Assembly (NCBI GenBank): GCA_947383005.1
Contig: CANDBT010000004.1
Coordinates: forward strand, 88,994-152,993
DNA from: an uncultured bacterium
Lineage (GTDB): Bacteria; Bacillota; Clostridia; Lachnospirales; Lachnospiraceae
Length of the DNA stretch: 64,000 nucleotides
Direction: 5' to 3'
Every line of letters begins with the position of its first letter. Within the stretch, counting starts at the first letter, position 1. The notes under the pieces were generated by a model. It was given only the letters and a program-made list of their open reading frames with translations, did no database searches and was not told the origin of the DNA. Positions 1-64,000 of this stretch are shown here, piece by piece. The position numbers and the translations under genes are program-made.

Positions 1-900
1 ATAAGAAACTTTACCTTTATCCTGCAGCAGGCTGCCCCGCGTATTGTGCTGGCATTGGCCAGCGCAAGTATTTGTATTATCGGCGGGCGGGATATGTCAA
101 CCGGACGGCAGATCGGTTTGTCGGCCATCATCTGTTCCGTTCTGCTTCAGGCGTCGGATTACAGCATCAAACTATATCCGAATATTCCCTGTTTGCCGCT
201 TATCCTGCCATTGCTGCTTTCCATGGCATTTTGTGCCGTGTGTTCCATGATCAATTCCCTGTTGGTCTCAAAGCTGCGGATGATCCCTATGATCGCATCC
301 CTTGGTATGCAGATGGCAATTTACGGAGCGATGTCGGTTTATTATGATCGTTTGACAGGGGGTACGCCCATATCCGGCCTGGACAAGTCTTATACCCGAT
401 TTTGCCAGGGTGAGTTCTATGTGGTGGGAATCCGTGTCCCCTATATTGTCATTTATGCGGTGCTGGCCGCATTGCTCTACTGGTTTATCTGGAACCGCAC
501 CAAGCTGGGGCGAAATATGTTCGCCTGCGGAGGCAATCCGGAGGCGGCGACTGTATCTGGTGTCAGTGTGGTGAAAACTTCCCTGATGGTCTATCTGATA
601 GCAGGCTGTACCTATGCTTTCGCAGGCTTTCTGGAGGCGGGGCGTATTGCTTCCATCACCAACGAGATGGGAAACGGCTATGAGCTGGATGCCATTGCAG
701 GCTGTGTAATCGGCGGAGTTTCTCTTCGGGGCGGTATCGGTACAATTCGGGGAGTTTTGGTAGGAGTAATGCTTTTGCAGGTGATTAACTATGGCCTGGT
801 GTATCTGGGAGTAAATATATACTATACAAACCTGGCCCGTGGTTTGATTATGCTGTTTGCAGTTGCGATTGATATCCAGAAGAATATAAAGAAGAAATAA
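1..900 (+). CDS. mglC: Galactose/methyl-galactoside-type ABC transporter permease, 5' end outside window
   Basis: Inner-membrane permease of a sugar ABC importer of the RbsC/MglC family. The reading frame is open from base 1, so the true start lies upstream and only the last 299 residues are present. Seen: hydrophobic segments throughout, the family signature GGRDMSTGRQIGL near the start, and GNPEAATVSGV and YELDAIAGCVIGGVS in the second half. These blocks and the C-terminus line up closely with what I remember of E. coli MglC, which points to galactose or methyl-galactoside rather than ribose. The ATPase and binding-protein genes would be upstream, outside the window. A short inverted-repeat element follows the stop codon directly. 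Confidence 0.88.
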   Translation: MRNFTFILQQAAPRIVLALASASICIIGGRDMSTGRQIGLSAIICSVLLQASDYSIKLYPNIPCLPLILPLLLSMAFCAVCSMINSLLVSKLRMIPMIASLGMQMAIYGAMSVYYDRLTGGTPISGLDKSYTRFCQGEFYVVGIRVPYIVIYAVLAALLYWFIWNRTKLGRNMFACGGNPEAATVSGVSVVKTSLMVYLIAGCTYAFAGFLEAGRIASITNEMGNGYELDAIAGCVIGGVSLRGGIGTIRGVLVGVMLLQVINYGLVYLGVNIYYTNLARGLIMLFAVAIDIQKNIKKK

Positions 901-910
901 CGGATATGAT

Positions 911-1070
911 TGTAACTGTTCAGTAGGTCTGCACAGAGCCTGCCCCAGCGAAGCGAGGGTATTTACTGCGCTGACCGTAAGATAAACTCGGCCAGAGGGC
1001 AAAAATCCCATCGCCGTAGCGATTTTCAATGGATTTTTGCTCGTAACGGTGAAGGTACTGAACAGTTACA
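911..1070. mobile_element. 160-bp MITE-like element with perfect 15-bp terminal inverted repeats
   Basis: The ends TGTAACTGTTCAGTA (911-925) and TACTGAACAGTTACA (1056-1070) are exact inverted repeats. The element is bracketed by the direct repeat TATGAT (905-910 and 1071-1076), which looks like a target-site duplication. No coding capacity is seen; the inside holds further imperfect hairpins. It fills the gap between mglC and the alcohol dehydrogenase gene. A related element lies at 31435-31583. Confidence 0.65.
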
Positions 1071-1097
1071 TATGATTTTTAAGATGGAGGGGATTAA

Positions 1098-2171
1098 ATG
1101 GCGGAAGGGAAAAAGAAGATGAAGGCAGTTGTTTTAAAGGAGTTCCACAAGCCGTTCGTGGTGGAGGAGCTGCCGGTTCCGGAACCGGGGCCGGGGGAGG
1201 TTCTGGTCAAGGTGATGGCCAGCGGCTTGTGCCTGACGGATGTCCATATTCAGGAGGGGGTTCTGAAAACGGTGAAGGTGCCCTATACTCCCGGCCATGA
1301 GCTGGCCGGCATTGTGGTGAAACTGGGAGAGGGGGTGGAAAACATTGAGATTGGCCAGCATATGTGCGGGTGGATTGATGTGGTTTGCCATACCTGTATG
1401 ATGTGCAGGATGGGAAGGGAGAATCTGTGCCTGAACCGAGTTCGCATCGGATTTGAAAGAAACGGCTCTCATGCAGAGTATGTGGCTATTCCGGCCGAAA
1501 ATGTAATGCCCATTGGAGAAAATATTCCCTGGCCCAGTGCGGCGGTTATCCCGGATGCGGTGGCCTGCATGTACAATGCCATCAAGGTCCAAGGCAAGGT
1601 AAAAGCAGGAGATAAGCTTTTGCTTGCAGGTATGGGAGCTTTGGGAATCCAGGGGGTGCAAATCGCAAAATATCTGGGAGCCGCGGTATATGCTTCGGGA
1701 CGAACCGAGGCCAAGCTTGAACTGGCACGGAAATTTGGCGCTGACGGAACGGTCAATACCCGTGAACAGAACCTCCAGGAGGAGATTAGCCGTCTTACCG
1801 GAGGGGAGCTGTGCGACGTAGCGGTCGATCTGATCGGGACGGACAGCAGCATTGACGAACTGCTGCGCTGTGTTCGCCCGGGCGGGAAGGTCATTGCGGC
1901 AGCGTACGCCGCTGATACTTTTACGGTGAATTTTCAGGAGGTGGTAATCAAGGAAAAAGAAATTATCGGAATCCGTGGAGCCTCCCCCCAGGCGCTGAGA
2001 GAGGCTATCGGGCTGGTGGAAAAAGGAGTGATTGATCCTTATGTGTGCAAAACCTGGAAAATTGATGAGGTAAATGAAGCCATCAACGCCCTCAGAGGTT
2101 TTAAAAACCTGGCAAGAACGGCATTTACTTTTGAGACTGAAAATTCTCATAATTCATCGCCAACTGAATGA
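1098..2171 (+). CDS. Zinc-dependent medium-chain alcohol/polyol dehydrogenase
   Basis: A 357-residue NAD(P)-dependent oxidoreductase of the medium-chain dehydrogenase family. Seen: catalytic zinc candidates Cys45 and His67-Glu68 (GHE), structural zinc cysteines 97, 100, 103 and 111, and the Rossmann loop GMGALG at 168-173. The start is supported by GGAGG seven bases upstream; Met8 is an alternative. Length is normal for the family. The substrate cannot be read from sequence: primary alcohols or sugar alcohols are both possible. Its 3' end overlaps the convergent LysR gene by 47 bp, so the two transcripts are antisense there. LysR may control it, but no operator was identified. Confidence 0.85.
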   Translation: MAEGKKKMKAVVLKEFHKPFVVEELPVPEPGPGEVLVKVMASGLCLTDVHIQEGVLKTVKVPYTPGHELAGIVVKLGEGVENIEIGQHMCGWIDVVCHTCMMCRMGRENLCLNRVRIGFERNGSHAEYVAIPAENVMPIGENIPWPSAAVIPDAVACMYNAIKVQGKVKAGDKLLLAGMGALGIQGVQIAKYLGAAVYASGRTEAKLELARKFGADGTVNTREQNLQEEISRLTGGELCDVAVDLIGTDSSIDELLRCVRPGGKVIAAAYAADTFTVNFQEVVIKEKEIIGIRGASPQALREAIGLVEKGVIDPYVCKTWKIDEVNEAINALRGFKNLARTAFTFETENSHNSSPTE

Positions 2172-3018
2172 AATCATTCATATAGTCGGTCAGATATTTG
2201 TCTTTGTGATACAGCAGGTTAAAAGTCCGGTCCATATTGGCGTCCAAAATTTCCAGAGGCCATAAAAGTCCTTGTTCCACTTCCTCCCGGATGAGCCTCT
2301 GGGAGATAGTGGAAATACCGTGACCGCTGCACACGGCCTTTTTGCTGGCCAGGGTATCTGCGCAGATCCAGGAAACGTGATAGGGAATACCTCGTTCGCT
2401 GAGAAGCTGCTCTAAGCGGGTGGCCGCGTTGTTAGTATTATCTCGTACGATCAGGTTTTCATTGGCAAGATCCTTGAGCATGACGCTCTTGCGCCCGCAC
2501 AGAGGGTGATTGCGACTGCAGATCAGCACCAGGGTATCCCGCATGATCGGAGTACAGATCAGATCGCTGCTGCCGGGCTTGACATCGTTGAGACAGATGT
2601 CAAGGTCGTTATCTAAAAGTTTTTCTTCAATAATGGAGTTCCGGGCCACAACAATCTGATTTTTTACATCGGGATTTTTCTGATCCATCAGTGTGATCAG
2701 GTCGCTGAGAATGGACGCGCCGGTGGAAAGAGAGGCGCCGACCCGCAAAATCCGTTCCTTGGTGGACTGGAGGAGGAAGTCGTCTACCATTTTGTTGTAG
2801 GCCAGAAGCTGTCTGCCGTATTCTAAAAGCTGCTTGCCGCTGGGGGTCAGATACAGCTTTTTGGATAAACGTTCAAAAAGGCGGATGTTGTATTCTTTTT
2901 CAATTTCCGAGATGCATTGACTGACAGAAGCCTGGGTAATGTAAAGTTTGCGGGCAGTGCTGCTGATTTTGCCGCTTTCCGCAACCTCCACAAATATTTT
3001 TAAACTGCGTATAGTCAT
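2125..3018 (-). CDS. LysR-family transcriptional regulator
   Basis: A 297-residue regulator. Seen: N-terminal winged helix-turn-helix at about 1-60 (SLKIFVEVAESGKISSTARK, then ASVSQCISEIEKEYNIRLFER), followed by a substrate-binding domain, the standard LysR layout and length. GAGG lies five bases upstream of the start on the minus strand. It ends inside the 3' end of the dehydrogenase gene and is transcribed towards it. LysR proteins usually act on neighbouring genes; the ligand is unknown. Confidence 0.9.
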   Translation of the reverse strand: MTIRSLKIFVEVAESGKISSTARKLYITQASVSQCISEIEKEYNIRLFERLSKKLYLTPSGKQLLEYGRQLLAYNKMVDDFLLQSTKERILRVGASLSTGASILSDLITLMDQKNPDVKNQIVVARNSIIEEKLLDNDLDICLNDVKPGSSDLICTPIMRDTLVLICSRNHPLCGRKSVMLKDLANENLIVRDNTNNAATRLEQLLSERGIPYHVSWICADTLASKKAVCSGHGISTISQRLIREEVEQGLLWPLEILDANMDRTFNLLYHKDKYLTDYMNDFIQLAMNYENFQSQK

Positions 3019-3493
3019 GAGATGCCTCGCTTTCTGGTCTGTTGACAGAGCTGTCCGTTCTTTGCGCCGTAAATCGGATTACAGGGTTCGCGAAGATATA
3101 GGATATTATAAAAGGAATATAAGTAAAAATCAATGTTTTTGATAATAAAATAATGTTGGGCAAGAAAATACCCGTCTGAACTGTTACATATTTATCCCTT
3201 ACGATACACAGATTGCTTCGCGCTTCATAACCGCGAAAGCCAAAAATCATCGAAAAACAGCCATTTTTCAAACGTATGGCTGCCTTTCGGTGATTTTTGA
3301 CCTTTTGGCCCTGATATCATATAAAACTAATAACATAGCGGATTTTCATAAGAAAAAATTAGTGTAAAATACTTTTTGACTCCAACAATATTATGTGATA
3401 GAGTTGGAGTTGAGAGCAGCAAAGGACGCGCCGAATTCGGGTAAAATGAGGATGGGATTGTAATGGGAAAATGCAGGAAAGGACGGACAAGGG
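3019..3493. other. 475-bp intergenic region with repeat remnants and an upstream hairpin
   Basis: No convincing gene. It holds one end-motif of the GTAAC-family repeat (TGAACTGTTAC, 3177-3187), an imperfect palindromic stretch at about 3200-3310 (ATTTTTGACC ending), and an 8-bp inverted repeat ACTCCAAC (3379-3386) / GTTGGAGT (3403-3410) about 85 bp before the FNT gene, with a possible -35 TTGACT at 3376-3381. The inverted repeat could be an operator or mRNA hairpin for the FNT gene; this is inference. Confidence 0.5.
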
Positions 3494-4078
3494 ATGAAGA
3501 GTAAGTTTCAGATAGGGATAAAGGCTGTTTATGCAGGATTTATGATCGGGTTGGGAGGAATTGTCTATCTGTCAGTAGATAATAAAATTATTGCTTCTCT
3601 TTTGTTTTCTTTTGGATTATTGACCATTGTGACACAGGGATTTTTTCTGTATACAGGGAAAATCGGATTTGTGAAGAAGGTTAATGAGCTTCTTGATATG
3701 GCAATCGTTGCTGCGGGGAATTACATAGGAACTTTTTTTGCGTCAGGGATAGCAAATATGGCGCATCTTAAGATAGACAGCCAGGCATTGACGGCGGCAA
3801 AACTGGAAAATTCCGTGTGGAATGTTTTTTTCTTATCCATGTTCTGCGGAGTGATGATGTATCTGGCGATTGATAATTATCAAAAAACAAAAAATATTGT
3901 CTTTATTATTGCACCGGTGATGATTTTTATTTTATCCGGATTTGAACATTCTATCGCCAATATGTTTTATTTTCACCTGGCAGGGGTATATACGGCGAAA
4001 TCGGCAGCATATCTATTGGTGATGCTGGCAGGAAATGGGATTGGGGCGAAACTTTTCAGCCTGAAAGATATTGTTTAA
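3494..4078 (+). CDS. Short formate/nitrite transporter (FNT) family channel
   Basis: A 194-residue membrane protein of the FocA/NirC family. Seen: multiple hydrophobic helices and the family block GFEHSIANM at 149-157, with the channel histidine at 152 and its Asn partner. At 194 residues it is well below the roughly 260-280 typical of FocA and NirC. FNT proteins form pentameric pores for formate, nitrite or hydrosulfide. Position at the head of a molybdoenzyme locus suggests nitrite or formate as cargo; nitrite fits best if the downstream enzyme is a nitrate reductase. The start follows AAAGGACGGACAAGGG, a modest ribosome site. Confidence 0.82.
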   Translation: MKSKFQIGIKAVYAGFMIGLGGIVYLSVDNKIIASLLFSFGLLTIVTQGFFLYTGKIGFVKKVNELLDMAIVAAGNYIGTFFASGIANMAHLKIDSQALTAAKLENSVWNVFFLSMFCGVMMYLAIDNYQKTKNIVFIIAPVMIFILSGFEHSIANMFYFHLAGVYTAKSAAYLLVMLAGNGIGAKLFSLKDIV

Positions 4079-4111
4079 TGTGCTGCAAGCATTTTAAATG
4101 GGATGATATCA

Positions 4112-4140
4112 TTGCCCCATAAGGCAGCCAATGGTATAAT
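4112..4140 (+). promoter_or_regulatory. Sigma-70-type promoter for the molybdopterin-binding protein/moaC genes
   Basis: TTGCCC (4112-4117), a 17-bp spacer and TATAAT (4135-4140). The palindrome ATGATATCAT just upstream overlaps the -35 region and could be an operator. A GTAAC-family motif (4141-4151) follows the -10 immediately. Confidence 0.55.
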
Positions 4141-4203
4141 GTAACTATTCAGACAGGTACAAAAAAGTTCCAGAGCATATCTTCGTGAAAAGGTGAAAAG
4201 GTT

Positions 4204-5235
4204 ATGAAAGAGATTAGAACAAAAGATGCGGTAGGACATGTGCTTTGCCATGATGTTACCCAGATTATCAGGGGAGTGACAAAAGACGCGGTATTTCGCA
4301 AAGGACATGTAATTACAGAAGAGGATATTCCGGTATTGTTAAGCGTAGGTAAGGATCATCTCTATGTGTGGGAGAACAATGGGAATATGCTCCATGAAAA
4401 TGAGGCGGCAGAGATTCTGTATTCCTTCTGTGCCAATAAACATATGCGTCCGTCGGAGGTAAAGGAAGGGAAAATTGAAGTCATTGCAGAATGCGACGGC
4501 TTGCTTAAGGTAGATAAGAACCGCTTGAATCGCATCAACGGGCTGGGAGAGATGATGATTGCCTCCAGACATGGGAATTTTCCGGTGAAAGCGGGGGAGA
4601 AAATCGCAGGAACAAGAATTATTCCGCTTATGATTGAGAAGGAAAAGATGGAACGGGCAAAAGAGATATGCGGGGATAAACCCATTTTTGAACTCATGCC
4701 CTTTTTACAGAAAAAAGCAGGAATTGTGGCAACAGGAAATGAAGTGTATTATGGAAGGATTCAGGATACGTTTACTCCGGTGATTGAAGAAAAGCTGGCC
4801 GAATATCATGTGGAAATTATCGGACATGAGATAAGTGACGACAACCATGAGCGGATTACTGCCTGTATCCGGAAATTGCTGGAAAAGGGGGCGGATATGA
4901 TTCTTTGCACGGGAGGGATGAGTGTGGATCCGGATGACCGCACGCCTCTGGCGATTAAAAATACAGGAGCTGCAATCGTAACCTATGGGGCACCGGTGCT
5001 TCCCGGGGCAATGTTTCTTTTGGCATATGATCAGGGTGACATACCGATTATGGGGCTTCCGGGCTGTGTAATGTATGCGAAAAGAACGATTTTCGATCTG
5101 GTGCTTCCGCGGATTATGGCAGGAGAAAAATTGAAAGAAAAGGATATCTCCACGCTGGGAGAAGGAGGGCTGTGCCTGTCTTGCCCGGTATGCATCTTTC
5201 CCAATTGTGGATTTGGAAAGGGAGGCGATTGTTAA
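4204..5235 (+). CDS. Molybdopterin-binding protein (MoeA/MogA-like)
   Basis: A 343-residue protein with an N-terminal region of about 160 residues and a MoCF-type domain at about 165-310, including the GIVATGNEVYYGRI and ILCTGGMSVDPDDRTP blocks that bind molybdopterin-like ligands. The C-terminus ends in a cysteine cluster (CLSCPVC...FPNC). The family is found beside molybdoenzyme genes in Firmicutes; the precise step (metal insertion or cofactor handling) is inferred. It is separate from the canonical moeA at 12619. Its stop abuts the moaC start codon with no gap, indicating translational coupling. Confidence 0.78.
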   Translation: MKEIRTKDAVGHVLCHDVTQIIRGVTKDAVFRKGHVITEEDIPVLLSVGKDHLYVWENNGNMLHENEAAEILYSFCANKHMRPSEVKEGKIEVIAECDGLLKVDKNRLNRINGLGEMMIASRHGNFPVKAGEKIAGTRIIPLMIEKEKMERAKEICGDKPIFELMPFLQKKAGIVATGNEVYYGRIQDTFTPVIEEKLAEYHVEIIGHEISDDNHERITACIRKLLEKGADMILCTGGMSVDPDDRTPLAIKNTGAAIVTYGAPVLPGAMFLLAYDQGDIPIMGLPGCVMYAKRTIFDLVLPRIMAGEKLKEKDISTLGEGGLCLSCPVCIFPNCGFGKGGDC

Positions 5236-5709
5236 ATGGCCCTGACCCATTTTGACCAGGAAGGAAATGCCGTCATGGTTGATGTGACGGAGAAAAGGAT
5301 CACAGAGCGGGAGGCATCTGCAAGCGGCAGGATTCAGGTAAGCCGGGAAATCTATGAGACAATAAAAAACGGTACGGCTGCAAAGGGGGATGTACTGGGA
5401 GTTGCCAGGGTGGCAGGGATTATGGCGGTAAAGCAGACGGCTAATCTGATTCCTTTATGTCATATGCTATCGCTGACAAAAGCAATGGTGAATTTTCGGA
5501 TGCTGGAGGAAAGCTGCGAAATCGAAGCGGTCTGTACGGTAAAGACCGAGGGGAAAACCGGGGTGGAAATGGAGGCTCTAACCGGCGTGTCGGTGGCGCT
5601 CCTTACCATCTATGACATGTGTAAAGCCATGGATAAGGGGATGGTGATCCAAGATATCCGCCTGGAAAAGAAAAGCGGAGGAAAGAGCGGGATATATGAA
5701 AGGCAATAG
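5236..5709 (+). CDS. moaC: Cyclic pyranopterin monophosphate synthase
   Basis: A 157-residue MoaC that converts the MoaA product to cyclic pyranopterin monophosphate, the second half of step one in molybdenum cofactor synthesis. Seen: [14 protein letters not shown] near the N-terminus, the [13 protein letters not shown] block, and the [20 protein letters not shown] motif with the conserved catalytic residues. Length is normal. It starts on the base after the preceding gene's stop. Its partner moaA lies 9 kb downstream in the same direction. Confidence 0.95.
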
Positions 5710-5745
5710 GACAATGGGAAGGAGGTTATTGGTATTCAGGTACAA

Positions 5746-6426
5746 ATGACAGAGGGATTAGCGCTTTTTAAAGAAGTGGCGCCCGATACGCTGCAAAAAC
5801 TCAGAAAGTACGGTAAAATACAGGAATTCCCAAAGGGAAGCCTGATTATCCGTGCAAAGGAACCGTTAGAACAGATTTATATACAGATAGACGGCAAGTC
5901 TATCGTCTATAATCTGACCCATACCGGAAACCGAAAGATATTATTTATTTTTGGCCGTGGCGCACTGCTCAATGAGCATGTGCTGAATGAGCATCATTCT
6001 GCCACCTATTGTGAAACCATTGAGAAAAGCCGTATTTTTATTATCCCTGCCGATCGTTTTGTGCGCTGCATGCAGCAGGATTTTGCCCTGACCCGGGCAG
6101 TGCTTGCGGCTCAGGAGCGGAAGGTCTGGCGGCTTGGCCATCAGCTTAAAAATACGATGGGAAGTATCTACATGGAGCGCAGGCTTGCGGCAAAGCTCTG
6201 GAAGCTTGCCAGGGATTTCGGCGTCAACGTGCCGGAGGGGATAGAAATCAATATCAATCTTTCCGTTACCCTTCTTGCCGATATGTTGGGGGCGCCGAGA
6301 GAAACTGCGTCAAGGCTTTGCCGGACTCTTGTGGATTATCGGCTGATCCAGATGAAAGGAAAGCGGATCATTATCATAAATCCGCAAAGAATATCCGCGT
6401 TTTACCGGACGGGGGAGATCAAATAA
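5746..6426 (+). CDS. CRP/FNR-family transcriptional regulator
   Basis: A 226-residue regulator with an N-terminal cyclic-nucleotide-binding-like beta-barrel (about 20-120), a long dimer helix (about 115-150) and a C-terminal winged helix-turn-helix. The recognition helix carries RETASR at 185-190, matching the Arg-Glu-x3-Arg of E. coli CRP rather than the Glu-x2-Ser-Arg of FNR, which predicts GTGA half-sites. No N-terminal FNR-type cysteine cluster is seen, so sensing is not by that iron-sulfur centre. The ribosome site GGAAGGAGGT (5716-5725) is 20 bases before this ATG; an unusual ATT start at 5734 would fit better, so the start is uncertain. A matching GTGA-N6-TCAC palindrome lies just downstream, before narA. 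Confidence 0.88.
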   Translation: MTEGLALFKEVAPDTLQKLRKYGKIQEFPKGSLIIRAKEPLEQIYIQIDGKSIVYNLTHTGNRKILFIFGRGALLNEHVLNEHHSATYCETIEKSRIFIIPADRFVRCMQQDFALTRAVLAAQERKVWRLGHQLKNTMGSIYMERRLAAKLWKLARDFGVNVPEGIEININLSVTLLADMLGAPRETASRLCRTLVDYRLIQMKGKRIIIINPQRISAFYRTGEIK

Positions 6427-6456
6427 CAGCAAAAAATAATATCCGTAACTTCTGGA

Positions 6457-6482
6457 AATTCCGTGACTTACATCACGGAATT
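6457..6482. promoter_or_regulatory. CRP-type operator of the nar operon
   Basis: Perfect palindrome AATTCCGTGA-N6-TCACGGAATT, centred at 6469.5. The core GTGA-N6-TCAC is the CRP-family half-site pattern and agrees with the recognition helix of the regulator encoded immediately upstream. It lies exactly 41.5 bp before the start point predicted from the -10 at 6499-6504, the class II activator position. It is followed by a short T run, so it might also act as a terminator for the regulator gene. Confidence 0.65.
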
Positions 6483-6498
6483 TTTGCGTATTTACTGG

Positions 6499-6511
6499 TA
6501 AAATATTCTCA
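6499..6511 (+). promoter_or_regulatory. Predicted nar promoter -10 element
   Basis: TAAAAT (6499-6504) with a predicted start near 6511. No good -35 hexamer exists at the right spacing, which is what an activator-dependent promoter would show. Confidence 0.45.
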
Positions 6512-6564
6512 TTTAAAGGAATAACTTACCAGAACGGAAATTATTTTGACAGATAGGAGGAGCC

Positions 6565-8670
6565 ATGAGAAAGATACAATCAACCTGCAATTACTGTGCC
6601 CTGGACTGTAATCTGGATTTCTATGTGGAGGATGGCCAGATTGTCAAGACAGTGCCGACAAAGGGGTATCCGGTCAATGACGGGTTTTGCTGTATCAAGG
6701 GACTGTCTCTTGACAAGCAGCAGAAGACCGTCAAGCCAAACAGCCTTCCGAAGATCCGCAAAGCAGACGGAAGCTTTCGGGAGGTTTCCTGGGAAGAAGG
6801 ATTTTCGCATGTAGCGAATAAGCTGAAAGAACTGCAGGAGAAATACGGCCCGGAAAGTGTGGCAGGCATCAGCACGGGACAGCTTACCTTAGAGGAATTT
6901 GCCCTCTTCGGGCATGTGATGAGAAATTATCTGAAGGCGAACGTGGACGGGAATACAAGGCTCTGCATGGCGACGGCAGTTGTGGCACACAAACAGAGCT
7001 ACGGTTTTGACGCACCGGGTTTTACCTTGAAGGATCTGGAACTTTCGGACAGGATCATTTTTATCGGGGCCAATCCTGTCGTGGCACACCCGATTTTGTG
7101 GGGCAGGGTGCGGAACAATCAGGTAGAAGGGCATAAAATTATCGTGATTGACCCGAGAAAATCCGAGACTGCCATGAATGCGGATTACTGGTACGGATTA
7201 AAATGGAGAAGCGATTTGCTGCTCTTATATACCATAGCCGGCCAGCTGATTGAAAAGGATTATCTGGACCATAAATTTATTGTAGAGCATACGGAGAAAT
7301 TCGAGGAATTCCAAAAATTTGTAAGGCCCTACACGTTAGAGCGGGGCGCAGAAGGGACAGGTCTTTCCCGGGAACAGATTCTGGAGCTTGTGGAGCTGAT
7401 TCATAGCGGGAAGCGCGTATCGTTCTGGTGGACAATGGGGGTAAACCAAGGCTATGAGGCGGTACGCACGGCACAGGCAATCATTAACCTGGCGCTTATG
7501 ACCGGCAATATCGGGAAGCCGGGAACCGGGGCGAATTCCATTACCGGACAGTGCAACGCCATGGGATCCCGTGCTTACAGCAACACGGCTGTCTTCTTCG
7601 GAGGAGGCGATTTTACCAATCCCGCAAGAAGAAAGCGGATTGCACAGGTATTGGGCGTTCCGGAAAGTATGCTGGCTGAAAAGCCTACCAAAACATACAA
7701 CCAGATTATCGAGGGAATCAATGCCGGAGAGATTAAAGGACTCTGGATTTTATGTACAAATCCGAGACATAGCTGGACGAATAACGAAACCTTTGCCGAG
7801 GCAGCGAAAAAGCTGGAACTTTTTGTCGTACAGGATATCTATGACACGATAGAAAGCGCGGAGGACTGCACCGTATTCTTTCCGGTTGTCCCGGGAATCA
7901 AAAAGGAGGGGACTTACATCAACCTGGAGCGCAGGCTTTCGGCCATGCGTCCGGTGCTTGCCCGTGGGGAGCATGAAATATCGGATTATGAGGCGATCCT
8001 GGGAGTGGGAAAAGCGCTCGGCATGGGTGATGCCTTAAAAGGCTGGGAGACGCCGAAAGACTGCTTTAACCTGATGCGGGAGTGTTCCCGGAATATGCCC
8101 TGTGATATCACGGGGATTACCTGGGAGGCGCTGGAGAATTCACATGGCATTCAGTGGCCTTACCCGGAAGGCAGGGAAGAGGAAAACAAAGAAGAACAGC
8201 GCCGCCTCTATGGCGACGGGAACTTTTTCACCCCGTCAAAAAAGGCGCAGTTTGTCTTCGAGGAGGTAAGGGAGAACCCGCTTCCGGCAAGTGAAAAATA
8301 TCCCTTTATCTTAAATACCGGCCGCGGAAGCGTGGGACAGTGGCATACCCAGAGCCGCACAAAGGAAGTAAAATTTGTCGAGGATGTTTCGGTGAAAAAG
8401 GCGTATCTTTATATGAACCCGACGCTTGCCGGTGAGAATGACATTGCGGAAAATGACCGGATACGGGTATTTTCCGTGAACGGGCAGGAAGCGGTATTTT
8501 TGGTAAAGGTTACGGAAAATGTAGGTTATCGTGAATTATTTGCGCCGATTCATTATATAGAATGCAATAAGCTGACACCATCGTTATATGATACCTATTC
8601 CAAGGAACCGTCCTATAAGGCAACTCCGGTCCGGTTTGAGAAAGAGCCTCCGGCGAATGAGGAGAAATAA
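6565..8670 (+). CDS. narA: Molybdopterin oxidoreductase catalytic subunit, probable nitrate reductase
   Basis: A 701-residue (about 80 kDa) bis-MGD enzyme of the DMSO-reductase superfamily. Seen: N-terminal 4Fe-4S motif Cys8-x2-Cys11-x3-Cys15-x26-Cys42; candidate Mo-ligand Cys134 in NTRLCMATAV, a context found in NasA/NarB-type nitrate reductases; and the C-terminal molybdopterin dinucleotide-binding domain. There is no signal peptide, so it is cytoplasmic, and no in-frame TGA. Size and neighbours match the Clostridium perfringens narA-narB-narC arrangement. A formate dehydrogenase-like role is the main alternative, and the FNT neighbour would fit either. AGGAGG lies five bases before the start. 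Confidence 0.72.
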   Translation: MRKIQSTCNYCALDCNLDFYVEDGQIVKTVPTKGYPVNDGFCCIKGLSLDKQQKTVKPNSLPKIRKADGSFREVSWEEGFSHVANKLKELQEKYGPESVAGISTGQLTLEEFALFGHVMRNYLKANVDGNTRLCMATAVVAHKQSYGFDAPGFTLKDLELSDRIIFIGANPVVAHPILWGRVRNNQVEGHKIIVIDPRKSETAMNADYWYGLKWRSDLLLLYTIAGQLIEKDYLDHKFIVEHTEKFEEFQKFVRPYTLERGAEGTGLSREQILELVELIHSGKRVSFWWTMGVNQGYEAVRTAQAIINLALMTGNIGKPGTGANSITGQCNAMGSRAYSNTAVFFGGGDFTNPARRKRIAQVLGVPESMLAEKPTKTYNQIIEGINAGEIKGLWILCTNPRHSWTNNETFAEAAKKLELFVVQDIYDTIESAEDCTVFFPVVPGIKKEGTYINLERRLSAMRPVLARGEHEISDYEAILGVGKALGMGDALKGWETPKDCFNLMRECSRNMPCDITGITWEALENSHGIQWPYPEGREEENKEEQRRLYGDGNFFTPSKKAQFVFEEVRENPLPASEKYPFILNTGRGSVGQWHTQSRTKEVKFVEDVSVKKAYLYMNPTLAGENDIAENDRIRVFSVNGQEAVFLVKVTENVGYRELFAPIHYIECNKLTPSLYDTYSKEPSYKATPVRFEKEPPANEEK

Positions 8671-8714
8671 GAGAGTGCCATAGGGAGTCAAGACTTTTGC
8701 AGCAACGACAGGAA

Positions 8715-8748
8715 AGGTAACCATTCAGGTGTTATCGGAATGGTTATC
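8715..8748. repeat. Hairpin between narA and narB built on a GTAAC-family motif
   Basis: GTAACCATTC (8717-8726) pairs with GAATGGTTAT (8738-8747) around an 11-nt loop in the 101-bp gap between the two subunit genes. No T run follows. It could adjust subunit ratio by stabilising or pausing the mRNA, or be a relic of the dispersed repeat. Confidence 0.4.
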
Positions 8749-8771
8749 AGGAAAGATTTCAGGAGGGAATT

Positions 8772-9194
8772 ATGTATCGGATTAAAATAGATCGTGGACG
8801 ATGTATCGGGTGCCTTACCTGTGTGACAGCGTGTGTGGTAAGCCATGAAACCCAGAGCGGAGATGCCAGGAACCGTGTGACGATTGACAGTGAGACACGC
8901 CCGGCGCCAATCTTCTGCCGTCATTGCGAAAGGCCGGAATGTGTGTATACGTGTATGACCGGCGCGATGAAAAAGAATCCTGTGACCGGGTATGTAGAGT
9001 ATGACAAAGACCAGTGCGCAAGCTGTTACATGTGTATCATGTCCTGCCCTTACGGGATTTTAAAGCATGACAGCGTGAAAAAGACAGAGATTATGAAATG
9101 CAATATGTGCGTGCACCGGAGCGAGGATAAAAGTGCAAAGCCTATGTGCGTGGAAAAATGTCCCATGAAGGCGATTACGGTAGAGGAGGTATAA
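8772..9194 (+). CDS. narB: Four-cluster ferredoxin-like electron transfer subunit
   Basis: A 140-residue polyferredoxin with 16 cysteines in four groups, the first being C11-x2-C14-x2-C17-x3-C21, so four 4Fe-4S clusters are expected, as in the HycB/DmsB/NarB-type subunits. It should carry electrons from the flavoprotein encoded next to the molybdenum subunit. AGGAGGG lies five bases upstream of the start. Three bases separate its stop from the next start. The gene symbol follows the C. perfringens nar cluster and is an inference. Confidence 0.82.
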   Translation: MYRIKIDRGRCIGCLTCVTACVVSHETQSGDARNRVTIDSETRPAPIFCRHCERPECVYTCMTGAMKKNPVTGYVEYDKDQCASCYMCIMSCPYGILKHDSVKKTEIMKCNMCVHRSEDKSAKPMCVEKCPMKAITVEEV

Positions 9195-9197
9195 GGG

Positions 9198-10442
9198 ATG
9201 AGATATGTGGTATTGGGCTCCTCGGCAGCAGGAATCAATGGGGTTAGGGAACTCAGGCGTTTGGATAAGGAGGCAGAAATCGTCCTCATCTCTAAAGATG
9301 AGGCCATCTACTCCCGCTGTATTCTCCATCACTATCTTGGGGGAGAACGGGATATGGACAGGCTCTGCTTTGCGGAAAAAGACTTTGAAACACTTTACCA
9401 TGTTTTGTGGATGAAGGGCAGGAACTGCGTCGGCTTAAAGAGAGAAGAAAAGAAGGTTCTTTTAGAGGACGGAGAAGAGGTTTCTTATGATAAGCTTCTG
9501 ATTGCCACCGGTTCCCATACCTTCATACCGCCGGTGAAAAATCTGAAAGAAGCGGCAAACGTTGCAGGTTTCCGCAATATTGAGGATATGGAAGTCCTGA
9601 GGGAAGCGGCAAAAACGGCAAAGCATATCGTCGTTATGGGGGCGGGGCTCGTGGGCCTTGACTGTGCCAGCGGCTTTTTGGAGTTGGGAGTCTCCGTGAC
9701 AATGGTGGAAATGGCCGGGTGGCTTTTGTCCAGGCAATTGGACAGGCGCGCCGCCACAACTTATCAGGAGGCATTCAAAAAGCGGGGAGTCAGCCAATAT
9801 TATGGCGTAGGGATCGCGGAAGCCATACTGGATGAGAATCACCGGATTACGGAGATTATCTTAACAGACGGGAAAAGGCTTCCCTGTGATTTTGTGGTCG
9901 TGACCGCCGGGGTGCGTTCCAATGTAGAATTTCTTGAAGGTTCCGGGATAGAACTCAGCCGTTTTGGGCTTGTCTATGATGAAACCGGAAAAACCAGTGA
10001 CGATGATATTTACGGCGCGGGCGACGTGTCAGGAACCAGCCCGATCTGGCCGGTGGCCGTGAAGGAGGGGATTATTGCGGCAGGCAATATGGCAGGGGAG
10101 AAACGGGCTATGACCGATTTCTTTGCCAGTAAAGCCACGATGAATTTCCTGGGGATCCCAAGCATGTCGCTGGGGGATGTCAACGCAGACGATCCGGAGG
10201 CCAGGACAGAAATCAGGGAAACAAAGGAGTCTTACAAAAAGATCATCCATAAGAACGGAAAAATCATCGGCGCGGTATTGCAGGGGGATCTGGCATACGG
10301 CGGTATCCTGCAGCAGTTGATTGCAAGAAAAATTGATATTTCCAAAGTCAAAAAGCCGGTATTTGATATTGATTATTCCGATTTTTTCCACATGAAAGAC
10401 AATTTTGAATTTTACTATGAAAGTCTTGAATCCTCACGGTAG
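9198..10442 (+). CDS. narC: FAD/NAD(P)-dependent oxidoreductase, electron-input subunit
   Basis: A 414-residue flavoprotein of the pyridine nucleotide-disulfide oxidoreductase class. Seen: FAD-binding GSSAAG at about 7-12, NAD-binding GAGLVGLD in the middle and the second FAD motif YGAGDV near 270. It resembles NADH oxidase and the small subunit of nitrite reductases. It probably oxidises NAD(P)H and passes electrons through the polyferredoxin to the molybdenum subunit. Tight spacing behind narB supports co-translation. Confidence 0.8.
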   Translation: MRYVVLGSSAAGINGVRELRRLDKEAEIVLISKDEAIYSRCILHHYLGGERDMDRLCFAEKDFETLYHVLWMKGRNCVGLKREEKKVLLEDGEEVSYDKLLIATGSHTFIPPVKNLKEAANVAGFRNIEDMEVLREAAKTAKHIVVMGAGLVGLDCASGFLELGVSVTMVEMAGWLLSRQLDRRAATTYQEAFKKRGVSQYYGVGIAEAILDENHRITEIILTDGKRLPCDFVVVTAGVRSNVEFLEGSGIELSRFGLVYDETGKTSDDDIYGAGDVSGTSPIWPVAVKEGIIAAGNMAGEKRAMTDFFASKATMNFLGIPSMSLGDVNADDPEARTEIRETKESYKKIIHKNGKIIGAVLQGDLAYGGILQQLIARKIDISKVKKPVFDIDYSDFFHMKDNFEFYYESLESSR

Positions 10443-10520
10443 GTCTGCGCATGTGCTGCGCTGACCGTACAGCGCCGGAATGCTGTTTTTGCATTCCGTG
10501 TGCATCCCCCGGAGGGTTCA

Positions 10521-10575
10521 TAGTAAACCCCTTTCATTTATGGTGATACCAAGAAAGCAGCATGGGGGTTTACTA
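10521..10575. repeat. Hairpin repeat copy 1 (TAGTAAACCCC family)
   Basis: TAGTAAACCCC (10521-10531) pairs with GGGGTTTACTA (10565-10575). The 17-mer AAACCCCTTTCATTTAT (10525-10541) occurs identically at 39121-39137, also directly after an operon end. No T run. Function unknown. Confidence 0.55.
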
Positions 10576-10644
10576 TAAAAATATCGAATCATGATGGAAG
10601 GCATGGGGATTTACTATGAATGACGAAGGATGAGGAGTGAAAAT

Positions 10645-11574
10645 ATGGAGAGATTAGAGAGAATGCCTGTACCGGTCCTCCCTACATTTGTGGGAGCGTT
10701 GACCCTTGGAAATGTGTATTCCGGCATGGGATATCCGTGGATCAGGCACCTGACTATGTGGACGGCTACCGTAATTCTTTTATTATATGTGGTAAAGCTC
10801 GTCAAATACCCAAAGGTCTGCAAAAAAGAATATGAGGCAGTCGTTCCCTGTAGTTTGTATGCAGGATTTACCATGGTGCTTATGCTTCTGGGAAGCTATT
10901 ATTTTGACTATGTGCCGGCATTGGGGAAAGGAATGCTGATCGTTGCGGTTTTTATCCATGCCGCGCATATTTTGGTATTTACCTACAGAAATGTGATAGC
11001 AAAGAGGGATATTCACACATTCGTGCCCAGTTGGTTCGTGACTTATAACGGAATTATGGTGAGCAGTGTGGTAGGAGGCGCTATGGGAATCCGTCCGCTT
11101 CTTATGTGTGTGTTGTATTATGGGATTGCGGTTTATTTTGTGATCTTGCCATTTATGCTCAGAAGGCTTGTTACTGTGGAGGTAAAGCCGCCGGTGTATC
11201 ATACGATGGCGGTTCTTCTGGCACCCTGCAGCCTGTGTCTGGTGAGCTATCTGAACCTGTCCGGGGCGCCAAACCCGATATTGGTATATATCCTGTATGC
11301 GTGTGTATTGGCTTCCCTGGTATTTGTGGTGATTAAGCTGCCGAAATTCTTTGCTTTTTCCTTTACGCCCGGTTTTGCGGGAATGACATTCCCGATGTGT
11401 ATCGGAATCGTCGCTACCAATAAGATGAGTGGTTATCTTGCGGGGACGGGGAAGGAAGCATTGGGGGCGGCGGTATCCCAGCTGGGGGGCATTCAGGTTT
11501 ACTTAACGACCATGATTGTGGGGTTTGTGCTTCTGAATTTCCTGATGATGGCGCTTAAAGTGGAAAGAAAGTGA
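10645..11574 (+). CDS. TDT/TehA (SLAC1-like) family anion channel or transporter
   Basis: A 309-residue membrane protein with about ten hydrophobic segments, typical of the tellurite-resistance/dicarboxylate transporter family that includes TehA, bacterial homologue of the plant SLAC1 anion channel. The start at 10645 is chosen because AGGAG lies seven bases upstream; an earlier in-frame ATG at 10630 sits before that site. Lying in the nar operon and beside no dicarboxylate genes, it may pass nitrate or nitrite, since SLAC1-type channels conduct nitrate; this is inference. Malate or sulfite export are alternatives known in the family. Confidence 0.78.
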   Translation: MERLERMPVPVLPTFVGALTLGNVYSGMGYPWIRHLTMWTATVILLLYVVKLVKYPKVCKKEYEAVVPCSLYAGFTMVLMLLGSYYFDYVPALGKGMLIVAVFIHAAHILVFTYRNVIAKRDIHTFVPSWFVTYNGIMVSSVVGGAMGIRPLLMCVLYYGIAVYFVILPFMLRRLVTVEVKPPVYHTMAVLLAPCSLCLVSYLNLSGAPNPILVYILYACVLASLVFVVIKLPKFFAFSFTPGFAGMTFPMCIGIVATNKMSGYLAGTGKEALGAAVSQLGGIQVYLTTMIVGFVLLNFLMMALKVERK

Positions 11575-11860
11575 CAGAGAAAATAACAGAATATTGGTTC
11601 TTTGAGCGAAAGTATCTAAGTCATATCCAATGGATAAGGATAGGATATTGAGCCGGGATAATCCTGTATTTTTATCCCCAGGGTTTATGTGGAAACGCAT
11701 GGGCCTTCCTTATTCCCGCAGGCAGTGGGGCAGACGGGCATATTTGCATGCCCGCCTGACGGCTGCCGCGGGAGCCGGATTCTTCGTTGCTTGCGGCAGG
11801 GGATTCGGATGAAAAAAAGAACACGAAGCAGCCGTATTGTTTCTGAAGGGTTACTCCAAA

Positions 11861-11898
11861 AGCAGTAGGGGGACTTTGTGTCTCCCTGCTCTTTTTTA
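11861..11898 (+). terminator. Probable intrinsic terminator after the nar/TDT genes
   Basis: AGCAGTAGGGGGAC pairs imperfectly with GTCTCCCTGCT, followed directly by CTTTTTTATG. It would separate the nar genes from mobA-modC. Confidence 0.6.
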
Positions 11899-11954
11899 TG
11901 CGCACGGGCGCCCAAAGGAAGATGTCAGCCAAAGCTGACGGGCGCCCGGCGCGG

Positions 11955-11984
11955 CGAGTAGGAAAGATGACTCTTCCCTACTCG
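11955..11984. repeat. Hairpin repeat shared with 30011-30031
   Basis: CGAGTAGGAAAGA and TCTTCCCTACTCG pair with one mismatch around four bases. A closely related hairpin with the same AAGATGRCTCTTCCCTAC core lies at 30011-30031, in both places next to GC-rich palindromes. Dispersed intergenic repeat of unknown role. Confidence 0.5.
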
Positions 11985-12029
11985 ATTGTAAACGGGCCCA
12001 TTTTATATACGTTTTATCAGGAGGATTTC

Positions 12030-12626
12030 ATGCAGGCGGAAGGGTTGGTTCTTGCAGGTGGCAGGAGTACAAGAATGGGAGGCATGCACAAGGGGATTCT
12101 TACTTATAGAAAGGAGACATTCACGCAAAGAATCATAAAAGAACTGCAAAAGGAAACGGTCCGGGTAAGAATATCTTACGGGAGCGAGATAAGAAAGGAC
12201 AGCAGTGTTTGTCCGGTTGTCACGGACCTTTACCCGGGCTGCGGACCGATTGGCGGCATTCATGCAGGGCTTAAAGCCTGTGAATGCGGGTGGCTGGCGG
12301 TGGCTGCCTGTGACATGCCGTTTCTGAAAGCAGAGTTATTTTGCTGTCTGAAGCAAAAAATCTCCGATGCAGAAGAAAAGGGGGGTCTTTATGACGGCGT
12401 GGTGCCGGTTTTGGACGGCAGGCTTCACCCCTTGGCAGCCATTTACCGGACGGGTACGGCAAAGCTGTTTGAGGAGCAGATCAGGGCAGGGAATTACCGC
12501 ATCCGAGATGCGCTTAAACGGCTGAATATTTTCTATGCAGATCTGTCGGGGCAGAAAATATTTGAAGAAATGCTTCAAAATATCAATACAACAGAGGAAT
12601 ATGAAAGGTTGGTAAGGGATGGGTGA
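12030..12626 (+). CDS. mobA: Molybdenum cofactor guanylyltransferase
   Basis: A 198-residue MobA that attaches GMP to molybdopterin to make the MGD form needed by DMSO-reductase-type enzymes. Seen: nucleotide-binding LAGGRSTRMGG at 8-18, the CDMPF motif in the middle and HPLAAIYR further on. The start was set at 12030 because AGGAGG lies eight bases upstream; the open frame extends further but without a ribosome site. It overlaps moeA by 8 bp. Confidence 0.92.
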   Translation: MQAEGLVLAGGRSTRMGGMHKGILTYRKETFTQRIIKELQKETVRVRISYGSEIRKDSSVCPVVTDLYPGCGPIGGIHAGLKACECGWLAVAACDMPFLKAELFCCLKQKISDAEEKGGLYDGVVPVLDGRLHPLAAIYRTGTAKLFEEQIRAGNYRIRDALKRLNIFYADLSGQKIFEEMLQNINTTEEYERLVRDG

Positions 12627-13824
12627 GCTGACATTAAAGCAGGCACAAGAGCTGCTTCTTGCGAAGACAGAGACAGTCAGGGATATGGAAGAAATCCCGC
12701 TTTGGGAGGGAGGCGGCAGGACCCTGGCGGAAGATATTTTCGCCGGGCAGGATCAGCCGCCGTTTGCGCGTTCGCCTTTGGACGGATATGCGGTAAGAAG
12801 CGGGGATATAGCGGGAGCGTCGAAGGAACGCCCGGCCAGGCTTTCAGTGATTGATGAGGTGGATGCCGGCCGGGTAAGCGGCATGCGGGTGGAGAAAGGA
12901 ACGGCCATAAGGATTATGACAGGCGCTCCTGTCCCGGAAGGGGCGGATTGTATCGTCAGGCAGGAGGATACAGATTATGGCGAGGAGAAAGTGGAGGTTT
13001 ACCGGGAAGTCGGAGCCTACGAAAATTATTGTTTTGCCGGAGAGGATTACCGGGCAGGGACACAAGTATTGGAAAAGGGGACAAAGCTCGGGGCAATAGA
13101 ACTGGGGACACTGGCAAGCCTTGGCCGGGAAAAGGTGCGGGTTTTCCGCAGGGTACGGGCAGCGGTGCTTACGACGGGAGATGAACTTGTCCTTCCGGGT
13201 GAGGAACGGAAACCAGGAAAAATCTATGATGCTAATCTGTATACAATGGCGACCAGGCTGACTGCTCTTGGGGCAGAGGTAATCCGGAAAGGGCGGACAG
13301 GAGACAAGCCAGAGGAAGCTGCGGCGTGGATTAGAGAAGCCGGAGAAAAGGCAGATATCATTGTCACAACCGGCGGGGTATCGGTCGGAAAAAAGGACAT
13401 TATGCATGAGGTATTAAAACTCCTGGATTGCGAACGGATTTTCTGGAAAATTGCCATCAAGCCGGGTATGCCGACCTTGTGTGCACAATATGGAGGGAAA
13501 CTACTGATCTGCCTGTCAGGGAATCCTTTTGGCGCGGCTGTCAATCTTGAACTTTTGGTAAGGCCCGTCCTGGCAAAGATGGCGGGGAGAAAGGCGCCGG
13601 AGCTTTTAAGGCTGCGCGCCGTGTCAGAGAGTGAGTTCCCAAAACGGAGCGGCGTGACCCGGTATGTCCGTGCGTTTTACGAGGAGGGGAAGGTAAGGAT
13701 TCCGGAAGGCTCAAACGCCTCGGGAATTTTAAGCTCCATGTGCGGCTGCAACTGCCTGATTGAGATTCCGGCAGGGACGGCGGCATTAAAAAAGGGAGAC
13801 AGGGTATGGATTGTTTTATTATAG
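12619..13824 (+). CDS. moeA: Molybdopterin molybdenumtransferase
   Basis: A 401-residue MoeA, which inserts molybdenum into adenylylated molybdopterin. Seen: the N-terminal SPLDGYAVR block, GTAIRIMTGAPVPEGAD, the MoCF domain with TGDEL and TTGGVSVGKKD, and LSGNPFGAAV. Length is normal. Translationally coupled to mobA upstream; mobB begins 22 bp after its stop. Confidence 0.95.
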   Translation: MGELTLKQAQELLLAKTETVRDMEEIPLWEGGGRTLAEDIFAGQDQPPFARSPLDGYAVRSGDIAGASKERPARLSVIDEVDAGRVSGMRVEKGTAIRIMTGAPVPEGADCIVRQEDTDYGEEKVEVYREVGAYENYCFAGEDYRAGTQVLEKGTKLGAIELGTLASLGREKVRVFRRVRAAVLTTGDELVLPGEERKPGKIYDANLYTMATRLTALGAEVIRKGRTGDKPEEAAAWIREAGEKADIIVTTGGVSVGKKDIMHEVLKLLDCERIFWKIAIKPGMPTLCAQYGGKLLICLSGNPFGAAVNLELLVRPVLAKMAGRKAPELLRLRAVSESEFPKRSGVTRYVRAFYEEGKVRIPEGSNASGILSSMCGCNCLIEIPAGTAALKKGDRVWIVLL

Positions 13825-13846
13825 AAGGCAGACAGGAGGAAAACTC

Positions 13847-14380
13847 GTGCAAAAAGCAGGGCAGAAAATTGTAGCGGTCTGCGGCGTGAAAAATTCCGGG
13901 AAAACGACTTTGCTTGCAGGGCTGGTAGAAGAACTTGTGGCGCGGGGGAAGAAGGTTGCCGTGATCAAACATGACGGTCACGATTTTTCCTGCGATATCC
14001 CGGGGACGGACAGTGACCGGCTAAAGAAGGCCGGAGCATATGGGACAGCGGTTTTTTCCGATTCCCGGATCTTTGTACACAAGACAGGGACCGGGGAGCG
14101 GGAACAATCACTAATCGGGATATTTCCGGAGGCAGATGTTATTTTCATTGAGGGGATGAAGGAGAAAAGCTTTCCGAAGATAGAGGTGATCCGGGAAGGG
14201 ATTTCCGTTCAGCCTGTCTCCAATCCGGAAGGGAGATTTTTGATTGTGACAGACAGGAATCCGGAAGACTATCAGGAGGATACAGCCGGATTTGAAGAGA
14301 CCGGCCGGATCGCGGACAGGATATTGCAGCAAAAGGATGTTTGGGAAACACGCCCGGGAGGGAAGAGGAATGAAGGATAG
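13847..14380 (+). CDS. mobB: Molybdopterin-guanine dinucleotide biosynthesis adapter protein
   Basis: A 177-residue P-loop GTPase that assists MobA. Seen: Walker A GVKNSGKTT at about 12-20 and VIKHDGHDFSCDIPGTDS, the MobB hallmark in which the bound dinucleotide precursor is contacted. The start is the GTG at 13847, six bases after AGGAGGAAAACTC; a TTG further upstream in frame lacks such a site. It overlaps moaA by 11 bp. Confidence 0.9.
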   Translation: MQKAGQKIVAVCGVKNSGKTTLLAGLVEELVARGKKVAVIKHDGHDFSCDIPGTDSDRLKKAGAYGTAVFSDSRIFVHKTGTGEREQSLIGIFPEADVIFIEGMKEKSFPKIEVIREGISVQPVSNPEGRFLIVTDRNPEDYQEDTAGFEETGRIADRILQQKDVWETRPGGKRNEG

Positions 14381-15359
14381 CTTTGGGAGGGAAATCAGCT
14401 ATATGCGCATTTCCATTACAGACCGGTGCAATTTGAGATGCCATTACTGCATGCCCCAAAAGGGGATTGAGCTGGCGCCGGCGGAGGAAATTTTGGCTTT
14501 TGAGGAGATTGTCCTGGTCTGTCAGGCCGCCGCAGAGTTAGGAGTCCGGAATTTTAAGATTACCGGGGGCGAGCCGCTGGTTCGTCCTGGCTGTCCGGAA
14601 CTGGTGGGGATGATTAAAAAAATTCCCGGTGTCCGGCAAGTTACCCTTACCACAAATGGTTTCTTTCTTGAACGATATCTGGACAAGCTTTTGGAAAACG
14701 GCCTTGACGCGGTAAATATCAGCCTGGATACGTTAAACGAGAAGCTATATCGGCAGATTACCGGCTTTGCTGTGCTTCCTGTAGTAAAAGCCGGTATCGG
14801 TTACGCGCTGAAAAAGGGATTGAAGGTAAAGATAAACAGTGTGCTCCAAAGAGGAATCCATGACCGGGAATGGATGTCTCTCGCAGAGCTTGCAAAAGAC
14901 GTGCCGGCAGATGTCCGTTTCATTGAGATGATGCCCATAGGTCTCGGAAAAAAATATCAAGGAGTTTCCGGGGAGGAAGTGCTTCTGAATTTGAAGGAAA
15001 AATACCCTGGGATAAAGCCAGATGAGACGTTTCATGGGAACGGGCCGGCAGTGTATTACCGGATTCCCGGGTTTTCAGGAAGTATCGGCTTTATCAGTGC
15101 GGTGCATGGGCAGTTCTGCGGAAGCTGCAACCGTATCCGCCTGACGGCAAAGGGAGAATTAAAGCCTTGTCTCTGTTATGGGAGTTCTGTGGATATCAAG
15201 GAGATCGTTCGTAACCCGGTATATGCGAATGGCGAGGAAAAGAGAGAAGAACTGAAAAGCGCCGTCAGGGAGGCAATCAGCCGGAAGCCGGAAAGACACT
15301 GTTTTGCAACAGAGGAACAAATTACGGAAGGAAGGCAGATGGTACAGATCGGAGGATGA
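14370..15359 (+). CDS. moaA: GTP 3',8-cyclase
   Basis: A 329-residue radical SAM enzyme that starts cofactor synthesis from GTP. Seen: N-terminal cluster motif Cys20-x3-Cys24-x2-Cys27 and the C-terminal second cluster region FCGSCNRIRLTAKGELKPCL. The usual C-terminal Gly-Gly is present (IGG). The start at 14370 follows GGGAGGGAAGAGG and lies inside the end of mobB. Its stop overlaps the next reading frame. Confidence 0.95.
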   Translation: MKDSFGREISYMRISITDRCNLRCHYCMPQKGIELAPAEEILAFEEIVLVCQAAAELGVRNFKITGGEPLVRPGCPELVGMIKKIPGVRQVTLTTNGFFLERYLDKLLENGLDAVNISLDTLNEKLYRQITGFAVLPVVKAGIGYALKKGLKVKINSVLQRGIHDREWMSLAELAKDVPADVRFIEMMPIGLGKKYQGVSGEEVLLNLKEKYPGIKPDETFHGNGPAVYYRIPGFSGSIGFISAVHGQFCGSCNRIRLTAKGELKPCLCYGSSVDIKEIVRNPVYANGEEKREELKSAVREAISRKPERHCFATEEQITEGRQMVQIGG

Positions 15360-15364
15360 AGGAA

Positions 15365-16348
15365 ATGGAAGTGAAAATGGATAGGGTCAGGGAAAAGAAT
15401 GAGGAAACGAAGACGGGAAAAATCATGGCAATCTGTGTAAGCCAAAAAAAGGGCACCCGGAAAACAGAGGTTCCCTATGCAATACTTCTGGAGAACCAGG
15501 GAATCGAGGGAGACGCCCACGCAGGAACCTGGCACCGTCAGATAAGCCTTCTTGCACAGGAAAAAATCGAAGAATTCAAGACAAGAGGGGCAGAGGTGGA
15601 TTTCGGGATATTTGGGGAAAATCTGGTCGTGGAAGGTTTTGACCTCAGGAAAATTCCGGTGGGAACCCGGTTCGCAATCGGGGAGGCAATCTTAGAGCTT
15701 ACCCAGATCGGAAAGGAATGCCACAGCCACTGTGCCATATATAAGGCGGTGGGAGACTGTATCATGCCCCGGGAAGGTGTATTTGCCAAGGTAGTAAAAG
15801 GCGGGGTAATCCGTCCCGGGGATGAGATACGAAGGCTTGCTTTTGATGCCAGGAAGCCGTTTACCGCTGCAGTAATCACACTCAGCGATAAGGGCTTTAA
15901 AGGAGAACGGGAGGATAAGAGCGGCCCGGCAGCCTGTTCCATTCTTACAGAGGCAGGATATGAGATTATCGAGAGCCTCCTGCTCCCGGACGGGGAGGAA
16001 AAACTCAAAAAGGAACTGATGCGTTTATCGGATCAACGTCAGGTAAATGTCATTTTTACCACGGGCGGCACAGGTTTTTCCGAGCGTGACGTAACGCCGG
16101 AGGCCACAAAAGCTGTCTGCGACAGGATGGCCATGGGAATCGCAGAGGCAATCCGGGTATATTCTCTGTCAATTACAGACAGAGCCATGTTGAGCCGGGC
16201 AGTATCGGGAATACGAAAAAAGACGCTGATTGTAAATCTTCCGGGAAGTCCCAAGGCGGTCAGGGAGAGTCTGGAATATATCCTGCCATCATTAGGGCAT
16301 GGCCTTGGAATCCTGAGAGGTACGGAAGGAGAGTGTGGAGGGAAATAA
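15365..16348 (+). CDS. MOSC domain - MoaB/MogA fusion protein
   Basis: A 327-residue two-domain protein. The first half (about 20-155) is a MOSC domain with the conserved cysteine in GKECHSHCA, a fold that carries sulfur on molybdenum cofactor. The second half (about 165-320) is MoaB/MogA-like, with SDKGFKGEREDKSGP, TTGGTGFSERDVTPEAT and NLPGSPKAV, the molybdopterin adenylyltransferase signature. The two are often separate genes. The GGAGG at 15351-15355 abuts an in-frame ATG at 15356, so the start nine bases later is preferred. It probably acts just before MoeA. Confidence 0.85.
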   Translation: MEVKMDRVREKNEETKTGKIMAICVSQKKGTRKTEVPYAILLENQGIEGDAHAGTWHRQISLLAQEKIEEFKTRGAEVDFGIFGENLVVEGFDLRKIPVGTRFAIGEAILELTQIGKECHSHCAIYKAVGDCIMPREGVFAKVVKGGVIRPGDEIRRLAFDARKPFTAAVITLSDKGFKGEREDKSGPAACSILTEAGYEIIESLLLPDGEEKLKKELMRLSDQRQVNVIFTTGGTGFSERDVTPEATKAVCDRMAMGIAEAIRVYSLSITDRAMLSRAVSGIRKKTLIVNLPGSPKAVRESLEYILPSLGHGLGILRGTEGECGGK

Positions 16349-16367
16349 AGAAGGGGCGTAAAATAAA

Positions 16368-17369
16368 ATGAAAAAAAGGATATTGGTCATGTTGTCCGTA
16401 ATGGGAATGGCGCTTGTCTCTGCCGGCTGCACGGGAAATAGAGGAAGCAGGGAAACGGAAGCAGCGGAAGGGGCAGCGGCTGAAGGCAACCTGGAAAGGG
16501 CGGAGACAGGCGGAAGCAATCCGGAGGGGGAAGCTGCAACAGGGAACAATCGGGAAGGAGTCAAAACAGACGGGAATCATCCGGATAAGGAAAAGGAAGC
16601 TGACAACAACGGGGAAGAAACAGAGATTCAGGTTTTTATTGCGGCAAGCCTTAATACGGTCATGACAGAACTGGGGAAGATGTATCAGGAAGAGCACCCG
16701 GAGGTAAAGATTACCTATAATGCGGACAGCTCCGGTACGCTTCTCATCCAGATTGAGGAGGGATATGAATGTGATATTTTCTTTTCAGCGGCGCAAAAGC
16801 AAATGGATCAGCTGGAAGCAGACGGCCTTATGAAAGGGGGCACCCGGGCCAACGTAGTCAATAACCAGTTGGTTGTGGTAACGCGAAAGGACAGCGGCAC
16901 AAAGGTAAAGGGACTTGATTCTTTCAAAGATGCAGAGAGTATTGCGCTGGCAGGAGGAAGTGTCCCGGTGGGGAAGTATACGAGACAGGCGTTAGTGCGG
17001 TGCGGTATTTTAGAGGAATCCGAAGACGTGTCGGCAATTACGACGCGGCAGGTATCCGATGCACTCGGCGGCGTGGAAATCAGCGAGCAGGATAATGTAA
17101 GCAAGGTATTGTCCGCGGTTGTGGAGGGTTCCTGCGAAGTCGGAACCACTTATTATTCGGATATTTATGGCTATGAGGATGAGCTTGATATTTTGGAAAC
17201 CGTAAGCTATGAGCTGACAGGAAATGTGATTTATCCGATTGCCCGGGTGGCCAACGAGGAGGCTGACGAAGCCCAGGACAAGGCGGCGGATGAATTCCTG
17301 GATTTTATTCTGTCCGATCAGGCAAAAACAGTGTTTGAGAGCTATTATTTTAATACGGATGTGGAGTAA
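16368..17369 (+). CDS. modA: Molybdate ABC transporter substrate-binding lipoprotein
   Basis: A 333-residue lipoprotein. Seen: signal peptide with lipobox VSAGC (Cys21), then a roughly 60-residue Glu/Gly/Asn-rich low-complexity linker, then the ModA fold beginning IQVFIAASLNTVM and including NADSSGTLLIQIEEG and FFSAAQKQMDQLE. The long linker is unusual for ModA and probably holds the binding domain away from the membrane through a thick cell wall. First gene of modABC. Confidence 0.92.
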   Translation: MKKRILVMLSVMGMALVSAGCTGNRGSRETEAAEGAAAEGNLERAETGGSNPEGEAATGNNREGVKTDGNHPDKEKEADNNGEETEIQVFIAASLNTVMTELGKMYQEEHPEVKITYNADSSGTLLIQIEEGYECDIFFSAAQKQMDQLEADGLMKGGTRANVVNNQLVVVTRKDSGTKVKGLDSFKDAESIALAGGSVPVGKYTRQALVRCGILEESEDVSAITTRQVSDALGGVEISEQDNVSKVLSAVVEGSCEVGTTYYSDIYGYEDELDILETVSYELTGNVIYPIARVANEEADEAQDKAADEFLDFILSDQAKTVFESYYFNTDVE

Positions 17370-17375
17370 ACTATC

Positions 17376-18074
17376 ATGGCTGTTTTGAAAAATTTGGATT
17401 GGAGCCCCTTATATATTTCTTTAAAAACAGGGATTGCTGCGACAATAATCTGTTTTTTTGCCGGCATATTTACAGCAGAGAAAGTGATGAAATTGCCGCC
17501 GGCAAAGAAAGCGCTTGCAGACGGGATTCTGACGATGCCGCTGGTGCTTCCGCCGACGGCGGCAGGATTTTTCCTGCTGCTGTTATTTAGCAGAAGAAGG
17601 CCCCTGGGAATATTTCTGTTCCAGAATTTTAATATCAAGGTGGTGCAGACCTGGCTTGGATGCGTCATTGCGGCGAGTGTCATTGCCTTTCCCCTGATGT
17701 ACAGAAATGCCCGCGCGGCATTTGAGCAGGTAGATGGAAACCTGATCTATGCGGGAAGAACCCTGGGCATGTCGGAATTTCGGATTTTCCGAAAGGTTGT
17801 GCTTCCGGAAGCGGGGCCGGGCATTGTTTCCGGGACTATCCTGACCTTTGCACGGGCACTGGGGGAATACGGCGCGACCTCCATGCTGGCAGGAAATATT
17901 CCGGGAAAGACGGGAACCATATCCCAGAAAATCGCCATGGTGATTCAGGACGGAGATTACCAGACAGCAGGCGTGTGGGTGGCAATTGTCCTTTTTATTG
18001 CTTTTATGGCTGTTTTTTTTATGAATCTGGCCGCAGGGAAAAGAAGGAAAAATATCAGGAAATGGCGGGAGTAA
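17376..18074 (+). CDS. modB: Molybdate ABC transporter permease
   Basis: A 232-residue inner-membrane permease with several hydrophobic segments and the cytoplasmic coupling motif around RTLGMSEFRIFRKVVLPEA, which contacts the ATPase. Ends in a basic tail. Six bases separate it from modA and three from modC, so the three are co-translated. Confidence 0.92.
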   Translation: MAVLKNLDWSPLYISLKTGIAATIICFFAGIFTAEKVMKLPPAKKALADGILTMPLVLPPTAAGFFLLLLFSRRRPLGIFLFQNFNIKVVQTWLGCVIAASVIAFPLMYRNARAAFEQVDGNLIYAGRTLGMSEFRIFRKVVLPEAGPGIVSGTILTFARALGEYGATSMLAGNIPGKTGTISQKIAMVIQDGDYQTAGVWVAIVLFIAFMAVFFMNLAAGKRRKNIRKWRE

Positions 18075-18077
18075 AGG

Positions 18078-19142
18078 ATGGCAGTATATATAGAAATAAA
18101 AAGGAAATGGGAAGGATTTTCTATAGAACTGCAGGTGAAAAGCAGCGCAAAACGCATCGGGATCCTGGGGGCTTCCGGCTGCGGGAAGAGCATGACCTTG
18201 AAGATAATTGCCGGGATCGAGACTCCTGGGGAAGGAAGAATCCAACTGGGTCCGCGTATACTTTTTGATTCAGAAAGCAGGATTAATATAAAGCCCCAAA
18301 AGAGAAATGTCGGCTATCTTTTCCAGAATTATGCACTCTTTCCCGCCATGACCGTGGAAGAGAATATCGCTGCAGGCATAAAGGGAAACAAGGCGGAAAG
18401 GAAAAGGCGGGTTCGGGAAATGACAGAACGATTCCGCCTTGCCGGGCTGGAAAAACGGCTTCCCGGGGAGCTTTCCGGAGGGCAGCAGCAGAGGACTGCG
18501 CTTGCAAGGATTATGGCCTATGAGCCGGAGATGATTCTTCTGGACGAGCCTTACACGGCTCTTGACGGGTTCCTCCGCGACAGGCTGGAGCAGGAGCTTC
18601 TTACGATGCTGGACGATTATCAGGGAACTGCTATTTTGGTTTCCCATAACCGGGATGAAATCTACCGCTTCAGTGAAGATTTGCTTATTATGGAAGACGG
18701 AAAAGCCGCTGTTTTTGGAAAAAGCAAAGATATCTTTGAAAATCCCCGGAAAATTGCCGCAGCCAGGCTGACTGGCTGTAAGAATATCTCAAGGGTGGAA
18801 ATTCTGAACCCGCATTCAATGCGGGCATTGGATTTTGGCATTACGCTGCATACGGTAAGGGAAATTCCCGGGGATACGTCGGCCGTCGGTTTCCGGGCCC
18901 ATGAATTTGTCCCGATATGGGGGAAGCGGCAGAAGAATTGTATCCGGGTGCAAGTGGAAAGCAGGGCAGAGCTTCCTTTTGAGTGGAAGTATTATCTTAA
19001 ACCAGAAACAGAAGAAGGGCGCAGGGGAGGGGAATCCCTTTGCTGGTTCATACAAAAAGATAAGTGGCAAGAGCTTTCCGAAAGAGGGCTGCCGGATTAT
19101 CTGCAGTTTTCTGAGGGGAAGCTGTTGTTTTTAAAAGAATAG
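18078..19142 (+). CDS. modC: Molybdate ABC transporter ATP-binding protein
   Basis: A 354-residue ATPase. Seen: Walker A GASGCGKS at 31-38, Q-loop LFQNYALFP, signature LSGGQQQR, Walker B LLDEPYTALD and a C-terminal extension from about residue 235. That extension is where ModC proteins carry a molybdate-sensing MOP-like domain. It closes the molybdenum block; no clear terminator follows immediately. Confidence 0.92.
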   Translation: MAVYIEIKRKWEGFSIELQVKSSAKRIGILGASGCGKSMTLKIIAGIETPGEGRIQLGPRILFDSESRINIKPQKRNVGYLFQNYALFPAMTVEENIAAGIKGNKAERKRRVREMTERFRLAGLEKRLPGELSGGQQQRTALARIMAYEPEMILLDEPYTALDGFLRDRLEQELLTMLDDYQGTAILVSHNRDEIYRFSEDLLIMEDGKAAVFGKSKDIFENPRKIAAARLTGCKNISRVEILNPHSMRALDFGITLHTVREIPGDTSAVGFRAHEFVPIWGKRQKNCIRVQVESRAELPFEWKYYLKPETEEGRRGGESLCWFIQKDKWQELSERGLPDYLQFSEGKLLFLKE

Positions 19143-19501
19143 GCATATGGTGTTGCTACAGGTTTTTGACAAGCTGTCTGTCAATACTTTTTGGACGGTG
19201 CCGGTGAGGTCTTTTTCAATTCGCTAAATCGCCAGGGGGTATCCGCAGATTTTGGATGATTAGGGGAGCATTTGTTTTCGATTAAAGATGCTGTGGTGGC
19301 TATAGATGGGACGGCATTTCTTCTTTTGTCAGCATATTGACGCCTCCACAAGTTCAAATTTAAATGTTACACATAAATTGTAATCACAAGAAACATCGGG
19401 CAATGCCCGATGTTTAAAACTGGACGGAAGCGGTTTTATAAGTAGGCTTGAACCTATATGATTATGTTAAGATTCTATTGGGATATCGTATTGGCGTAAT
19501 T

Positions 19502-19705
19502 CTAGTACTACCTTGCGGAAATTTCAGTGAATTCAGCACTCGCTGTTTCCGCCCTCTGCACGCCTGCAAAGCTAGACGTAGGCACCGCTACGTTGCTAAT
19601 GTTCAGCAAGGACCGGAACGGAGTGTAGAACGTCGCTTTGCAGACGCACAGATGACGAAAATATCAAGCACTGTATTCACCATTATTTTCGCAATGCAGT
19701 ACTAG
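19502..19705. mobile_element. MITE copy 1, IS5-like target (CTAG)
   Basis: CTAG (19502-19505) and CTAG (19702-19705) flank a 196-bp element whose ends, TACTACCTTGCG and the inverse of TACTGCATTGCG, form imperfect inverted repeats over about 35 bp. No coding capacity. CTAG fits the YTAR target of the IS5 group. Confidence 0.6.
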
Positions 19706-19944
19706 TACAGCGTTGCATTAATTCTCGAGTAATCAGCACTCGCTGTTTGTGCCATTGCCGCGTTGGTCTACGCTCCGCTTCGGTCCGTGCTAAACGTGTG
19801 CCACTGGCACACAGCACCGTCAGTTAACGATGCCACCGCAGAGTCTGCTCCAGCGAAGCGAGGGTATCGCCTTCTTCTTCCGCCTTGCACTGACGCAAAA
19901 CATCAAGCACGGATTACTTCAAGATTAATGCAACGATGTACTAG
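19702..19944. mobile_element. MITE copy 2, sharing a CTAG with copy 1
   Basis: A 235-bp related element between CTAG at 19702-19705 and CTAG at 19941-19944, with ends TACAGCGTTGCATTAAT and the inverse of TACATCGTTGCATTAAT. It abuts copy 1, the two sharing one CTAG. Part of its inside repeats copy 1 (CAGCACTCGCTGTTT). Confidence 0.6.
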
Positions 19945-20290
19945 ACACAGATATAGTGATTTATGATATCGAAATATCTTCAGAAATCATGGAATATATC
20001 CTTCCAGAGTAACTTTATCGTTTTTCAGACCAACAACATTGTTAATTTCCCTGGATAGATAGGTTAGCATGATTCCTTTGGAGACGGGGCTCCGCGCCCC
20101 AGAGGGTGTACGTGAAAATAAAATTGTTGAAGATTTTAAATTTTGCCCCATTTTCGGCTCAAAAAAGGCCATATTCGCCGATCTGACAGGGACCTTATTT
20201 GCAGCAACTTCTTCAAAATCGCTATATTTTCCGCACCACAAAAAATAGCCGGAAATTTATGCAATACCAACAAAAATATAAGAAAAAATC

Positions 20291-20437
20291 ATGAGAAAGC
20301 TAGCCTTACCTGATGAAATTTTACTAAGTATCCAGCAGCCCGCCCGCTACATCGGCGGCGAGGACATGTGCGTCAAGGATCCGAAAAACGTGGCCATCCG
20401 TTTTGCCATGTATTTTCCGGACGTGTCCGTTGGGTGA
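20291..20437 (+). pseudogene. N-terminal fragment of a B12-binding radical SAM protein
   Basis: A 48-codon open frame beginning MRKLALPDEILLSIQQPARY and ending RFAMYFPDVSVG before a TGA. This is the conserved start of the roughly 600-residue radical SAM family (TIGR03960-type) that normally continues after FPDVYE. Everything after the first 46 or so residues is missing, so it is a truncated relic, not a functional gene. Confidence 0.7.
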
Positions 20438-20729
20438 GTGTTGATACGTTTGGTGTACTATATATTGTAGTGATATGTTTACATAAAATGAATATATTAT
20501 ATGTTTTGGAATAGGACGAACAAATTTGAAGTGTTGAAAAAATAAATTTGTTGAAAAATTGCGGAGTTTTAAAACAGTAAAAATCAGATCAAAATGAGGA
20601 TCCATATTAAGCAAATAGGAAAAGAGGCGGCGTAAGAAAGTTATATATGGTAATTGCATAAAAATTTAAAAATATGAATAAAGATTAGTTGGTACACAAT
20701 ATACTTTGATACTTTTTAGTTCCCTTAAA

Positions 20730-20768
20730 AGCAGGAGGCCATGACAAGCATGGCTCCCAGCTTTTTTC
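20730..20768 (+). terminator. Intrinsic terminator
   Basis: GGAGGCCATG pairs with CATGGCTCC (one bulge), followed by CAGCTTTTTTCGG. It may be left from a lost gene downstream of the radical SAM fragment. Confidence 0.6.
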
Positions 20769-20843
20769 GGTTATTAAGGACCATTTTTAAATAGGATATT
20801 TTCCTTTGAATCATGAAAGTTCTGTATATAGGCTCGTTTAACA

Positions 20844-20872
20844 TTGAATTGCCTGGGAAAACTTGTTATACT
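20844..20872 (+). promoter_or_regulatory. Sigma-70-type promoter of the AAA-ATPase/nuclease gene
   Basis: TTGAAT (20844-20849), 17-bp spacer, TATACT (20867-20872). The predicted start near 20879 leaves a short leader before the ATG at 20903, which rules out the earlier in-frame ATG at 20813. Confidence 0.6.
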
Positions 20873-20902
20873 ATGGATAGAAGAAAGGGGACATCAACAA
20901 TT

Positions 20903-22585
20903 ATGGCAAGAATCATTGGCATTGGACATCAGGATTTTACCGAACTGATTGCAAGTGGATGTTTTTATGTGGACAAGACAGAGTTCATCCGGGAGTGGTG
21001 GGAAAACCAGGATGTGGTTACTTTGATTGCCCGCCCCCGCCGTTTTGGAAAAACGCTGAATATGAGTATGCTGGAGCGCTTTTTCTCTGTAGAATATAAA
21101 GGGCAAGGGAAGATATTTGAAGGCCTCTCTATATGGAAGGATAAAACATTTCAGGAGCTTCAAGGGACTTATCCGGTGATTGCGCTTAGTTTTGCTGATG
21201 TGAAGGAAGTAACATTCCCTACAGCTAGAGAAAAAATCTGTCAGATTATAAAAATGGTTTTTGGAAAGTATCGGTTTTTGCTGGACAGTGATGTTCTGGG
21301 AGAAGATGAAAAGGAAGACTTTCGCAAGATTTCTGCCGTTCCGGAAAACAGTACGATTACTCTTTCCTTAAAGATGCTGTCCCTTTATCTTTCCCGTTAC
21401 TATGGAAAGAAGGTGATCCTTCTTCTGGATGAGTATGATACACCTATGCAGGAAGCTTATGTGAACGGATACTGGGATGAAATGGCTGCCTTTATCCGAA
21501 GCCTTTTCAATTCAACTTTTAAAACAAACCCATATCTTTTTCGGGCTGTCATGACTGGAATTACAAGGATCAGCCGAGAATCTGTCTTTTCTGATCTGAA
21601 TAATCTAACGGTAATAACGACAACATCCGAGATTTTTGAGGACTCCTTTGGATTTACACAGCAGGAGGTATGGAACGCCTTGGAGGAATATGATTTGTCT
21701 GGACAAAAAGAATCGGTGAAGGCCTGGTATGACGGTTTTGTTTTTGGTAAGAAAAGGGATATTTATAATCCCTGGTCTATCATCAATTATCTTAAAACGA
21801 AAAAACTATCCTGCTATTGGGCCAATACCAGCAGCAACAGCTTAATGGGAAAGCTGATCCGGGAGGGGAGTCCGGCTGTAAAAGAGACCATGGAGGAGCT
21901 TTTGAAAGGACGGAAACTCTGTACAACCATTGATGAGCAGATTGTTTTCAGCCAGTTGGAGTACAGCGAGAGCGCTGTGTGGAGTCTGTTTCTGGCAAGT
22001 GGATATTTGAAAGCAGACAGTCATCGGTTCGATGAGGAATTTGGAATAGAGGAATATGAACTGAGTCTGACCAATAAGGAAGTCCGTATAACATTTGAGA
22101 AGATGATACGAGATTGGTTTGGGAAGTCAGTAAAGGAATACAATGGATTTATCAAAGCATTATTACAAGGCAATACGAAGGAAATGAATGCTTATATGAA
22201 CCGGATTACCCTGAGTACTTTCAGCTATTTTGATACAGGAAACCGTCCGTCAGGATCAGAGCCGGAACGTTTCTACCACGGATTTGTATTAGGACTTATG
22301 GTGGAACTGGCTGATCGGTATGTGATTACATCTAATCGGGAAAGTGGGTTTGGAAGATATGATGTGATGTTAAAGCCACGGAAAAAAGAGGACCATGGGA
22401 TTATTCTGGAATTCAAGGTCTATGACCCGGATGACGAAGAGAGTCTGGAGGATACCGTGAAAGCAGCTTTAAAGCAGATTGAAGATAAGAATTATAAATC
22501 AGCCTTAATGGCAGAAGGGATTAGTGAAGATAGGATTAGAAAATATGGTTTTGGATTTGAAGGCAAGAGTGTTCTAATTGGATAA
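20903..22585 (+). CDS. AAA-ATPase-like / PD-(D/E)XK nuclease family protein
   Basis: A 560-residue protein of the family pairing an AAA-ATPase-like domain with a C-terminal PD-(D/E)XK nuclease-like domain, greatly expanded in Lachnospiraceae and Bacteroidetes. Seen: N-terminal FYVDKTEFI, Walker A-like RPRRFGKT at 44-51, Walker B ILLLDEYDTPMQ, and C-terminal GRYDVML...ILEFKVYD giving the Asp and Glu-x-Lys of the nuclease fold. The start at 20903 lies just after a promoter. The biological role of the family is not settled; mobile-element or defence roles have been suggested. Degraded relatives lie at 41468 and 41962. Confidence 0.82.
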   Translation: MARIIGIGHQDFTELIASGCFYVDKTEFIREWWENQDVVTLIARPRRFGKTLNMSMLERFFSVEYKGQGKIFEGLSIWKDKTFQELQGTYPVIALSFADVKEVTFPTAREKICQIIKMVFGKYRFLLDSDVLGEDEKEDFRKISAVPENSTITLSLKMLSLYLSRYYGKKVILLLDEYDTPMQEAYVNGYWDEMAAFIRSLFNSTFKTNPYLFRAVMTGITRISRESVFSDLNNLTVITTTSEIFEDSFGFTQQEVWNALEEYDLSGQKESVKAWYDGFVFGKKRDIYNPWSIINYLKTKKLSCYWANTSSNSLMGKLIREGSPAVKETMEELLKGRKLCTTIDEQIVFSQLEYSESAVWSLFLASGYLKADSHRFDEEFGIEEYELSLTNKEVRITFEKMIRDWFGKSVKEYNGFIKALLQGNTKEMNAYMNRITLSTFSYFDTGNRPSGSEPERFYHGFVLGLMVELADRYVITSNRESGFGRYDVMLKPRKKEDHGIILEFKVYDPDDEESLEDTVKAALKQIEDKNYKSALMAEGISEDRIRKYGFGFEGKSVLIG

Positions 22586-22646
22586 ATACAGTGAAAATTA
22601 ACACTGCGAAGATTTATAATTTTTAGCAAGAAAGGGAGATAGAAAA

Positions 22647-22999
22647 ATGATGGAAGATAAGAACATTACATTTAATATGAATGGTGGACAGCTTAATTAT
22701 GCGAGAGATAATGGAACAATTTATGCCACACAGAATAATGGAGACAATACCAATAGCTTGGATATTATTTTAAAAGAAATTATTGAAAATTTATCAGGTA
22801 TAGAAAAAAAGAGGCAGATAAGATTAGAGATGTTGTAGATATGGCGAAGGAGGAATTGGTGAAACCAGAGCCCAAAGTGAGCAGATTAAGAAATTGTGTT
22901 ACTTTAATAGCTCCAATGCTTACGATTGCAAATGGGATACCGGCTTTGGCAAATAGTTTACAGAAATTAGTGGACTATATTAAACCATTTATCCGTTAG
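22647..22999 (+). CDS. Small motif protein, partner of the STAND ATPase; frame broken at a slippery heptamer
   Basis: The zero frame gives 63 residues (stop at 22838). A -1 shift at A_AAA_AAG (22805-22811) continues into an open frame to 22999, giving 117 residues that end 10 bp before the next start codon. Residues 7-31 carry the shared motif (NGGQLNYARDNGTIYATQNN). The shifted part ends in a hydrophobic/amphipathic stretch (CVTLIAPMLTIANGIPALAN) that could touch membranes. Either programmed frameshifting or a mutation in the A-run explains the break. I do not recognise a named family. GGGAG lies about ten bases before the start. Candidate effector or signalling partner, by inference. Confidence 0.6.
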
Positions 23000-23009
23000 G
23001 AGATACATT

Positions 23010-25430
23010 ATGAAAGAGGATACCACAGACAGTTTAATTCTAAATATTCTTCCCGGAGGTCAAGTTAATTATGCAACAGATAATGCGACTATAAATGCAT
23101 ATCAAAATATTACAATAGATGCCAGCACTTTTCAAAAGAAATTATCATCAGCGCCAATAAAAAATTCATGTTTTGTGGGAAGAAATGATGAGGAAGATGA
23201 AATTATTGAAATTCTATCAAAGAATCACAGAGTATTAATTAACGGAGTAGGGGGGATAGGAAAAACAGCGTTAGCGAAGAAGATATATTTTGATTACGAA
23301 AGTAAATACAAGCATATAGCATGGATTGAATTTAAGAGTAGCTGGACAGAATCTCTTATCTCTTCATTGTTTACTGCAAATTTCAACTTTTCAGAGAAAA
23401 ATACTGAAGATGAAAAGTATGAAAAAATCTTTCAGTTTTTATCCAACTTGAAGGGAGATATATTAATAATAATTGATAATTTTAATTCAATTGGACCAGG
23501 AGATTTATTTGAGATTTTTAAATTGTCAAATGCGGATATTCTTATAACTTCCAGATGCCAACCTGTGGGAATACCTGTCTATAGACTAGATCCGCCAAAT
23601 GAAGAAGAATGCAAAAGGATATTTAAAGAAAATTATTTCCTTAAGGACTCATTGACGTTTGAAGAAGATCTGATAATTGAGGATATTATAAACAGATCTC
23701 AAAGATATACATTAGCGATTGAGTTAATTGCTAAGTCTATTTGTTATATAAATAGAAGCATTAGCGAATTTTGGGATGATCTAAAAGCACAGAATTATCA
23801 GCTAAAAGAGCTGAATTTACAAGCCAACTCTGATTGGAATAATCGATTTATAAATGAGGATATTTCTTCACAGATTAGTAAAGTATATGAGTTAGCGGTC
23901 TTAACAGATGAAGAAAGGACTGTGGCTCAGTTGCTGAGTATTTTACCCCCTTTTTCAAAAATATTATTATCAGATTTGAAGTGCTGGGTACCATTTTCAA
24001 GTACAAATACTATAGTGGTACTATCAAATAAAGGATGGGTAACTTGCGAAAATCGAGAAGTTTATATGCATGAAATTATAAGTAGTTGCATTAGTGAATA
24101 TAATTCAATTACGTTTCATCAATGTGAACTATTGATGGCAGATTTAGAAAGAAAATTACAGCTAGGACCACAAATTGATACAGTAAATTGTGTTAAATAT
24201 GCAGATTATATCTATAATATTATTGGAATCAAAAAAGAAGATTATATGTTCTGTCGTCATTTATCGGTAAAAGAAGCCGCTTTGGTATTTAAGGAAGTTG
24301 GTAAATATGATTTATCAAAGGGACTTTTAGATATTATTATTTCATGTTATCAAAATGATAGTGATGAAAACAAATTAATTTTGGCTGAACTTTATAATAA
24401 TTATTCCAAGGTCTATAGTATGGAATCCGATATTCCTATGGCATTAAAAATGGCTCAGCATGCGGAATCCCTTATAGACTCCATTAATAATGATTATTCT
24501 CCAAATTATTATTTTCAGAAAATGATTATTAAAAAAACGGTTGGTATGCATTTTGCCCATCTGAAAAATAATGAGGAAGCATTAGAAAAAATGCGGGAAG
24601 CAATAAAAATCTCAAATAGCGTAAATGAATCACAAAAGCATCAAATTGCTAATCTTTATTCTGATTACTCGTTACTGCTATATGATACTGGAAATATATG
24701 TGATAGTATAAATACATATCAAAAAGTAATATAGCTATATGATGAATGTGGAATCACTAAATATAGTCCTTGGAGAAATACTACTTATACAAACTATGCT
24801 GACTCGTTAATTTTAAATAGCCAATATGAAGATGCTATTTATTATGAATTTCAGGCATTAATTGGTAAGTATAATTGTTATAACGAGGACAACTTGGCAA
24901 TAGCGAATGCTTTACTTGGAATGGGACATATTTACCGGACCGAAAAGCGATTATGGGACATCGCTGCAATGTTTTATTCAAAAGCAGCAAACATTTATAA
25001 AATGGTAAGCTCTGTATGTGATGGATATTGTGATTCAATTGCCTGCTTTGCAATGGTTACAGACAATCATGAGTTACCATTAATGATTTACGAAATTATA
25101 ATGAGTAATACTACTAAAGTATATCTAATATCTACTATGGCTAATGTTATGTATTCTCTTAAAGAATTCTATCCAGATAAAATGATTTTGGTAGGGGAAA
25201 AAGTAATAGATATGTTAAAAAATTTTGAAAAAGGACATGTTGCAGAACAATTGATTTATGCTCTTATGGGTGAGACATATTATAAACTAGATAAAAAAAT
25301 GAAAGCGAAAGAGTGCCTATTGAAATCTATTAATAAGAGAATGATTCCAACCTCCTATTATTATAAAGAAAGTATAAATATTTTAAGCAAAATACCTTCT
25401 ATGATAGATGAAACGGCTCTAGGAGACTGA
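23010..25430 (+). pseudogene. NLR-like STAND NTPase (NB-ARC + TPR) with internal amber stop
   Basis: One 806-codon frame interrupted by TAG at 24732-24734, with the same frame open on both sides. Seen: N-terminal shared motif at residues 9-33 (LPGGQVNYATDNATINAYQN); NB-ARC ATPase with Walker A GVGGIGKT at 79-86, Walker B DILIIIDNF and ILITSR; a winged-helix-like region near 340-370; and C-terminal TPR-like helices that run across the stop. STAND proteins are signal-activated switches, used in bacterial antiphage defence. As written, translation yields 574 residues lacking the last 230 of the sensor region. Single base change from a Glu, Lys or Gln codon would restore it. AGGAGA precedes the start. 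Confidence 0.72.
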
Positions 25431-25499
25431 TTAATTCAGGCTAAGATAATTATATCCTGAAAGACTTTTGATGTATAAAATATGAATTAGAGGGAAGTT

Positions 25500-25970
25500 A
25501 TGAGAAAAGACAGCGAATTATTCTTAAGAAGAGTTTTGAAATATAGAAGAGAAATCAATAAAGATAGTTTTATTATTAGTTATCGCTTCTTTGAGGAAAT
25601 ACCAAGTATTGAAACAGCGATATTCGATATTTTAAAAGATTTGATCGCAAATGATTGCCTTACAAGTAAAAGTGGTGTATTGGATTGAGAAGGGGACATT
25701 TCTATTAATTTAACTTTAGATGGAATTACATACTTTGATAAAGGAATGCAGAGTAATTCTGCTATTGTATTTAATATCTCTGGCGGTCAAGTAAATATTG
25801 CAAGGGATAGTAGTAAAATTGAGGCTGTTATTAGTAATTGTCCTAAACCAGAATTCGTTAAGAAAGGAGAATCCGATAATAATCTGAAAACAGATGAAAT
25901 ATTACTAGATAAGGTAAAAATGACAAGGAATAAGAAGGTCCATCTTCCTATAATCGATTTACGGCGCTAA
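25500..25970 (+). pseudogene. Third motif protein (winged-helix-like + shared motif) with internal opal stop
   Basis: A 156-codon frame split by TGA at 25686-25688. The first 62 residues look helical, and the sequence after the stop (ISINLTLDGITYF) completes what looks like a winged-helix wing. The shared motif follows (FNISGGQVNIARDSSKIEAV), aligned position for position with the small protein at 22647. The last codons lie inside a tandem repeat at 25951, so the native C-terminus is probably replaced. GAGGGAAG precedes the start. Possible readthrough cannot be excluded, but a nonsense mutation (for instance from GGA) is simpler. Confidence 0.6.
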
Positions 25971-26115
25971 GGACGCGCCTTTTATCAAAATTTGCTTTGC
26001 AAATTATGATAAGTTATATTACAGGAACCGCTACGCGAACCCTGTAATCGGATTTACGGCGCAAATGACGCGCCTTTTATCGGAAATCGCTTCGCAATTT
26101 CCGATAAGTTATATT
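25951..26115. repeat. Two tandem copies of a roughly 70-bp palindrome-bearing repeat
   Basis: Copy 1 (25951-26020) and copy 2 (26045-26115) share TTTACGGCGC, GACGCGCCTTTTATC and GATAAGTTATATT, and each contains a hairpin closed by TTATC/GATAA. They differ in the hairpin arms, which changed in a paired way, suggesting the folded form is kept. The STAND-module gene 3 runs into copy 1. Confidence 0.6.
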
Positions 26116-26150
26116 GTTACATTCTTTCAAATTTTCCAGCAACCAGAATA

Positions 26151-26204
26151 ATGCAGTAAGAAAAAGCAATCATCAAGTTTGACGATTGCTTTTTCTTACT
26201 GCAT
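26151..26204. terminator. Bidirectional terminator-like hairpin straddling the treR stop codon
   Basis: Perfect 21-bp stem (26151-26171 with 26184-26204) with a 12-nt loop. The stem itself contains A5/T5 runs. The last codons of treR lie in the right arm and its stop in the loop. Confidence 0.6.
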
Positions 26205-26913
26205 TGTCATAGAAGCAGAAATAATCCGGACGATGCCGGGATTGGGTATATTCAAACATTACGCCATCGCTGTTATAAGTCTGGCTGCTGATTACCGCCA
26301 TGCAATTATAGTCCTGAATATCTTTCAGCAGGTACTTTTCATCGATTTGCGTTATTTTTTCGACAGTCATGACCCGTTTGCTGTTTACGATGGTCATATG
26401 CAATGTCTGCTCCAAATACTGATAAGCAGAGTTTTCCGCAATTTCTTTTGTCAGGCCAGGAATTGCTTCTTTTAAGAAATAATTGTGGTTAAGAATCAGC
26501 GGCATAGCATCCAGATAGTGCAGGCGCTGGATATAATAAATATCCGTTCCCACAGGAAACCCCGTGTATAGAGACTGTTTTTCGTTAATGGCAAATTCGG
26601 TAAACAAAAGGACTTTTGTACTGGCATGATGGCCGTTCCGTGCTGCAGATTCCCGAAACGTCTCTATCTCTCCGATGGTAAAGGCCGTCTGTGCGATGGG
26701 CTGGTAGATATTGCGTACTCCCTTACCTTGCATGGTCTGTACATAACCATCCGTTACCAGGCGGCTGACTGCCCGGCGAAGGGTATTGCGTGAGCAGTTA
26801 TACGTTTGGACCAATGTGTTTTCTGAAGGTAAAAGTTCCTGATAGGCAAAAACATTGGTTTCAATTTTTTGTTTTAAATCTTTATAAATGGTTTCGTATA
26901 TTGATTTCGGCAT
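26173..26913 (-). CDS. treR: Trehalose operon repressor, GntR family
   Basis: A 246-residue regulator. Seen: N-terminal GntR winged helix at about 1-70 (LLPSENTLVQTYNCSRNTLR, GYVQTMQGKGV) and a C-terminal UTRA ligand-binding domain at about 90-235. Divergent from the trehalose genes and flanked by two palindromes of TreR-like operator form. In Bacillus, TreR releases DNA on binding trehalose-6-phosphate. AGAGGTG lies seven bases before the start on the minus strand. The downstream hairpin overlaps its 3' end. Confidence 0.88.
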   Translation of the reverse strand: MPKSIYETIYKDLKQKIETNVFAYQELLPSENTLVQTYNCSRNTLRRAVSRLVTDGYVQTMQGKGVRNIYQPIAQTAFTIGEIETFRESAARNGHHASTKVLLFTEFAINEKQSLYTGFPVGTDIYYIQRLHYLDAMPLILNHNYFLKEAIPGLTKEIAENSAYQYLEQTLHMTIVNSKRVMTVEKITQIDEKYLLKDIQDYNCMAVISSQTYNSDGVMFEYTQSRHRPDYFCFYDNAVRKSNRQT

Positions 26914-26969
26914 AGTTATTCACCTCTGTTATCATTATTATAGCAAGGAAAGGATAAAAAAGTCAACAT

Positions 26970-27021
26970 CTTGTTTAAACAAGTGTGTTATAACATAATG
27001 CATCAAACATGTTTAAACAAG
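26970..27021. promoter_or_regulatory. Trehalose promoter with two TreR-type operators
   Basis: Operator 1 is the perfect palindrome CTTGTTTAAACAAG (26970-26983) and overlaps the -35 TTGTTT (26971-26976); the -10 is CATAAT (26994-26999), spacer 17 bp. Operator 2, CATGTTTAAACAAG (27008-27021), lies at about the start point. Centres are 38 bp apart. This layout predicts repression. Confidence 0.65.
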
Positions 27022-27047
27022 TTAAAACAGATGGAGGGATTGAAAGC

Positions 27048-27977
27048 ATGGGAAAGTATGCGGAAGACGCAAAACAGTTGTTACATCTGGTAGGCGGAAA
27101 AGAGAACATCGCGGCAGTTTCACATTGTATGACAAGAATGCGGTTTGCTCTGGCGGAACCGGCAATCTTTGGTGTAAATTTAAAAAGAGGGTTCCCCTTT
27201 GTCTGCGGAATGATCGGCTCCGGACTGGCAGCGATTGTTTGTGTGGCCACAGGGACAACAGCTAACGCCATCGGTGTAGGCGGCGTTCCCGGAATTTTAT
27301 CTATTCAGCCTCCGTTTATGGGCTCCTTTGGAATTTGTATGATAATTGCCTTTGCGGTTTCGTTCTTGTTGACAATGATTGTGGGTAAGAGGCGCTTGGC
27401 AGCGGTCCAGGTCGATGAGACAGTGGAACCGGCAGCAGGAACCATGGTTTCTGCTTCTGTGATGGGCGACGGAAAAGAGGCGAAAATAGCAAAAGGGCAG
27501 CCAGAGGAAAAGAAAGAGACGGAAGGAAGGCTGACAGCCTTTTTATCGGGAGAAGCAATCCCTTTGGCGGAAGTGGAAGATGGCGTTTTTTCGGCAGGAG
27601 TTTTGGGTGACGGTATGGCCATCATTCCGGAAACCGAAATACTGTACTCGCCGGCGGACGCCAGGGTTGCGGCATTAATGCCAGATTCACGTCATGCCTG
27701 TGGGTTAAAACTGGATAATGGTATGGAAGTCCTGTTACATATCGGCATCGATACCGTGGATATGAAAGGGGACGGATTTGAATATTTGGTAGAAGAAGGG
27801 CAGGAAGTCAGTGCCGGAACACCGTTGATCAAATTTGACCGGGCAAAAATTCAGGCGGCAGGCCATCGGGATGTGACCGTATGTGTGATCAGCAATGAGG
27901 GGAATGGCAGGGAAATTCAGTTTCATACAGGGGTAGTGGTAAAAGAAAAAGAAACAACTGTGGTAACATTCAGGTGA
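27048..27977 (+). pseudogene. Trehalose PTS EIIBCA with most of EIIC deleted in frame
   Basis: A 309-residue frame with a complete EIIB start (GKYAEDAKQLLHLVGGKENI, phosphocysteine in VSHCMTRMRFAL), then an abrupt join at MRFALAEPAIFGVN to the last part of EIIC (GFPFVCGMIGSGLA), then a complete EIIA with the phosphohistidine in LLHIGIDTV. Intact trehalose EIIBCA proteins are about 650 residues, so roughly 330 residues, nearly all the membrane channel, are missing. Transport should be lost, though EIIA and EIIB might still be phosphorylated. Start at 27048 follows GGAGGG; an earlier ATG falls inside operator 2. Confidence 0.82.
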
Positions 27978-28000
27978 GGAAGAATCAGGAGGACAGCAAG

Positions 28001-29692
28001 ATGGCAAATTTTAACAGCAAAGTAGTATACCAAATATATCCGAAATCCTTTCGGGATAGCAATGGGGATGGCTTGGGAGATATCCCCGGGGTGATAGAAA
28101 AATTGGATTACCTCCAGGGATTAGGTGTAGATTATCTGTGGCTGACCCCGTTTTTTCCATCGCCACAGAATGATAATGGGTACGATGTGATGGATTACTG
28201 TGCTATGGATCCAAAATTTGGGACAATGGCAGATTTGGAGGAATTGGTTAGGAAGAGCGAAGAGCGTGATATGGGGATTATGCTGGATATGGTATTTAAC
28301 CATACGTCTACTTACCATGAGTGGTTTCAGAAAGCGCTGGCTGGTGAGGAAAAATACCAAAAGTATTATATTTTCAAAGAAGGCACACCAGATCATGCTC
28401 CTACAAACTGGCAGTCAAAGTTCGGCGGTTCCGCATGGGAATATTTGCCCGGCCTGAAAAAGTGGTACCTCCATTTATATGATGTGACCCAGGCGGATTT
28501 AAACTGGGATAACCCGGAAGTTCGGGAAGAACTGAAGGAAATCCTCCGGTTTTGGAAGGAAAAAGGGATTAGGGCCTTTCGGTTTGACGTCATCAACCTG
28601 GTTTCCAAACCGGAAGTGATGGAAGACGATTTTCAAGGAGACGGCCGTAGGTTTTACAGCGACGGCCCCCATATCCATGAGTATCTGAAGGAATTGGTGA
28701 AAGATGCAAAGATTGAGGATTTCATAACCGTAGGGGAGATGTCTTCCACATCCCTTGAGCATTGTATCCGGTATTCCGATCCAAGGGAAAAAGAACTCTC
28801 CATGTGTTTTAATTTCCATCATCTGAAGGTGGATTATAGAGACGGGGACAAATGGGCCCTTATGGATACGGATTATAAAAAGCTGAAGGAACTATTTGTG
28901 GAGTGGCAGATGGGGATGCAGAAAGGAGGCGGGTGGAATGCCCTGTTTTGGTGCAACCATGATCAGCCCCGTATTGTGAGCAGGATAGGAGATGAACACA
29001 CTTACTGGAAGGAGTCGGCGAAAATGCTGGCTGGTATAATCCATCTCATGCGGGGGACTCCGTACATCTATCAGGGGGAAGAGATTGGCATGCTGAACGC
29101 CCATTATGCTTCTATCAAGCAGTACCGGGATGTGGAAAGCTTAAATTACTATGAGATTTTGCTGGAAAAAGGAGCGACGGAGGAAGAGGCACTTGAAACT
29201 TTGTCAGCCAGATCCAGGGATAACAGCAGGACTCCTATGCAGTGGACAGGGGAAACCTATGGCGGATTTTCCGAGACAGAACCATGGCTTCCCATGTCTG
29301 ATGAATTTCGAGGAGAGATTACGGTAGAAGCCCAGGAAAAAGACGAGAATTCTATTCTCGCTTTTTATAAGAAGTTAATCGCTATGAGAAAACGATATCC
29401 GGTGATCGCTAAAGGAGGAATTTCATTTTTAGAAACCGGAACAGATATGGTACTGGCATACCAAAGAGTGCTGGGGAAACAGGAGATTCTGGTGTTTGGC
29501 AATCTGGATAGTAAAAACCAAACCATCAAAGTAGCCAGGAAAGGGAAAGAATATGAAGTATTGCTGGAAAATTATGATAGGAAGGGCGATATGTTCTGTG
29601 AGCATACCTTATCGTCTGAAGGCCGGGAGGCATTAGAAGAATCATATACCATGAAGCCATATGAGATTATGGTTTTGGGAAACGTAAATTAA
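28001..29692 (+). CDS. treA: Trehalose-6-phosphate hydrolase
   Basis: A 563-residue GH13 enzyme that splits trehalose-6-phosphate to glucose and glucose-6-phosphate in the cytoplasm. Seen: SNGDGLGDIPG near the N-terminus, LDMVFNHTS, nucleophile region FRFDVINLVSKP, acid/base TVGEMSS and the WCNHDQPR block. The start at 28001 is chosen over an earlier in-frame ATG because CAGGAGG is eight bases upstream. It appears intact although the adjacent transporter gene is deleted, so substrate supply would need another PTS. Confidence 0.9.
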   Translation: MANFNSKVVYQIYPKSFRDSNGDGLGDIPGVIEKLDYLQGLGVDYLWLTPFFPSPQNDNGYDVMDYCAMDPKFGTMADLEELVRKSEERDMGIMLDMVFNHTSTYHEWFQKALAGEEKYQKYYIFKEGTPDHAPTNWQSKFGGSAWEYLPGLKKWYLHLYDVTQADLNWDNPEVREELKEILRFWKEKGIRAFRFDVINLVSKPEVMEDDFQGDGRRFYSDGPHIHEYLKELVKDAKIEDFITVGEMSSTSLEHCIRYSDPREKELSMCFNFHHLKVDYRDGDKWALMDTDYKKLKELFVEWQMGMQKGGGWNALFWCNHDQPRIVSRIGDEHTYWKESAKMLAGIIHLMRGTPYIYQGEEIGMLNAHYASIKQYRDVESLNYYEILLEKGATEEEALETLSARSRDNSRTPMQWTGETYGGFSETEPWLPMSDEFRGEITVEAQEKDENSILAFYKKLIAMRKRYPVIAKGGISFLETGTDMVLAYQRVLGKQEILVFGNLDSKNQTIKVARKGKEYEVLLENYDRKGDMFCEHTLSSEGREALEESYTMKPYEIMVLGNVN

Positions 29693-30351
29693 GGACAGCG
29701 CGTATTGCCAGAGAGGAACGGTAAGCCAGGAGTCTTTTGAACTTACCAGGCGTTATTATCATCGTTTAAAGCGGGCGGATGACTTGAGGTACTGCGGCCA
29801 TAGCTATGCAATGCAAAACGCTTCCCAGAATGTAAAAAACGCAGCAAATGTCACACTGGAAAAAATTTTTTGTTCATAGGCTCCCTATGGGCAGCAACAC
29901 CGCAAAACCGGCAGAAACCCGATAAATATGGGCGTTCTGCCGGTTTGTCTATGCACAGGCCCGCACAGAGGAATATGCCGCTAAAGCGGCGTGCGGGCCG
30001 CGCGGCAAATAGGGGAAGATGGCTCTTCCCTACCCGATTACGCAGCCCCATGCAGAGGAAGTATGCCGCAGAAGCGGCGGATGCGCGCGGATTTGCAGAG
30101 GAAAACGCTGCTTCGCAGCACAAATCCGGCGTGGGAAACGCTTTAATTGGATTTTTTGTAAAGGATTTTCCACTATGGATTTTACTAAAATAGCAACGAT
30201 ACAAGCAAGCTTGACGCACAAAATTCATGCCAAATTCCCCGCGCCTGAACGGTTACTGCAAATAAAGACCTTGTTTCCGTAAATTACGACATTGTATTTA
30301 TCAGCGCAGGAGTTAAAATAATAATGAAGTATTATGAGAAGGAGATATTCT
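29693..30351. other. 659-bp gap with gene debris and nested hairpins
   Basis: About 29707-29875 reads as an uninterrupted 55-codon frame without a start (SFELTRRYYHRLKRADDL...), probably a relic of an unknown gene. Then come three hairpins: ACCGGCAGAA/TTCTGCCGGT (29905-29946), GGCCCGCAC/GTGCGGGCC (about 29959-30000) and the 30011-30031 repeat. The right end of a GTAAC-family repeat (TGAACGGTTAC, 30246-30256) follows. Confidence 0.5.
30009..30034. repeat. Hairpin repeat related to 11955-11984
   Basis: AGGGGAAGA and TCTTCCCT pair around TGGC; the core AAGATGGCTCTTCCCTAC differs by one base from the copy at 11955. Both copies follow a GC-rich palindrome. Confidence 0.45.
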
Positions 30352-31422
30352 ATGGATGAATGGCTGATGCAGAAGATACAAGAGGTAACGGCTGAAGAGC
30401 AGGCGTATCTGAATGGCAGGACACAAGTAGAGATGGATGTTTATCGGTATCCTGAAGGGCGTAAATTGTCAGATGGGTCACGCCAGTTTGAAGTTGACAG
30501 TCAGTTATTCCTGAAAAAAGGAAAGCTTATAACAGTAAGGCATCACAGCCGATTCGTCGATTTCCCGATTCATCGGCATAATTATATTGAGATTATGTAT
30601 GTGTGCATGGGGGAAATTACGCACTATATCGATGGAAAAAAATTGGTTATGCGCCAGGGGGATATGCTTCTGATGAACCAGCATGTAAAGCATAGCATTA
30701 AACGGGCCGAGGCTGGTGATGTAGGAATCAATTTCATTGTTCTTCCGGAATTTTTCGATATTCCTTTTCAGATGATGCGAAAGCAAAATATTATTGCGGA
30801 CTTTCTTGTGGGTATTTTAAGACAAAATAATCCGATCCCTCAATATCTGAATTTTCAGCTTCATGGAAAGAAAGCGATTTCGAATCTTATGGAAAATATG
30901 ATTGCCTCATTGGTGAGTGAAGATGCCTTGCCAGAGGAAACACATCATTCGGGAAAAGCTGGTGTCGCAGGGAAGTTAGACACCAACAATGAGGATGTGA
31001 TTAATCAGTATTCTATGGGACTGGTATTCTTGTACCTGATCAACCATATAGATACACTGTCGGATAACTCGTCTCATAATTATGAGGATATCGTGGTTCA
31101 GTCAACAATGAAATATATTGATTCCCATTACCGGACAGCGTCATTAGGCTATATTGCGGATGATTTTCAGTTATCCTTTCCGACAGTGAGCAGGATGATT
31201 AAGAAAGCGACAGGTTTTACTTTTCAGGAGCTTCTGATGCGCAAGCGTTTTCAGAAGGCGGTGATGTTTTTGGTAGAGACGGAACTTCCGGTGGAAGAGA
31301 TTGCTGTCAATATCGGCTATGAAAACCGCAGCTATTTTTACCGGCAGTTCAAGGCACGCTATGGAGTGACGCCGAATCAGTACCGTATGCTGCATAAGGA
31401 TGATAAAGCGATCAAATTTTAA
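30352..31422 (+). CDS. AraC-family regulator with N-terminal cupin, likely rhamnose activator
   Basis: A 356-residue regulator. Seen: cupin sensor region at about 60-130 (HRHNYIEIMYVCMGEITHYI, then MRQGDMLLMNQ) and two C-terminal helix-turn-helix motifs over the last 100 residues (ASLGYIADDFQLSFPTVSRM; VEEIAVNIGYENRSYFYRQF). Start at 30352 has AAGGAG seven bases upstream. It precedes the rhamnose operon in the same direction; RhaS/RhaR-like activators belong to this family. The ligand is inferred from context. Confidence 0.82.
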   Translation: MDEWLMQKIQEVTAEEQAYLNGRTQVEMDVYRYPEGRKLSDGSRQFEVDSQLFLKKGKLITVRHHSRFVDFPIHRHNYIEIMYVCMGEITHYIDGKKLVMRQGDMLLMNQHVKHSIKRAEAGDVGINFIVLPEFFDIPFQMMRKQNIIADFLVGILRQNNPIPQYLNFQLHGKKAISNLMENMIASLVSEDALPEETHHSGKAGVAGKLDTNNEDVINQYSMGLVFLYLINHIDTLSDNSSHNYEDIVVQSTMKYIDSHYRTASLGYIADDFQLSFPTVSRMIKKATGFTFQELLMRKRFQKAVMFLVETELPVEEIAVNIGYENRSYFYRQFKARYGVTPNQYRMLHKDDKAIKF

Positions 31423-31434
31423 TTCCTGTGAGAA

Positions 31435-31583
31435 TGTAACCGTTCAGACGGTTCATCTTCTTGCCCGCCTGGCGCTGGGAAGCATCGGATGTCCATCCGA
31501 TGTGGAATTTGGGACAAATTTGGGCTTACAAGCAAGCTTGATGCCCCAATCTATCTCAAATTCCCCGCCGTCTGAACGGTTAC
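31435..31583. mobile_element. 148-bp MITE-like element, second copy of the GTAAC family
   Basis: GTAACCGTTCAGACGG (31436-31451) and CCGTCTGAACGGTTAC (31568-31583) are perfect 16-bp inverted repeats. Flanks GTGAGAAT (31428-31435) and GTGAAAAT (31584-31591) match 7 of 8 bases and may be a decayed target duplication. Its ends resemble those of the element at 911-1070, but the insides differ. Confidence 0.55.
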
Positions 31584-31620
31584 GTGAAAATAAGGACAGG
31601 ATTTTCATGAGAACAGGACA

Positions 31621-31649
31621 TTATGGAATTCATGCAGTTAGGATATAAT
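31621..31649 (+). promoter_or_regulatory. Probable rhamnose operon promoter
   Basis: TATAAT (31644-31649) with a poor -35 (TTATGG, 31621-31626, 17-bp spacer). A strong -10 with a weak -35 suits activation by the AraC-type regulator upstream. Confidence 0.4.
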
Positions 31650-31794
31650 GAAGACACTTAAGTGAGAGTGGTTCCAAAGAGTCCAAATAGCCCACAAAGT
31701 ATACTTCTCTGGCTTTTAAGACCATTTGGAACGCTTGTGGAGATTGGAAAGCAGCGCTGCCGGAAAAGAGACGAGATAGGAGGAGAGGAAAACC

Positions 31795-33480
31795 ATGGAT
31801 TACAGGAAAGAAGCACAGAAGATACCGGCAGAAGACAGGCCGATATCAAAGAAAAACGTATCAGGGCTTGGCAACTTTTTCGGCATATACGGGGGGGAAC
31901 ATATCGCCGCGACAGAATTCGTCATCGGCGCGACATTGGTTACATTGGGGGTAAAAGCAACGGACATATTTCTGGGTCTGATTATCGGAAATATCCTGGC
32001 AACCCTGACTTATGCATTGATTTGTGCGCCGATTGGTGTGGACACCCGGGTGACATTATATTCCTATCTGAAAAAGGTTATGGGGCCATATATGCAGAAA
32101 ATCTACAATGTGGTATGGGGACTTGCTTCCATCGCCATGGCGGCGTCTATGCTGACGGTTTCGGCATCTGCAGTAAGAGAGATTTTTGGAATCAGGCTGC
32201 AGACAGAGTGGTATCCGACAGATGTGAAATTCATTCTGGTGGTTATCGTTCTGGGTATCATCGTAACACTGGTTGCGGCAAATGGATTTAACGCGGTGGC
32301 CAAGTTTTCATCTGCCTGTGTGCCGTGGATGATCATTGTGTTCTTGGCTGGTTTCTGTGTGGTTGTACCGCAGCTTATCCAGATTACAGGTGCTGCAGGG
32401 ATACATGGCTTTGGAGATTTCATGAATCTGATGAATACGAGCGTCTGGAGTGGTGAGGTTCTGGAAGGAGGGCAGGACTTAAGTATCTTCCATGTGATAG
32501 GATTTGCCTGGATGTGTAATCTGGCATACCATGGGGGATTGAATGATATGACGCTGTTCCGTTATGCAAAGTCTGCGAAGTACGGATTTGTAACCTGCTA
32601 TGGAATGTTTATCGGCCACTTTTTTGCTTGGGGAAGCGCTGGCATCATGGGGGCGACGGCGGCATTGATGCTGAATCAGTCATTGCTGATTCTGGATTCC
32701 GGTGCAATCACCAGTGCGGTTTTAGGAAGCACGGGACTTCTGGCAGTCATTATTGCAGGCTGGACGACGGCAAATCCCAGTATCTACAGGGCAAGCCTTG
32801 CTTATGAATCGATATTTAAAAAGGTATCTTCCAAAAAATTAACCTATGCGGTAGGTGCGTTCATGACGGTTGTCGCATGTTTCCCGATTACGATGAACAT
32901 TATGACGATTGTAAATATCATTGTATTGGTGGTGCCTCCGGTGGGAGCAATCGTATTTGCGGAACATTGGATTCTCCCGAAGCTTGGCGGAACCCGGTAT
33001 TGGGCGTCTTTTAAGGGATGGAAGATTAATTATGCCGGCCTTGCCGCATGGCTGATCTCGCTTGCATTTGTTGTGGTTATGACAATCACGAAGGTATTGC
33101 ACTCGTACTTTTTGTTTTTGCCTACATACCTACTGGCAATGATTTCCTATTTGATTCTGGCATGTATAATGGGAGCGAAGGATAATTACAGCAAACAGGT
33201 GGAAGAGGAACAGAAAATCGCGGAAGCGCTGGAGAAAATCCAGGAAGAAGAGGATGAGGAAATCATCGATTACCGGCCAAAATATCCGGCGGTTCAGAAA
33301 AGTACGGCCTATGCTTCCTATGCGGTGCTGGCAGGTTTTGCCATATTCACGGTTATGGTAGCAGGCGGGAGCGTAACCCCGGATACGTGGAAGAGTACTT
33401 CGATTATCATTTCTTTTGTATATTTTGCACTGAGCGGTGCATCTACCTATTTCAGATATGGCCTGACAGAGAAGGCATAA
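31795..33480 (+). CDS. NCS1-type (purine-cytosine permease-like) membrane transporter
   Basis: A 561-residue membrane protein with about 12 hydrophobic segments, resembling the NCS1 nucleobase-cation symporter family (FGIYGGEHIAATEFVIGATL; ITTANPSIYRASLAYES-like block at about 325). It has an acidic cytoplasmic loop at about 465-490 rich in Glu. AGGAGG precedes the start. It occupies the transporter position in a rhamnose operon, where RhaT or RhaY would normally be found, so it may import rhamnose or a related methyl sugar; family members characterised so far carry nucleobases, hydantoins or thiamine. The assignment of cargo is therefore inference. Confidence 0.75.
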   Translation: MDYRKEAQKIPAEDRPISKKNVSGLGNFFGIYGGEHIAATEFVIGATLVTLGVKATDIFLGLIIGNILATLTYALICAPIGVDTRVTLYSYLKKVMGPYMQKIYNVVWGLASIAMAASMLTVSASAVREIFGIRLQTEWYPTDVKFILVVIVLGIIVTLVAANGFNAVAKFSSACVPWMIIVFLAGFCVVVPQLIQITGAAGIHGFGDFMNLMNTSVWSGEVLEGGQDLSIFHVIGFAWMCNLAYHGGLNDMTLFRYAKSAKYGFVTCYGMFIGHFFAWGSAGIMGATAALMLNQSLLILDSGAITSAVLGSTGLLAVIIAGWTTANPSIYRASLAYESIFKKVSSKKLTYAVGAFMTVVACFPITMNIMTIVNIIVLVVPPVGAIVFAEHWILPKLGGTRYWASFKGWKINYAGLAAWLISLAFVVVMTITKVLHSYFLFLPTYLLAMISYLILACIMGAKDNYSKQVEEEQKIAEALEKIQEEEDEEIIDYRPKYPAVQKSTAYASYAVLAGFAIFTVMVAGGSVTPDTWKSTSIIISFVYFALSGASTYFRYGLTEKA

Positions 33481-33567
33481 GATCCGTCAGAAAGCGGATA
33501 TAAAAAAGGTAACGATGGAAATAATCATAATAAAGGCAATCATATGCCGAAAAGGAGAGAAGGTATT

Positions 33568-33882
33568 ATGGTAAGAAAAGGTTTCAAAATGCATTTGTAC
33601 CCAGGGATGGCTAAAGAGTATGAAAAACGCCACAACCAGCTATGGCCAGAGATGAAGGACATGATTCATGAATACGGCGGAAGCAATTATTCTATCTTCC
33701 TTGATGAGGAGACAAACATGCTCTTCGGCTATCTGGAGATTGAGGATGAAGAGAAATGGGCCCGGTCTGCGGATACTGAGATCAACCGGAAATGGTGGGA
33801 TTTTATGGCAGATATTATGGATACGAATCCAGACAATAGTCCGGTGAGTACTGATCTGGTTCCGGTATTTCATTTATCATAA
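33568..33882 (+). CDS. rhaM: L-rhamnose mutarotase
   Basis: A 104-residue RhaM, which interconverts alpha and beta L-rhamnose before isomerisation. Seen: KGFKMHLYPGMAKEYEKRHN, LWPEM and the EEKWARSADTEINRKWWDFM block near the C-terminus. Start at 33568 has AAGGAG ten bases upstream and gives the same length as the E. coli protein; an ATG 24 bases earlier precedes that site. Confidence 0.92.
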   Translation: MVRKGFKMHLYPGMAKEYEKRHNQLWPEMKDMIHEYGGSNYSIFLDEETNMLFGYLEIEDEEKWARSADTEINRKWWDFMADIMDTNPDNSPVSTDLVPVFHLS

Positions 33883-33913
33883 AAAGAAAGCAAAGCAGAC
33901 GAAGGAGGCGCAA

Positions 33914-35335
33914 ATGGGTACATATTATCTGGCTGTAGATATCGGGGCATCCAGCGGCCGTCATATGCTTGGCTGCCTTGAGGACGGGAAACTCCAGCTC
34001 GAAGAAATCTATCGCTTTCCCAATGGAATGAAACATGTGGACGGGAGTCTCTGTTGGGATGTGAAAGCATTGTTCTATGAGATCAAAGAAGGGCTTAAGC
34101 ATTGTAAAGAGATGGGAAAGATACCATCCTTTATGGGAATCGACACCTGGGCTGTAGATTATGTGCTGCTGGACGAGGATGAGCAAATATTGGGAAAGAC
34201 TTACGGATACCGGGATGACCGGACAAGCGGTATGGATACGAAAGTATATGAAGAGATTTCCCTTAAAGATCTTTATGCACGTACCGGGATTCAGAAACAG
34301 ATGTTTAACACGATTTATCAGTTGATGGCTGTAAAGCAGCAGGAGCCGGAGCTTCTTGAAAAGGCCGAGAGCATGCTGATGATTCCGGATTATTTCCATT
34401 TTCTTCTGACCGGGGTGAAACGGACAGAGTATACCAACGCCACAACCACACAATTGGTAAGCCCTGTCTCTAAGGATTGGGACTATGCTTTGATTGATAT
34501 GTTAGGCTATCCGAGAAAAATATTTGGCGAGATCAGTCGGCCGGGCACTCTGGTTGGAAATTTCTGCAAAGAAATTCAGGAAGAGGTAGGGTTTGATTGC
34601 CAGGTGATTTTGCCGGCAACCCACGACACAGGATCCGCTGTCGCAGCCATACCGACTACCGATAAGGATGCGCTCTATATCAGTTCCGGCACATGGTCTC
34701 TTATGGGAACAGAACTTTCAGAGGCAGATTGTTCTTCTGAGAGCAGGATATATAACTTCACCAATGAAGGCGGTTATGAATACCGTTTCCGCTATCTGAA
34801 AAATATCATGGGGCTTTGGATGATTCAGTCTATCCGGAAGGAATTTGCAGAAGATTATTCCTATGGCTATATCTGCGAACAGGCACAGAAGCAAAAAATC
34901 GCTTCCCTTGTGGATTGCAACGATGATATGTTCCTGGCGCCGCCCAGTATGGTGGAAGCGGTAAAAGAATATTGTGAGCGGACCGGGCAGCAGGTGCCGG
35001 ATGATGAATGGGAGACTGCGGCAGTAATTTATAACAGCCTCGGAAAATGCTATGGGGATACCATTGAACAGATTGAAGAAATGACCGGAAAACAATATGG
35101 ATGTATCTATGTTGTGGGTGGCGGTTCCAACGCTGAATACCTGAATCAGGTTACGGCAAAATACACTAGGCGCACGGTTTATGCAGGCCCCGGCGAGGCA
35201 ACGGCGATCGGGAATTTACTGGTACAGATGATTTATAACCAGGAATTTGAAGGACTGGAAAAAGCAAGAGAATGTGTAAAAAGGTCTTTCGATATAAAAA
35301 AATATGATACCGAGGCCAAAAGGCCGAAAATCTGA
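33914..35335 (+). CDS. rhaB: Rhamnulokinase
   Basis: A 473-residue FGGY-family kinase that phosphorylates L-rhamnulose. Seen: N-terminal AVDIGASSGRHMLG phosphate-binding loop, GIDTWAVDY, the catalytic Asp in ATHDTGSAVAAIP and the C-terminal VGGGSNAEYLNQVTA. Length is normal. GAAGGAGGC lies four bases before the start. Second sugar-specific enzyme of the operon. Confidence 0.94.
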   Translation: MGTYYLAVDIGASSGRHMLGCLEDGKLQLEEIYRFPNGMKHVDGSLCWDVKALFYEIKEGLKHCKEMGKIPSFMGIDTWAVDYVLLDEDEQILGKTYGYRDDRTSGMDTKVYEEISLKDLYARTGIQKQMFNTIYQLMAVKQQEPELLEKAESMLMIPDYFHFLLTGVKRTEYTNATTTQLVSPVSKDWDYALIDMLGYPRKIFGEISRPGTLVGNFCKEIQEEVGFDCQVILPATHDTGSAVAAIPTTDKDALYISSGTWSLMGTELSEADCSSESRIYNFTNEGGYEYRFRYLKNIMGLWMIQSIRKEFAEDYSYGYICEQAQKQKIASLVDCNDDMFLAPPSMVEAVKEYCERTGQQVPDDEWETAAVIYNSLGKCYGDTIEQIEEMTGKQYGCIYVVGGGSNAEYLNQVTAKYTRRTVYAGPGEATAIGNLLVQMIYNQEFEGLEKARECVKRSFDIKKYDTEAKRPKI

Positions 35336-35415
35336 TACAAGTTTACCTGTAAGAAGATTTCGGCTCCCAATCATCATAAGTAACCGTTCATCAAATATAA
35401 AAAAGGAGAATAATC

Positions 35416-36834
35416 ATGTTAGTTGAAACAAAAGCAAAAATCGGAGTTTTTTCGATCGCTCTTGGAGCATATCTGCCTCAGTTTCCGTCGTTGGTGCCAG
35501 AATTTGAAGCGCAGTATGACGCATTCAAAAAGACGATTCCGGATACCGTGGAAATCGTGGATGGGGGCATTGTCACGACAAAGGAGCTGGCTCAGACAGC
35601 CGGCGACAAGTTCCGCGCGGCGGATGTGGATCTTGTGATCCTACAGCTCCTGACTTATGCAACATCCTATAATATGCTTCCTGCTATCCGGGATCTGAAT
35701 GTGCCGGTGGTACTGGTAAATGTTCAGAAAAAGAAAGCGCCTGACTATGAAAATACGGATACTGCCACATGGCTGGGCGAGCTGTATGCCTGCGGCGCAG
35801 TCGGGGAGATGGTAGCAGATCTGGAACGTGCCGGCAAGCGTCATGCGGTCATCACAGGTGTCGTTGAGGGAGGAGATTCCCAGGTGCAGGAGGAGATCGA
35901 AGCATGGTGCCGGGCCGCACAGGTACGCCGCCGGTTCCGGGATACCAACTTAGCGCAGATCGGGCGTCCGTATCCGGGCATGATGGATCTGTATATTGAT
36001 GAAACCAATCTCTATCACAGAATGTTCCTTTATACCAAGCAGTTTGACTGGGAGAAGATGTGGGCGATTGCTGATGGTATCACGGACGAGGCAGCGATAC
36101 GGGCCAAGGCGCAGGATATTCTGGACACCTTTGATATCGAGGGAGGCGGCACGATTGAGAAGGTCTGGGATATGGCAAAATATGTGGTAGCTTTTGAACA
36201 GTGGGTCAAAGATGAACAGATTGCTTTTGTCGCTTCCCATTATGACGGGTTTGCGCAGGGAAAGGCAGGTGTTCTCGACAGTATGCTGATTCCGGCATTC
36301 TCCATGCTTATCAAACAGGGTGTTGCCTGTGCGGTGGAAGGCGATATTAAGGTTGCTATGGCGATGAGTATTCTTAAGACGATTGCCGGTTCCGGTCAAT
36401 TGTCAGAAATGTACTCGATTGATTTTGAGGAGGACATCTGCATTATCGGCCACAGCGGTTCCGGTGACGCGGATATTTCCGCGAAAAAACCTACCATGAA
36501 AATCGTTCCCGTGTTCCATGGGAAGACCGGAGGTGGTTATCTGACACAGTTTTATCCACACCTTGGCCCGGTTACATATCTGGGCATCACACAGGACAGG
36601 GACGGACATTTTAAATTTGTTGTGGCGGAAGGGATCAACGAGGCCGGCCCGATATTCACTTTCGGCGACACCAATATGCGGACACGTTTTAGCTGTGGGG
36701 CAAGAGAGTTCTGCAACAGATGGAGTGAAGCAGGTCCGACGCATCATATGGCAGCGGCATCCGGCAGGCATATTGACACGATCCTGAAGGTTGCGAAAAT
36801 CTTTGACGTGCCCGTAGATGTGGTTACAAGGTAA
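35416..36834 (+). CDS. L-arabinose/L-fucose isomerase-family protein, probable rhamnose isomerase
   Basis: A 472-residue protein of the AraA/FucI isomerase superfamily. Seen: EFEAQYDAF, SHYDGFAQ, a metal-type acidic residue in AVEGDIKVAMAMS, a histidine in IGHSGSGDADI and the paired histidines in GPTHHMAAASG near the C-terminus. Canonical RhaA is absent, and this gene sits where the isomerase step is needed between mutarotase/kinase and aldolase, so it likely converts L-rhamnose to L-rhamnulose. An 80-bp gap precedes it, with one GTAAC-family motif at 35380-35390; AAAAGGAG is the ribosome site. Confidence 0.78.
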   Translation: MLVETKAKIGVFSIALGAYLPQFPSLVPEFEAQYDAFKKTIPDTVEIVDGGIVTTKELAQTAGDKFRAADVDLVILQLLTYATSYNMLPAIRDLNVPVVLVNVQKKKAPDYENTDTATWLGELYACGAVGEMVADLERAGKRHAVITGVVEGGDSQVQEEIEAWCRAAQVRRRFRDTNLAQIGRPYPGMMDLYIDETNLYHRMFLYTKQFDWEKMWAIADGITDEAAIRAKAQDILDTFDIEGGGTIEKVWDMAKYVVAFEQWVKDEQIAFVASHYDGFAQGKAGVLDSMLIPAFSMLIKQGVACAVEGDIKVAMAMSILKTIAGSGQLSEMYSIDFEEDICIIGHSGSGDADISAKKPTMKIVPVFHGKTGGGYLTQFYPHLGPVTYLGITQDRDGHFKFVVAEGINEAGPIFTFGDTNMRTRFSCGAREFCNRWSEAGPTHHMAAASGRHIDTILKVAKIFDVPVDVVTR

Positions 36835-36860
36835 AAAAATATTTTGAGAAAGGAAGAAGG

Positions 36861-37691
36861 ATGATGAATATTACCGAGGTAAAATTCGTACAGGGATTTA
36901 TCCGTATGTGTAATGACGGATGGGAACAAGGCTGGCATGAGAGAAACGGAGGAAATCTGTCTTACCGCATGAAAACGGAGGAAGTGGAGGAAGTAAAAAA
37001 ATACTTAAGCGCAGATGGCGAGTGGAGGGAAATCGGTACAAGCGTACCGGGGCTTGCAGGCGAATATTTCATGGTAACGGGAAGCGGGAAATATTTCCGC
37101 AATGTGATACTGGATCCGGCGGACAGCATTTGTATTATTCAGTTGGATGACAAGGGAGAGAAATATCGGATCTGCTGGGGGCTGGTAAACGGCGGGCGTC
37201 CCACCAGTGAGCTCCCGAGCCATTTGATGAACCATGAAGTGAAAAAAGCGGCATCAGGCGGAGTACACAGGGTAATTTATCATGCACATACAACAAATGT
37301 GATTGCCCTTACCTTCGTACTTCCTTTGAAGGATGAAGTATTTACGAGAGAGCTGTGGGAGATGGCTACCGAGTGCCCAGTGGTATTTCCGTCAGGAATT
37401 GGCGTGGTGGGATGGATGGTTCCGGGAGGCCGGGATATCGCGGTGGCGACCAGTGAACTGATGAAGCATTATGATGTGGCGATCTGGGCACATCATGGCA
37501 TGTTCTGTTCCGGTGAAGATTTTGACCTGACTTTCGGGCTCATGCATACGGTTGAGAAATCAGCAGAGATTCTTGTAAAGATGCTGTCTATGCGTCCGGA
37601 CAAGCTTCAGACGATCACACCGCAGAATTTCCGGGATCTGGCAGTGGATTTTAAGGTGACGTTACCGGAAAAATTCTTATATGAAAAATAA
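36861..37691 (+). CDS. rhaD: Rhamnulose-1-phosphate aldolase
   Basis: A 276-residue class II (zinc) aldolase of the AraD/FucA fold that splits rhamnulose-1-phosphate to dihydroxyacetone phosphate and L-lactaldehyde. Seen: WHERNGGNLSYR, YHAHTTNVIALT with zinc-binding histidines and WAHHGMFCSGEDF. AAGGAAGAAGG precedes the start. The lactaldehyde product is handled by the downstream reductase. Confidence 0.94.
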   Translation: MMNITEVKFVQGFIRMCNDGWEQGWHERNGGNLSYRMKTEEVEEVKKYLSADGEWREIGTSVPGLAGEYFMVTGSGKYFRNVILDPADSICIIQLDDKGEKYRICWGLVNGGRPTSELPSHLMNHEVKKAASGGVHRVIYHAHTTNVIALTFVLPLKDEVFTRELWEMATECPVVFPSGIGVVGWMVPGGRDIAVATSELMKHYDVAIWAHHGMFCSGEDFDLTFGLMHTVEKSAEILVKMLSMRPDKLQTITPQNFRDLAVDFKVTLPEKFLYEK

Positions 37692-37979
37692 TATGATTCA
37701 AGAGGTCAAAAAATCTGATGCAAACTTGCTTGCAAGAGGATTTTTGAACTTGGGACCCGCAAAAACACCGAAAAGTAGCCATTTTTCGCAGAAAAATGAG
37801 CGAATTTGAGGTGTTTTAGGATTGCGGGTTGCCAAACGGGCGCCAGTGACGCCCGTTTGGCAACGACCGGAGCGGAGCGTAGACATGAAATGCGGAGCAA
37901 TCCGGTATCATAGGGGTCAAAAAACCTTTTGACCCCAACATCATAATATCACTTTATAATTCAAAGGAGGAGGAAGAAA
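37692..37979. repeat. Palindrome-rich intergenic repeat between rhaD and fucO
   Basis: No gene. A perfect 14-bp stem TTGCCAAACGGGCG/CGCCCGTTTGGCAA (37829-37842 with 37850-37863) is followed by GACCGGAGCGGAGCGTAGA, a motif with variants at 19612-19630 and, inverted, at 19768-19789. A second perfect palindrome GGGGTCAAAA/TTTTGACCCC (37913-37936) precedes the fucO ribosome site. The stems could make this an mRNA processing or attenuation region. Confidence 0.5.
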
Positions 37980-39122
37980 ATGGTAAACCGTTTTGTGTTG
38001 AATGGAATTTCTTATCATGGGAAAGGAGCAATCCGGGAGATCCCCGGAATCGTTAAAAGCAAGGGTTTTCAGAAAGCTTTTATTGCCTCTGACCCAGATC
38101 TGGTGAAGTTTAATGTTACTAAAAAGATCACGGATCTGCTGGATGAAGGGGGTATGGACTATTATGTATATACGGATATCAAACCGAATCCGACGATTGA
38201 AAATGTAAAAGCAGGCGTAACGGCATATAAGGAATCCGGGGCTGACTATATGATTACTGTAGGGGGCGGTTCTTCCATGGATACCGGAAAAGCGATTGGT
38301 ATTATCATCAATAATCCGGAATTTGAGGATGTACGTTCGCTGGAAGGAGTAGCGCCTACAAAAAACCCCACCGTATTTACCATTGCTGTTCCCACAACGG
38401 CAGGGACTGCTGCCGAAGCGACAATCAACTATGTGATTACAGATGTAGAAAAAAAGCGTAAATTTGTCTGCGTGGACACAAATGATATCCCGAATATCGC
38501 AATCGTGGACCCGGATATGATGTCTACAATGCCAAAAGGGCTGACAGCAGCAACGGGTATGGACGCGCTGACACATGCGATTGAAGGGTATACGACTAAA
38601 GCGGCGTGGGCCCTGGCTGATTGTCTGAACCTGGAAGCGATCCGGCTGATTGCCAAGAGCTTACGCGGTGCAGTGAAAAACGATCCGGAGTGCCGCGAAG
38701 GTATGGCATTGGGACAGTATGTAACCGGTATGGCATTTTCCAATGTAGGGCTTGGAATTGCACATTCCATGGCACATACTTTGGGCGCGGTTTATGACAC
38801 CCCTCATGGAGTTGCCTGTGCAATGATGCTTCCTATCGTTATGGAATATAATGCCGAGTGCAGCAAAGATAAGTACAAGAATATCGCTGAAGCAATGGGA
38901 GTTGATACTGCCGGCATGAATGAAGCAGCTTACAGAAAGGCAGCCGTTGATGCGGTACGCAAGCTTTCTGACGATGTAGGAATCCCGTCCAAGCTTGAAG
39001 CATTGAGGGAAGAGGACTTGGATTTCCTCGCAGAATCGGCATATGCAGACGCATGCCGCCCGGGAAATCCGAAAGATACATGTGTGGAAGACCTGAAAGA
39101 ACTGTTCCGCAAATTGATGTAA
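37980..39122 (+). CDS. fucO: Lactaldehyde reductase (iron-dependent alcohol dehydrogenase)
   Basis: A 380-residue group III alcohol dehydrogenase that reduces L-lactaldehyde to 1,2-propanediol with NADH. Seen: NAD-binding VGGGSSMDTGKA at about 97-108, the metal ligand region DALTHAIEGY and HSMAHTLGAVYDTPHG with two histidines. Length matches FucO. CAAAGGAGGAGG precedes the start. Final step of anaerobic rhamnose use in this operon; the propanediol is probably excreted, since no propanediol-utilisation genes are near. Confidence 0.92.
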   Translation: MVNRFVLNGISYHGKGAIREIPGIVKSKGFQKAFIASDPDLVKFNVTKKITDLLDEGGMDYYVYTDIKPNPTIENVKAGVTAYKESGADYMITVGGGSSMDTGKAIGIIINNPEFEDVRSLEGVAPTKNPTVFTIAVPTTAGTAAEATINYVITDVEKKRKFVCVDTNDIPNIAIVDPDMMSTMPKGLTAATGMDALTHAIEGYTTKAAWALADCLNLEAIRLIAKSLRGAVKNDPECREGMALGQYVTGMAFSNVGLGIAHSMAHTLGAVYDTPHGVACAMMLPIVMEYNAECSKDKYKNIAEAMGVDTAGMNEAAYRKAAVDAVRKLSDDVGIPSKLEALREEDLDFLAESAYADACRPGNPKDTCVEDLKELFRKLM

Positions 39123-39170
39123 ACCCCTTTCATTTATAGTAGTGCCTGATGGCGGGTAGGGGAGTTTACT
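39119..39170. repeat. Hairpin repeat copy 2 (AAACCCC family)
   Basis: It begins at the fucO stop codon. AAACCCCTTTCATTTAT (39121-39137) is identical to 10525-10541; AGTAAACTCCCC-type pairing with GGGGAGTTTACT (39159-39170) gives an imperfect stem. Confidence 0.5.
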
Positions 39171-39205
39171 GTAAAAGGGACTGCCGGAAAATCGATAGTC
39201 CTACA

Positions 39206-39252
39206 CAGGTGCGGGTGTGATATATGAATCACACCCGCACCTGAAATTTTTC
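39206..39252 (+). terminator. Strong intrinsic terminator of the rhamnose operon
   Basis: A perfect 16-bp stem (39206-39221 with 39228-39243, CAGGTGCGGGTGTGAT and its complement), a 6-nt loop and AAATTTTTCC. Confidence 0.85.
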
Positions 39253-39422
39253 CATGAAAAAGAATTCACAGTAAAAACTTCCATTTCCTCCTGGTTTGAC
39301 AGGGGATAATCATAATTGTATAATTATACTTACAGTAAAATATAATTTACATTAAATTTACTATAAAGTCATTACACATGAAATAAAACAGAAATACAAA
39401 AGTATATCTGCATTTTATCAGT

Positions 39423-39914
39423 ATGATATTCAGCACGATCATTTCGCTTGTGTATAACCTGACGGATACTTATTTTATCGGCCTTCTGGATGACCCGGCC
39501 CAGCTTGGGGCGATTTCGCTGGCCTTTCCGGTATTCCTTTTGTTTCAGGTATTGGGAAATATGTTTGGGGCAGGCGCTCCTTCCTACATATCCCGGTGTC
39601 TTGGCGCGGCAAGATATGATGAAGTGCGCCGGACAAGTGTTGTTTCCGTTTATATGTCCGCCGGTATGATGCTTGTGCTGACTGTGGTGGGGCTGCTCTT
39701 TGGAGCCGATCCTTGGAGTGATCGGAACCAGCAGCGATACCATGGGGCCGGAAATTACAAAAGGATGACCGATGCCCTGAAATTTACCATGCTGACAGGA
39801 ACCGTGCTCTGTCTGGTCTTTATGATACCGTTTGCGGTTCTTGCCCCGGCCTATATAGGTATTTTACCAGCAGCGGGGAGAACATAGAGATCGGGACAAG
39901 GTTTCTGCATGCTA
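39423..39914 (+). pseudogene. MATE efflux transporter relic with deletion and frameshifts
   Basis: The frame from 39423 encodes MATE helix sequences (LVYNLTDTYFIGLLDDP; LGNMFGAGAPSYISRCLGAA) but lacks the usual 20-30 N-terminal residues. Around 39713 the frame slips: the neighbouring frame reads GVIGTSSDTMGPE, the expected next MATE segment. A deletion then joins to DALKFTMLTGTVLCLVFMIP from much later in the protein, and a further slip near 39866 moves YFTSSGENIEIGTRFLHA into another frame. At least two frameshifts and one internal deletion, so non-functional. Confidence 0.8.
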
Positions 39915-39979
39915 GAAAATATTAGCTGAAAGGATGAGAAAAATATATCAGGAATATGCATAAATATAGGGGGATTTAT

Positions 39980-41122
39980 ATGAAATTTTTATTTGCGTCG
40001 GACTCTTTTAAAGGAACCTTGTCATCGGAAAAGATTATTGAGCTGTTAACCGCATCTGCACTTAAAGTTTTCCCAGACTGTAAGACACTTGGGACTCCCA
40101 TAGCAGATGGAGGGGAGGGGACCATGGATGCGGTAATTACGGTAACCAAAGGGGAAAAAAGGAAGGTTTGGGTACATGGGCCGCTGATGGAAATGACAGA
40201 AAGTTTTTATGGAATCTTTCATGAAGATTCTGCAATCATTGAGATGGCGGCAGCTTCCGGCCTTCCAATGGTTCCCCCAGAAAAGAGAAATCCTCTGAAT
40301 ACCACTACATACGGGACAGGAGAGCTGATTCGGGATGCCTTAGAACAGGGGTATCGGAAAATATCTATTGCCATCGGAGGAAGCGCTACCAATGATGGCG
40401 GAATGGGAGCTATGAAAGCTCTAGGAATCCGTTTCCTGGACAAAGAAGGGAATGAACTGGAAGGCAAAGGGGCTGACCTTGAAAAAGTGACTGATATTGA
40501 TATTACGGGACTTCATCCCGGGGTAGCAGAAGCAGAATTTACGGTAATGTGCGATGTGAATAATCCGCTTACAGGACCCGACGGAGCCACTTATACGTTC
40601 GGCAGACAAAAAGGAGGAACACCGGAAATTTTGGATGAACTGGAGGCAGGAATGAAAAACTATGCCGCGATAATTCTGGACAAACTGGGTAAGGATGCAA
40701 ATCAGATTCCTGGATCCGGAGCCGCAGGCGGATTGGGGGCGGCCCTGTGCGTATTCCTTCATGCAGCCCTGAAATCCGGTATTGAGACGGTTCTTGACCT
40801 TATTGATTTCGACGGACTTCTGGAAGGGACGGATTTGGTAGTCACAGGAGAAGGGCGTATGGACTGGCAATCTGCTTTCGGCAAAGTACCCAGCGGCATC
40901 GGCCAGAGGTGCAGGGCAAAGAATGTGCCGGTGGTAGCTGTCACAGGCGGTATGGGAACCGGCGCGGAGAAAATTTATGAGTTTGGGGTAGAAAGCATCA
41001 TTACCACCATCAATGGAGCTATGGATATTGAGGAAGCCATGAAGCGGGCTGAAGAGCTGTATCGCAATGGGGCTGAACGCATGTTTCGGATGCTGCGGAT
41101 AGGAATGGGACTGAGGGGATAA
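39980..41122 (+). CDS. glxK: Glycerate kinase
   Basis: A 380-residue glycerate kinase of the GlxK/GarK family, phosphorylating glycerate to a phosphoglycerate. Seen: FASDSFKGTLSSEKI at the N-terminus, PIADGGEGTMDA, GGSATNDGGMGAMKALG, GSGAAGGLGAALCVFL and VVTGEGRMDWQSAFGK. Start at 39980 has AGGGGGA six bases upstream; the earlier ATG at 39956 lacks one. The only intact gene between the rhamnose operon and the antiterminators; no partner genes are adjacent. Confidence 0.92.
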   Translation: MKFLFASDSFKGTLSSEKIIELLTASALKVFPDCKTLGTPIADGGEGTMDAVITVTKGEKRKVWVHGPLMEMTESFYGIFHEDSAIIEMAAASGLPMVPPEKRNPLNTTTYGTGELIRDALEQGYRKISIAIGGSATNDGGMGAMKALGIRFLDKEGNELEGKGADLEKVTDIDITGLHPGVAEAEFTVMCDVNNPLTGPDGATYTFGRQKGGTPEILDELEAGMKNYAAIILDKLGKDANQIPGSGAAGGLGAALCVFLHAALKSGIETVLDLIDFDGLLEGTDLVVTGEGRMDWQSAFGKVPSGIGQRCRAKNVPVVAVTGGMGTGAEKIYEFGVESIITTINGAMDIEEAMKRAEELYRNGAERMFRMLRIGMGLRG

Positions 41123-41190
41123 TGGATTGAGGCTGTGGTGGCGTCGGATAGTAATTAAGAAAGTTTATCAATACCATAACTCCGCATATA

Positions 41191-41244
41191 TTGACAGGAA
41201 ATAGCAGGAAGTGATATACTATAACGAAGTTAGCAAAAACTAAC
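41191..41244 (+). promoter_or_regulatory. Orphan promoter with a DtxR/MntR-like operator
   Basis: TTGACA (41191-41196), 18-bp spacer and TATACT (41215-41220), a near-consensus sigma-70 promoter. The inverted repeat GTTAG-N6-CTAAC (41229-41244) sits at the start point, a form seen for metal-dependent DtxR-family repressors. Its gene is gone; only the tail of a metal ATPase follows. Confidence 0.5.
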
Positions 41245-41341
41245 TGTGATTCGCAACATGCCTTGGCAATATAGAGGCCAGAACGCTTTTTGACCTCAAC
41301 ATCATATCATTGCATCCGAAACGGACAAAAATTGAAGCGAT

Positions 41342-41467
41342 GTAGGCATCGCCATCAGTGACGGGGCGCAAATCGCCAGGGAAATTGCCGATATCACCAT
41401 CGAAGCAGATAACCTTTCCGGGCTTGTGACTTTGCGTGCGCTTAGCTACGGGCTGCTAAAAGTGTGA
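41342..41467 (+). pseudogene. C-terminal fragment of a heavy-metal P-type ATPase
   Basis: A 41-codon frame reading VGIAISDGAQIAREIADITI and on to LSGLVTLRALSYGLL, the conserved hinge and final helix region of P1B-type metal ATPases. The first 90 per cent of the gene is absent. Confidence 0.75.
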
Positions 41468-41775
41468 TTAAGCTGGCTTATTATACATATCGGGATCATT
41501 ATGTGCGGCTGGAAGAATTGCCAGCTGGGGAAGGGTATGCGGACATTGTATATTTGCCAAAACGTGATACAGGCTATCCGGTACTGGTAATGGAACTGAA
41601 ATGGAATTGAAATGGAACCAAAGTGCCAAAGGAGCCATTGCGCAGATACCGGACAGAAAATATCCCGGGATCCTGGAAGAATATGGGGGAGAGTTTGCTT
41701 GTAGGTATCAACTATGACAAGAAAGCGTCGGCTGGTCATAAAAAACATACTTGCAGGATTGTGCGGGTATCATAA
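41468..41775 (+). pseudogene. Relic of AAA-ATPase-like protein, PD-(D/E)XK domain
   Basis: The frame gives ELPAGEGYADIVYLPKRD and YPVLVMELKWN, the nuclease-like domain of the family at 20903, then a stop; the continuation (KSAKGAIAQI-type) lies in shifted frames. The ATPase part is missing. Confidence 0.72.
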
Positions 41776-41961
41776 AAATCCGCTTTCCATCGAAAATATT
41801 TTGAGCCGGCTATACAATGCAAAACTTTAACAGAAAAACAGAGTTGTGAAAAAACGGAAGCAGATCCGCTTTTTTTCACAGCTCTTGAAGATCACCTTAT
41901 TTTTCATACCGTTCTACAATGCATGTATACGTCTTTTTCTCTTTGTCGTAGTTGATGCCCA

Positions 41962-42399
41962 CTAAAAGAATTTCTCCTGTATATCATTCGATCCAGAAGA
42001 CATATTGGTTTCCTTAATCTGCCTGATGGCTCTCTGAGCAGATTTATTCCACTTCAGTTCCACAAGCAGGGCAGGTTTGTTTATGCCTGGCTTTGGAAGG
42101 TAAACCACATCAACAAATCCCTTTCCTGTGGGTAGTTCCAGGACAGGATTCATGTAGTAGGCATTTGTGCTGTAATAGGCAAAAAACATGTCCGCAGCCA
42201 TAGATTTTCTAAAACGGTGGGGACGACTGACACAGAGATGTTTCTGTTTGGTATTAAAAATAAGGTTGGTACAGGAAATCAGTCTGGTTTTATCTATATA
42301 GATCATGGAATGACAGCCTCTTGAAAAGCTGTGTTTCCTGGGTTTACATAAATTTCCATAATACTTTCCCCCTGCAGCATGGTATGCTATATTTACCAT
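41962..42399 (-). pseudogene. Internally deleted AAA-ATPase/PD-(D/E)XK gene
   Basis: A 145-residue open frame. The first half carries the family start (MIYIDKTRLIS, then LCVSRPHRFRKSMAADM, a Walker A-like segment altered from RRFGKS). It jumps directly to the C-terminal nuclease part (ELPTGKGFVDVVYLPKPG, LLVELKWNKSAQRAIRQIKE). About 300 residues are missing between, and Gly of the Walker motif is replaced by Arg. Almost certainly non-functional. It is closely related to, but opposite in direction from, the relic at 41468. Confidence 0.72.
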
Positions 42400-42494
42400 T
42401 TTCTTATAGGAAAGTGCCTGTTATTTCAAGCCTCTTTCTGTAAAAACAGTTTAAGCTGTTGTTTTGTTGGGGAGAGTATGAAAATAAGCTACAA

Positions 42495-42529
42495 AAAGTG
42501 TCGCTTAACAGTCAGTTAAGCGACACTTT
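42495..42529 (-). terminator. Terminator-like hairpin, minus strand
   Basis: AAAGTGTCGCTTAAC (42495-42509) and its exact complement (42515-42529) around AGTCA. On the minus strand it is followed by TTTTTG, so it could end transcription of the transposase relic. A degenerate copy lies at 42710-42734. Confidence 0.5.
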
Positions 42530-42735
42530 AATTTCAACTTTATTATAGAAAAGTCTAATTTCCATAACGATTCAGATTATATCATCATTTCTAATAGGTG
42601 TCAACTGTATCAAGATGCCATTTTTTCAGAGAAAAGCGAAAAAATTTCTTAAATTGGGGGTTAAAAAAACGATTTTAAAGTATCTGATTGCGTAAAAGCT
42701 GTTGAAAACGTCGTTTAACTGACTGTTTAGCGACA

Positions 42736-42955
42736 GATCTATAATTGGTTTTAGGCTTCTAATATATCGTGGACAGTTGATACGTTCCTCAATGATTACA
42801 GTAAGCTGGCTGGCAATCCCAGCCAGAAACACATCCGCTTTTGTAGTGACATGATTACGTGTCCTGCGTCCGGCGATGCACATGTTGATTTTGAAATGAT
42901 TGATTGCCCGTTCCACGATCGTCCTGATTTTATAAAGAGAATTCCATTCATCGGT
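42736..42955 (-). pseudogene. C-terminal fragment of a DDE-type transposase
   Basis: The frame reads DEWNSLYKIRTIVERAINHF, then CIAGRRTRNHVTTKADVFLA and YIRSLKPII, the end of a common clostridial IS transposase. The N-terminal catalytic part is missing and the normal stop is lost into a palindrome. Confidence 0.7.
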
Positions 42956-43241
42956 GTCTTTTTGGATGCCCGGCCATTCGTAAGGATGGTGAACTTGTCA
43001 GCGCAGCAGAAATGGCCGCTATATACTGTAGCTTTGTGTCAGAGGAAATGAAAAAAGGAAGTGGCATCATTAAAACATAAATCCTAACTTTGAGAAAAGG
43101 TTTCTTTAAAAGAGAGCTGATGATATTTAGTAGCCACAAATCTTCTCCTCCGTTTGTGAGTAGTGTGGTTGTTGATACTTCTATTTTACCACAAGCGAAG
43201 AGAAAATTTATATAAAAGAAGCTAATTAGTTTTTAAGGGAG

Positions 43242-43736
43242 ATGAGAAAAATTTGGTATCTGCTGAAGTGTCTAGAGGGCGATGAGGTGGATTGTATGAA
43301 CCGATGCTCTGAAATCATGGATTTGAAAGAAATGGAAGAGATTCTGTGCTTTCAGTATCAGCGTATGATGCGTTACGGTGGAACGTGGCATCTGGAAAAA
43401 CGAATGGCCTTGCCAGGGTATGTTTTTGTAGCCGGGACTGATGTGCCGGTGGAAAGAAAACAGCAGGAGAGTTCTAAAAGAAAGGATAAAGTTTCCGTGA
43501 TCCCTTGTGAGGTTCCGTATCTGAAGGAATTGTGCGATAAAGGTTCCTTAATTAGAATATCAAGGGGTGTCATCCGAAATGGGGTTGCGATTGTAACCAG
43601 TGGACCGTTGAAAGGGCGGGAGTCTCTGATACGGAGAATTGACCGGCATAAAAGGACTGCGGAGATTGAAATTCCTTTTGTTGGCGATAAAAAGCAGATA
43701 ACAGTTGGGCTGGAGATTTATGAGAAAGAGAGATAG
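43242..43736 (+). CDS. NusG-family transcription antitermination protein (first of two)
   Basis: A 164-residue NusG paralogue. Seen: N-terminal NGN domain beginning KIWYLLKCLEGDE and MALPGYVFV, and a C-terminal KOW domain (GVAIVTSGPLKGRESLIRRI). Such specialised NusG proteins bind RNA polymerase and carry it through terminators in long operons. AAGGGAG precedes the start. It is diverged from the second copy 185 bp downstream, so the pair may act in sequence or one may be losing function. Confidence 0.82.
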   Translation: MRKIWYLLKCLEGDEVDCMNRCSEIMDLKEMEEILCFQYQRMMRYGGTWHLEKRMALPGYVFVAGTDVPVERKQQESSKRKDKVSVIPCEVPYLKELCDKGSLIRISRGVIRNGVAIVTSGPLKGRESLIRRIDRHKRTAEIEIPFVGDKKQITVGLEIYEKER

Positions 43737-43962
43737 GTAAACAGAAAGAAGAGATAAAAGAAGCAATCACGATTGAGGATAGAATTGTTGAAGCATTGGC
43801 ACAGGAATTAGATTCTCATGGTTATATTGGCAGAACAAGGCCGCAGTGGAATTTATCGCTGCGGGATGGCGGAGCCTACCTAAAATAGAGGATGTATGAG
43901 TACACAGGTATGCGAGGTTAATGATTACTATGGGAGCGGAAGGGCAGGGTGGAAAAACTAAT

Positions 43963-44481
43963 ATGTGGTATGTCATACAGACTCTTGGAGGACAGGAGGA
44001 AAAAACTGCCGATATGATCAGGAAAATGGTTTCGCCGGATTATCTTGAGGAATGTTTTGTTCCGAAGCGGGAGAGACTGAAAAAGTTTCATGGCAGGTGG
44101 AATAAGGTGGAGGAAGTATTGTTTCAGGGATATGCATTTGTAATTTCGGAGAAGCCAGGAGAATTGTATGAGAAATTAAAACAGGTTCCCAAATTGACAA
44201 AGGTGCTTGGGAGAGAGACGGATTATTTTTTGACATTAGGTGAAAAAGAGAAGATGCTTATTGAAAATATTGGGGATCGGGAACATAAAACCGCTTTGTC
44301 CGGGGTAGTGGTGGAGGAAGGGAAGCGGATACGGGTGATAGATGGGCCTCTGAAAGGTTATGAGGGGAATATTGTGAAGGTGAATCTGCATAAAAGGGAA
44401 GTGACAGTGGAGGTAGAATTTATGGGGAGGAAGATGGAACTGAAGCTGGGGATTAAGATGGTGGGAACGGATGAGAAATGA
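43963..44481 (+). CDS. loaP: LoaP-type antiterminator
   Basis: A 172-residue NusG paralogue of the LoaP group. Seen: MWYVIQTLGGQEEKTADMI at the start, a central FVPKRERLKKFHGRW and LFQGYAFV of the NGN domain, then KOW domain IRVIDGPLKGYEGNIVKV. LoaP proteins drive readthrough of terminators in polysaccharide and secondary-metabolite operons and are encoded just upstream of them, as here. Start at 43963 is chosen because NGN domains begin near MWYVIQ and AGGGTGG lies ten bases upstream; ATGs at 43921 and 43930 are in frame. Confidence 0.85.
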   Translation: MWYVIQTLGGQEEKTADMIRKMVSPDYLEECFVPKRERLKKFHGRWNKVEEVLFQGYAFVISEKPGELYEKLKQVPKLTKVLGRETDYFLTLGEKEKMLIENIGDREHKTALSGVVVEEGKRIRVIDGPLKGYEGNIVKVNLHKREVTVEVEFMGRKMELKLGIKMVGTDEK

Positions 44482-44636
44482 AATTGGAGAATACATTTTT
44501 GAGTGTGCAGGTCAAAGAGCGCAGATATATATTGAGACTTTTTAACTGTATGATTGGAGAAAAAGGTAATTAATTGGTATGGTTATTTACGAAACAATGT
44601 AGCAGTAGTATAAATCAGTTCGTGCCTTTAAAAATA

Positions 44637-44692
44637 ACTCCTTTATGATAAGAATTCAAATATATTAATTCTTATCATAGAGGAGTATTTTT
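44637..44692 (+). terminator. Intrinsic terminator ahead of the polysaccharide operon, candidate LoaP target
   Basis: A 20-bp stem with one mismatch (44637-44656 with 44667-44686; outer arms ACTCCT and AGGAGT), 10-nt loop, followed by ATTTTTATG. Placed between loaP and the first polysaccharide gene, it should stop transcription unless an antiterminator is loaded. Confidence 0.75.
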
Positions 44693-44758
44693 ATGACAGC
44701 AGCTAAGGAACAAGGCCCTACTGCTAGTGCTGTTAAAACAATATTATTAATGAAGTGA
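44693..44758 (+). CDS. Possible 21-codon leader peptide
   Basis: ATG with AGAGGAG seven to eight bases upstream, encoding MTAAKEQGPTASAVKTILLMK. The ribosome site lies in the 3' arm of the terminator hairpin, so translation and termination could interfere. It might instead be a leftover gene start. Confidence 0.3.
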   Translation: MTAAKEQGPTASAVKTILLMK

Positions 44759-44820
44759 CGGCGATTGGTAGTGTAGCTGAAGAAAGAATAGATTAATAAG
44801 AGAATAGGGAAAGGTTGAGT

Positions 44821-46128
44821 ATGGACTTTATTAATGATCCAAGATTTAAAGGAATAGAAAAGTTTGATCGAAAGGTCTGGTTATCGTCTCCGACGATGCA
44901 TGGGGATGAGCAGAGATGGGTTGATGAAGCTATTCAGACCAATTGGGTTTCAACAGTAGGTGCTAATATCAATGAAGTTGAAAAAGAGATGGCACAGTAT
45001 GTTGGTGTGAAGTATGCAGTTGCTCTTAGTACGGGAACAGCTGCACTGCATCTTGCTACTAAGCTTGCAGGAGAGAAAATGTACGGGCAAGCGAGACCAA
45101 ATGCTGGTACTCTTGCTGGGCACCGGGTTTTCTGTTCTGATGTCACATTTGATGCGTCCATTAACCCTGTAGCATATGAAGACGGGGAGTCTATATTCAT
45201 TGACACAGAATACGACACTTGGAACATGGATTCGGTGGCATTAGAAAAGGCATTTGAGATTTATCCCGATGTAAAGTTAGTTGTTCTGGCGCATCTATAT
45301 GGTACTCCTGGCAAGGTGGAGGAAATTAAGAAAATTTGTGACGAGCATAATGCTTTGATTATAGAAGATGCTGCTGAGAGTTTGGGTGCGAAGTATAAAT
45401 TAAATGGGCAGTGGGTGGAAACCGGAAGTCTAGGCTCTTATAGTTGCATATCTTTTAATGGAAATAAAATCATTACGGGCAGTTCTGGAGGTATGTTCTT
45501 AACGGATAGCAAGGAGGATGCGGATAAAATTAGAAAATGGTCTACGCAGAGCCGTGAAGCCGCTCCATGGTATCAGCATGAAGAGATTGGCTACAACTAT
45601 AGGATGTCTAACATCATTGCCGGTATCGTTCGTGGACAGTTTCCTTATTTGGATGAACATATGGAGCAGAAGAAGGAAATTTACTTTCGCTACAAAGAAG
45701 GTCTCAATGACTTACCTGTTCGTATGAATCCATATGATAGTGAAAAGTCAGAACCTAACTTCTGGCTTAGCTGTATGATAATCGACTCAGACGCTATGGC
45801 ACATCATGTTAGGGGTGAGCAAGATGAATTGTGGACGAGTTGCCCCGGTAAATCTTCTCCAGGAGAAATATTAGCTGCAATTACTGCATTTGGTGCTGAA
45901 GGCAGGCCAATATGGAAACCGATGCACTTGCAGCCAATCTACAGAACTCATGCATTTATAACCACAGCGGGTAATGGTAGAGGAAAGAGTAATGCGCATT
46001 CGATTGGGGCAAGAAGTGATGTTGGGGCAGATATTTTCAGACGCGGACTGTGCTTACCAAGTGATAATAAAATGACTGTGGAGCAGCAGGAGAGAGTTAT
46101 TGAGATTATTCATAGATGCTTTCGCTAA
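44821..46128 (+). CDS. DegT/DnrJ/EryC1/StrS-family aminotransferase
   Basis: A 435-residue PLP-dependent sugar aminotransferase. Seen: GTAALHLATKLAG (cofactor phosphate site), EDAAESLGAKY with the PLP-nitrogen aspartate, and SFNGNKIITGSSGGM with the Schiff-base lysine. Such enzymes make amino sugars on nucleotide carriers. Start at 44821; a TTG six bases earlier is less likely. First gene of the polysaccharide operon. Confidence 0.9.
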   Translation: MDFINDPRFKGIEKFDRKVWLSSPTMHGDEQRWVDEAIQTNWVSTVGANINEVEKEMAQYVGVKYAVALSTGTAALHLATKLAGEKMYGQARPNAGTLAGHRVFCSDVTFDASINPVAYEDGESIFIDTEYDTWNMDSVALEKAFEIYPDVKLVVLAHLYGTPGKVEEIKKICDEHNALIIEDAAESLGAKYKLNGQWVETGSLGSYSCISFNGNKIITGSSGGMFLTDSKEDADKIRKWSTQSREAAPWYQHEEIGYNYRMSNIIAGIVRGQFPYLDEHMEQKKEIYFRYKEGLNDLPVRMNPYDSEKSEPNFWLSCMIIDSDAMAHHVRGEQDELWTSCPGKSSPGEILAAITAFGAEGRPIWKPMHLQPIYRTHAFITTAGNGRGKSNAHSIGARSDVGADIFRRGLCLPSDNKMTVEQQERVIEIIHRCFR

Positions 46129-46254
46129 TCTTCACTACTTTTGATTAGGAATTATATATAAATAACTGTCAAACTTTAAAGCCCTTTATGAAAAGAGATG
46201 TCAATAGTTATTTGAAAAAGTCAAAGAGTTTTCCCAATATGGAGAAGTAATCAT

Positions 46255-47415
46255 ATGGACATGTTTAATCGAATAATTTATCTAGTTGGTGCTCTTACAA
46301 CAGTAGCCAGTATCATACTTTGTTTTGTGTTGTTTTTTGTGTGCAAAAGCAAGAATGTGAAAGGTGAACGGATAGAGCTTGATAACAAGTCATCTGAAGC
46401 GCCATGGTCACTAGGCACTTGGATTGCTGGTGTATTTGTTGCCGGAACGGGTGTTGCTTTAATGTATGCGCCGAGTGACCTGGATGGGTATATAAAGCAA
46501 GGGCTTAATGCTGTAGAATCTATTGTAATGGTCGCTTTGCTGAATGGTGCACCTGTTTGGGCTTTATATTCCATCATGGGCCTGTGGTACATGAGACATA
46601 TGGATTTAAAGATTGGTAAAATTGCAGCAATGCTTTCTACCATTTTAGGAATGTCTATATCGCTGTGGACTGGCATGAATACTGTCGCTCGGTTTATTGG
46701 GGTAAATTTCCCAGGGCTTAAGTTCATGCTTGCAGCAATTACAGTCATAATTGCGATGATTTCAGCGAAGAACAATTTACTAAAAGGTATGTCAAAGCTT
46801 GCCTTCCTGGTGTTTATATTTGCTTTTCTGGCTGTTATTTCAACTCCGCTTGGGGAGTTCAATTTCAGCCCCATCACTGGTGGTATTACTGGGAATTTCT
46901 GGAAAGAGTACTTCTCAGGAGCAACAGCTGCAAGCTGGATTTTCTGGTTCCTCTCTTGGACACCGACAGTATCCAGATGGCTGGCACATATCTCGAAGGG
47001 ACGGACGATGAAGGAATATATTGCAGGTACTATGATTTTGCCTACGGTACTTGCTTTCATTTGGATGTCGGTTTCCTGGATGTATCAAGATGTTATCATG
47101 AATTTTAACCTGGCCACCAATATGGCGTCCTTTATCCCGTGTGTGATATTTATTGTATCGGGCATTCTGTTTATGACTGGCACACTGGATTCTGATTGCA
47201 AAGTGTTCACAGAAGATTTGGAATACATTACTAAAGGGAAACTTGAACGCAAGTCCACAATTACTTATTATGGCTTGTTCGTCCTGTTCTGCTTTAGTCT
47301 CTTTATTTCTGGTATTATTGATCAGCCTTTTGAATTTAATGAATATGCTTCATTGATATTTATGCCGTTAATGATATGGAGTCTTGTTGAAAGTGTACAA
47401 ATGTTGAAGAAATAA
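46255..47415 (+). CDS. BCCT-like (choline/betaine-type) membrane transporter
   Basis: A 386-residue membrane protein with about ten hydrophobic segments. The block SWIFWFLSWTPTVSRWLAHI followed by SKGRTMKEYIAGT matches the central signature of betaine/carnitine/choline transporters. It is shorter than the usual 500 or more residues. A quaternary-amine importer inside a surface polysaccharide operon suggests supply of choline or a similar group for decoration; this is inference. Alternatively an unrelated permease that shares the motif. Confidence 0.62.
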   Translation: MDMFNRIIYLVGALTTVASIILCFVLFFVCKSKNVKGERIELDNKSSEAPWSLGTWIAGVFVAGTGVALMYAPSDLDGYIKQGLNAVESIVMVALLNGAPVWALYSIMGLWYMRHMDLKIGKIAAMLSTILGMSISLWTGMNTVARFIGVNFPGLKFMLAAITVIIAMISAKNNLLKGMSKLAFLVFIFAFLAVISTPLGEFNFSPITGGITGNFWKEYFSGATAASWIFWFLSWTPTVSRWLAHISKGRTMKEYIAGTMILPTVLAFIWMSVSWMYQDVIMNFNLATNMASFIPCVIFIVSGILFMTGTLDSDCKVFTEDLEYITKGKLERKSTITYYGLFVLFCFSLFISGIIDQPFEFNEYASLIFMPLMIWSLVESVQMLKK

Positions 47416-47453
47416 TATGATAAGAGGGAACTTAACTTGTGAGGAGAGCTTAA

Positions 47454-48203
47454 ATGAAGCCTTTGAAAAATCTGGATATTGGTGATATTCATTTTGGGGT
47501 TTATGCAAAATATGTGAAACGTCCTTTAGATTTTCTGATTTCATTTCTGGCGCTAATAGTGTTGTCACCATTATTGCTTATTATTGGGTTGCTAATACGG
47601 TTATTTATTGGCAAACCGATTTTTTTTAAACAGATAAGGTGTGGAAGGGACGAGATCCCTTTTGAAATGATAAAGTTTAAAACGATGAGGGATCTAAGAG
47701 ATTCGGACGGACATCTTTTACCAGATACAGAAAGACTATCAAAGTTTGGCAGTTTCTTAAGAATGACAAGTCTAGATGAGCTCCCTGAACTTTTAAACGT
47801 CCTAAAAGGAGATATGAGTCTTATCGGGCCAAGACCCTTATATACATTTTATGTTCCTTATTACACAGAAGAAGAGGCATTAAGGCATGTGGTTCGTGTG
47901 GGAATTACAGGATTAGCACAGATTAACGGGAGAGCGCTCTGCCATTGGAATGAACGGTTTTCTTTTGATGTTAAATATGTTAAGAACGTGACATTTATTA
48001 ATGATATGAAGATATTTTTTCAAACACTAGCAAAAGTTTTAAGCAGATCGGATATCGGAAAGGCTGGTGTTGATGAGGAGGAAGCATTACATATTATCAG
48101 AGAAGTACAGAGACCAGACCGTTTGGAATTGCTGAATGATGATAATGAAACAAGCAATGGAGACGTAAATATACCTGTTTTTGAAGGAGCAACAAGAAAA
48201 TGA
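47454..48203 (+). CDS. Initiating phosphoglycosyl transferase (bacterial sugar transferase)
   Basis: A 249-residue PglC/WcaJ-type enzyme that moves a sugar phosphate from a nucleotide to undecaprenyl phosphate. Seen: KRPLDFLISFLALIVLSPLL (re-entrant membrane helix), FKTMRDL, the Asp-Glu pair in TSLDELPELLNVLKGDMSLI, GPRPL and GITGLAQINGR. It starts the repeat unit. A C-terminal extension of about 40 residues is not part of the core fold. It overlaps the next gene by 4 bp. Confidence 0.93.
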   Translation: MKPLKNLDIGDIHFGVYAKYVKRPLDFLISFLALIVLSPLLLIIGLLIRLFIGKPIFFKQIRCGRDEIPFEMIKFKTMRDLRDSDGHLLPDTERLSKFGSFLRMTSLDELPELLNVLKGDMSLIGPRPLYTFYVPYYTEEEALRHVVRVGITGLAQINGRALCHWNERFSFDVKYVKNVTFINDMKIFFQTLAKVLSRSDIGKAGVDEEEALHIIREVQRPDRLELLNDDNETSNGDVNIPVFEGATRK

Positions 48204-49477
48204 AAAAATTATTAGTAATGGGAAGCGATTTTGGTTCACTTGATTTAGTTAAGGAAGCAAAGAGCAGGGGCTTATATGTAATTACGGCGGATTTGATGAA
48301 GTCATCTCCTACTAAAGATGCTTCAGATGAAGCATGGCTCATTAATATCCGGGATGTAGATGAAATGGAAATAAAATGCAGAGAAAAGGGTATTGATGCT
48401 GTTACAGTCGGAGTTAACGATATTAATATAACATGTTTTCGAGAATTGTGTAAAAGATTAAATCTTCCCATGTACTGCCCTAATGATATTTCTTGGGAAG
48501 CTTCGACTAATAAAAGAGTATTTAAGGATGTAGCTAAATCTGTAGGTGCCAGAGTAGCGGAGGATTTCGATATCTCTATTCCGCCGACGAAGGAACAATT
48601 AGAGGTAATAAAATATCCTGTTGTAGTAAAGCCAATTGATGGGCAAGGTAATTTGGGAATGAGTTACTGTCATAATGAGAATGAACTGCTTGAAGCTTTG
48701 AACTATGCAAAGGATATTTCTAAAAGTGGAAAAATCATTTGCGAACGAGAATTAAGGGGACCGGAATTTGCGGTTAATTATATTATTGCAGATGGCAAAC
48801 CACAGTTGCTTTATCTAAGTTCGGAACACACACAGCCTGGTTCTCCGGCTAATAACTACAATGTAATTATCGTGACACCGGGTCATTTGAAACAATATCT
48901 CGAAGAAATGAATGATTATGTTATTGAAATATTCAAAAAAATAGGATGTGTTGATGGGATTGCATGGGTTGAGACTATACTCGATGAGGATGGATATTTT
49001 CATCTATTAGAAATGGGTCATAGATTTGGAGGGGAAATGATCTATTCAGCATATGGGAAAGTTATCGGTTTTAATATAATTGGATATATGCTGGATACGG
49101 CACTTGGAATTAAGCATAAAGTGAGCGATTTGCCTAATCTAATCGATGTTACACGCACAGAAATTGCGGGTTCCTATCACTTCTTCACAAAAAATCCTGG
49201 TGTAATAAAATCAATAGAGGGTTTGGAGCAGATCAGTAAATTACCGAATATAGATATAGATATTCCTAGAAGAGAAGGAAGCAATATAAAAGCAAACGGG
49301 CAAATGGGTGTGATACGGATATATGCGAAGAATTGTAATCAGTTTTGTGAAACTATAAGTAAAATTAATCAGTATTTGATTATCAAAAATATCGATGGTG
49401 AGGATATGTTTACATACTTTACAGACATGGAGTCCTTGAAGCAAGAGTTTCAAGATGGCATAAGCGATTTTCAGTGA
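48200..49477 (+). CDS. ATP-grasp family ligase
   Basis: A 425-residue ATP-grasp protein. Seen: N-terminal pre-ATP-grasp fold (LLVMGSDFGSLDLVKEAK), YPVVVKPIDGQGNLGMS nucleotide loop at about 140-156, and the metal site around HLLEMGHRFGGEMI. These enzymes join a carboxylate to an amine or thiol through an acyl phosphate. In this operon it could attach an amino acid to a sugar or make a dipeptide; its neighbour is an acyltransferase of the aminoacyl-transfer type. Target unknown. Confidence 0.8.
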   Translation: MKKLLVMGSDFGSLDLVKEAKSRGLYVITADLMKSSPTKDASDEAWLINIRDVDEMEIKCREKGIDAVTVGVNDINITCFRELCKRLNLPMYCPNDISWEASTNKRVFKDVAKSVGARVAEDFDISIPPTKEQLEVIKYPVVVKPIDGQGNLGMSYCHNENELLEALNYAKDISKSGKIICERELRGPEFAVNYIIADGKPQLLYLSSEHTQPGSPANNYNVIIVTPGHLKQYLEEMNDYVIEIFKKIGCVDGIAWVETILDEDGYFHLLEMGHRFGGEMIYSAYGKVIGFNIIGYMLDTALGIKHKVSDLPNLIDVTRTEIAGSYHFFTKNPGVIKSIEGLEQISKLPNIDIDIPRREGSNIKANGQMGVIRIYAKNCNQFCETISKINQYLIIKNIDGEDMFTYFTDMESLKQEFQDGISDFQ

Positions 49478-49497
49478 ATGAAATTGGAGACACTAGC

Positions 49498-50541
49498 ATG
49501 ATTAGAGAAATCAACATAGACAAGCAAAAGGAATGGGACTCAGTGGTTCGTGCTTTCCAAGATTATGATGTATTTTATCTATCAGGATATGCCAATGCCT
49601 TTATGAGAGAGGCTCCGGAGAACGGTATCCCCGTATTATTGCTCTATGAAGATGGAGACGCCAAAGCTATTAATGTGGTTTTTAAGCGGGATGTAGCACT
49701 TGATAAGAAGTTAGCAGGTAAAATAGAAGTTGGACAATATTTCGATCTTATAACGCCTTATGGCTATGGCGGTTTTTGGGGAAATGTATCTGATTGGGAT
49801 AAATTGAACCAAACATATACAGCATATTGTATGGATAATCACTATGTCTGTGAATTTGTACGATTTGAATTGTTTACAGATTATCATAAACATTATGACG
49901 GAGAGGTAGAGACCAGGACTCACAATGTGGTCCGTTCTTTAGAAATGCCGCTTGATGAAATGTGGATGGACTTTAAACAGAAGGTAAGGAAAAATGTCAA
50001 GAAAGCGAATAGTTACAATCTTAGCTGCATTATAGAGAATAACGGCGAACATCTTGATGATTTCCTTCGCATTTACTATTCTACTATGGATCGGACAGAT
50101 GCAGAAGGAGAGTATTACTTTAGTAAGAGATTTTATGAGGATCTGAATAAGATGAAAGACAATGTGATGTATTTCTACGTTGTTTATGATGGAAAGATTG
50201 TATCTACAGAACTAGTTATATATGGATTGAAGAATGCCTACTCATATCTGGGGGGCACAGACTGTGAATTCTTCGATGTTCGCCCGAACGATTTCTTAAA
50301 GTATGAAATTATCAAATGGGCAAAAGAAAAGGGATTGAAGAACTTTGTGCTTGGCGGTGGATATGGTGCAGACGATGGCATTTTTCAATATAAACTGTGT
50401 TTGGCCCCACACGGAGAATATGACTTTTATATTGGTAGAAAAATATTTGATAGGGAAGCATATGACAGGTTGGTGCAACTACGTTCTGAGGATAACGATA
50501 GATGTGAAAATGCAAAATATTTTCCTAAATATAGAGCCTGA
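49498..50541 (+). CDS. FemAB-like / GNAT acyltransferase
   Basis: A 347-residue protein with two GNAT-like halves, including KVRKNVKKANSYNL, YYSTMDRTDAEGEYYFS and SYLGGTDCEFFDVRPNDFLK, which resemble the FemAB group that transfers aminoacyl units to cell-wall intermediates. Start at 49498 follows GGAG at a nine-base spacing; a GTG overlapping the previous stop is possible. Pairing with an ATP-grasp ligase suggests amino-acid decoration of the polymer. Confidence 0.75.
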   Translation: MIREINIDKQKEWDSVVRAFQDYDVFYLSGYANAFMREAPENGIPVLLLYEDGDAKAINVVFKRDVALDKKLAGKIEVGQYFDLITPYGYGGFWGNVSDWDKLNQTYTAYCMDNHYVCEFVRFELFTDYHKHYDGEVETRTHNVVRSLEMPLDEMWMDFKQKVRKNVKKANSYNLSCIIENNGEHLDDFLRIYYSTMDRTDAEGEYYFSKRFYEDLNKMKDNVMYFYVVYDGKIVSTELVIYGLKNAYSYLGGTDCEFFDVRPNDFLKYEIIKWAKEKGLKNFVLGGGYGADDGIFQYKLCLAPHGEYDFYIGRKIFDREAYDRLVQLRSEDNDRCENAKYFPKYRA

Positions 50542-50567
50542 TATATTTATGTAGGAGGAGTAGATAG

Positions 50568-51770
50568 ATGAATATACTGTTTCTAACAATGGCTACTTTT
50601 TCTGGAATAAATGAACACAGTATATATCCGGATCTTATCCGTCATCTTAGTAAAAAAGGACATGATGTCTATGTACTTTTGCCAAATGAAAAGAAGAATA
50701 ATCAAAGAACATTTGTGGAAAAAACAGAGAATATCCATATATGGAGAGTTCAAACTGGCAATCTGTTCAATGTAGGTATGGTAACAAAATTAATTTCGAG
50801 GGCTGGTGTTGCCAGAAAGTATATCAGAGCAATAAAAAAACATTTAGATCATATAAAGTTTGATCTTATTTTATATTCCACACCTCCAACAACCTTTTAT
50901 AAAGTAGTAGATTGTGTGAAGAAAAGAGATAATTCTTATACTTATCTTATGTTGAAGGATATATTTCCTCAAAATGCAGTTGATCTTGGGATGATAAGAA
51001 AAAATAGTCTGATTTACAGACTTTTGCGAGTGGGGGAGAAGAAATTATATAAGATATCAGATACAATTGGATGCATGTCACCAGCTAATGTGGATTTCAT
51101 TCTAAATCAAAATCCTTGGATAGATCCTAAACGAATAGAAGTATGTCCGAACGCTCTTGAATTAATCATCCATAAGTTTCCATCCAAAAGAGAAATAAGA
51201 GAAAAATACAATATTCCAATAGATAAAGTTGTATTTGTATATGGCGGCGGTTTGGGTAATCCTCAAGGAATTGACTTTTTACTTTCTTGCATAGAAAAAA
51301 TACCGGATAACAGCAAATTTTTCTTTCTCGTATGTGGAGATGGTCTGTACTTTGAAAGGTTGCGGGAAATGAAATCAAGATACCCACAAAAGCTGCAGCT
51401 TATAAAATGGCTTCCTGTAAATGAGTATAACGCTATAGTTAGTGCTGCAGATGTCGGATTGGTTTTTTTAGATCATAAGTTTCAGATCCCCAATTTCCCA
51501 TCTCGGATACTCCTATATATGGAATGTGCGTTACCTATACTCGCTGCAACTGATAAATCATCTGATGTGGGTAAAATTGCTGTTGATAATGGGTTTGGAG
51601 ATTGGTGCGAGAGTATACCAGAAAATGTGGACTTATTTATTAAAAAGATGGAGTTATTTACTATTCCAGAAACTATTACTATAATGGGGAGAAAATCAAA
51701 AGAATTTTTAGAAAGGAATTATACTGTAGAAACAGTGTACGATACGATATTTTCACATGTTGATGAATAA
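50568..51770 (+). CDS. Glycosyltransferase family 4 (WbuB-like)
   Basis: A 400-residue GT-B glycosyltransferase. Seen: ILFLTMATFSGINEHSIYPD at the start, VCPNALEL, FVYGGGLGNPQGIDFLLSCI and the C-terminal PNFPSRILLYMECALPILAA with the acidic residue that binds the donor sugar nucleotide. Cytoplasmic, membrane-associated. GTAGGAGGAG precedes the start. Donor and acceptor cannot be told from sequence. Confidence 0.88.
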   Translation: MNILFLTMATFSGINEHSIYPDLIRHLSKKGHDVYVLLPNEKKNNQRTFVEKTENIHIWRVQTGNLFNVGMVTKLISRAGVARKYIRAIKKHLDHIKFDLILYSTPPTTFYKVVDCVKKRDNSYTYLMLKDIFPQNAVDLGMIRKNSLIYRLLRVGEKKLYKISDTIGCMSPANVDFILNQNPWIDPKRIEVCPNALELIIHKFPSKREIREKYNIPIDKVVFVYGGGLGNPQGIDFLLSCIEKIPDNSKFFFLVCGDGLYFERLREMKSRYPQKLQLIKWLPVNEYNAIVSAADVGLVFLDHKFQIPNFPSRILLYMECALPILAATDKSSDVGKIAVDNGFGDWCESIPENVDLFIKKMELFTIPETITIMGRKSKEFLERNYTVETVYDTIFSHVDE

Positions 51771-51804
51771 TTTCAAATCAGAATATAATCTAGGGGAATA
51801 GAAA

Positions 51805-52989
51805 ATGGATGAAATAATAAGGTTTATTAAGAAAATTTTGATGCAGATTATATTGTATCCATTGCGAGTTTTGAAAGTGGATAATAATAAAGTTTTGCTT
51901 ATTAATAACCTTGCACTAAAATATTCAGGTAATCCGAAATATATTGCTGAATGTCTTTATGGTAAGTATCCCGATCAGTTTGAAATTGTTTTTGCTGTAT
52001 CCAATCCGGAAAACTACGTTGAATTGGAATCAAATTCCAGGCATTTTATAAAATTTAATTCATTTCAGTATTTTATAGCTGCTATGACTTGTAAAGTATT
52101 TATTACAAATAGTGGAGGTTATAGCTATATTCCACTGAGAAAGATCCAATATGTAATAGATACAACTCACGGAGGAGGTGCCTACAAAAAGAATGGGCTT
52201 GATATGTTTGAGAATACTTGGCTTTTTAGAAAAGATCTTATGATGAGTTCAAAAAAAACAAATGTTGTATTGTCCACATGTAGATTGGCAACTGTCAGCA
52301 ATACACGTTCTTGTATGATTCCTATGGAGAAATATTGGGAGATTGGTATGCCACGGAACGACGTCCTGATTAATGGAGATGATAAAGTTCAAAAGGAAGT
52401 AAAGAAGAAAATAGGTCTCAGCAAAAATGATAAGTTTGTTTTGTTTTGTCCGACTTACAGAAAACCTGATGATAACCATTTTAAAAACTCGGTTGCAGTA
52501 TCATATGGGATAGACAGCAAAAGAACATGTGATGCATTGTCAGAGCGATTTGGAGGCAATTGGAAATTTGGAATACGATTGCATCCAAGAATTGTTAATG
52601 AGTATTCTATTGATGATGGAAATATTATAAATCTCACAGATTATGAAGAAATGCAGGAATTGTTGCTTGCCGCAGATGTTATGATTAACGACTTTTCGTC
52701 ATCTATGTGGGATTTCATGTTGACTGGAAAACCTTGTTTTACTTTCGCTATAGATTTGGAGCATTATATAAAGACAACAGAGGTGTATTCACCTGTAGAA
52801 GATTGGCCCTTTCCCAAATCGACAAATAATGATCAACTTGTGAAAAGTATTTTGGAATTTGATGAAATTCATTATGCAGAGGAATGCAAAAGACACTATA
52901 CGGATTTGGGAGGATGCGAGTCTGGTAGAGCGACACAACTGGTGTGTGAAAGAATTTTCGATATTTCGAGAGGAAAGTACACTTTTTAA
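51805..52989 (+). CDS. CDP-glycerol glycerophosphotransferase family protein (TagB/TagF-like)
   Basis: A 394-residue protein of the teichoic-acid polymerase family. Seen: DTTHGGGAYKKNG, MPRNDVLI, VLFCPTYRKP, IRLHPRIV and AADVMINDFSSSMWDFMLTGKP, all typical of the catalytic domain. Family members transfer glycerol- or ribitol-phosphate from CDP carriers. The downstream cytidylyltransferase would supply a CDP-activated substrate. The product is therefore likely a phosphate-bearing polymer. Confidence 0.88.
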   Translation: MDEIIRFIKKILMQIILYPLRVLKVDNNKVLLINNLALKYSGNPKYIAECLYGKYPDQFEIVFAVSNPENYVELESNSRHFIKFNSFQYFIAAMTCKVFITNSGGYSYIPLRKIQYVIDTTHGGGAYKKNGLDMFENTWLFRKDLMMSSKKTNVVLSTCRLATVSNTRSCMIPMEKYWEIGMPRNDVLINGDDKVQKEVKKKIGLSKNDKFVLFCPTYRKPDDNHFKNSVAVSYGIDSKRTCDALSERFGGNWKFGIRLHPRIVNEYSIDDGNIINLTDYEEMQELLLAADVMINDFSSSMWDFMLTGKPCFTFAIDLEHYIKTTEVYSPVEDWPFPKSTNNDQLVKSILEFDEIHYAEECKRHYTDLGGCESGRATQLVCERIFDISRGKYTF

Positions 52990-53001
52990 GGAGATTGTAT
53001 T

Positions 53002-53718
53002 ATGATAACAGCGCTGATAATTGCAGGTGGTTCCGGGGCCAGAATGAGGCAGGATATCCCGAAACAGTTTATAAATGTATATGATAAACCGGTTCTTATT
53101 TACACTCTTGAAAGCTTTCAAAAACATCCAATGATTGACGCAATTGAAGTGGTGTGTATTGATGGTTGGCATGATATTCTCTGGGCATATGCAAAACAGT
53201 TTAATATAGATAAACTGAAGTGGGTCGTTTCAGGAGGAATTACAGGTCAAGAATCTATTCGGAATGGTGTTTATAATTTGGAAGGAAAAGCTGATTCTGA
53301 GGATATTATCGTCATTCATGACGGAATTAGACCACTTGTTGACGAGACAGTTCTGACTGATGTGATACGGAAAGCGCAGATATATGGAAATGCAGTAACC
53401 TCATTGCCATATAATGAACAGATTTTCGTGGCTGACAATGAGGTTAGCACAGTGAGATATATTCCTCGTGAGACGCTTCGCAGGGTATCCACACCACAGG
53501 CTTATCGATTTGATCTGCTGGATTTAAAATATCATGAAGCCTATGAAAAAGAAATTGGAATCTATGGTTCATCTTACACAAATACAATGATGGTTGAACT
53601 AGGGGTAAGGTTATACTTCGCCGCAGGATCGGACAAGAATATTAAACTTACTACTAAGGACGATCTTGAGATATTTAAAGCATATTTAAAATCAGATAAA
53701 GGCAATTGGTTGAAATAG
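53002..53718 (+). CDS. IspD/TarI-family cytidylyltransferase
   Basis: A 238-residue nucleotidyltransferase using CTP. Seen: LIIAGGSGARMRQDIPKQFI (nucleotide loop), VIHDGIRPLVDE and the STPQAYRFDLL block. Homologues make CDP-methylerythritol or CDP-ribitol; beside a TagF-like gene, CDP-ribitol or another CDP-polyol is more likely. The reductase TarJ that usually accompanies TarI is not in the window. AAGGAG precedes the start; 12 bp after the previous stop. Confidence 0.82.
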   Translation: MITALIIAGGSGARMRQDIPKQFINVYDKPVLIYTLESFQKHPMIDAIEVVCIDGWHDILWAYAKQFNIDKLKWVVSGGITGQESIRNGVYNLEGKADSEDIIVIHDGIRPLVDETVLTDVIRKAQIYGNAVTSLPYNEQIFVADNEVSTVRYIPRETLRRVSTPQAYRFDLLDLKYHEAYEKEIGIYGSSYTNTMMVELGVRLYFAAGSDKNIKLTTKDDLEIFKAYLKSDKGNWLK

Positions 53719-53745
53719 ATTTTAACAAGGAAATAGTTTAAGATC

Positions 53746-54966
53746 ATGGAAGATAATTACATTTTTTGCTCAAATATGTATTGTAATGTGGAAAAGGATA
53801 TTCAGTTATCCAGAAGACCGAATTCTGTTTCGGGGCATAAATATCAGGAAAATATGTTAGTTGGGCTGATAGAAAACGGAGTAAAAATTAGAGTAATAAA
53901 TGGCAGACGTATTAACTCGTATCCTAATTACCCGGCAATTATAGTTTGCAAAAGCAGATACATATTTAGAGAGAATATACTGGGATCGAATATTGGATTT
54001 TTTAATTTGCCAATCATCTCAAGTATTACAAAATATTTTTCCTATGTGCTAGAACTTAGGAGGAATATCGAAAAAGATAAACGTAATTTGATTATTGTCT
54101 ATAATTCGGAGCTGGCATCATGTCTTGCCGCTTTATCTATAAGATTATTTTATAAGCACTGTGTGATATGTAATGCGGTTGGAGATATAAGTGGAAAATA
54201 TGGCATAATCCATAAAAATGGATTGAAAAATAAAATAATTGCTCAACTAAATATAATATGTGATTCACTTGGAAGAAAATGCGATTGTTTTATATTTGTA
54301 ACCAAAGCCATGGCTGAAGCACTAAATATTGGAGAGAAACCTTTCTGTGTAATCGAAGCTTTATATGAGGTGAAAGGCAGAATAGAAAAGTTAAGTACAG
54401 ATATAGAATTAGAGAATAAACATGAGAAGATGGTATTTTATTCCGGATCCCTTGATAGAGAGTACGGAATAGCACATTTACTTGACTCTTTTTGTATTAT
54501 CAAGGATAAATCAATAAAATTATATATTGCAGGGCTCGGTAATGCTGAGAATATGGTAAGAAATTATGAAAAAAAAGATTCCCGCATTAATTATCTTGGT
54601 TATATCAGTCCAGGTGAAGTATCTAAGTATCAAGCCATTGCAACAGTATTGATTAATCCGAGATTGCCGGATGAAAATTATGTAAGATTCAGCTTTCCAA
54701 GTAAAACCGTAGAATATTTAGCTGCTGGCAAACCATATATTTCCCATAGACTACCATGCAACCCGCCTGAATATGATTCTTATATTCAATATGCAGATGG
54801 AACAACTGACGTGGACTTAGCAAATAAAATTCAGGAAATATGCGATCTGAGCGAAGCTGAAAGAACCATAATTGGTTTAAAAGGAAGAGAATTTATAATA
54901 AAGTACAAGTCTCCTCAAGTGCAGATGCAAAAAATGATAAAAATGATTGATACGATAAAACATTAA
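53746..54966 (+). CDS. Glycosyltransferase, GT4-like
   Basis: A 406-residue probable GT-B enzyme. Seen: MVFYSGSLDREYGIAHLLDS, LYIAGLGNAENMVRNY, INYLGYISPGEVSKYQ and SFPSKTVEYLAAGKPYISH, which form the usual C-terminal donor-binding half. The N-terminal half is more diverged. Part of the tight codirectional run. Confidence 0.78.
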   Translation: MEDNYIFCSNMYCNVEKDIQLSRRPNSVSGHKYQENMLVGLIENGVKIRVINGRRINSYPNYPAIIVCKSRYIFRENILGSNIGFFNLPIISSITKYFSYVLELRRNIEKDKRNLIIVYNSELASCLAALSIRLFYKHCVICNAVGDISGKYGIIHKNGLKNKIIAQLNIICDSLGRKCDCFIFVTKAMAEALNIGEKPFCVIEALYEVKGRIEKLSTDIELENKHEKMVFYSGSLDREYGIAHLLDSFCIIKDKSIKLYIAGLGNAENMVRNYEKKDSRINYLGYISPGEVSKYQAIATVLINPRLPDENYVRFSFPSKTVEYLAAGKPYISHRLPCNPPEYDSYIQYADGTTDVDLANKIQEICDLSEAERTIIGLKGREFIIKYKSPQVQMQKMIKMIDTIKH

Positions 54967-54993
54967 CGATTTCTTAAACAGGAGTTATGAAAT

Positions 54994-56244
54994 ATGAATG
55001 TGTTATGGCTGTGTAATGTAATGCTTCCTCGTATTTCTAATCACTTGAAAGCAAAGACAAAGCCAATTGGAGGATGGTTAGCTGGGCTATCAGATGATTT
55101 AATTAATGATAAAAGAATCTCATTAACAGTCATCTTTCCTAGCTTGAATGGTGAACTTAGTGGTGAGATAGATGGTGTGCAGTATGTAGGTTTTACATCT
55201 AAAAATAACAGGAAACAATTTTTTGTGGATCAAATTAAAAAAATTGCTCCCAATGTTATACATATATTTGGAACGGAATATAATCATTCTCATAATATGA
55301 TATTAGCTTGCGCTGAATTAAAATGTTTAGATCTTACATTAGTTAATATACAGGGCTTAACGTCGATTTACAGTAAACATTATTACTGTAATCTGCCTTT
55401 TAAAGTAATCTACAGTTATACTCTTCATGATCTTATTAGAACTAGCAATATTTATCACGGAAAAATGGAGTTTGAAAAATCAGGAAAGATTGAAATCGAA
55501 ACTCTTGAAATCGCAAAGAATATTAGTGGAAGAACGGAATGGGATTATGCAATTATTAAACAGATAAATTCTTCGGCCAGATATTTTAAATGTAATGAAA
55601 CATTAAGGCATTCTTTTTATGAAGGGAAATGGGATTTAGCGAATGCTGAGCGGCATTCGGTTTTTGTGAGTCAGTCTAACTATCCAATAAAGGGATTCCA
55701 TCTAATGTTAGATGCTTTGACGATTTTAATAAAAAAGTATCCAGACATAAAGCTCTACACTACAGGTAAAAATCCTCTGAATATTAGTTTGATAGATTCA
55801 ATTAAAATGAACTCCTACACTGCATATTTAAGAAAACAGATAAAGAAAATGAAACTTGTTGAGCATGTTTTTTTCTTAGGACAATTAGATGAAAAGAGAA
55901 TGAGACAACAATTCCTAAAGTCACATGTGTTTGTATGTTGCTCCTCCATTGAGAATTCGCCTAATTCAGTTGGAGAAGCAATGCTATTAGGGGTTCCGAT
56001 CGTATCTGCAGATGTTGGCGGAGTGAAAGACATGTTGCAAGATAGAATAGATGGCTTTATTTATCCATACGATGAAACGTATATGCTCGCCCATTACATA
56101 GATAAGATTTTTGCAAGTGATAGTATTGCCAATGAGATATCAGCTAATAGCAGAAAGCACGCAGCATATACTCATTCAAGAGAAACAAATCTAAATCGGA
56201 TTATAGAAATATATCAAACAATAAAGGGAAATGTGAATTCATGA
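54994..56244 (+). CDS. Glycosyltransferase family 4
   Basis: A 416-residue GT-B enzyme. Seen: GGWLAGLSDDL near the N-terminus, PIKGFHLMLDALTILIKKYP, VFFLGQLDEKRMRQQFLKSH and SIENSPNSVGEAMLLGVPIV in the donor-binding half. AGGAG precedes the start, and its end overlaps the polymerase gene by 4 bp. Confidence 0.85.
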   Translation: MNVLWLCNVMLPRISNHLKAKTKPIGGWLAGLSDDLINDKRISLTVIFPSLNGELSGEIDGVQYVGFTSKNNRKQFFVDQIKKIAPNVIHIFGTEYNHSHNMILACAELKCLDLTLVNIQGLTSIYSKHYYCNLPFKVIYSYTLHDLIRTSNIYHGKMEFEKSGKIEIETLEIAKNISGRTEWDYAIIKQINSSARYFKCNETLRHSFYEGKWDLANAERHSVFVSQSNYPIKGFHLMLDALTILIKKYPDIKLYTTGKNPLNISLIDSIKMNSYTAYLRKQIKKMKLVEHVFFLGQLDEKRMRQQFLKSHVFVCCSSIENSPNSVGEAMLLGVPIVSADVGGVKDMLQDRIDGFIYPYDETYMLAHYIDKIFASDSIANEISANSRKHAAYTHSRETNLNRIIEIYQTIKGNVNS

Positions 56245-57470
56245 ATCAAAAATCAGGTGAAAGAAGTCTACTTTATATATTAATATTTTCAGTTTTTGGA
56301 TTATGCATTGGTCGATTACTTATAGTGTATGGCTTGCATCAAACATCAAATGGAATTCTTGTAACTATGTACTTTTGTATTTATTTTACATTGCTCTTTG
56401 GTATTATTTTGACACAAAAGACCGTGCTGCATTTATATAAAGCAGATGGAATTAGTTTGAGGGCTTTTCTAATTATTGTTTACTTTACATCAGTTTTTGT
56501 TATAAGAACAATGAGAACAAAGTTCTATTTGCCATTTTTGAATATGACCTTATCATTGATGATTTTTATCTCTGCCATAAATATAGGGAAGTCGATAGTA
56601 GCAAGTAAATTACTGTTCAGAATATGTGTGTTTGCTTATTACATTTTAGCGATAATGTTCATATATTCCCGAATACATGGATTTACTTATTTTGACTCAC
56701 CTGGAATGGTTGAGTATTATGCACAGTTTCAAAACAGTGTTTACTATGTGTTGCTTTCTTTGCCTTTCCCTTTGTGCTCTAACAAAAGATATGTAAAATA
56801 TTCTTCCCTGATACTTGCTATTATTTGTGTTTTAATGTCATTTAAACTGACTGCGCTTTTGGCTATTACAGTAGGCTTATTCTTTTATATTGGAGCAGAT
56901 AGCAAGGTAAATAAAGGAAAATATTCCCAGAAGATGCTAAATAGGTTGTGTTTTGCTCTTATCCTCTGTTTTGTTTCGGTAATTCTTGTTCAAATAGTAG
57001 GAAAACGTTTTGGATCTACTGTAATTGAAAAAATACAACAAAGTTATCTTTCAGGCGGAAGTGGACGTACTCAAATTTATACTCAGGTAATGCAGGAACA
57101 AATGAAATCATCAATTATTGATTGGGTTTTTGGACATGGTTACGATATGGTCAATGATGTAGTTGGGATTTCTGCTCATAATGATTTTATGGAAATACTG
57201 TTTGACTATGGAATAATTGGCTTTGCTTTATATATTTCTCTTATATTGTCAATTGTTAAGAAAATGAAGTTACTCAGAAAATTGAAATATAGATTATATC
57301 CACCTATGGTCTTATCGTTTGTATTTTTTACTATTTTATCAATGTTGAGCCATCTCTTTTTGATAAGAATGTACTTCCAGATACTTATGATGTTTTGGGG
57401 GATTATTATTTCTGTTACAGATAATGAACCGATGTCAATTGAGCGAAAATATGGAGATGTCCATTTATGA
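56241..57470 (+). CDS. Polysaccharide polymerase (Wzy/O-antigen ligase-like)
   Basis: A 409-residue protein of about 11 hydrophobic segments with a long loop between late helices. The region SGGSGRTQIYTQVM followed by WVFGHGYDMV and ISAHNDFMEILFDYGIIG is the periplasm-side signature of Wzy/WaaL-type polymerases. It should join repeat units outside the membrane. Overlaps its neighbours by 4 bp on both sides, so it is translationally coupled. Confidence 0.85.
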   Translation: MNQKSGERSLLYILIFSVFGLCIGRLLIVYGLHQTSNGILVTMYFCIYFTLLFGIILTQKTVLHLYKADGISLRAFLIIVYFTSVFVIRTMRTKFYLPFLNMTLSLMIFISAINIGKSIVASKLLFRICVFAYYILAIMFIYSRIHGFTYFDSPGMVEYYAQFQNSVYYVLLSLPFPLCSNKRYVKYSSLILAIICVLMSFKLTALLAITVGLFFYIGADSKVNKGKYSQKMLNRLCFALILCFVSVILVQIVGKRFGSTVIEKIQQSYLSGGSGRTQIYTQVMQEQMKSSIIDWVFGHGYDMVNDVVGISAHNDFMEILFDYGIIGFALYISLILSIVKKMKLLRKLKYRLYPPMVLSFVFFTILSMLSHLFLIRMYFQILMMFWGIIISVTDNEPMSIERKYGDVHL

Positions 57471-58645
57471 AGATTGCTTTTCTTGCACCTGGCAACTTGC
57501 CAATTCCAAATATTTGTGGTGGGGCAATTGAAACATTGACGACATATTTGATTGAGGAAAACGAAAAAACTGGCAAAGAAGAATTGGTAGTGCTGGAAAA
57601 CTATAATGATGAGATATTAAAACTAAATGAAAAATATAAACATGTTTCATTTATTTTATATAAACGGCAAAGAGCTGCGAAAATATGGGATGTACTTTGT
57701 AGATTCATAAATGTTCTATACAATGGATTTTATGCCAGTTATTCCAGTCAAATGCTTTGGATTAAAAAGAAACTAAAACAAGAAAATCCTGACGTAATAG
57801 TGGTAGAAGGACAACGAAATTTTGTTATCGGATTGTATGGTGGGTTTAAGAATGTAATATTCCATCTTCACACGGATTTAATTAACAACAATACTAGGTT
57901 TAGCAATAAGATAATTGAAAGCAGCAGTGTTATACTAGCAGTTAGTGAATTTATTGCCAACAGAGTAAGGACAGTTAAAACCGAATTAAGTACAAATGTG
58001 AAAGTTTTACGAAACACCATAAATACAAATAATTTTATTTATGATAAAGATTGGAGAAATAAGATCAGAAATCAGTACAATATAGAGGACAAGATTGTAG
58101 CTGTATATTGTGGGAGGATATCAGAAGAAAAAGGTGTTTTAGAACTTCTCAAAGGAATAAAAAAGGCCAGAAAAGAAAGTCTGGTGCTTTTGCTTATTGG
58201 GGCTGCATGGTTTTCGGACAACACCATTGATGACTATGGTAGAAAAGTTAAAACTTTTATAAAAGAAAATAATATTTCTGTTGTGGCAACAGGTTATGTT
58301 AAGCACGAAGATCTCTATAAGTATTATTCTGCTGGTGATTTTTTAGTAATGCCATCTATTTGCAATGAAGCTGCCGGCCTTGTCTTAATGGAAGGAATAT
58401 CATGTGGATTACCCGTGGTTGCAACTAATATTGGTGGAATACCTGAATATGCAGATAAAAAATGTTCGATTCTTGTTTCATATAATGAAGATTTTGTTGA
58501 GAATCTGAGCAAAGCAATACTAAAAATGTGTGATGCTGAATTTAGAGCAATATTAAAAGAAAAAACGGAAGACGTAGCGAAGTCTTACAGCACAGAATAT
58601 TATTACGAAGAATTTTTGAATTTGATCAAAAGTTCAGAACAGTAA
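57467..58645 (+). CDS. Glycosyltransferase family 4
   Basis: A 392-residue GT-B enzyme. Seen: LAPGNLPIPNICGGAIETLT (acceptor side), VAVYCGRISEEKGVLELLKG and MPSICNEAAGLVLMEGISCG with the conserved Glu-x7-Glu type donor site. Strong family match; substrate unknown. Confidence 0.9.
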   Translation: MKIAFLAPGNLPIPNICGGAIETLTTYLIEENEKTGKEELVVLENYNDEILKLNEKYKHVSFILYKRQRAAKIWDVLCRFINVLYNGFYASYSSQMLWIKKKLKQENPDVIVVEGQRNFVIGLYGGFKNVIFHLHTDLINNNTRFSNKIIESSSVILAVSEFIANRVRTVKTELSTNVKVLRNTINTNNFIYDKDWRNKIRNQYNIEDKIVAVYCGRISEEKGVLELLKGIKKARKESLVLLLIGAAWFSDNTIDDYGRKVKTFIKENNISVVATGYVKHEDLYKYYSAGDFLVMPSICNEAAGLVLMEGISCGLPVVATNIGGIPEYADKKCSILVSYNEDFVENLSKAILKMCDAEFRAILKEKTEDVAKSYSTEYYYEEFLNLIKSSEQ

Positions 58646-58659
58646 GAAGGGCGGATAGT

Positions 58660-59757
58660 GTGAAAATAGGTATTCTAACATATCATAGGACAACAAATTT
58701 CGGTGCAATTTTACAGACATATGCATTGCAGAGATATTTACAACTAGTTGGGCATGAGGCTGAAGTAATTGATTATAGTTCTGAAACATTAAAAAAGAGA
58801 TACACGAAGGATCATCTATACAAGTATCTTAATCCCAGAGAACTGAGGCGTTTAATCTTGTATAACAGCTGCTATAGGGATAATATGGAGAACTTCAATG
58901 AATTTTTAAATAAATATGTAAGATTAAGTAATAGAGATTATACGAGTAAAGATATTAAGGAAGCAGAAAGTAATTACGACTTGTTTATCGTTGGAAGTGA
59001 TCAGATTTGGAATGAAAAGATTTCAGGAAAAGATTTAACCTTTTTTCTTGATTTTGTGAATGATGATGGAAAGAAAGCCGCATATGCAGCAAGCTTTGGT
59101 ATTGATAGAGTTACGGTTGAATTTTCAGAGTGGTGTAAGTCTTTTTTGGTAAAATTTCCAAATGTTTCTGTACGTGAAAAAAGTGGAGTGAAAGTATATC
59201 AGGCTATAACTGGAAAAACATGTAAGTTTGTTATGGATCCAAGCTTTTTGATTAGTCAACAAAATTGGATATCTTTAGCGGATCATGATGTTGTTGGCAG
59301 ACGAAAAATTAAAGGCAAGTATGTTTTAATATATTGCATGAGAGAATCAAAAAATTTGTTTGATTTTGCCAGAGCGGTGGCTGAACAAATAAATGGAGAA
59401 GTAGTATATATCAACGATAGGTTATTGAAAAAGAAAGGTGTACACAATCTTTTTTATGTTACGCCTCAGGAGTGGCTTGGTTTATTTGCAAATGCATCGT
59501 ATGTTATTACGAATTCTTTTCATGGAGTTGTTTTTTCTATTATTATGAATAAAGACTTTTATGTCGAACTACTGCCATTTACAACAGGAGTAAATCGTCG
59601 TATGACTGATTTGTTAGAAATTGTTGGTTTGGAAGATAGGTTACTTCAAGATAATAATGAACAGATTATCCCAATTGATTATGTCTGTTGTAACAATCGA
59701 GTAAAGAAGCAACTTGAAATTTCACTTTCGTATTTAGGAGAAATCACTTCTTCATAA
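58660..59757 (+). CDS. Polysaccharide pyruvyl transferase family protein
   Basis: A 365-residue protein. Seen: GILTYHRTTNFGAILQTYAL, LFIVGSDQIWNEKISGKDLT, AYAASFGID, SVREKSGVKV and ITNSFHGVVFSIIMNK, all typical of the family. It probably adds a pyruvate ketal to a sugar using phosphoenolpyruvate, giving a negative charge. The start codon is GTG (58660). AAGAAGGG is the ribosome site. Confidence 0.9.
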   Translation: MKIGILTYHRTTNFGAILQTYALQRYLQLVGHEAEVIDYSSETLKKRYTKDHLYKYLNPRELRRLILYNSCYRDNMENFNEFLNKYVRLSNRDYTSKDIKEAESNYDLFIVGSDQIWNEKISGKDLTFFLDFVNDDGKKAAYAASFGIDRVTVEFSEWCKSFLVKFPNVSVREKSGVKVYQAITGKTCKFVMDPSFLISQQNWISLADHDVVGRRKIKGKYVLIYCMRESKNLFDFARAVAEQINGEVVYINDRLLKKKGVHNLFYVTPQEWLGLFANASYVITNSFHGVVFSIIMNKDFYVELLPFTTGVNRRMTDLLEIVGLEDRLLQDNNEQIIPIDYVCCNNRVKKQLEISLSYLGEITSS

Positions 59758-59769
59758 TAGGAGAATTTT

Positions 59770-60810
59770 ATGAAACTATTTGAAAATGAAGATTACATTA
59801 AGGACTTAGATAGAATATGTAATATTGAGTTTCCATGGGATGAATTACGTAATTCCACAGTATTGGTTACAGGTGCTACAGGTCTTTTGGGAAGCTTTTT
59901 AATTGATATGATATTGCGGAAAGACTTAAATTGTAAAATATATGCAATGTGCAGGAATATTGAGAGGATGAGAAATCGGTTCTCTTATTGCTCAGATAGA
60001 AACTTAGTTCCAATAAAGCATAATGTTAATATACCCTTGAATATGGATGTAACACAAGTAGATTATATCTTTCACTTGGCTTCAAATACGCATCCTATTC
60101 AGTATTCGACTGATCCAATTGGAACAATCAAAACGAATGTATTTGGCCTGGCAAATCTATTGGATTATGCAGAACAAAAGAATATAAAGAAATTTATTTT
60201 TGCATCTTCTAATGAAGTTTATGGTGAAAACAGAGGGGACGTCGAATTCTTTTCGGAGGATTATTGCGGTTATATAAATTCAAACACATTGAGAGCAGGG
60301 TATCCAGAGAGTAAAAGGTGCGGAGAGGCGATTTGCCATGCATATATAAGACAAAAAGGGCTTAATGTTTTAATTCCAAGATTTACACGCTCATACGGAC
60401 CAACTATGCTTATGTCTGATAGCAAAGCAATTAACCAGTTTCTTAAAAATGCGCTTGCAGGCGAGGATATTGTATTGAAATCGACGGGACAGCAATATTA
60501 TTCATATACTTATGTGGCGGATGCTATCTCAGGGTTAATGTATGTGCTTTTTTTCGGAGAAAATGGAAATGCATATAATATATCGAATGAAAAGGGTGAC
60601 ATAAGACTGTGTGATTTGGCTGAATACCTAGCTAAGATTTCCGGACGTAAAGTGATCTACAATCTTCCGTCAGCAGATGAGACTGCTGGTTTTAGTACAG
60701 CAACGAAGGCTCGTCTCGATGGAAGTAAATTGAGTAAACTTGGTTGGAATGCTCATTATGACATTTTTAGTGGATTGGAACAGACAATAAAAATTTTGAA
60801 AACTATATAA
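59770..60810 (+). CDS. NAD-dependent nucleotide-sugar epimerase/dehydratase
   Basis: A 346-residue extended short-chain dehydrogenase. Seen: VTGATGLLGSF nucleotide loop at about 33-43, FHLASNTHP, catalytic SSNEVYG and Tyr-x3-Lys in GYPESKRCGE, and PRFTRSYGPTM. The family includes UDP-glucuronate decarboxylases, dTDP-glucose dehydratases and epimerases; the exact reaction is not readable. It supplies a sugar donor to the cluster. Confidence 0.88.
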   Translation: MKLFENEDYIKDLDRICNIEFPWDELRNSTVLVTGATGLLGSFLIDMILRKDLNCKIYAMCRNIERMRNRFSYCSDRNLVPIKHNVNIPLNMDVTQVDYIFHLASNTHPIQYSTDPIGTIKTNVFGLANLLDYAEQKNIKKFIFASSNEVYGENRGDVEFFSEDYCGYINSNTLRAGYPESKRCGEAICHAYIRQKGLNVLIPRFTRSYGPTMLMSDSKAINQFLKNALAGEDIVLKSTGQQYYSYTYVADAISGLMYVLFFGENGNAYNISNEKGDIRLCDLAEYLAKISGRKVIYNLPSADETAGFSTATKARLDGSKLSKLGWNAHYDIFSGLEQTIKILKTI

Positions 60811-60839
60811 TGAAAATATAAATTACGAGTGTGAACAAT

Positions 60840-61751
60840 ATGAAAGAAATATCTTTAGTTACTGCATTCTATAATATTGGAAGAGAGCATTTTAAGGCTA
60901 TTCCAAGGACGAATGATACATATATGAATAATTTTAAATTTTGGTGTCGATTAAAAAATAATCTGGTGGTTTATACTGATTCACATCACGCTGAAATAAT
61001 CCATAATATAAGAGAAGGATATGGACTTGCAGACAAAACTACAATTGTGAAAATTGATAAGATTGACGAAATTGAACCAGAGATCTTCAAAAGGATGCAT
61101 GCCATTAATGAAAATAATTGGTTTGAAGACTTTAGAATCTTACCAAATGCCACATCTAATATCCCAGATTATTCGTATTTGATGATGTTAAAAAATTGGT
61201 TTTTGAAAGATGCAGTTGAAAAGAAGATTGTTAGTGATACTGTTGCCTGGATTGATTTTGGATTTAATCATGGAGGAGACTTATACACTGTTCCGGAAGA
61301 ATTTGATTTTTGTTGGAAATACGATTTTTCTAATAAGATTCATTTGTTTTATTATGGAGAATTAGATAAAAAACCTGTTTTTGAAATAGTTAGAAGATTG
61401 TGTGACTGTTTTATGGGATGCTTATATATCCTTCCCGATTATTATTGTAATGAACTTTGGGAATTGACTAGAATGTCGATGATGGAGTTGAATGATATGG
61501 GGTTGTATGATGATGATCAATTGCTTCTTTTGATGGCATATCGGAAAAGACCTGATATATTTGAAGTGCATAAAAGTAAATGGTTTATGCCGTTAAAAGA
61601 ATATGGGGGAAGCCATTTGACAATAAAGGTTAATAAGGAATTAAAAGGAATAAAATATACTGTATCAAAACTGTCAAGTAGTTTAGATATAAAGAAAAAA
61701 GCATTAAAAAATTCATATATTACGTATAAAAATTTAACTTCTAAGTGGTGA
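60840..61751 (+). CDS. HtrL/YibB (WlaTC)-family protein
   Basis: A 303-residue protein of the HtrL/YibB family found in lipopolysaccharide and capsule clusters. Seen: EISLVTAFYNIGRE, MLKNWFLKDAVEK and TVAWIDFGFNHGG, an Asp-rich segment like that of glycosyltransferase metal sites, and MGLYDDDQLLLLMAY. Function in the family is not well established; glycosyl transfer is likely. The ATG at 60840 and a GTG at 60831 are both possible starts, neither with a strong ribosome site. Confidence 0.75.
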   Translation: MKEISLVTAFYNIGREHFKAIPRTNDTYMNNFKFWCRLKNNLVVYTDSHHAEIIHNIREGYGLADKTTIVKIDKIDEIEPEIFKRMHAINENNWFEDFRILPNATSNIPDYSYLMMLKNWFLKDAVEKKIVSDTVAWIDFGFNHGGDLYTVPEEFDFCWKYDFSNKIHLFYYGELDKKPVFEIVRRLCDCFMGCLYILPDYYCNELWELTRMSMMELNDMGLYDDDQLLLLMAYRKRPDIFEVHKSKWFMPLKEYGGSHLTIKVNKELKGIKYTVSKLSSSLDIKKKALKNSYITYKNLTSKW

Positions 61752-61762
61752 AGTAAATAGCT

Positions 61763-63328
61763 ATGGATAATAATTCGCGTACCAGTAATTCAGTAAAGAA
61801 TATTATTATTAACTTTGTATTGTATTTTCTTACATACATCTCCGCTTTTGTTGGAAGAACTTTTTTTGTAAAGCTATTAGGAAATGAATACCTTTCAATA
61901 TCTGGGCTGTTTAGTAACGTAATCACATTACTCTCGTTTACTGAATTAGGTATTGGGTCGGCTAGCGTATATGCACTGTATAAACCTATAGCGGATAATG
62001 ATTTTGAGAATATTAGAAGTATTCTTAGCTATTTAGGCAGAATCTATAAAATTATTGCAGGAGTGACAGCTGGAATCGGAATTACCCTCATTCCGTTTTT
62101 GCCTTATTTTGTAAAAATGGATGAGGTGTCATTTACTAGTGATTATTTGATTTTAGTGTTTGTTCTATATGTAATTAATTCTTGTATGTCTTATTTACTC
62201 GTAGAAAAGCAGTTATTTTTGATAGCATCTCAGAAATCATACCTAGTAAATATAATACAGAAGACTTCTCAAATTGTATTGGTTATTATTCAAATTTTAT
62301 TCCTGCTTATTACTCACAATTTTATAGTTTATTTAATGGCTCAGATAAGCATAAATATGATCAGTAATTTTGCTGTTCACATGTATGCTGAAAAAAGATA
62401 TCCTGTCATAAGAAAGCAGAGTAGTAAAACGAGGATTCCTCCCGAGCAGAACAGAAGAAAATTGACAGAGAATGTTGGGGCTATTTTCTTTTACAAAGTT
62501 GGTGCGGTAATTCTTAATGGAACAGATAATCTTATTATTTCAAGTTTTCTAAGCACATTATACGTTGGAATTGTTGCAAATTATACATTAGTTATTAACT
62601 CGATAAATAGTGTAATAATGCAATGCCTTAATGGAATTGGAGCAAGTATTGGTAATCATGTCGTTACAAGTAGTAAGAAAGAACAGGAATCCGTCTTTAA
62701 ACAATTGGATTTATTGTCTACGATAGTGTATAGTTTTTGTACGGTTTGCTTGATAGTTTTGCTCAATCCTTTTATAAAAGTTTGGTTGGGAACTAATTAT
62801 ATGCTCAGTAACTCTACAGTACTATGGCTAGGTCTGGTGTTTTATGTTACAGGAGTTAATCAGATACCATCACTCTACAGAACTTCTTATGGGCTATTCC
62901 ATGCAACCAGATTTTATCCATTAATAGGAGCAATTGTAAATATTGTTTTGTCGATATTTCTTGCAAGAAGTATTGGACTAGATGGTATCTTCATAGCAAC
63001 TGTTATTGTAAGACTCGTATTCTTCACAATTGTTGATGGAAACTTAATATACTCAAAAGGTTTTTGTCAGTCACCAAGGCATTATTATATTAATTATCTG
63101 TATAATGTTGTTATTCTACTTGTGATATATATAGCATCTAAAAATATTGTTAAGTTTATTGTTATCAGCGGGTTATGTGGGTTTATTATAAAGGCATCAG
63201 TTTGTTTTGTTTCTACATTAATTTTCCTTATTGTTGCATATGGATGGAAGGAAGAAACTTGGATATTGTTTAGAAGATTTACTCATTATATAAAAGGAAA
63301 AAATCATGATAGTAAAAAATATTATTAA
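61763..63328 (+). CDS. Polysaccharide flippase (Wzx-like, MOP superfamily)
   Basis: A 521-residue membrane protein with about 12-14 hydrophobic segments. Seen: YISAFVGRTFFVKLLGNEYL and LFSNVITLLSFTELGIGSA at the N-terminus, typical of Wzx/RfbX lipid-linked repeat unit flippases of Firmicutes. With Wzy it defines a Wzx/Wzy-dependent pathway. No Wzz/Wzd-Wze chain-length or kinase genes are seen in the window. Confidence 0.9.
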   Translation: MDNNSRTSNSVKNIIINFVLYFLTYISAFVGRTFFVKLLGNEYLSISGLFSNVITLLSFTELGIGSASVYALYKPIADNDFENIRSILSYLGRIYKIIAGVTAGIGITLIPFLPYFVKMDEVSFTSDYLILVFVLYVINSCMSYLLVEKQLFLIASQKSYLVNIIQKTSQIVLVIIQILFLLITHNFIVYLMAQISINMISNFAVHMYAEKRYPVIRKQSSKTRIPPEQNRRKLTENVGAIFFYKVGAVILNGTDNLIISSFLSTLYVGIVANYTLVINSINSVIMQCLNGIGASIGNHVVTSSKKEQESVFKQLDLLSTIVYSFCTVCLIVLLNPFIKVWLGTNYMLSNSTVLWLGLVFYVTGVNQIPSLYRTSYGLFHATRFYPLIGAIVNIVLSIFLARSIGLDGIFIATVIVRLVFFTIVDGNLIYSKGFCQSPRHYYINYLYNVVILLVIYIASKNIVKFIVISGLCGFIIKASVCFVSTLIFLIVAYGWKEETWILFRRFTHYIKGKNHDSKKYY

Positions 63329-63929
63329 ATATGCTTTTAAATTATTAATGATATGTGTTACCGTGTGCAAAAATATAATTTATTCTGTCTGTGGAGGGGG
63401 AGCTGTCCCTTTTTAATCATCTATTTGTTTATACACTAAAATAGAAAAGATAGGGGACTGTAAAATAATTATCGGGAACAATGTTAGTATCATGGGCAAA
63501 GGAAAAATCAGAGCTTCTAACGGCATTCTTCATATAGGTGATGGATGTGATTTTAGAGATGTTAGAATTTCAGCAAACAAGGGCCATATTGAAATTGGAA
63601 ATAATACGTTTTTAAATTCTGGTTGTATTATTACAAGCTGTAAAAGTATTAAAATTGGATGTGGATGTGCCTTCGGCACAAATGTTTCAATCTATGACCA
63701 CGATCATATTTATTGCGCGGAGGGAAAGCAAGATTGGAATATTACGAAATCATCAGAGATAGTAATTGGTGATAATTGTTGGATAGGTTGTAATGTTATT
63801 ATTCTAAGAGGAAGTCATATAGGTAACAATTGTGTAATTGGTGCGGGTACAGTTATAAAAGGGAATATTCCTGACTCTATGATAGTATATGATAGAAACA
63901 CACAGGTTGTAAAAAAAATTCAAGAATAG
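63329..63929 (+). pseudogene. Hexapeptide-repeat acyltransferase with damaged 5' end
   Basis: From the ATG at 63492 a 145-residue left-handed beta-helix acetyltransferase is encoded (IGDNCWIGCNVIILRGSHIG; GNNCVIGAGTVIKGN; catalytic His candidate in IYDHDH). The same frame is open upstream to 63417 without a start codon (IGDCKIIIGNNVSI, which belongs to the helix). The expected N-terminus (YSVCGGGAVPF, 63349-63416) is in another frame and ends in a stop, so one or more indels separate them. It may be a pseudogene, or start internally at 63492 with a weak ribosome site. It is the last gene of the cluster. Confidence 0.6.
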
Positions 63930-64000
63930 CTAATACTGCATTGCAGAAATAATGGTGAATACAGTGCTTGATATTTTCGTCATCTGTGCGTCTGCAAAGC
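63930..64000. mobile_element. MITE copy 3, cut by window end
   Basis: After CTAA (63930-63933) the sequence TACTGCATTGC starts a 67-bp stretch that matches the inverse of the right end of copy 1 (19635-19701) at all but two positions. CTAA also fits the YTAR target rule. It overlaps the final stop codon region of the acetyltransferase gene. Confidence 0.7.

Follow-up and report, generated by a model that had tools for sequence, protein, structure and literature searches.

The 64,000-nucleotide stretch of DNA analyzed here (the window), from an uncultured bacterium of the Lachnospiraceae, carries an interrupted and probably decaying version of what we take to be a motif-coupled NLR cassette. 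In such a cassette, a short motif shared by a STAND-type sensor and a small helical partner encoded beside it would act as a homotypic plug linking the two, a mechanism that we favor with moderate confidence in the form proposed below.

Gene organization of the locus

The locus comprises three genes, all on the plus strand: gene 1, coding for a small motif-tail protein, an NB-ARC/TPR gene (the NLR, a STAND protein), and gene 3. A first-pass annotation of this DNA had claimed one copy of the motif in each, and this was confirmed: gene 1 carries FNMNGGQLNYARDNGTIYATQNNG (22671..22742), the NLR LNILPGGQVNYATDNATINAYQN (23034..23111), and gene 3 FNISGGQVNIARDSSKIEAVISN (25770..25838). The strict GGQhNxAxD DNA pattern GGNGGNCARNTNAAYNNNGCNNNNGAY matches the 4,989,798-base genome only three times, always within this 3.1-kb locus; the chance that three randomly placed hits fall within 3,125 bases of such a genome is ~1.6e-6, a value computed post hoc and ignoring base composition. 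Over 397 genomes, including this one, the pattern recovers six matches in four genomes, all inside motif proteins, and the backwards-read control pattern recovers three. On the 5' side, ~9-19 kb of the window is occupied by a run of molybdenum-cofactor and modABC genes, and on the 3' side, from 26.2 kb, there is a run coding for a GntR-like regulator, a sugar PTS, and a glucosidase (ORFs assigned by reading in both cases). Directly upstream of gene 1 lies an AAA-ATPase-like/PDDEXK_9 gene (Pfam; 20813-22585), and the same gene is found upstream of the intact cassette of Dorea sp. 5-2.

The 5' frame of gene 1 in the ORF list (22647..22838, plus strand) encodes the motif and the start of a helical tail, corresponding to positions 1-58 of the motif-tail module (3-55 in another search). 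It had earlier been taken for a single 63-residue protein with a hydrophobic C-terminus; instead, the remainder of the four-helix tail continues in a second frame on the same strand (22787..22999, open from 22787 to the ORF end), which scores 87.3 bits against module positions 49-117 and is stop-free inside the match. The end of gene 1 is separated by 10 bases from the start of the NLR, whose first part (23010..24734, plus strand) contains the motif (residues 9-34), an NB-ARC domain with a match starting at residue 62 (Pfam 2.2e-8), and the beginning of a TPR region (TPR_12 4.1e-11), i.e., the combination of a P-loop domain with a C-terminal repeat sensor that characterizes STAND/NLR-like proteins. 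This part ends at an in-frame TAG (24732-24734), beyond which the frame (24735..25430, plus strand) encodes the rest of the TPR region, running on to 25427 (TPR_12 6.4e-4, below the Pfam cut-off). The ORF of gene 3 (25500..25688, plus strand) encodes a part that is winged-helix-like as read from the sequence, with no hit in Pfam, and ends in an in-frame TGA (25686-25688) that separates it from the motif; past the TGA (25689..25970, plus strand) are the motif and a truncated end devoid of a membrane region. A repeat unit with inverted-repeat stretches, present in two copies (25958-25986 and 26053-26081), abuts this truncated 3' end, with two matches in the window vs none in 100 shuffles.

Interruptions and intact relatives

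All three genes of the window are interrupted, respectively by a frame change, a TAG, and a TGA, and intact relatives exist for each of them. Dorea sp. 5-2 (L086) encodes, after the same upstream gene, a small protein of 117 aa in a single continuous frame and an 807-aa NLR (Pfam NB-ARC 4.6e-8, TPR_12 1.7e-14), both uninterrupted, and the window pieces are 82-89% identical to these proteins (89% for the NLR part past the TAG). Against Dorea sp. 5-2, the first and second parts of gene 1 (51 and 52 codons) have dN/dS values of 0.192 and 0.148, and the NLR has values of 0.187 before and 0.128 after the TAG, with 0.112 for a neighbor-gene control; judged by this ratio, purifying selection has acted on the NLR frame beyond the TAG. 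These values suggest that the interruptions are either recent or tolerated, two situations that dN/dS, averaging as it does over both lineages, cannot separate. We infer that the interruptions inactivate the window copy. It is improbable that the genes are not broken at all, with slippage and stop readthrough yielding full proteins or the interruptions being assembly errors. An A_AAA_AAG heptamer, the classic bacterial slippage sequence, can be read in frame where the tail frame of gene 1 takes over (22805..22811, plus strand); this, the purifying selection after the TAG, and the draft nature of the assembly (136 contigs) would agree with unbroken genes, but the gene 1 relative in Dorea sp. 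5-2 is one continuous 117-aa frame, and decay accounts better for three interruptions of three kinds and for the missing 3' end of gene 3.

Pairing of the motif proteins with STAND genes

Seven loci of the GGQ class (the window, L086, L064/L066, L056, L076, L078, and L104/G300) have a small motif protein, or a larger protein with the motif in its C-terminus, encoded beside a motif-bearing STAND gene; in L064/L066, two stretches of one contig, the adjacency is deduced from the stretch lengths. The partner in L056 (the same locus as L034 and L105) is a DUF4062-motif-tail protein, and the sensors are of two types, NB-ARC-TPR and, in L078, NACHT-pentapeptide. Two more NB-ARC loci, recovered by whole-protein search, have other shared motifs, namely L106 (the L002 locus), with a 151-aa partner, and L020, with a TIR partner. 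This makes for three motif classes, each shared within its locus: GGQhNxAxD (seven loci), NxGxVxxGD (L106), and GxYhGGDQ (L020). In the last of these (588-3603, genome G242), the TIR protein and the NB-ARC/TPR protein share GGNYVGGDQ/DGDYIGGDQ. The expectation of the first-pass annotation that partners in one genome would have the motif in common is borne out also for other motif classes, in nine loci that were chosen for a visible motif.

Alignments of the first 50 NLR residues with the locus's own partner score 57-90 (z 6.0-12.0), with none of 500 shuffles as high in any of the nine STAND loci; these were picked for a visible shared motif and therefore do not provide an unbiased rate. Of 20,000 random pairings, 45 attained the sum of the own-partner scores over the nine chosen loci; inside the GGQ class, an NLR does not consistently match its own partner best. 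In comparisons across NLR subgroups, the motif is conserved as an island, with 41% identity vs 11% in the adjoining linker, 28.5% in the NB-ARC domain, and 20.5% in the rest.

Relatives of the NB-ARC type were found by whole-protein search in 33 of 299 genomes, including that of the window. ORFs were read at 29 of these loci (L002 to L030), and six of their proteins were typed with Pfam: a fused TIR domain occupies the N-terminal slot of two (L010, L016), a fused kinase that of two more (L021, L023), and a short motif that of the remaining two (L002, L020), for both of which the motif also occurs in the neighbor protein. At the other read loci, no shared motif was visible by eye. Since the same position is taken by an effector domain in some proteins and by a short motif in others, the motif may stand in for an effector held in trans; this alternation is the best argument for such a role.

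The motif-tail unit

The unit common to these relatives consists of the motif, which is predicted to be disordered, followed by a confidently modeled four-helix tail. A pattern scan of genome contigs returned 32 stretches, seven of which were dropped as unrelated (six cell-wall-hydrolase-like, one kinase-like); the other 25 rows represent motif proteins from 24 contigs and comprise 16 of the PDC-M14B type, six rows in five NLR loci, and three others (L063, L072, L082). The PDC-M14B-type rows comprise nine scanned with PADLOC, five identical or nearly identical to scanned ones, and two partial ones placed by eye. In alignment A5, 15 of 15 proteins match all six PDC-M14B models of PADLOC, and the unit also forms the end of DUF4062 and winged-helix-like proteins. 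Among the window proteins submitted to PADLOC, the tail piece alone matched M14B (model positions 217-266 of 267, E 0.0038). The first-pass interpretation of the locus, as an NLR coupled to effectors by a possibly amyloid-forming motif, is supported in part; it had overlooked both the interrupted state and the C-terminus shared with PDC-M14B and DUF4062 proteins. Discarded from the module searches were five of 11 genomes in the first (L043 to L047, unrelated proteins) and two of 12 in a later one (G058, G368; P-loop proteins of ~600 aa with a tail-like match).

In an alignment of 26 modules (two of them partial), the motif is the best-conserved part: Q15 and A27 are invariant, and G14, N17, D21, and P76 are present in at least 90%; modules of different types are 48.6% identical over the motif and 21.6% over the tail. 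AlphaFold2, run on the module alignment, models residues 1-34 of the small protein with pLDDT <50, followed by four helices (34-51, 54-71, 78-97, and 99-116); from residue 41 on, the pLDDT averaged over ten residues is 86-94. A separate model of PDC-M14B starts with a helical N-domain and continues through the motif region (155-179, pLDDT <50) into four further helices. Both models place the motif outside folded regions, and in the NLR it precedes the NB-ARC match in the sequence; a position inside a globular domain was the finding that, according to the first-pass annotation, would have spoken against its proposal. Only three of the 26 tails reach a mean hydropathy of 1.6 over 19 residues, most having no such segment.

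Gene 3 and its relatives

An intact relative of gene 3 (L063) is a 355-aa protein with a winged-helix-like part, the motif, and then five hydrophobic 19-residue segments; the gene 3 pieces on both sides of the TGA match its residues 1-110 at 43% identity. The membrane region after the motif is present in the gene 3 relatives and absent in the window copy. The L063 gene adjoins one for a motif-tail protein, with no NLR within that stretch; in G300, a relative with motif and membrane region, though with an ill-defined start, is encoded downstream of the NLR. At E 0.01, there was no gene 3 relative in the searched stretches of L064, L066, L056, L105, L076, L078, L106, L020, and L086 (the last partly masked). 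The co-occurrence of all three genes, assumed in the first-pass annotation, holds in the seven GGQ-class loci for genes 1 and 2; gene 3 or a relative is beside the NLR in just two of the seven, the window and G300, one of the seven (Dorea, L086) being partly masked. Gene 3 does not belong to the core of the cassette, since just one GGQ-class locus out of the six besides the window has a relative. Three of six genomes were dropped from the gene 3 search: G125 (match within a housekeeping gene resembling a phosphoesterase), G385 (match antisense to a longer ORF), and G098.

One protein of G350 (L109, 601-1992) combines the winged-helix-like part with a different motif, NNFYGNVTGVQIQQG, and an additional C-terminal region; the adjoining AbiTii protein (Pfam 1.6e-43) ends in NNFYGTITDIDVEQG. 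The two share this Asn/Gly-rich motif and represent the same principle as the GGQ-class pairs. L082 (10-3626) codes for a winged-helix-like-motif-tail protein that is a gene 3 relative by phmmer (E 3.1e-8); its neighbor, which has the motif, a single hydrophobic segment, and a long stretch with no Pfam hit, is possibly a membrane sensor in place of an NLR, and a DUF4062-like gene (by reading) is located upstream.

Proposed mechanism and alternatives

Intact cassettes combine a TPR-bearing NB-ARC sensor having the ~25-residue motif at its N-terminus with a gene just upstream, whose product (a small protein or the C-terminus of a larger one) presents the same motif followed by a four-helix bundle. 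By analogy to the BASS and fungal systems, as portrayed in the portions of the reports drawn on here (PMC7889193, PMC12881547), we propose that the TPR region might sense a phage cue, upon which the NB-ARC domains would oligomerize. The clustered NLR motifs would then template the same β-rich, probably amyloid-like fold on the motif of the neighbor, gathering the helical bundles into an active effector that would most likely act in defense by membrane damage or abortive infection. Gene 3, with the same motif and, in its intact relative, five hydrophobic segments, might serve as a dispensable client or anchor at the membrane. The chain is weakest at the effector step, since it is not evident that the tail spans the membrane and no solved structure is a reliable relative of its fold.

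The main rival, which we consider unlikely, is a constitutive, non-amyloid homotypic adaptor (e.g., a short β-rich oligomer stem) holding sensor and partner in a standing complex, in the manner of the effector-associated domains (EADs) of Aravind and colleagues and with no need of a templated fiber. The same coupling logic has been described for EADs in the part of that work considered here (PMC8195603). Further, in PDC-M14B the motif lies between two folded domains of one chain, with no separate partner to recruit. However, at only ~25 residues and modeled as disordered, the motif is unlike the folded EAD domains, and its richness in Gly, Asn, and Gln is a feature of known signaling motifs. 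Less probable is that the small protein is an inhibitor silencing the NLR via the motif, the true effector being elsewhere, e.g., the gene 3 membrane protein where present. The five hydrophobic segments of the L063 gene 3 relative, which most tails lack, and the position of the small gene, first in order and ending 10 bases before the NLR in the window, are compatible with this; but the motif-tail partner is present in seven of seven GGQ-class loci, while a gene 3 relative is beside the NLR in two of them (one of the seven being partly masked). Least probable of all is common descent alone, i.e., a motif-tail gene duplicated and fused beside STAND genes with the motif now devoid of a coupling role: it would suit the spread of the unit outside NLR loci (16 of 25 motif rows being of the PDC-M14B type), but NLRs of two STAND classes (NB-ARC, NACHT) have retained the motif and no tail, the NLR motif is more conserved than the adjoining linker, and two further motif classes are paired alike.

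Beyond the motif-coupled cassette itself, we offer a broader reading tentatively, at somewhat less than even likelihood: a cassette of the disordered, β-prone 25-residue motif and the four-helix bundle might be a common executioner of separate defense systems in an amyloid-based plug-and-socket network of Bacillota. It would be fused in PDC-M14B (partly in restriction-modification loci), DUF4062, and winged-helix-like proteins, and shared through the motif with NB-ARC-TPR, NACHT-pentapeptide, or membrane-anchored sensors. In the same reading, parallel motif classes would serve TIR and AbiTii partners, and the order of motif and bundle would be the reverse of that in Bell/HeLo effectors.

Relationship to known systems

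BASS amyloid-signaling systems, in the sections of the reports used here, share a short motif between the N-terminus of an NLR and the adjacent gene product, the partner being a helical-bundle (Bell) protein (PMC7889193, PMC8086366, PMC12261475); TIR partners have also been reported (PMC7889193). The present cassettes resemble these accounts in the N-terminal NLR motif, the same motif in the adjacent gene product (in the window and eight chosen loci), the helical-bundle partner, and, in L020, the TIR partner. However, the motif (within residues 1-34) here precedes the helices (34-116), also in fusions, whereas the Bell domain as described precedes its motif. By analogy, the cassette would work like BASS and yet not be a standard Bell-BASS pair, a distinction drawn from the order of motif and bundle.

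The order of motif and bundle in fungal HET-S/HELLP-type proteins is likewise the reverse of that in the present bacterial pairs, which differ from them in this respect and are likened to them by layout, not by sequence. The fungal HET-S/NWD2 and HELLP/PNT1 clusters, to the extent covered in the source excerpted here, have an NLR and a helical-bundle partner side by side with a short shared motif, and fungal NLRs come in all-in-one forms with a fused effector and in motif-coupled forms (PMC12881547). Both aspects have counterparts here, in the adjacent NLR and bundle genes sharing a motif and in the NLRs with a fused effector (cf. the TIR/kinase slot). In conflict systems with EADs, according to the excerpted account, a non-catalytic terminal unit is proposed to recruit effectors to the core by homotypic contact (PMC8195603). 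The present motif is comparable as a terminal non-catalytic unit with proposed homotypic recruitment; in contrast, EADs are described there as domains, mostly α-helical, whereas this is a ~25-residue motif that is disordered in models. The pieces of genes 1 and 3 gave no EAD hit in the profile libraries searched, which may not hold all of EAD1-12.

PDC-M14, a PADLOC candidate system, comprises a zinc-ribbon protein (M14A) and M14B, whose C-terminal ~110 residues are the motif and four-helix unit. The window differs in having neither the N-terminal domain of M14B nor a recognizable M14A neighbor, and the NLR loci have a sensor gene beside the unit. No same-strand M14A-like segment (at least 80 aa, two CxxC) was found at 18000-29000 of the window; one opposite-strand segment is unlike M14A by reading. 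A link of NLR pairs, DUF4062 proteins, and PDC-M14B via one motif-tail unit was not found in the literature searched. If correct, our proposal would extend NLR motif signaling to Lachnospiraceae and other Clostridia and supply a mechanistic hypothesis for the uncharacterized PDC-M14. It would also point to a very small (117 aa) candidate effector, with motif and tail separable for testing, and to three motif classes in one bacterial family, making signaling specificity directly testable.

Genomic contexts of the motif-tail unit

A DNA search of plasmids gave no match. One protein search of plasmids was likewise negative, another yielded a 48-residue match of 49% identity in 19 enterococcal records (E 0.4 to 0.7), and a third three records with NB-ARC-level matches; one Exiguobacterium match at E 0.01 was also found by plasmid protein search. 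Phage searches by protein gave no match, and none was confirmed in viral contigs by protein or alignment searches; the pattern scan of viral sequences returned four stretches, namely two PDC-M14B loci and two hydrolases. In L038, a PDC-M14B gene with a PDC-M14A neighbor lies between specificity-subunit-like and HsdR-like genes (by reading). The PDC-M14B protein on a contig of a Bacteroidales MAG is nearly identical to that of Clostridium oryzae (L068, L081), reflecting either a recent transfer or a binning error.
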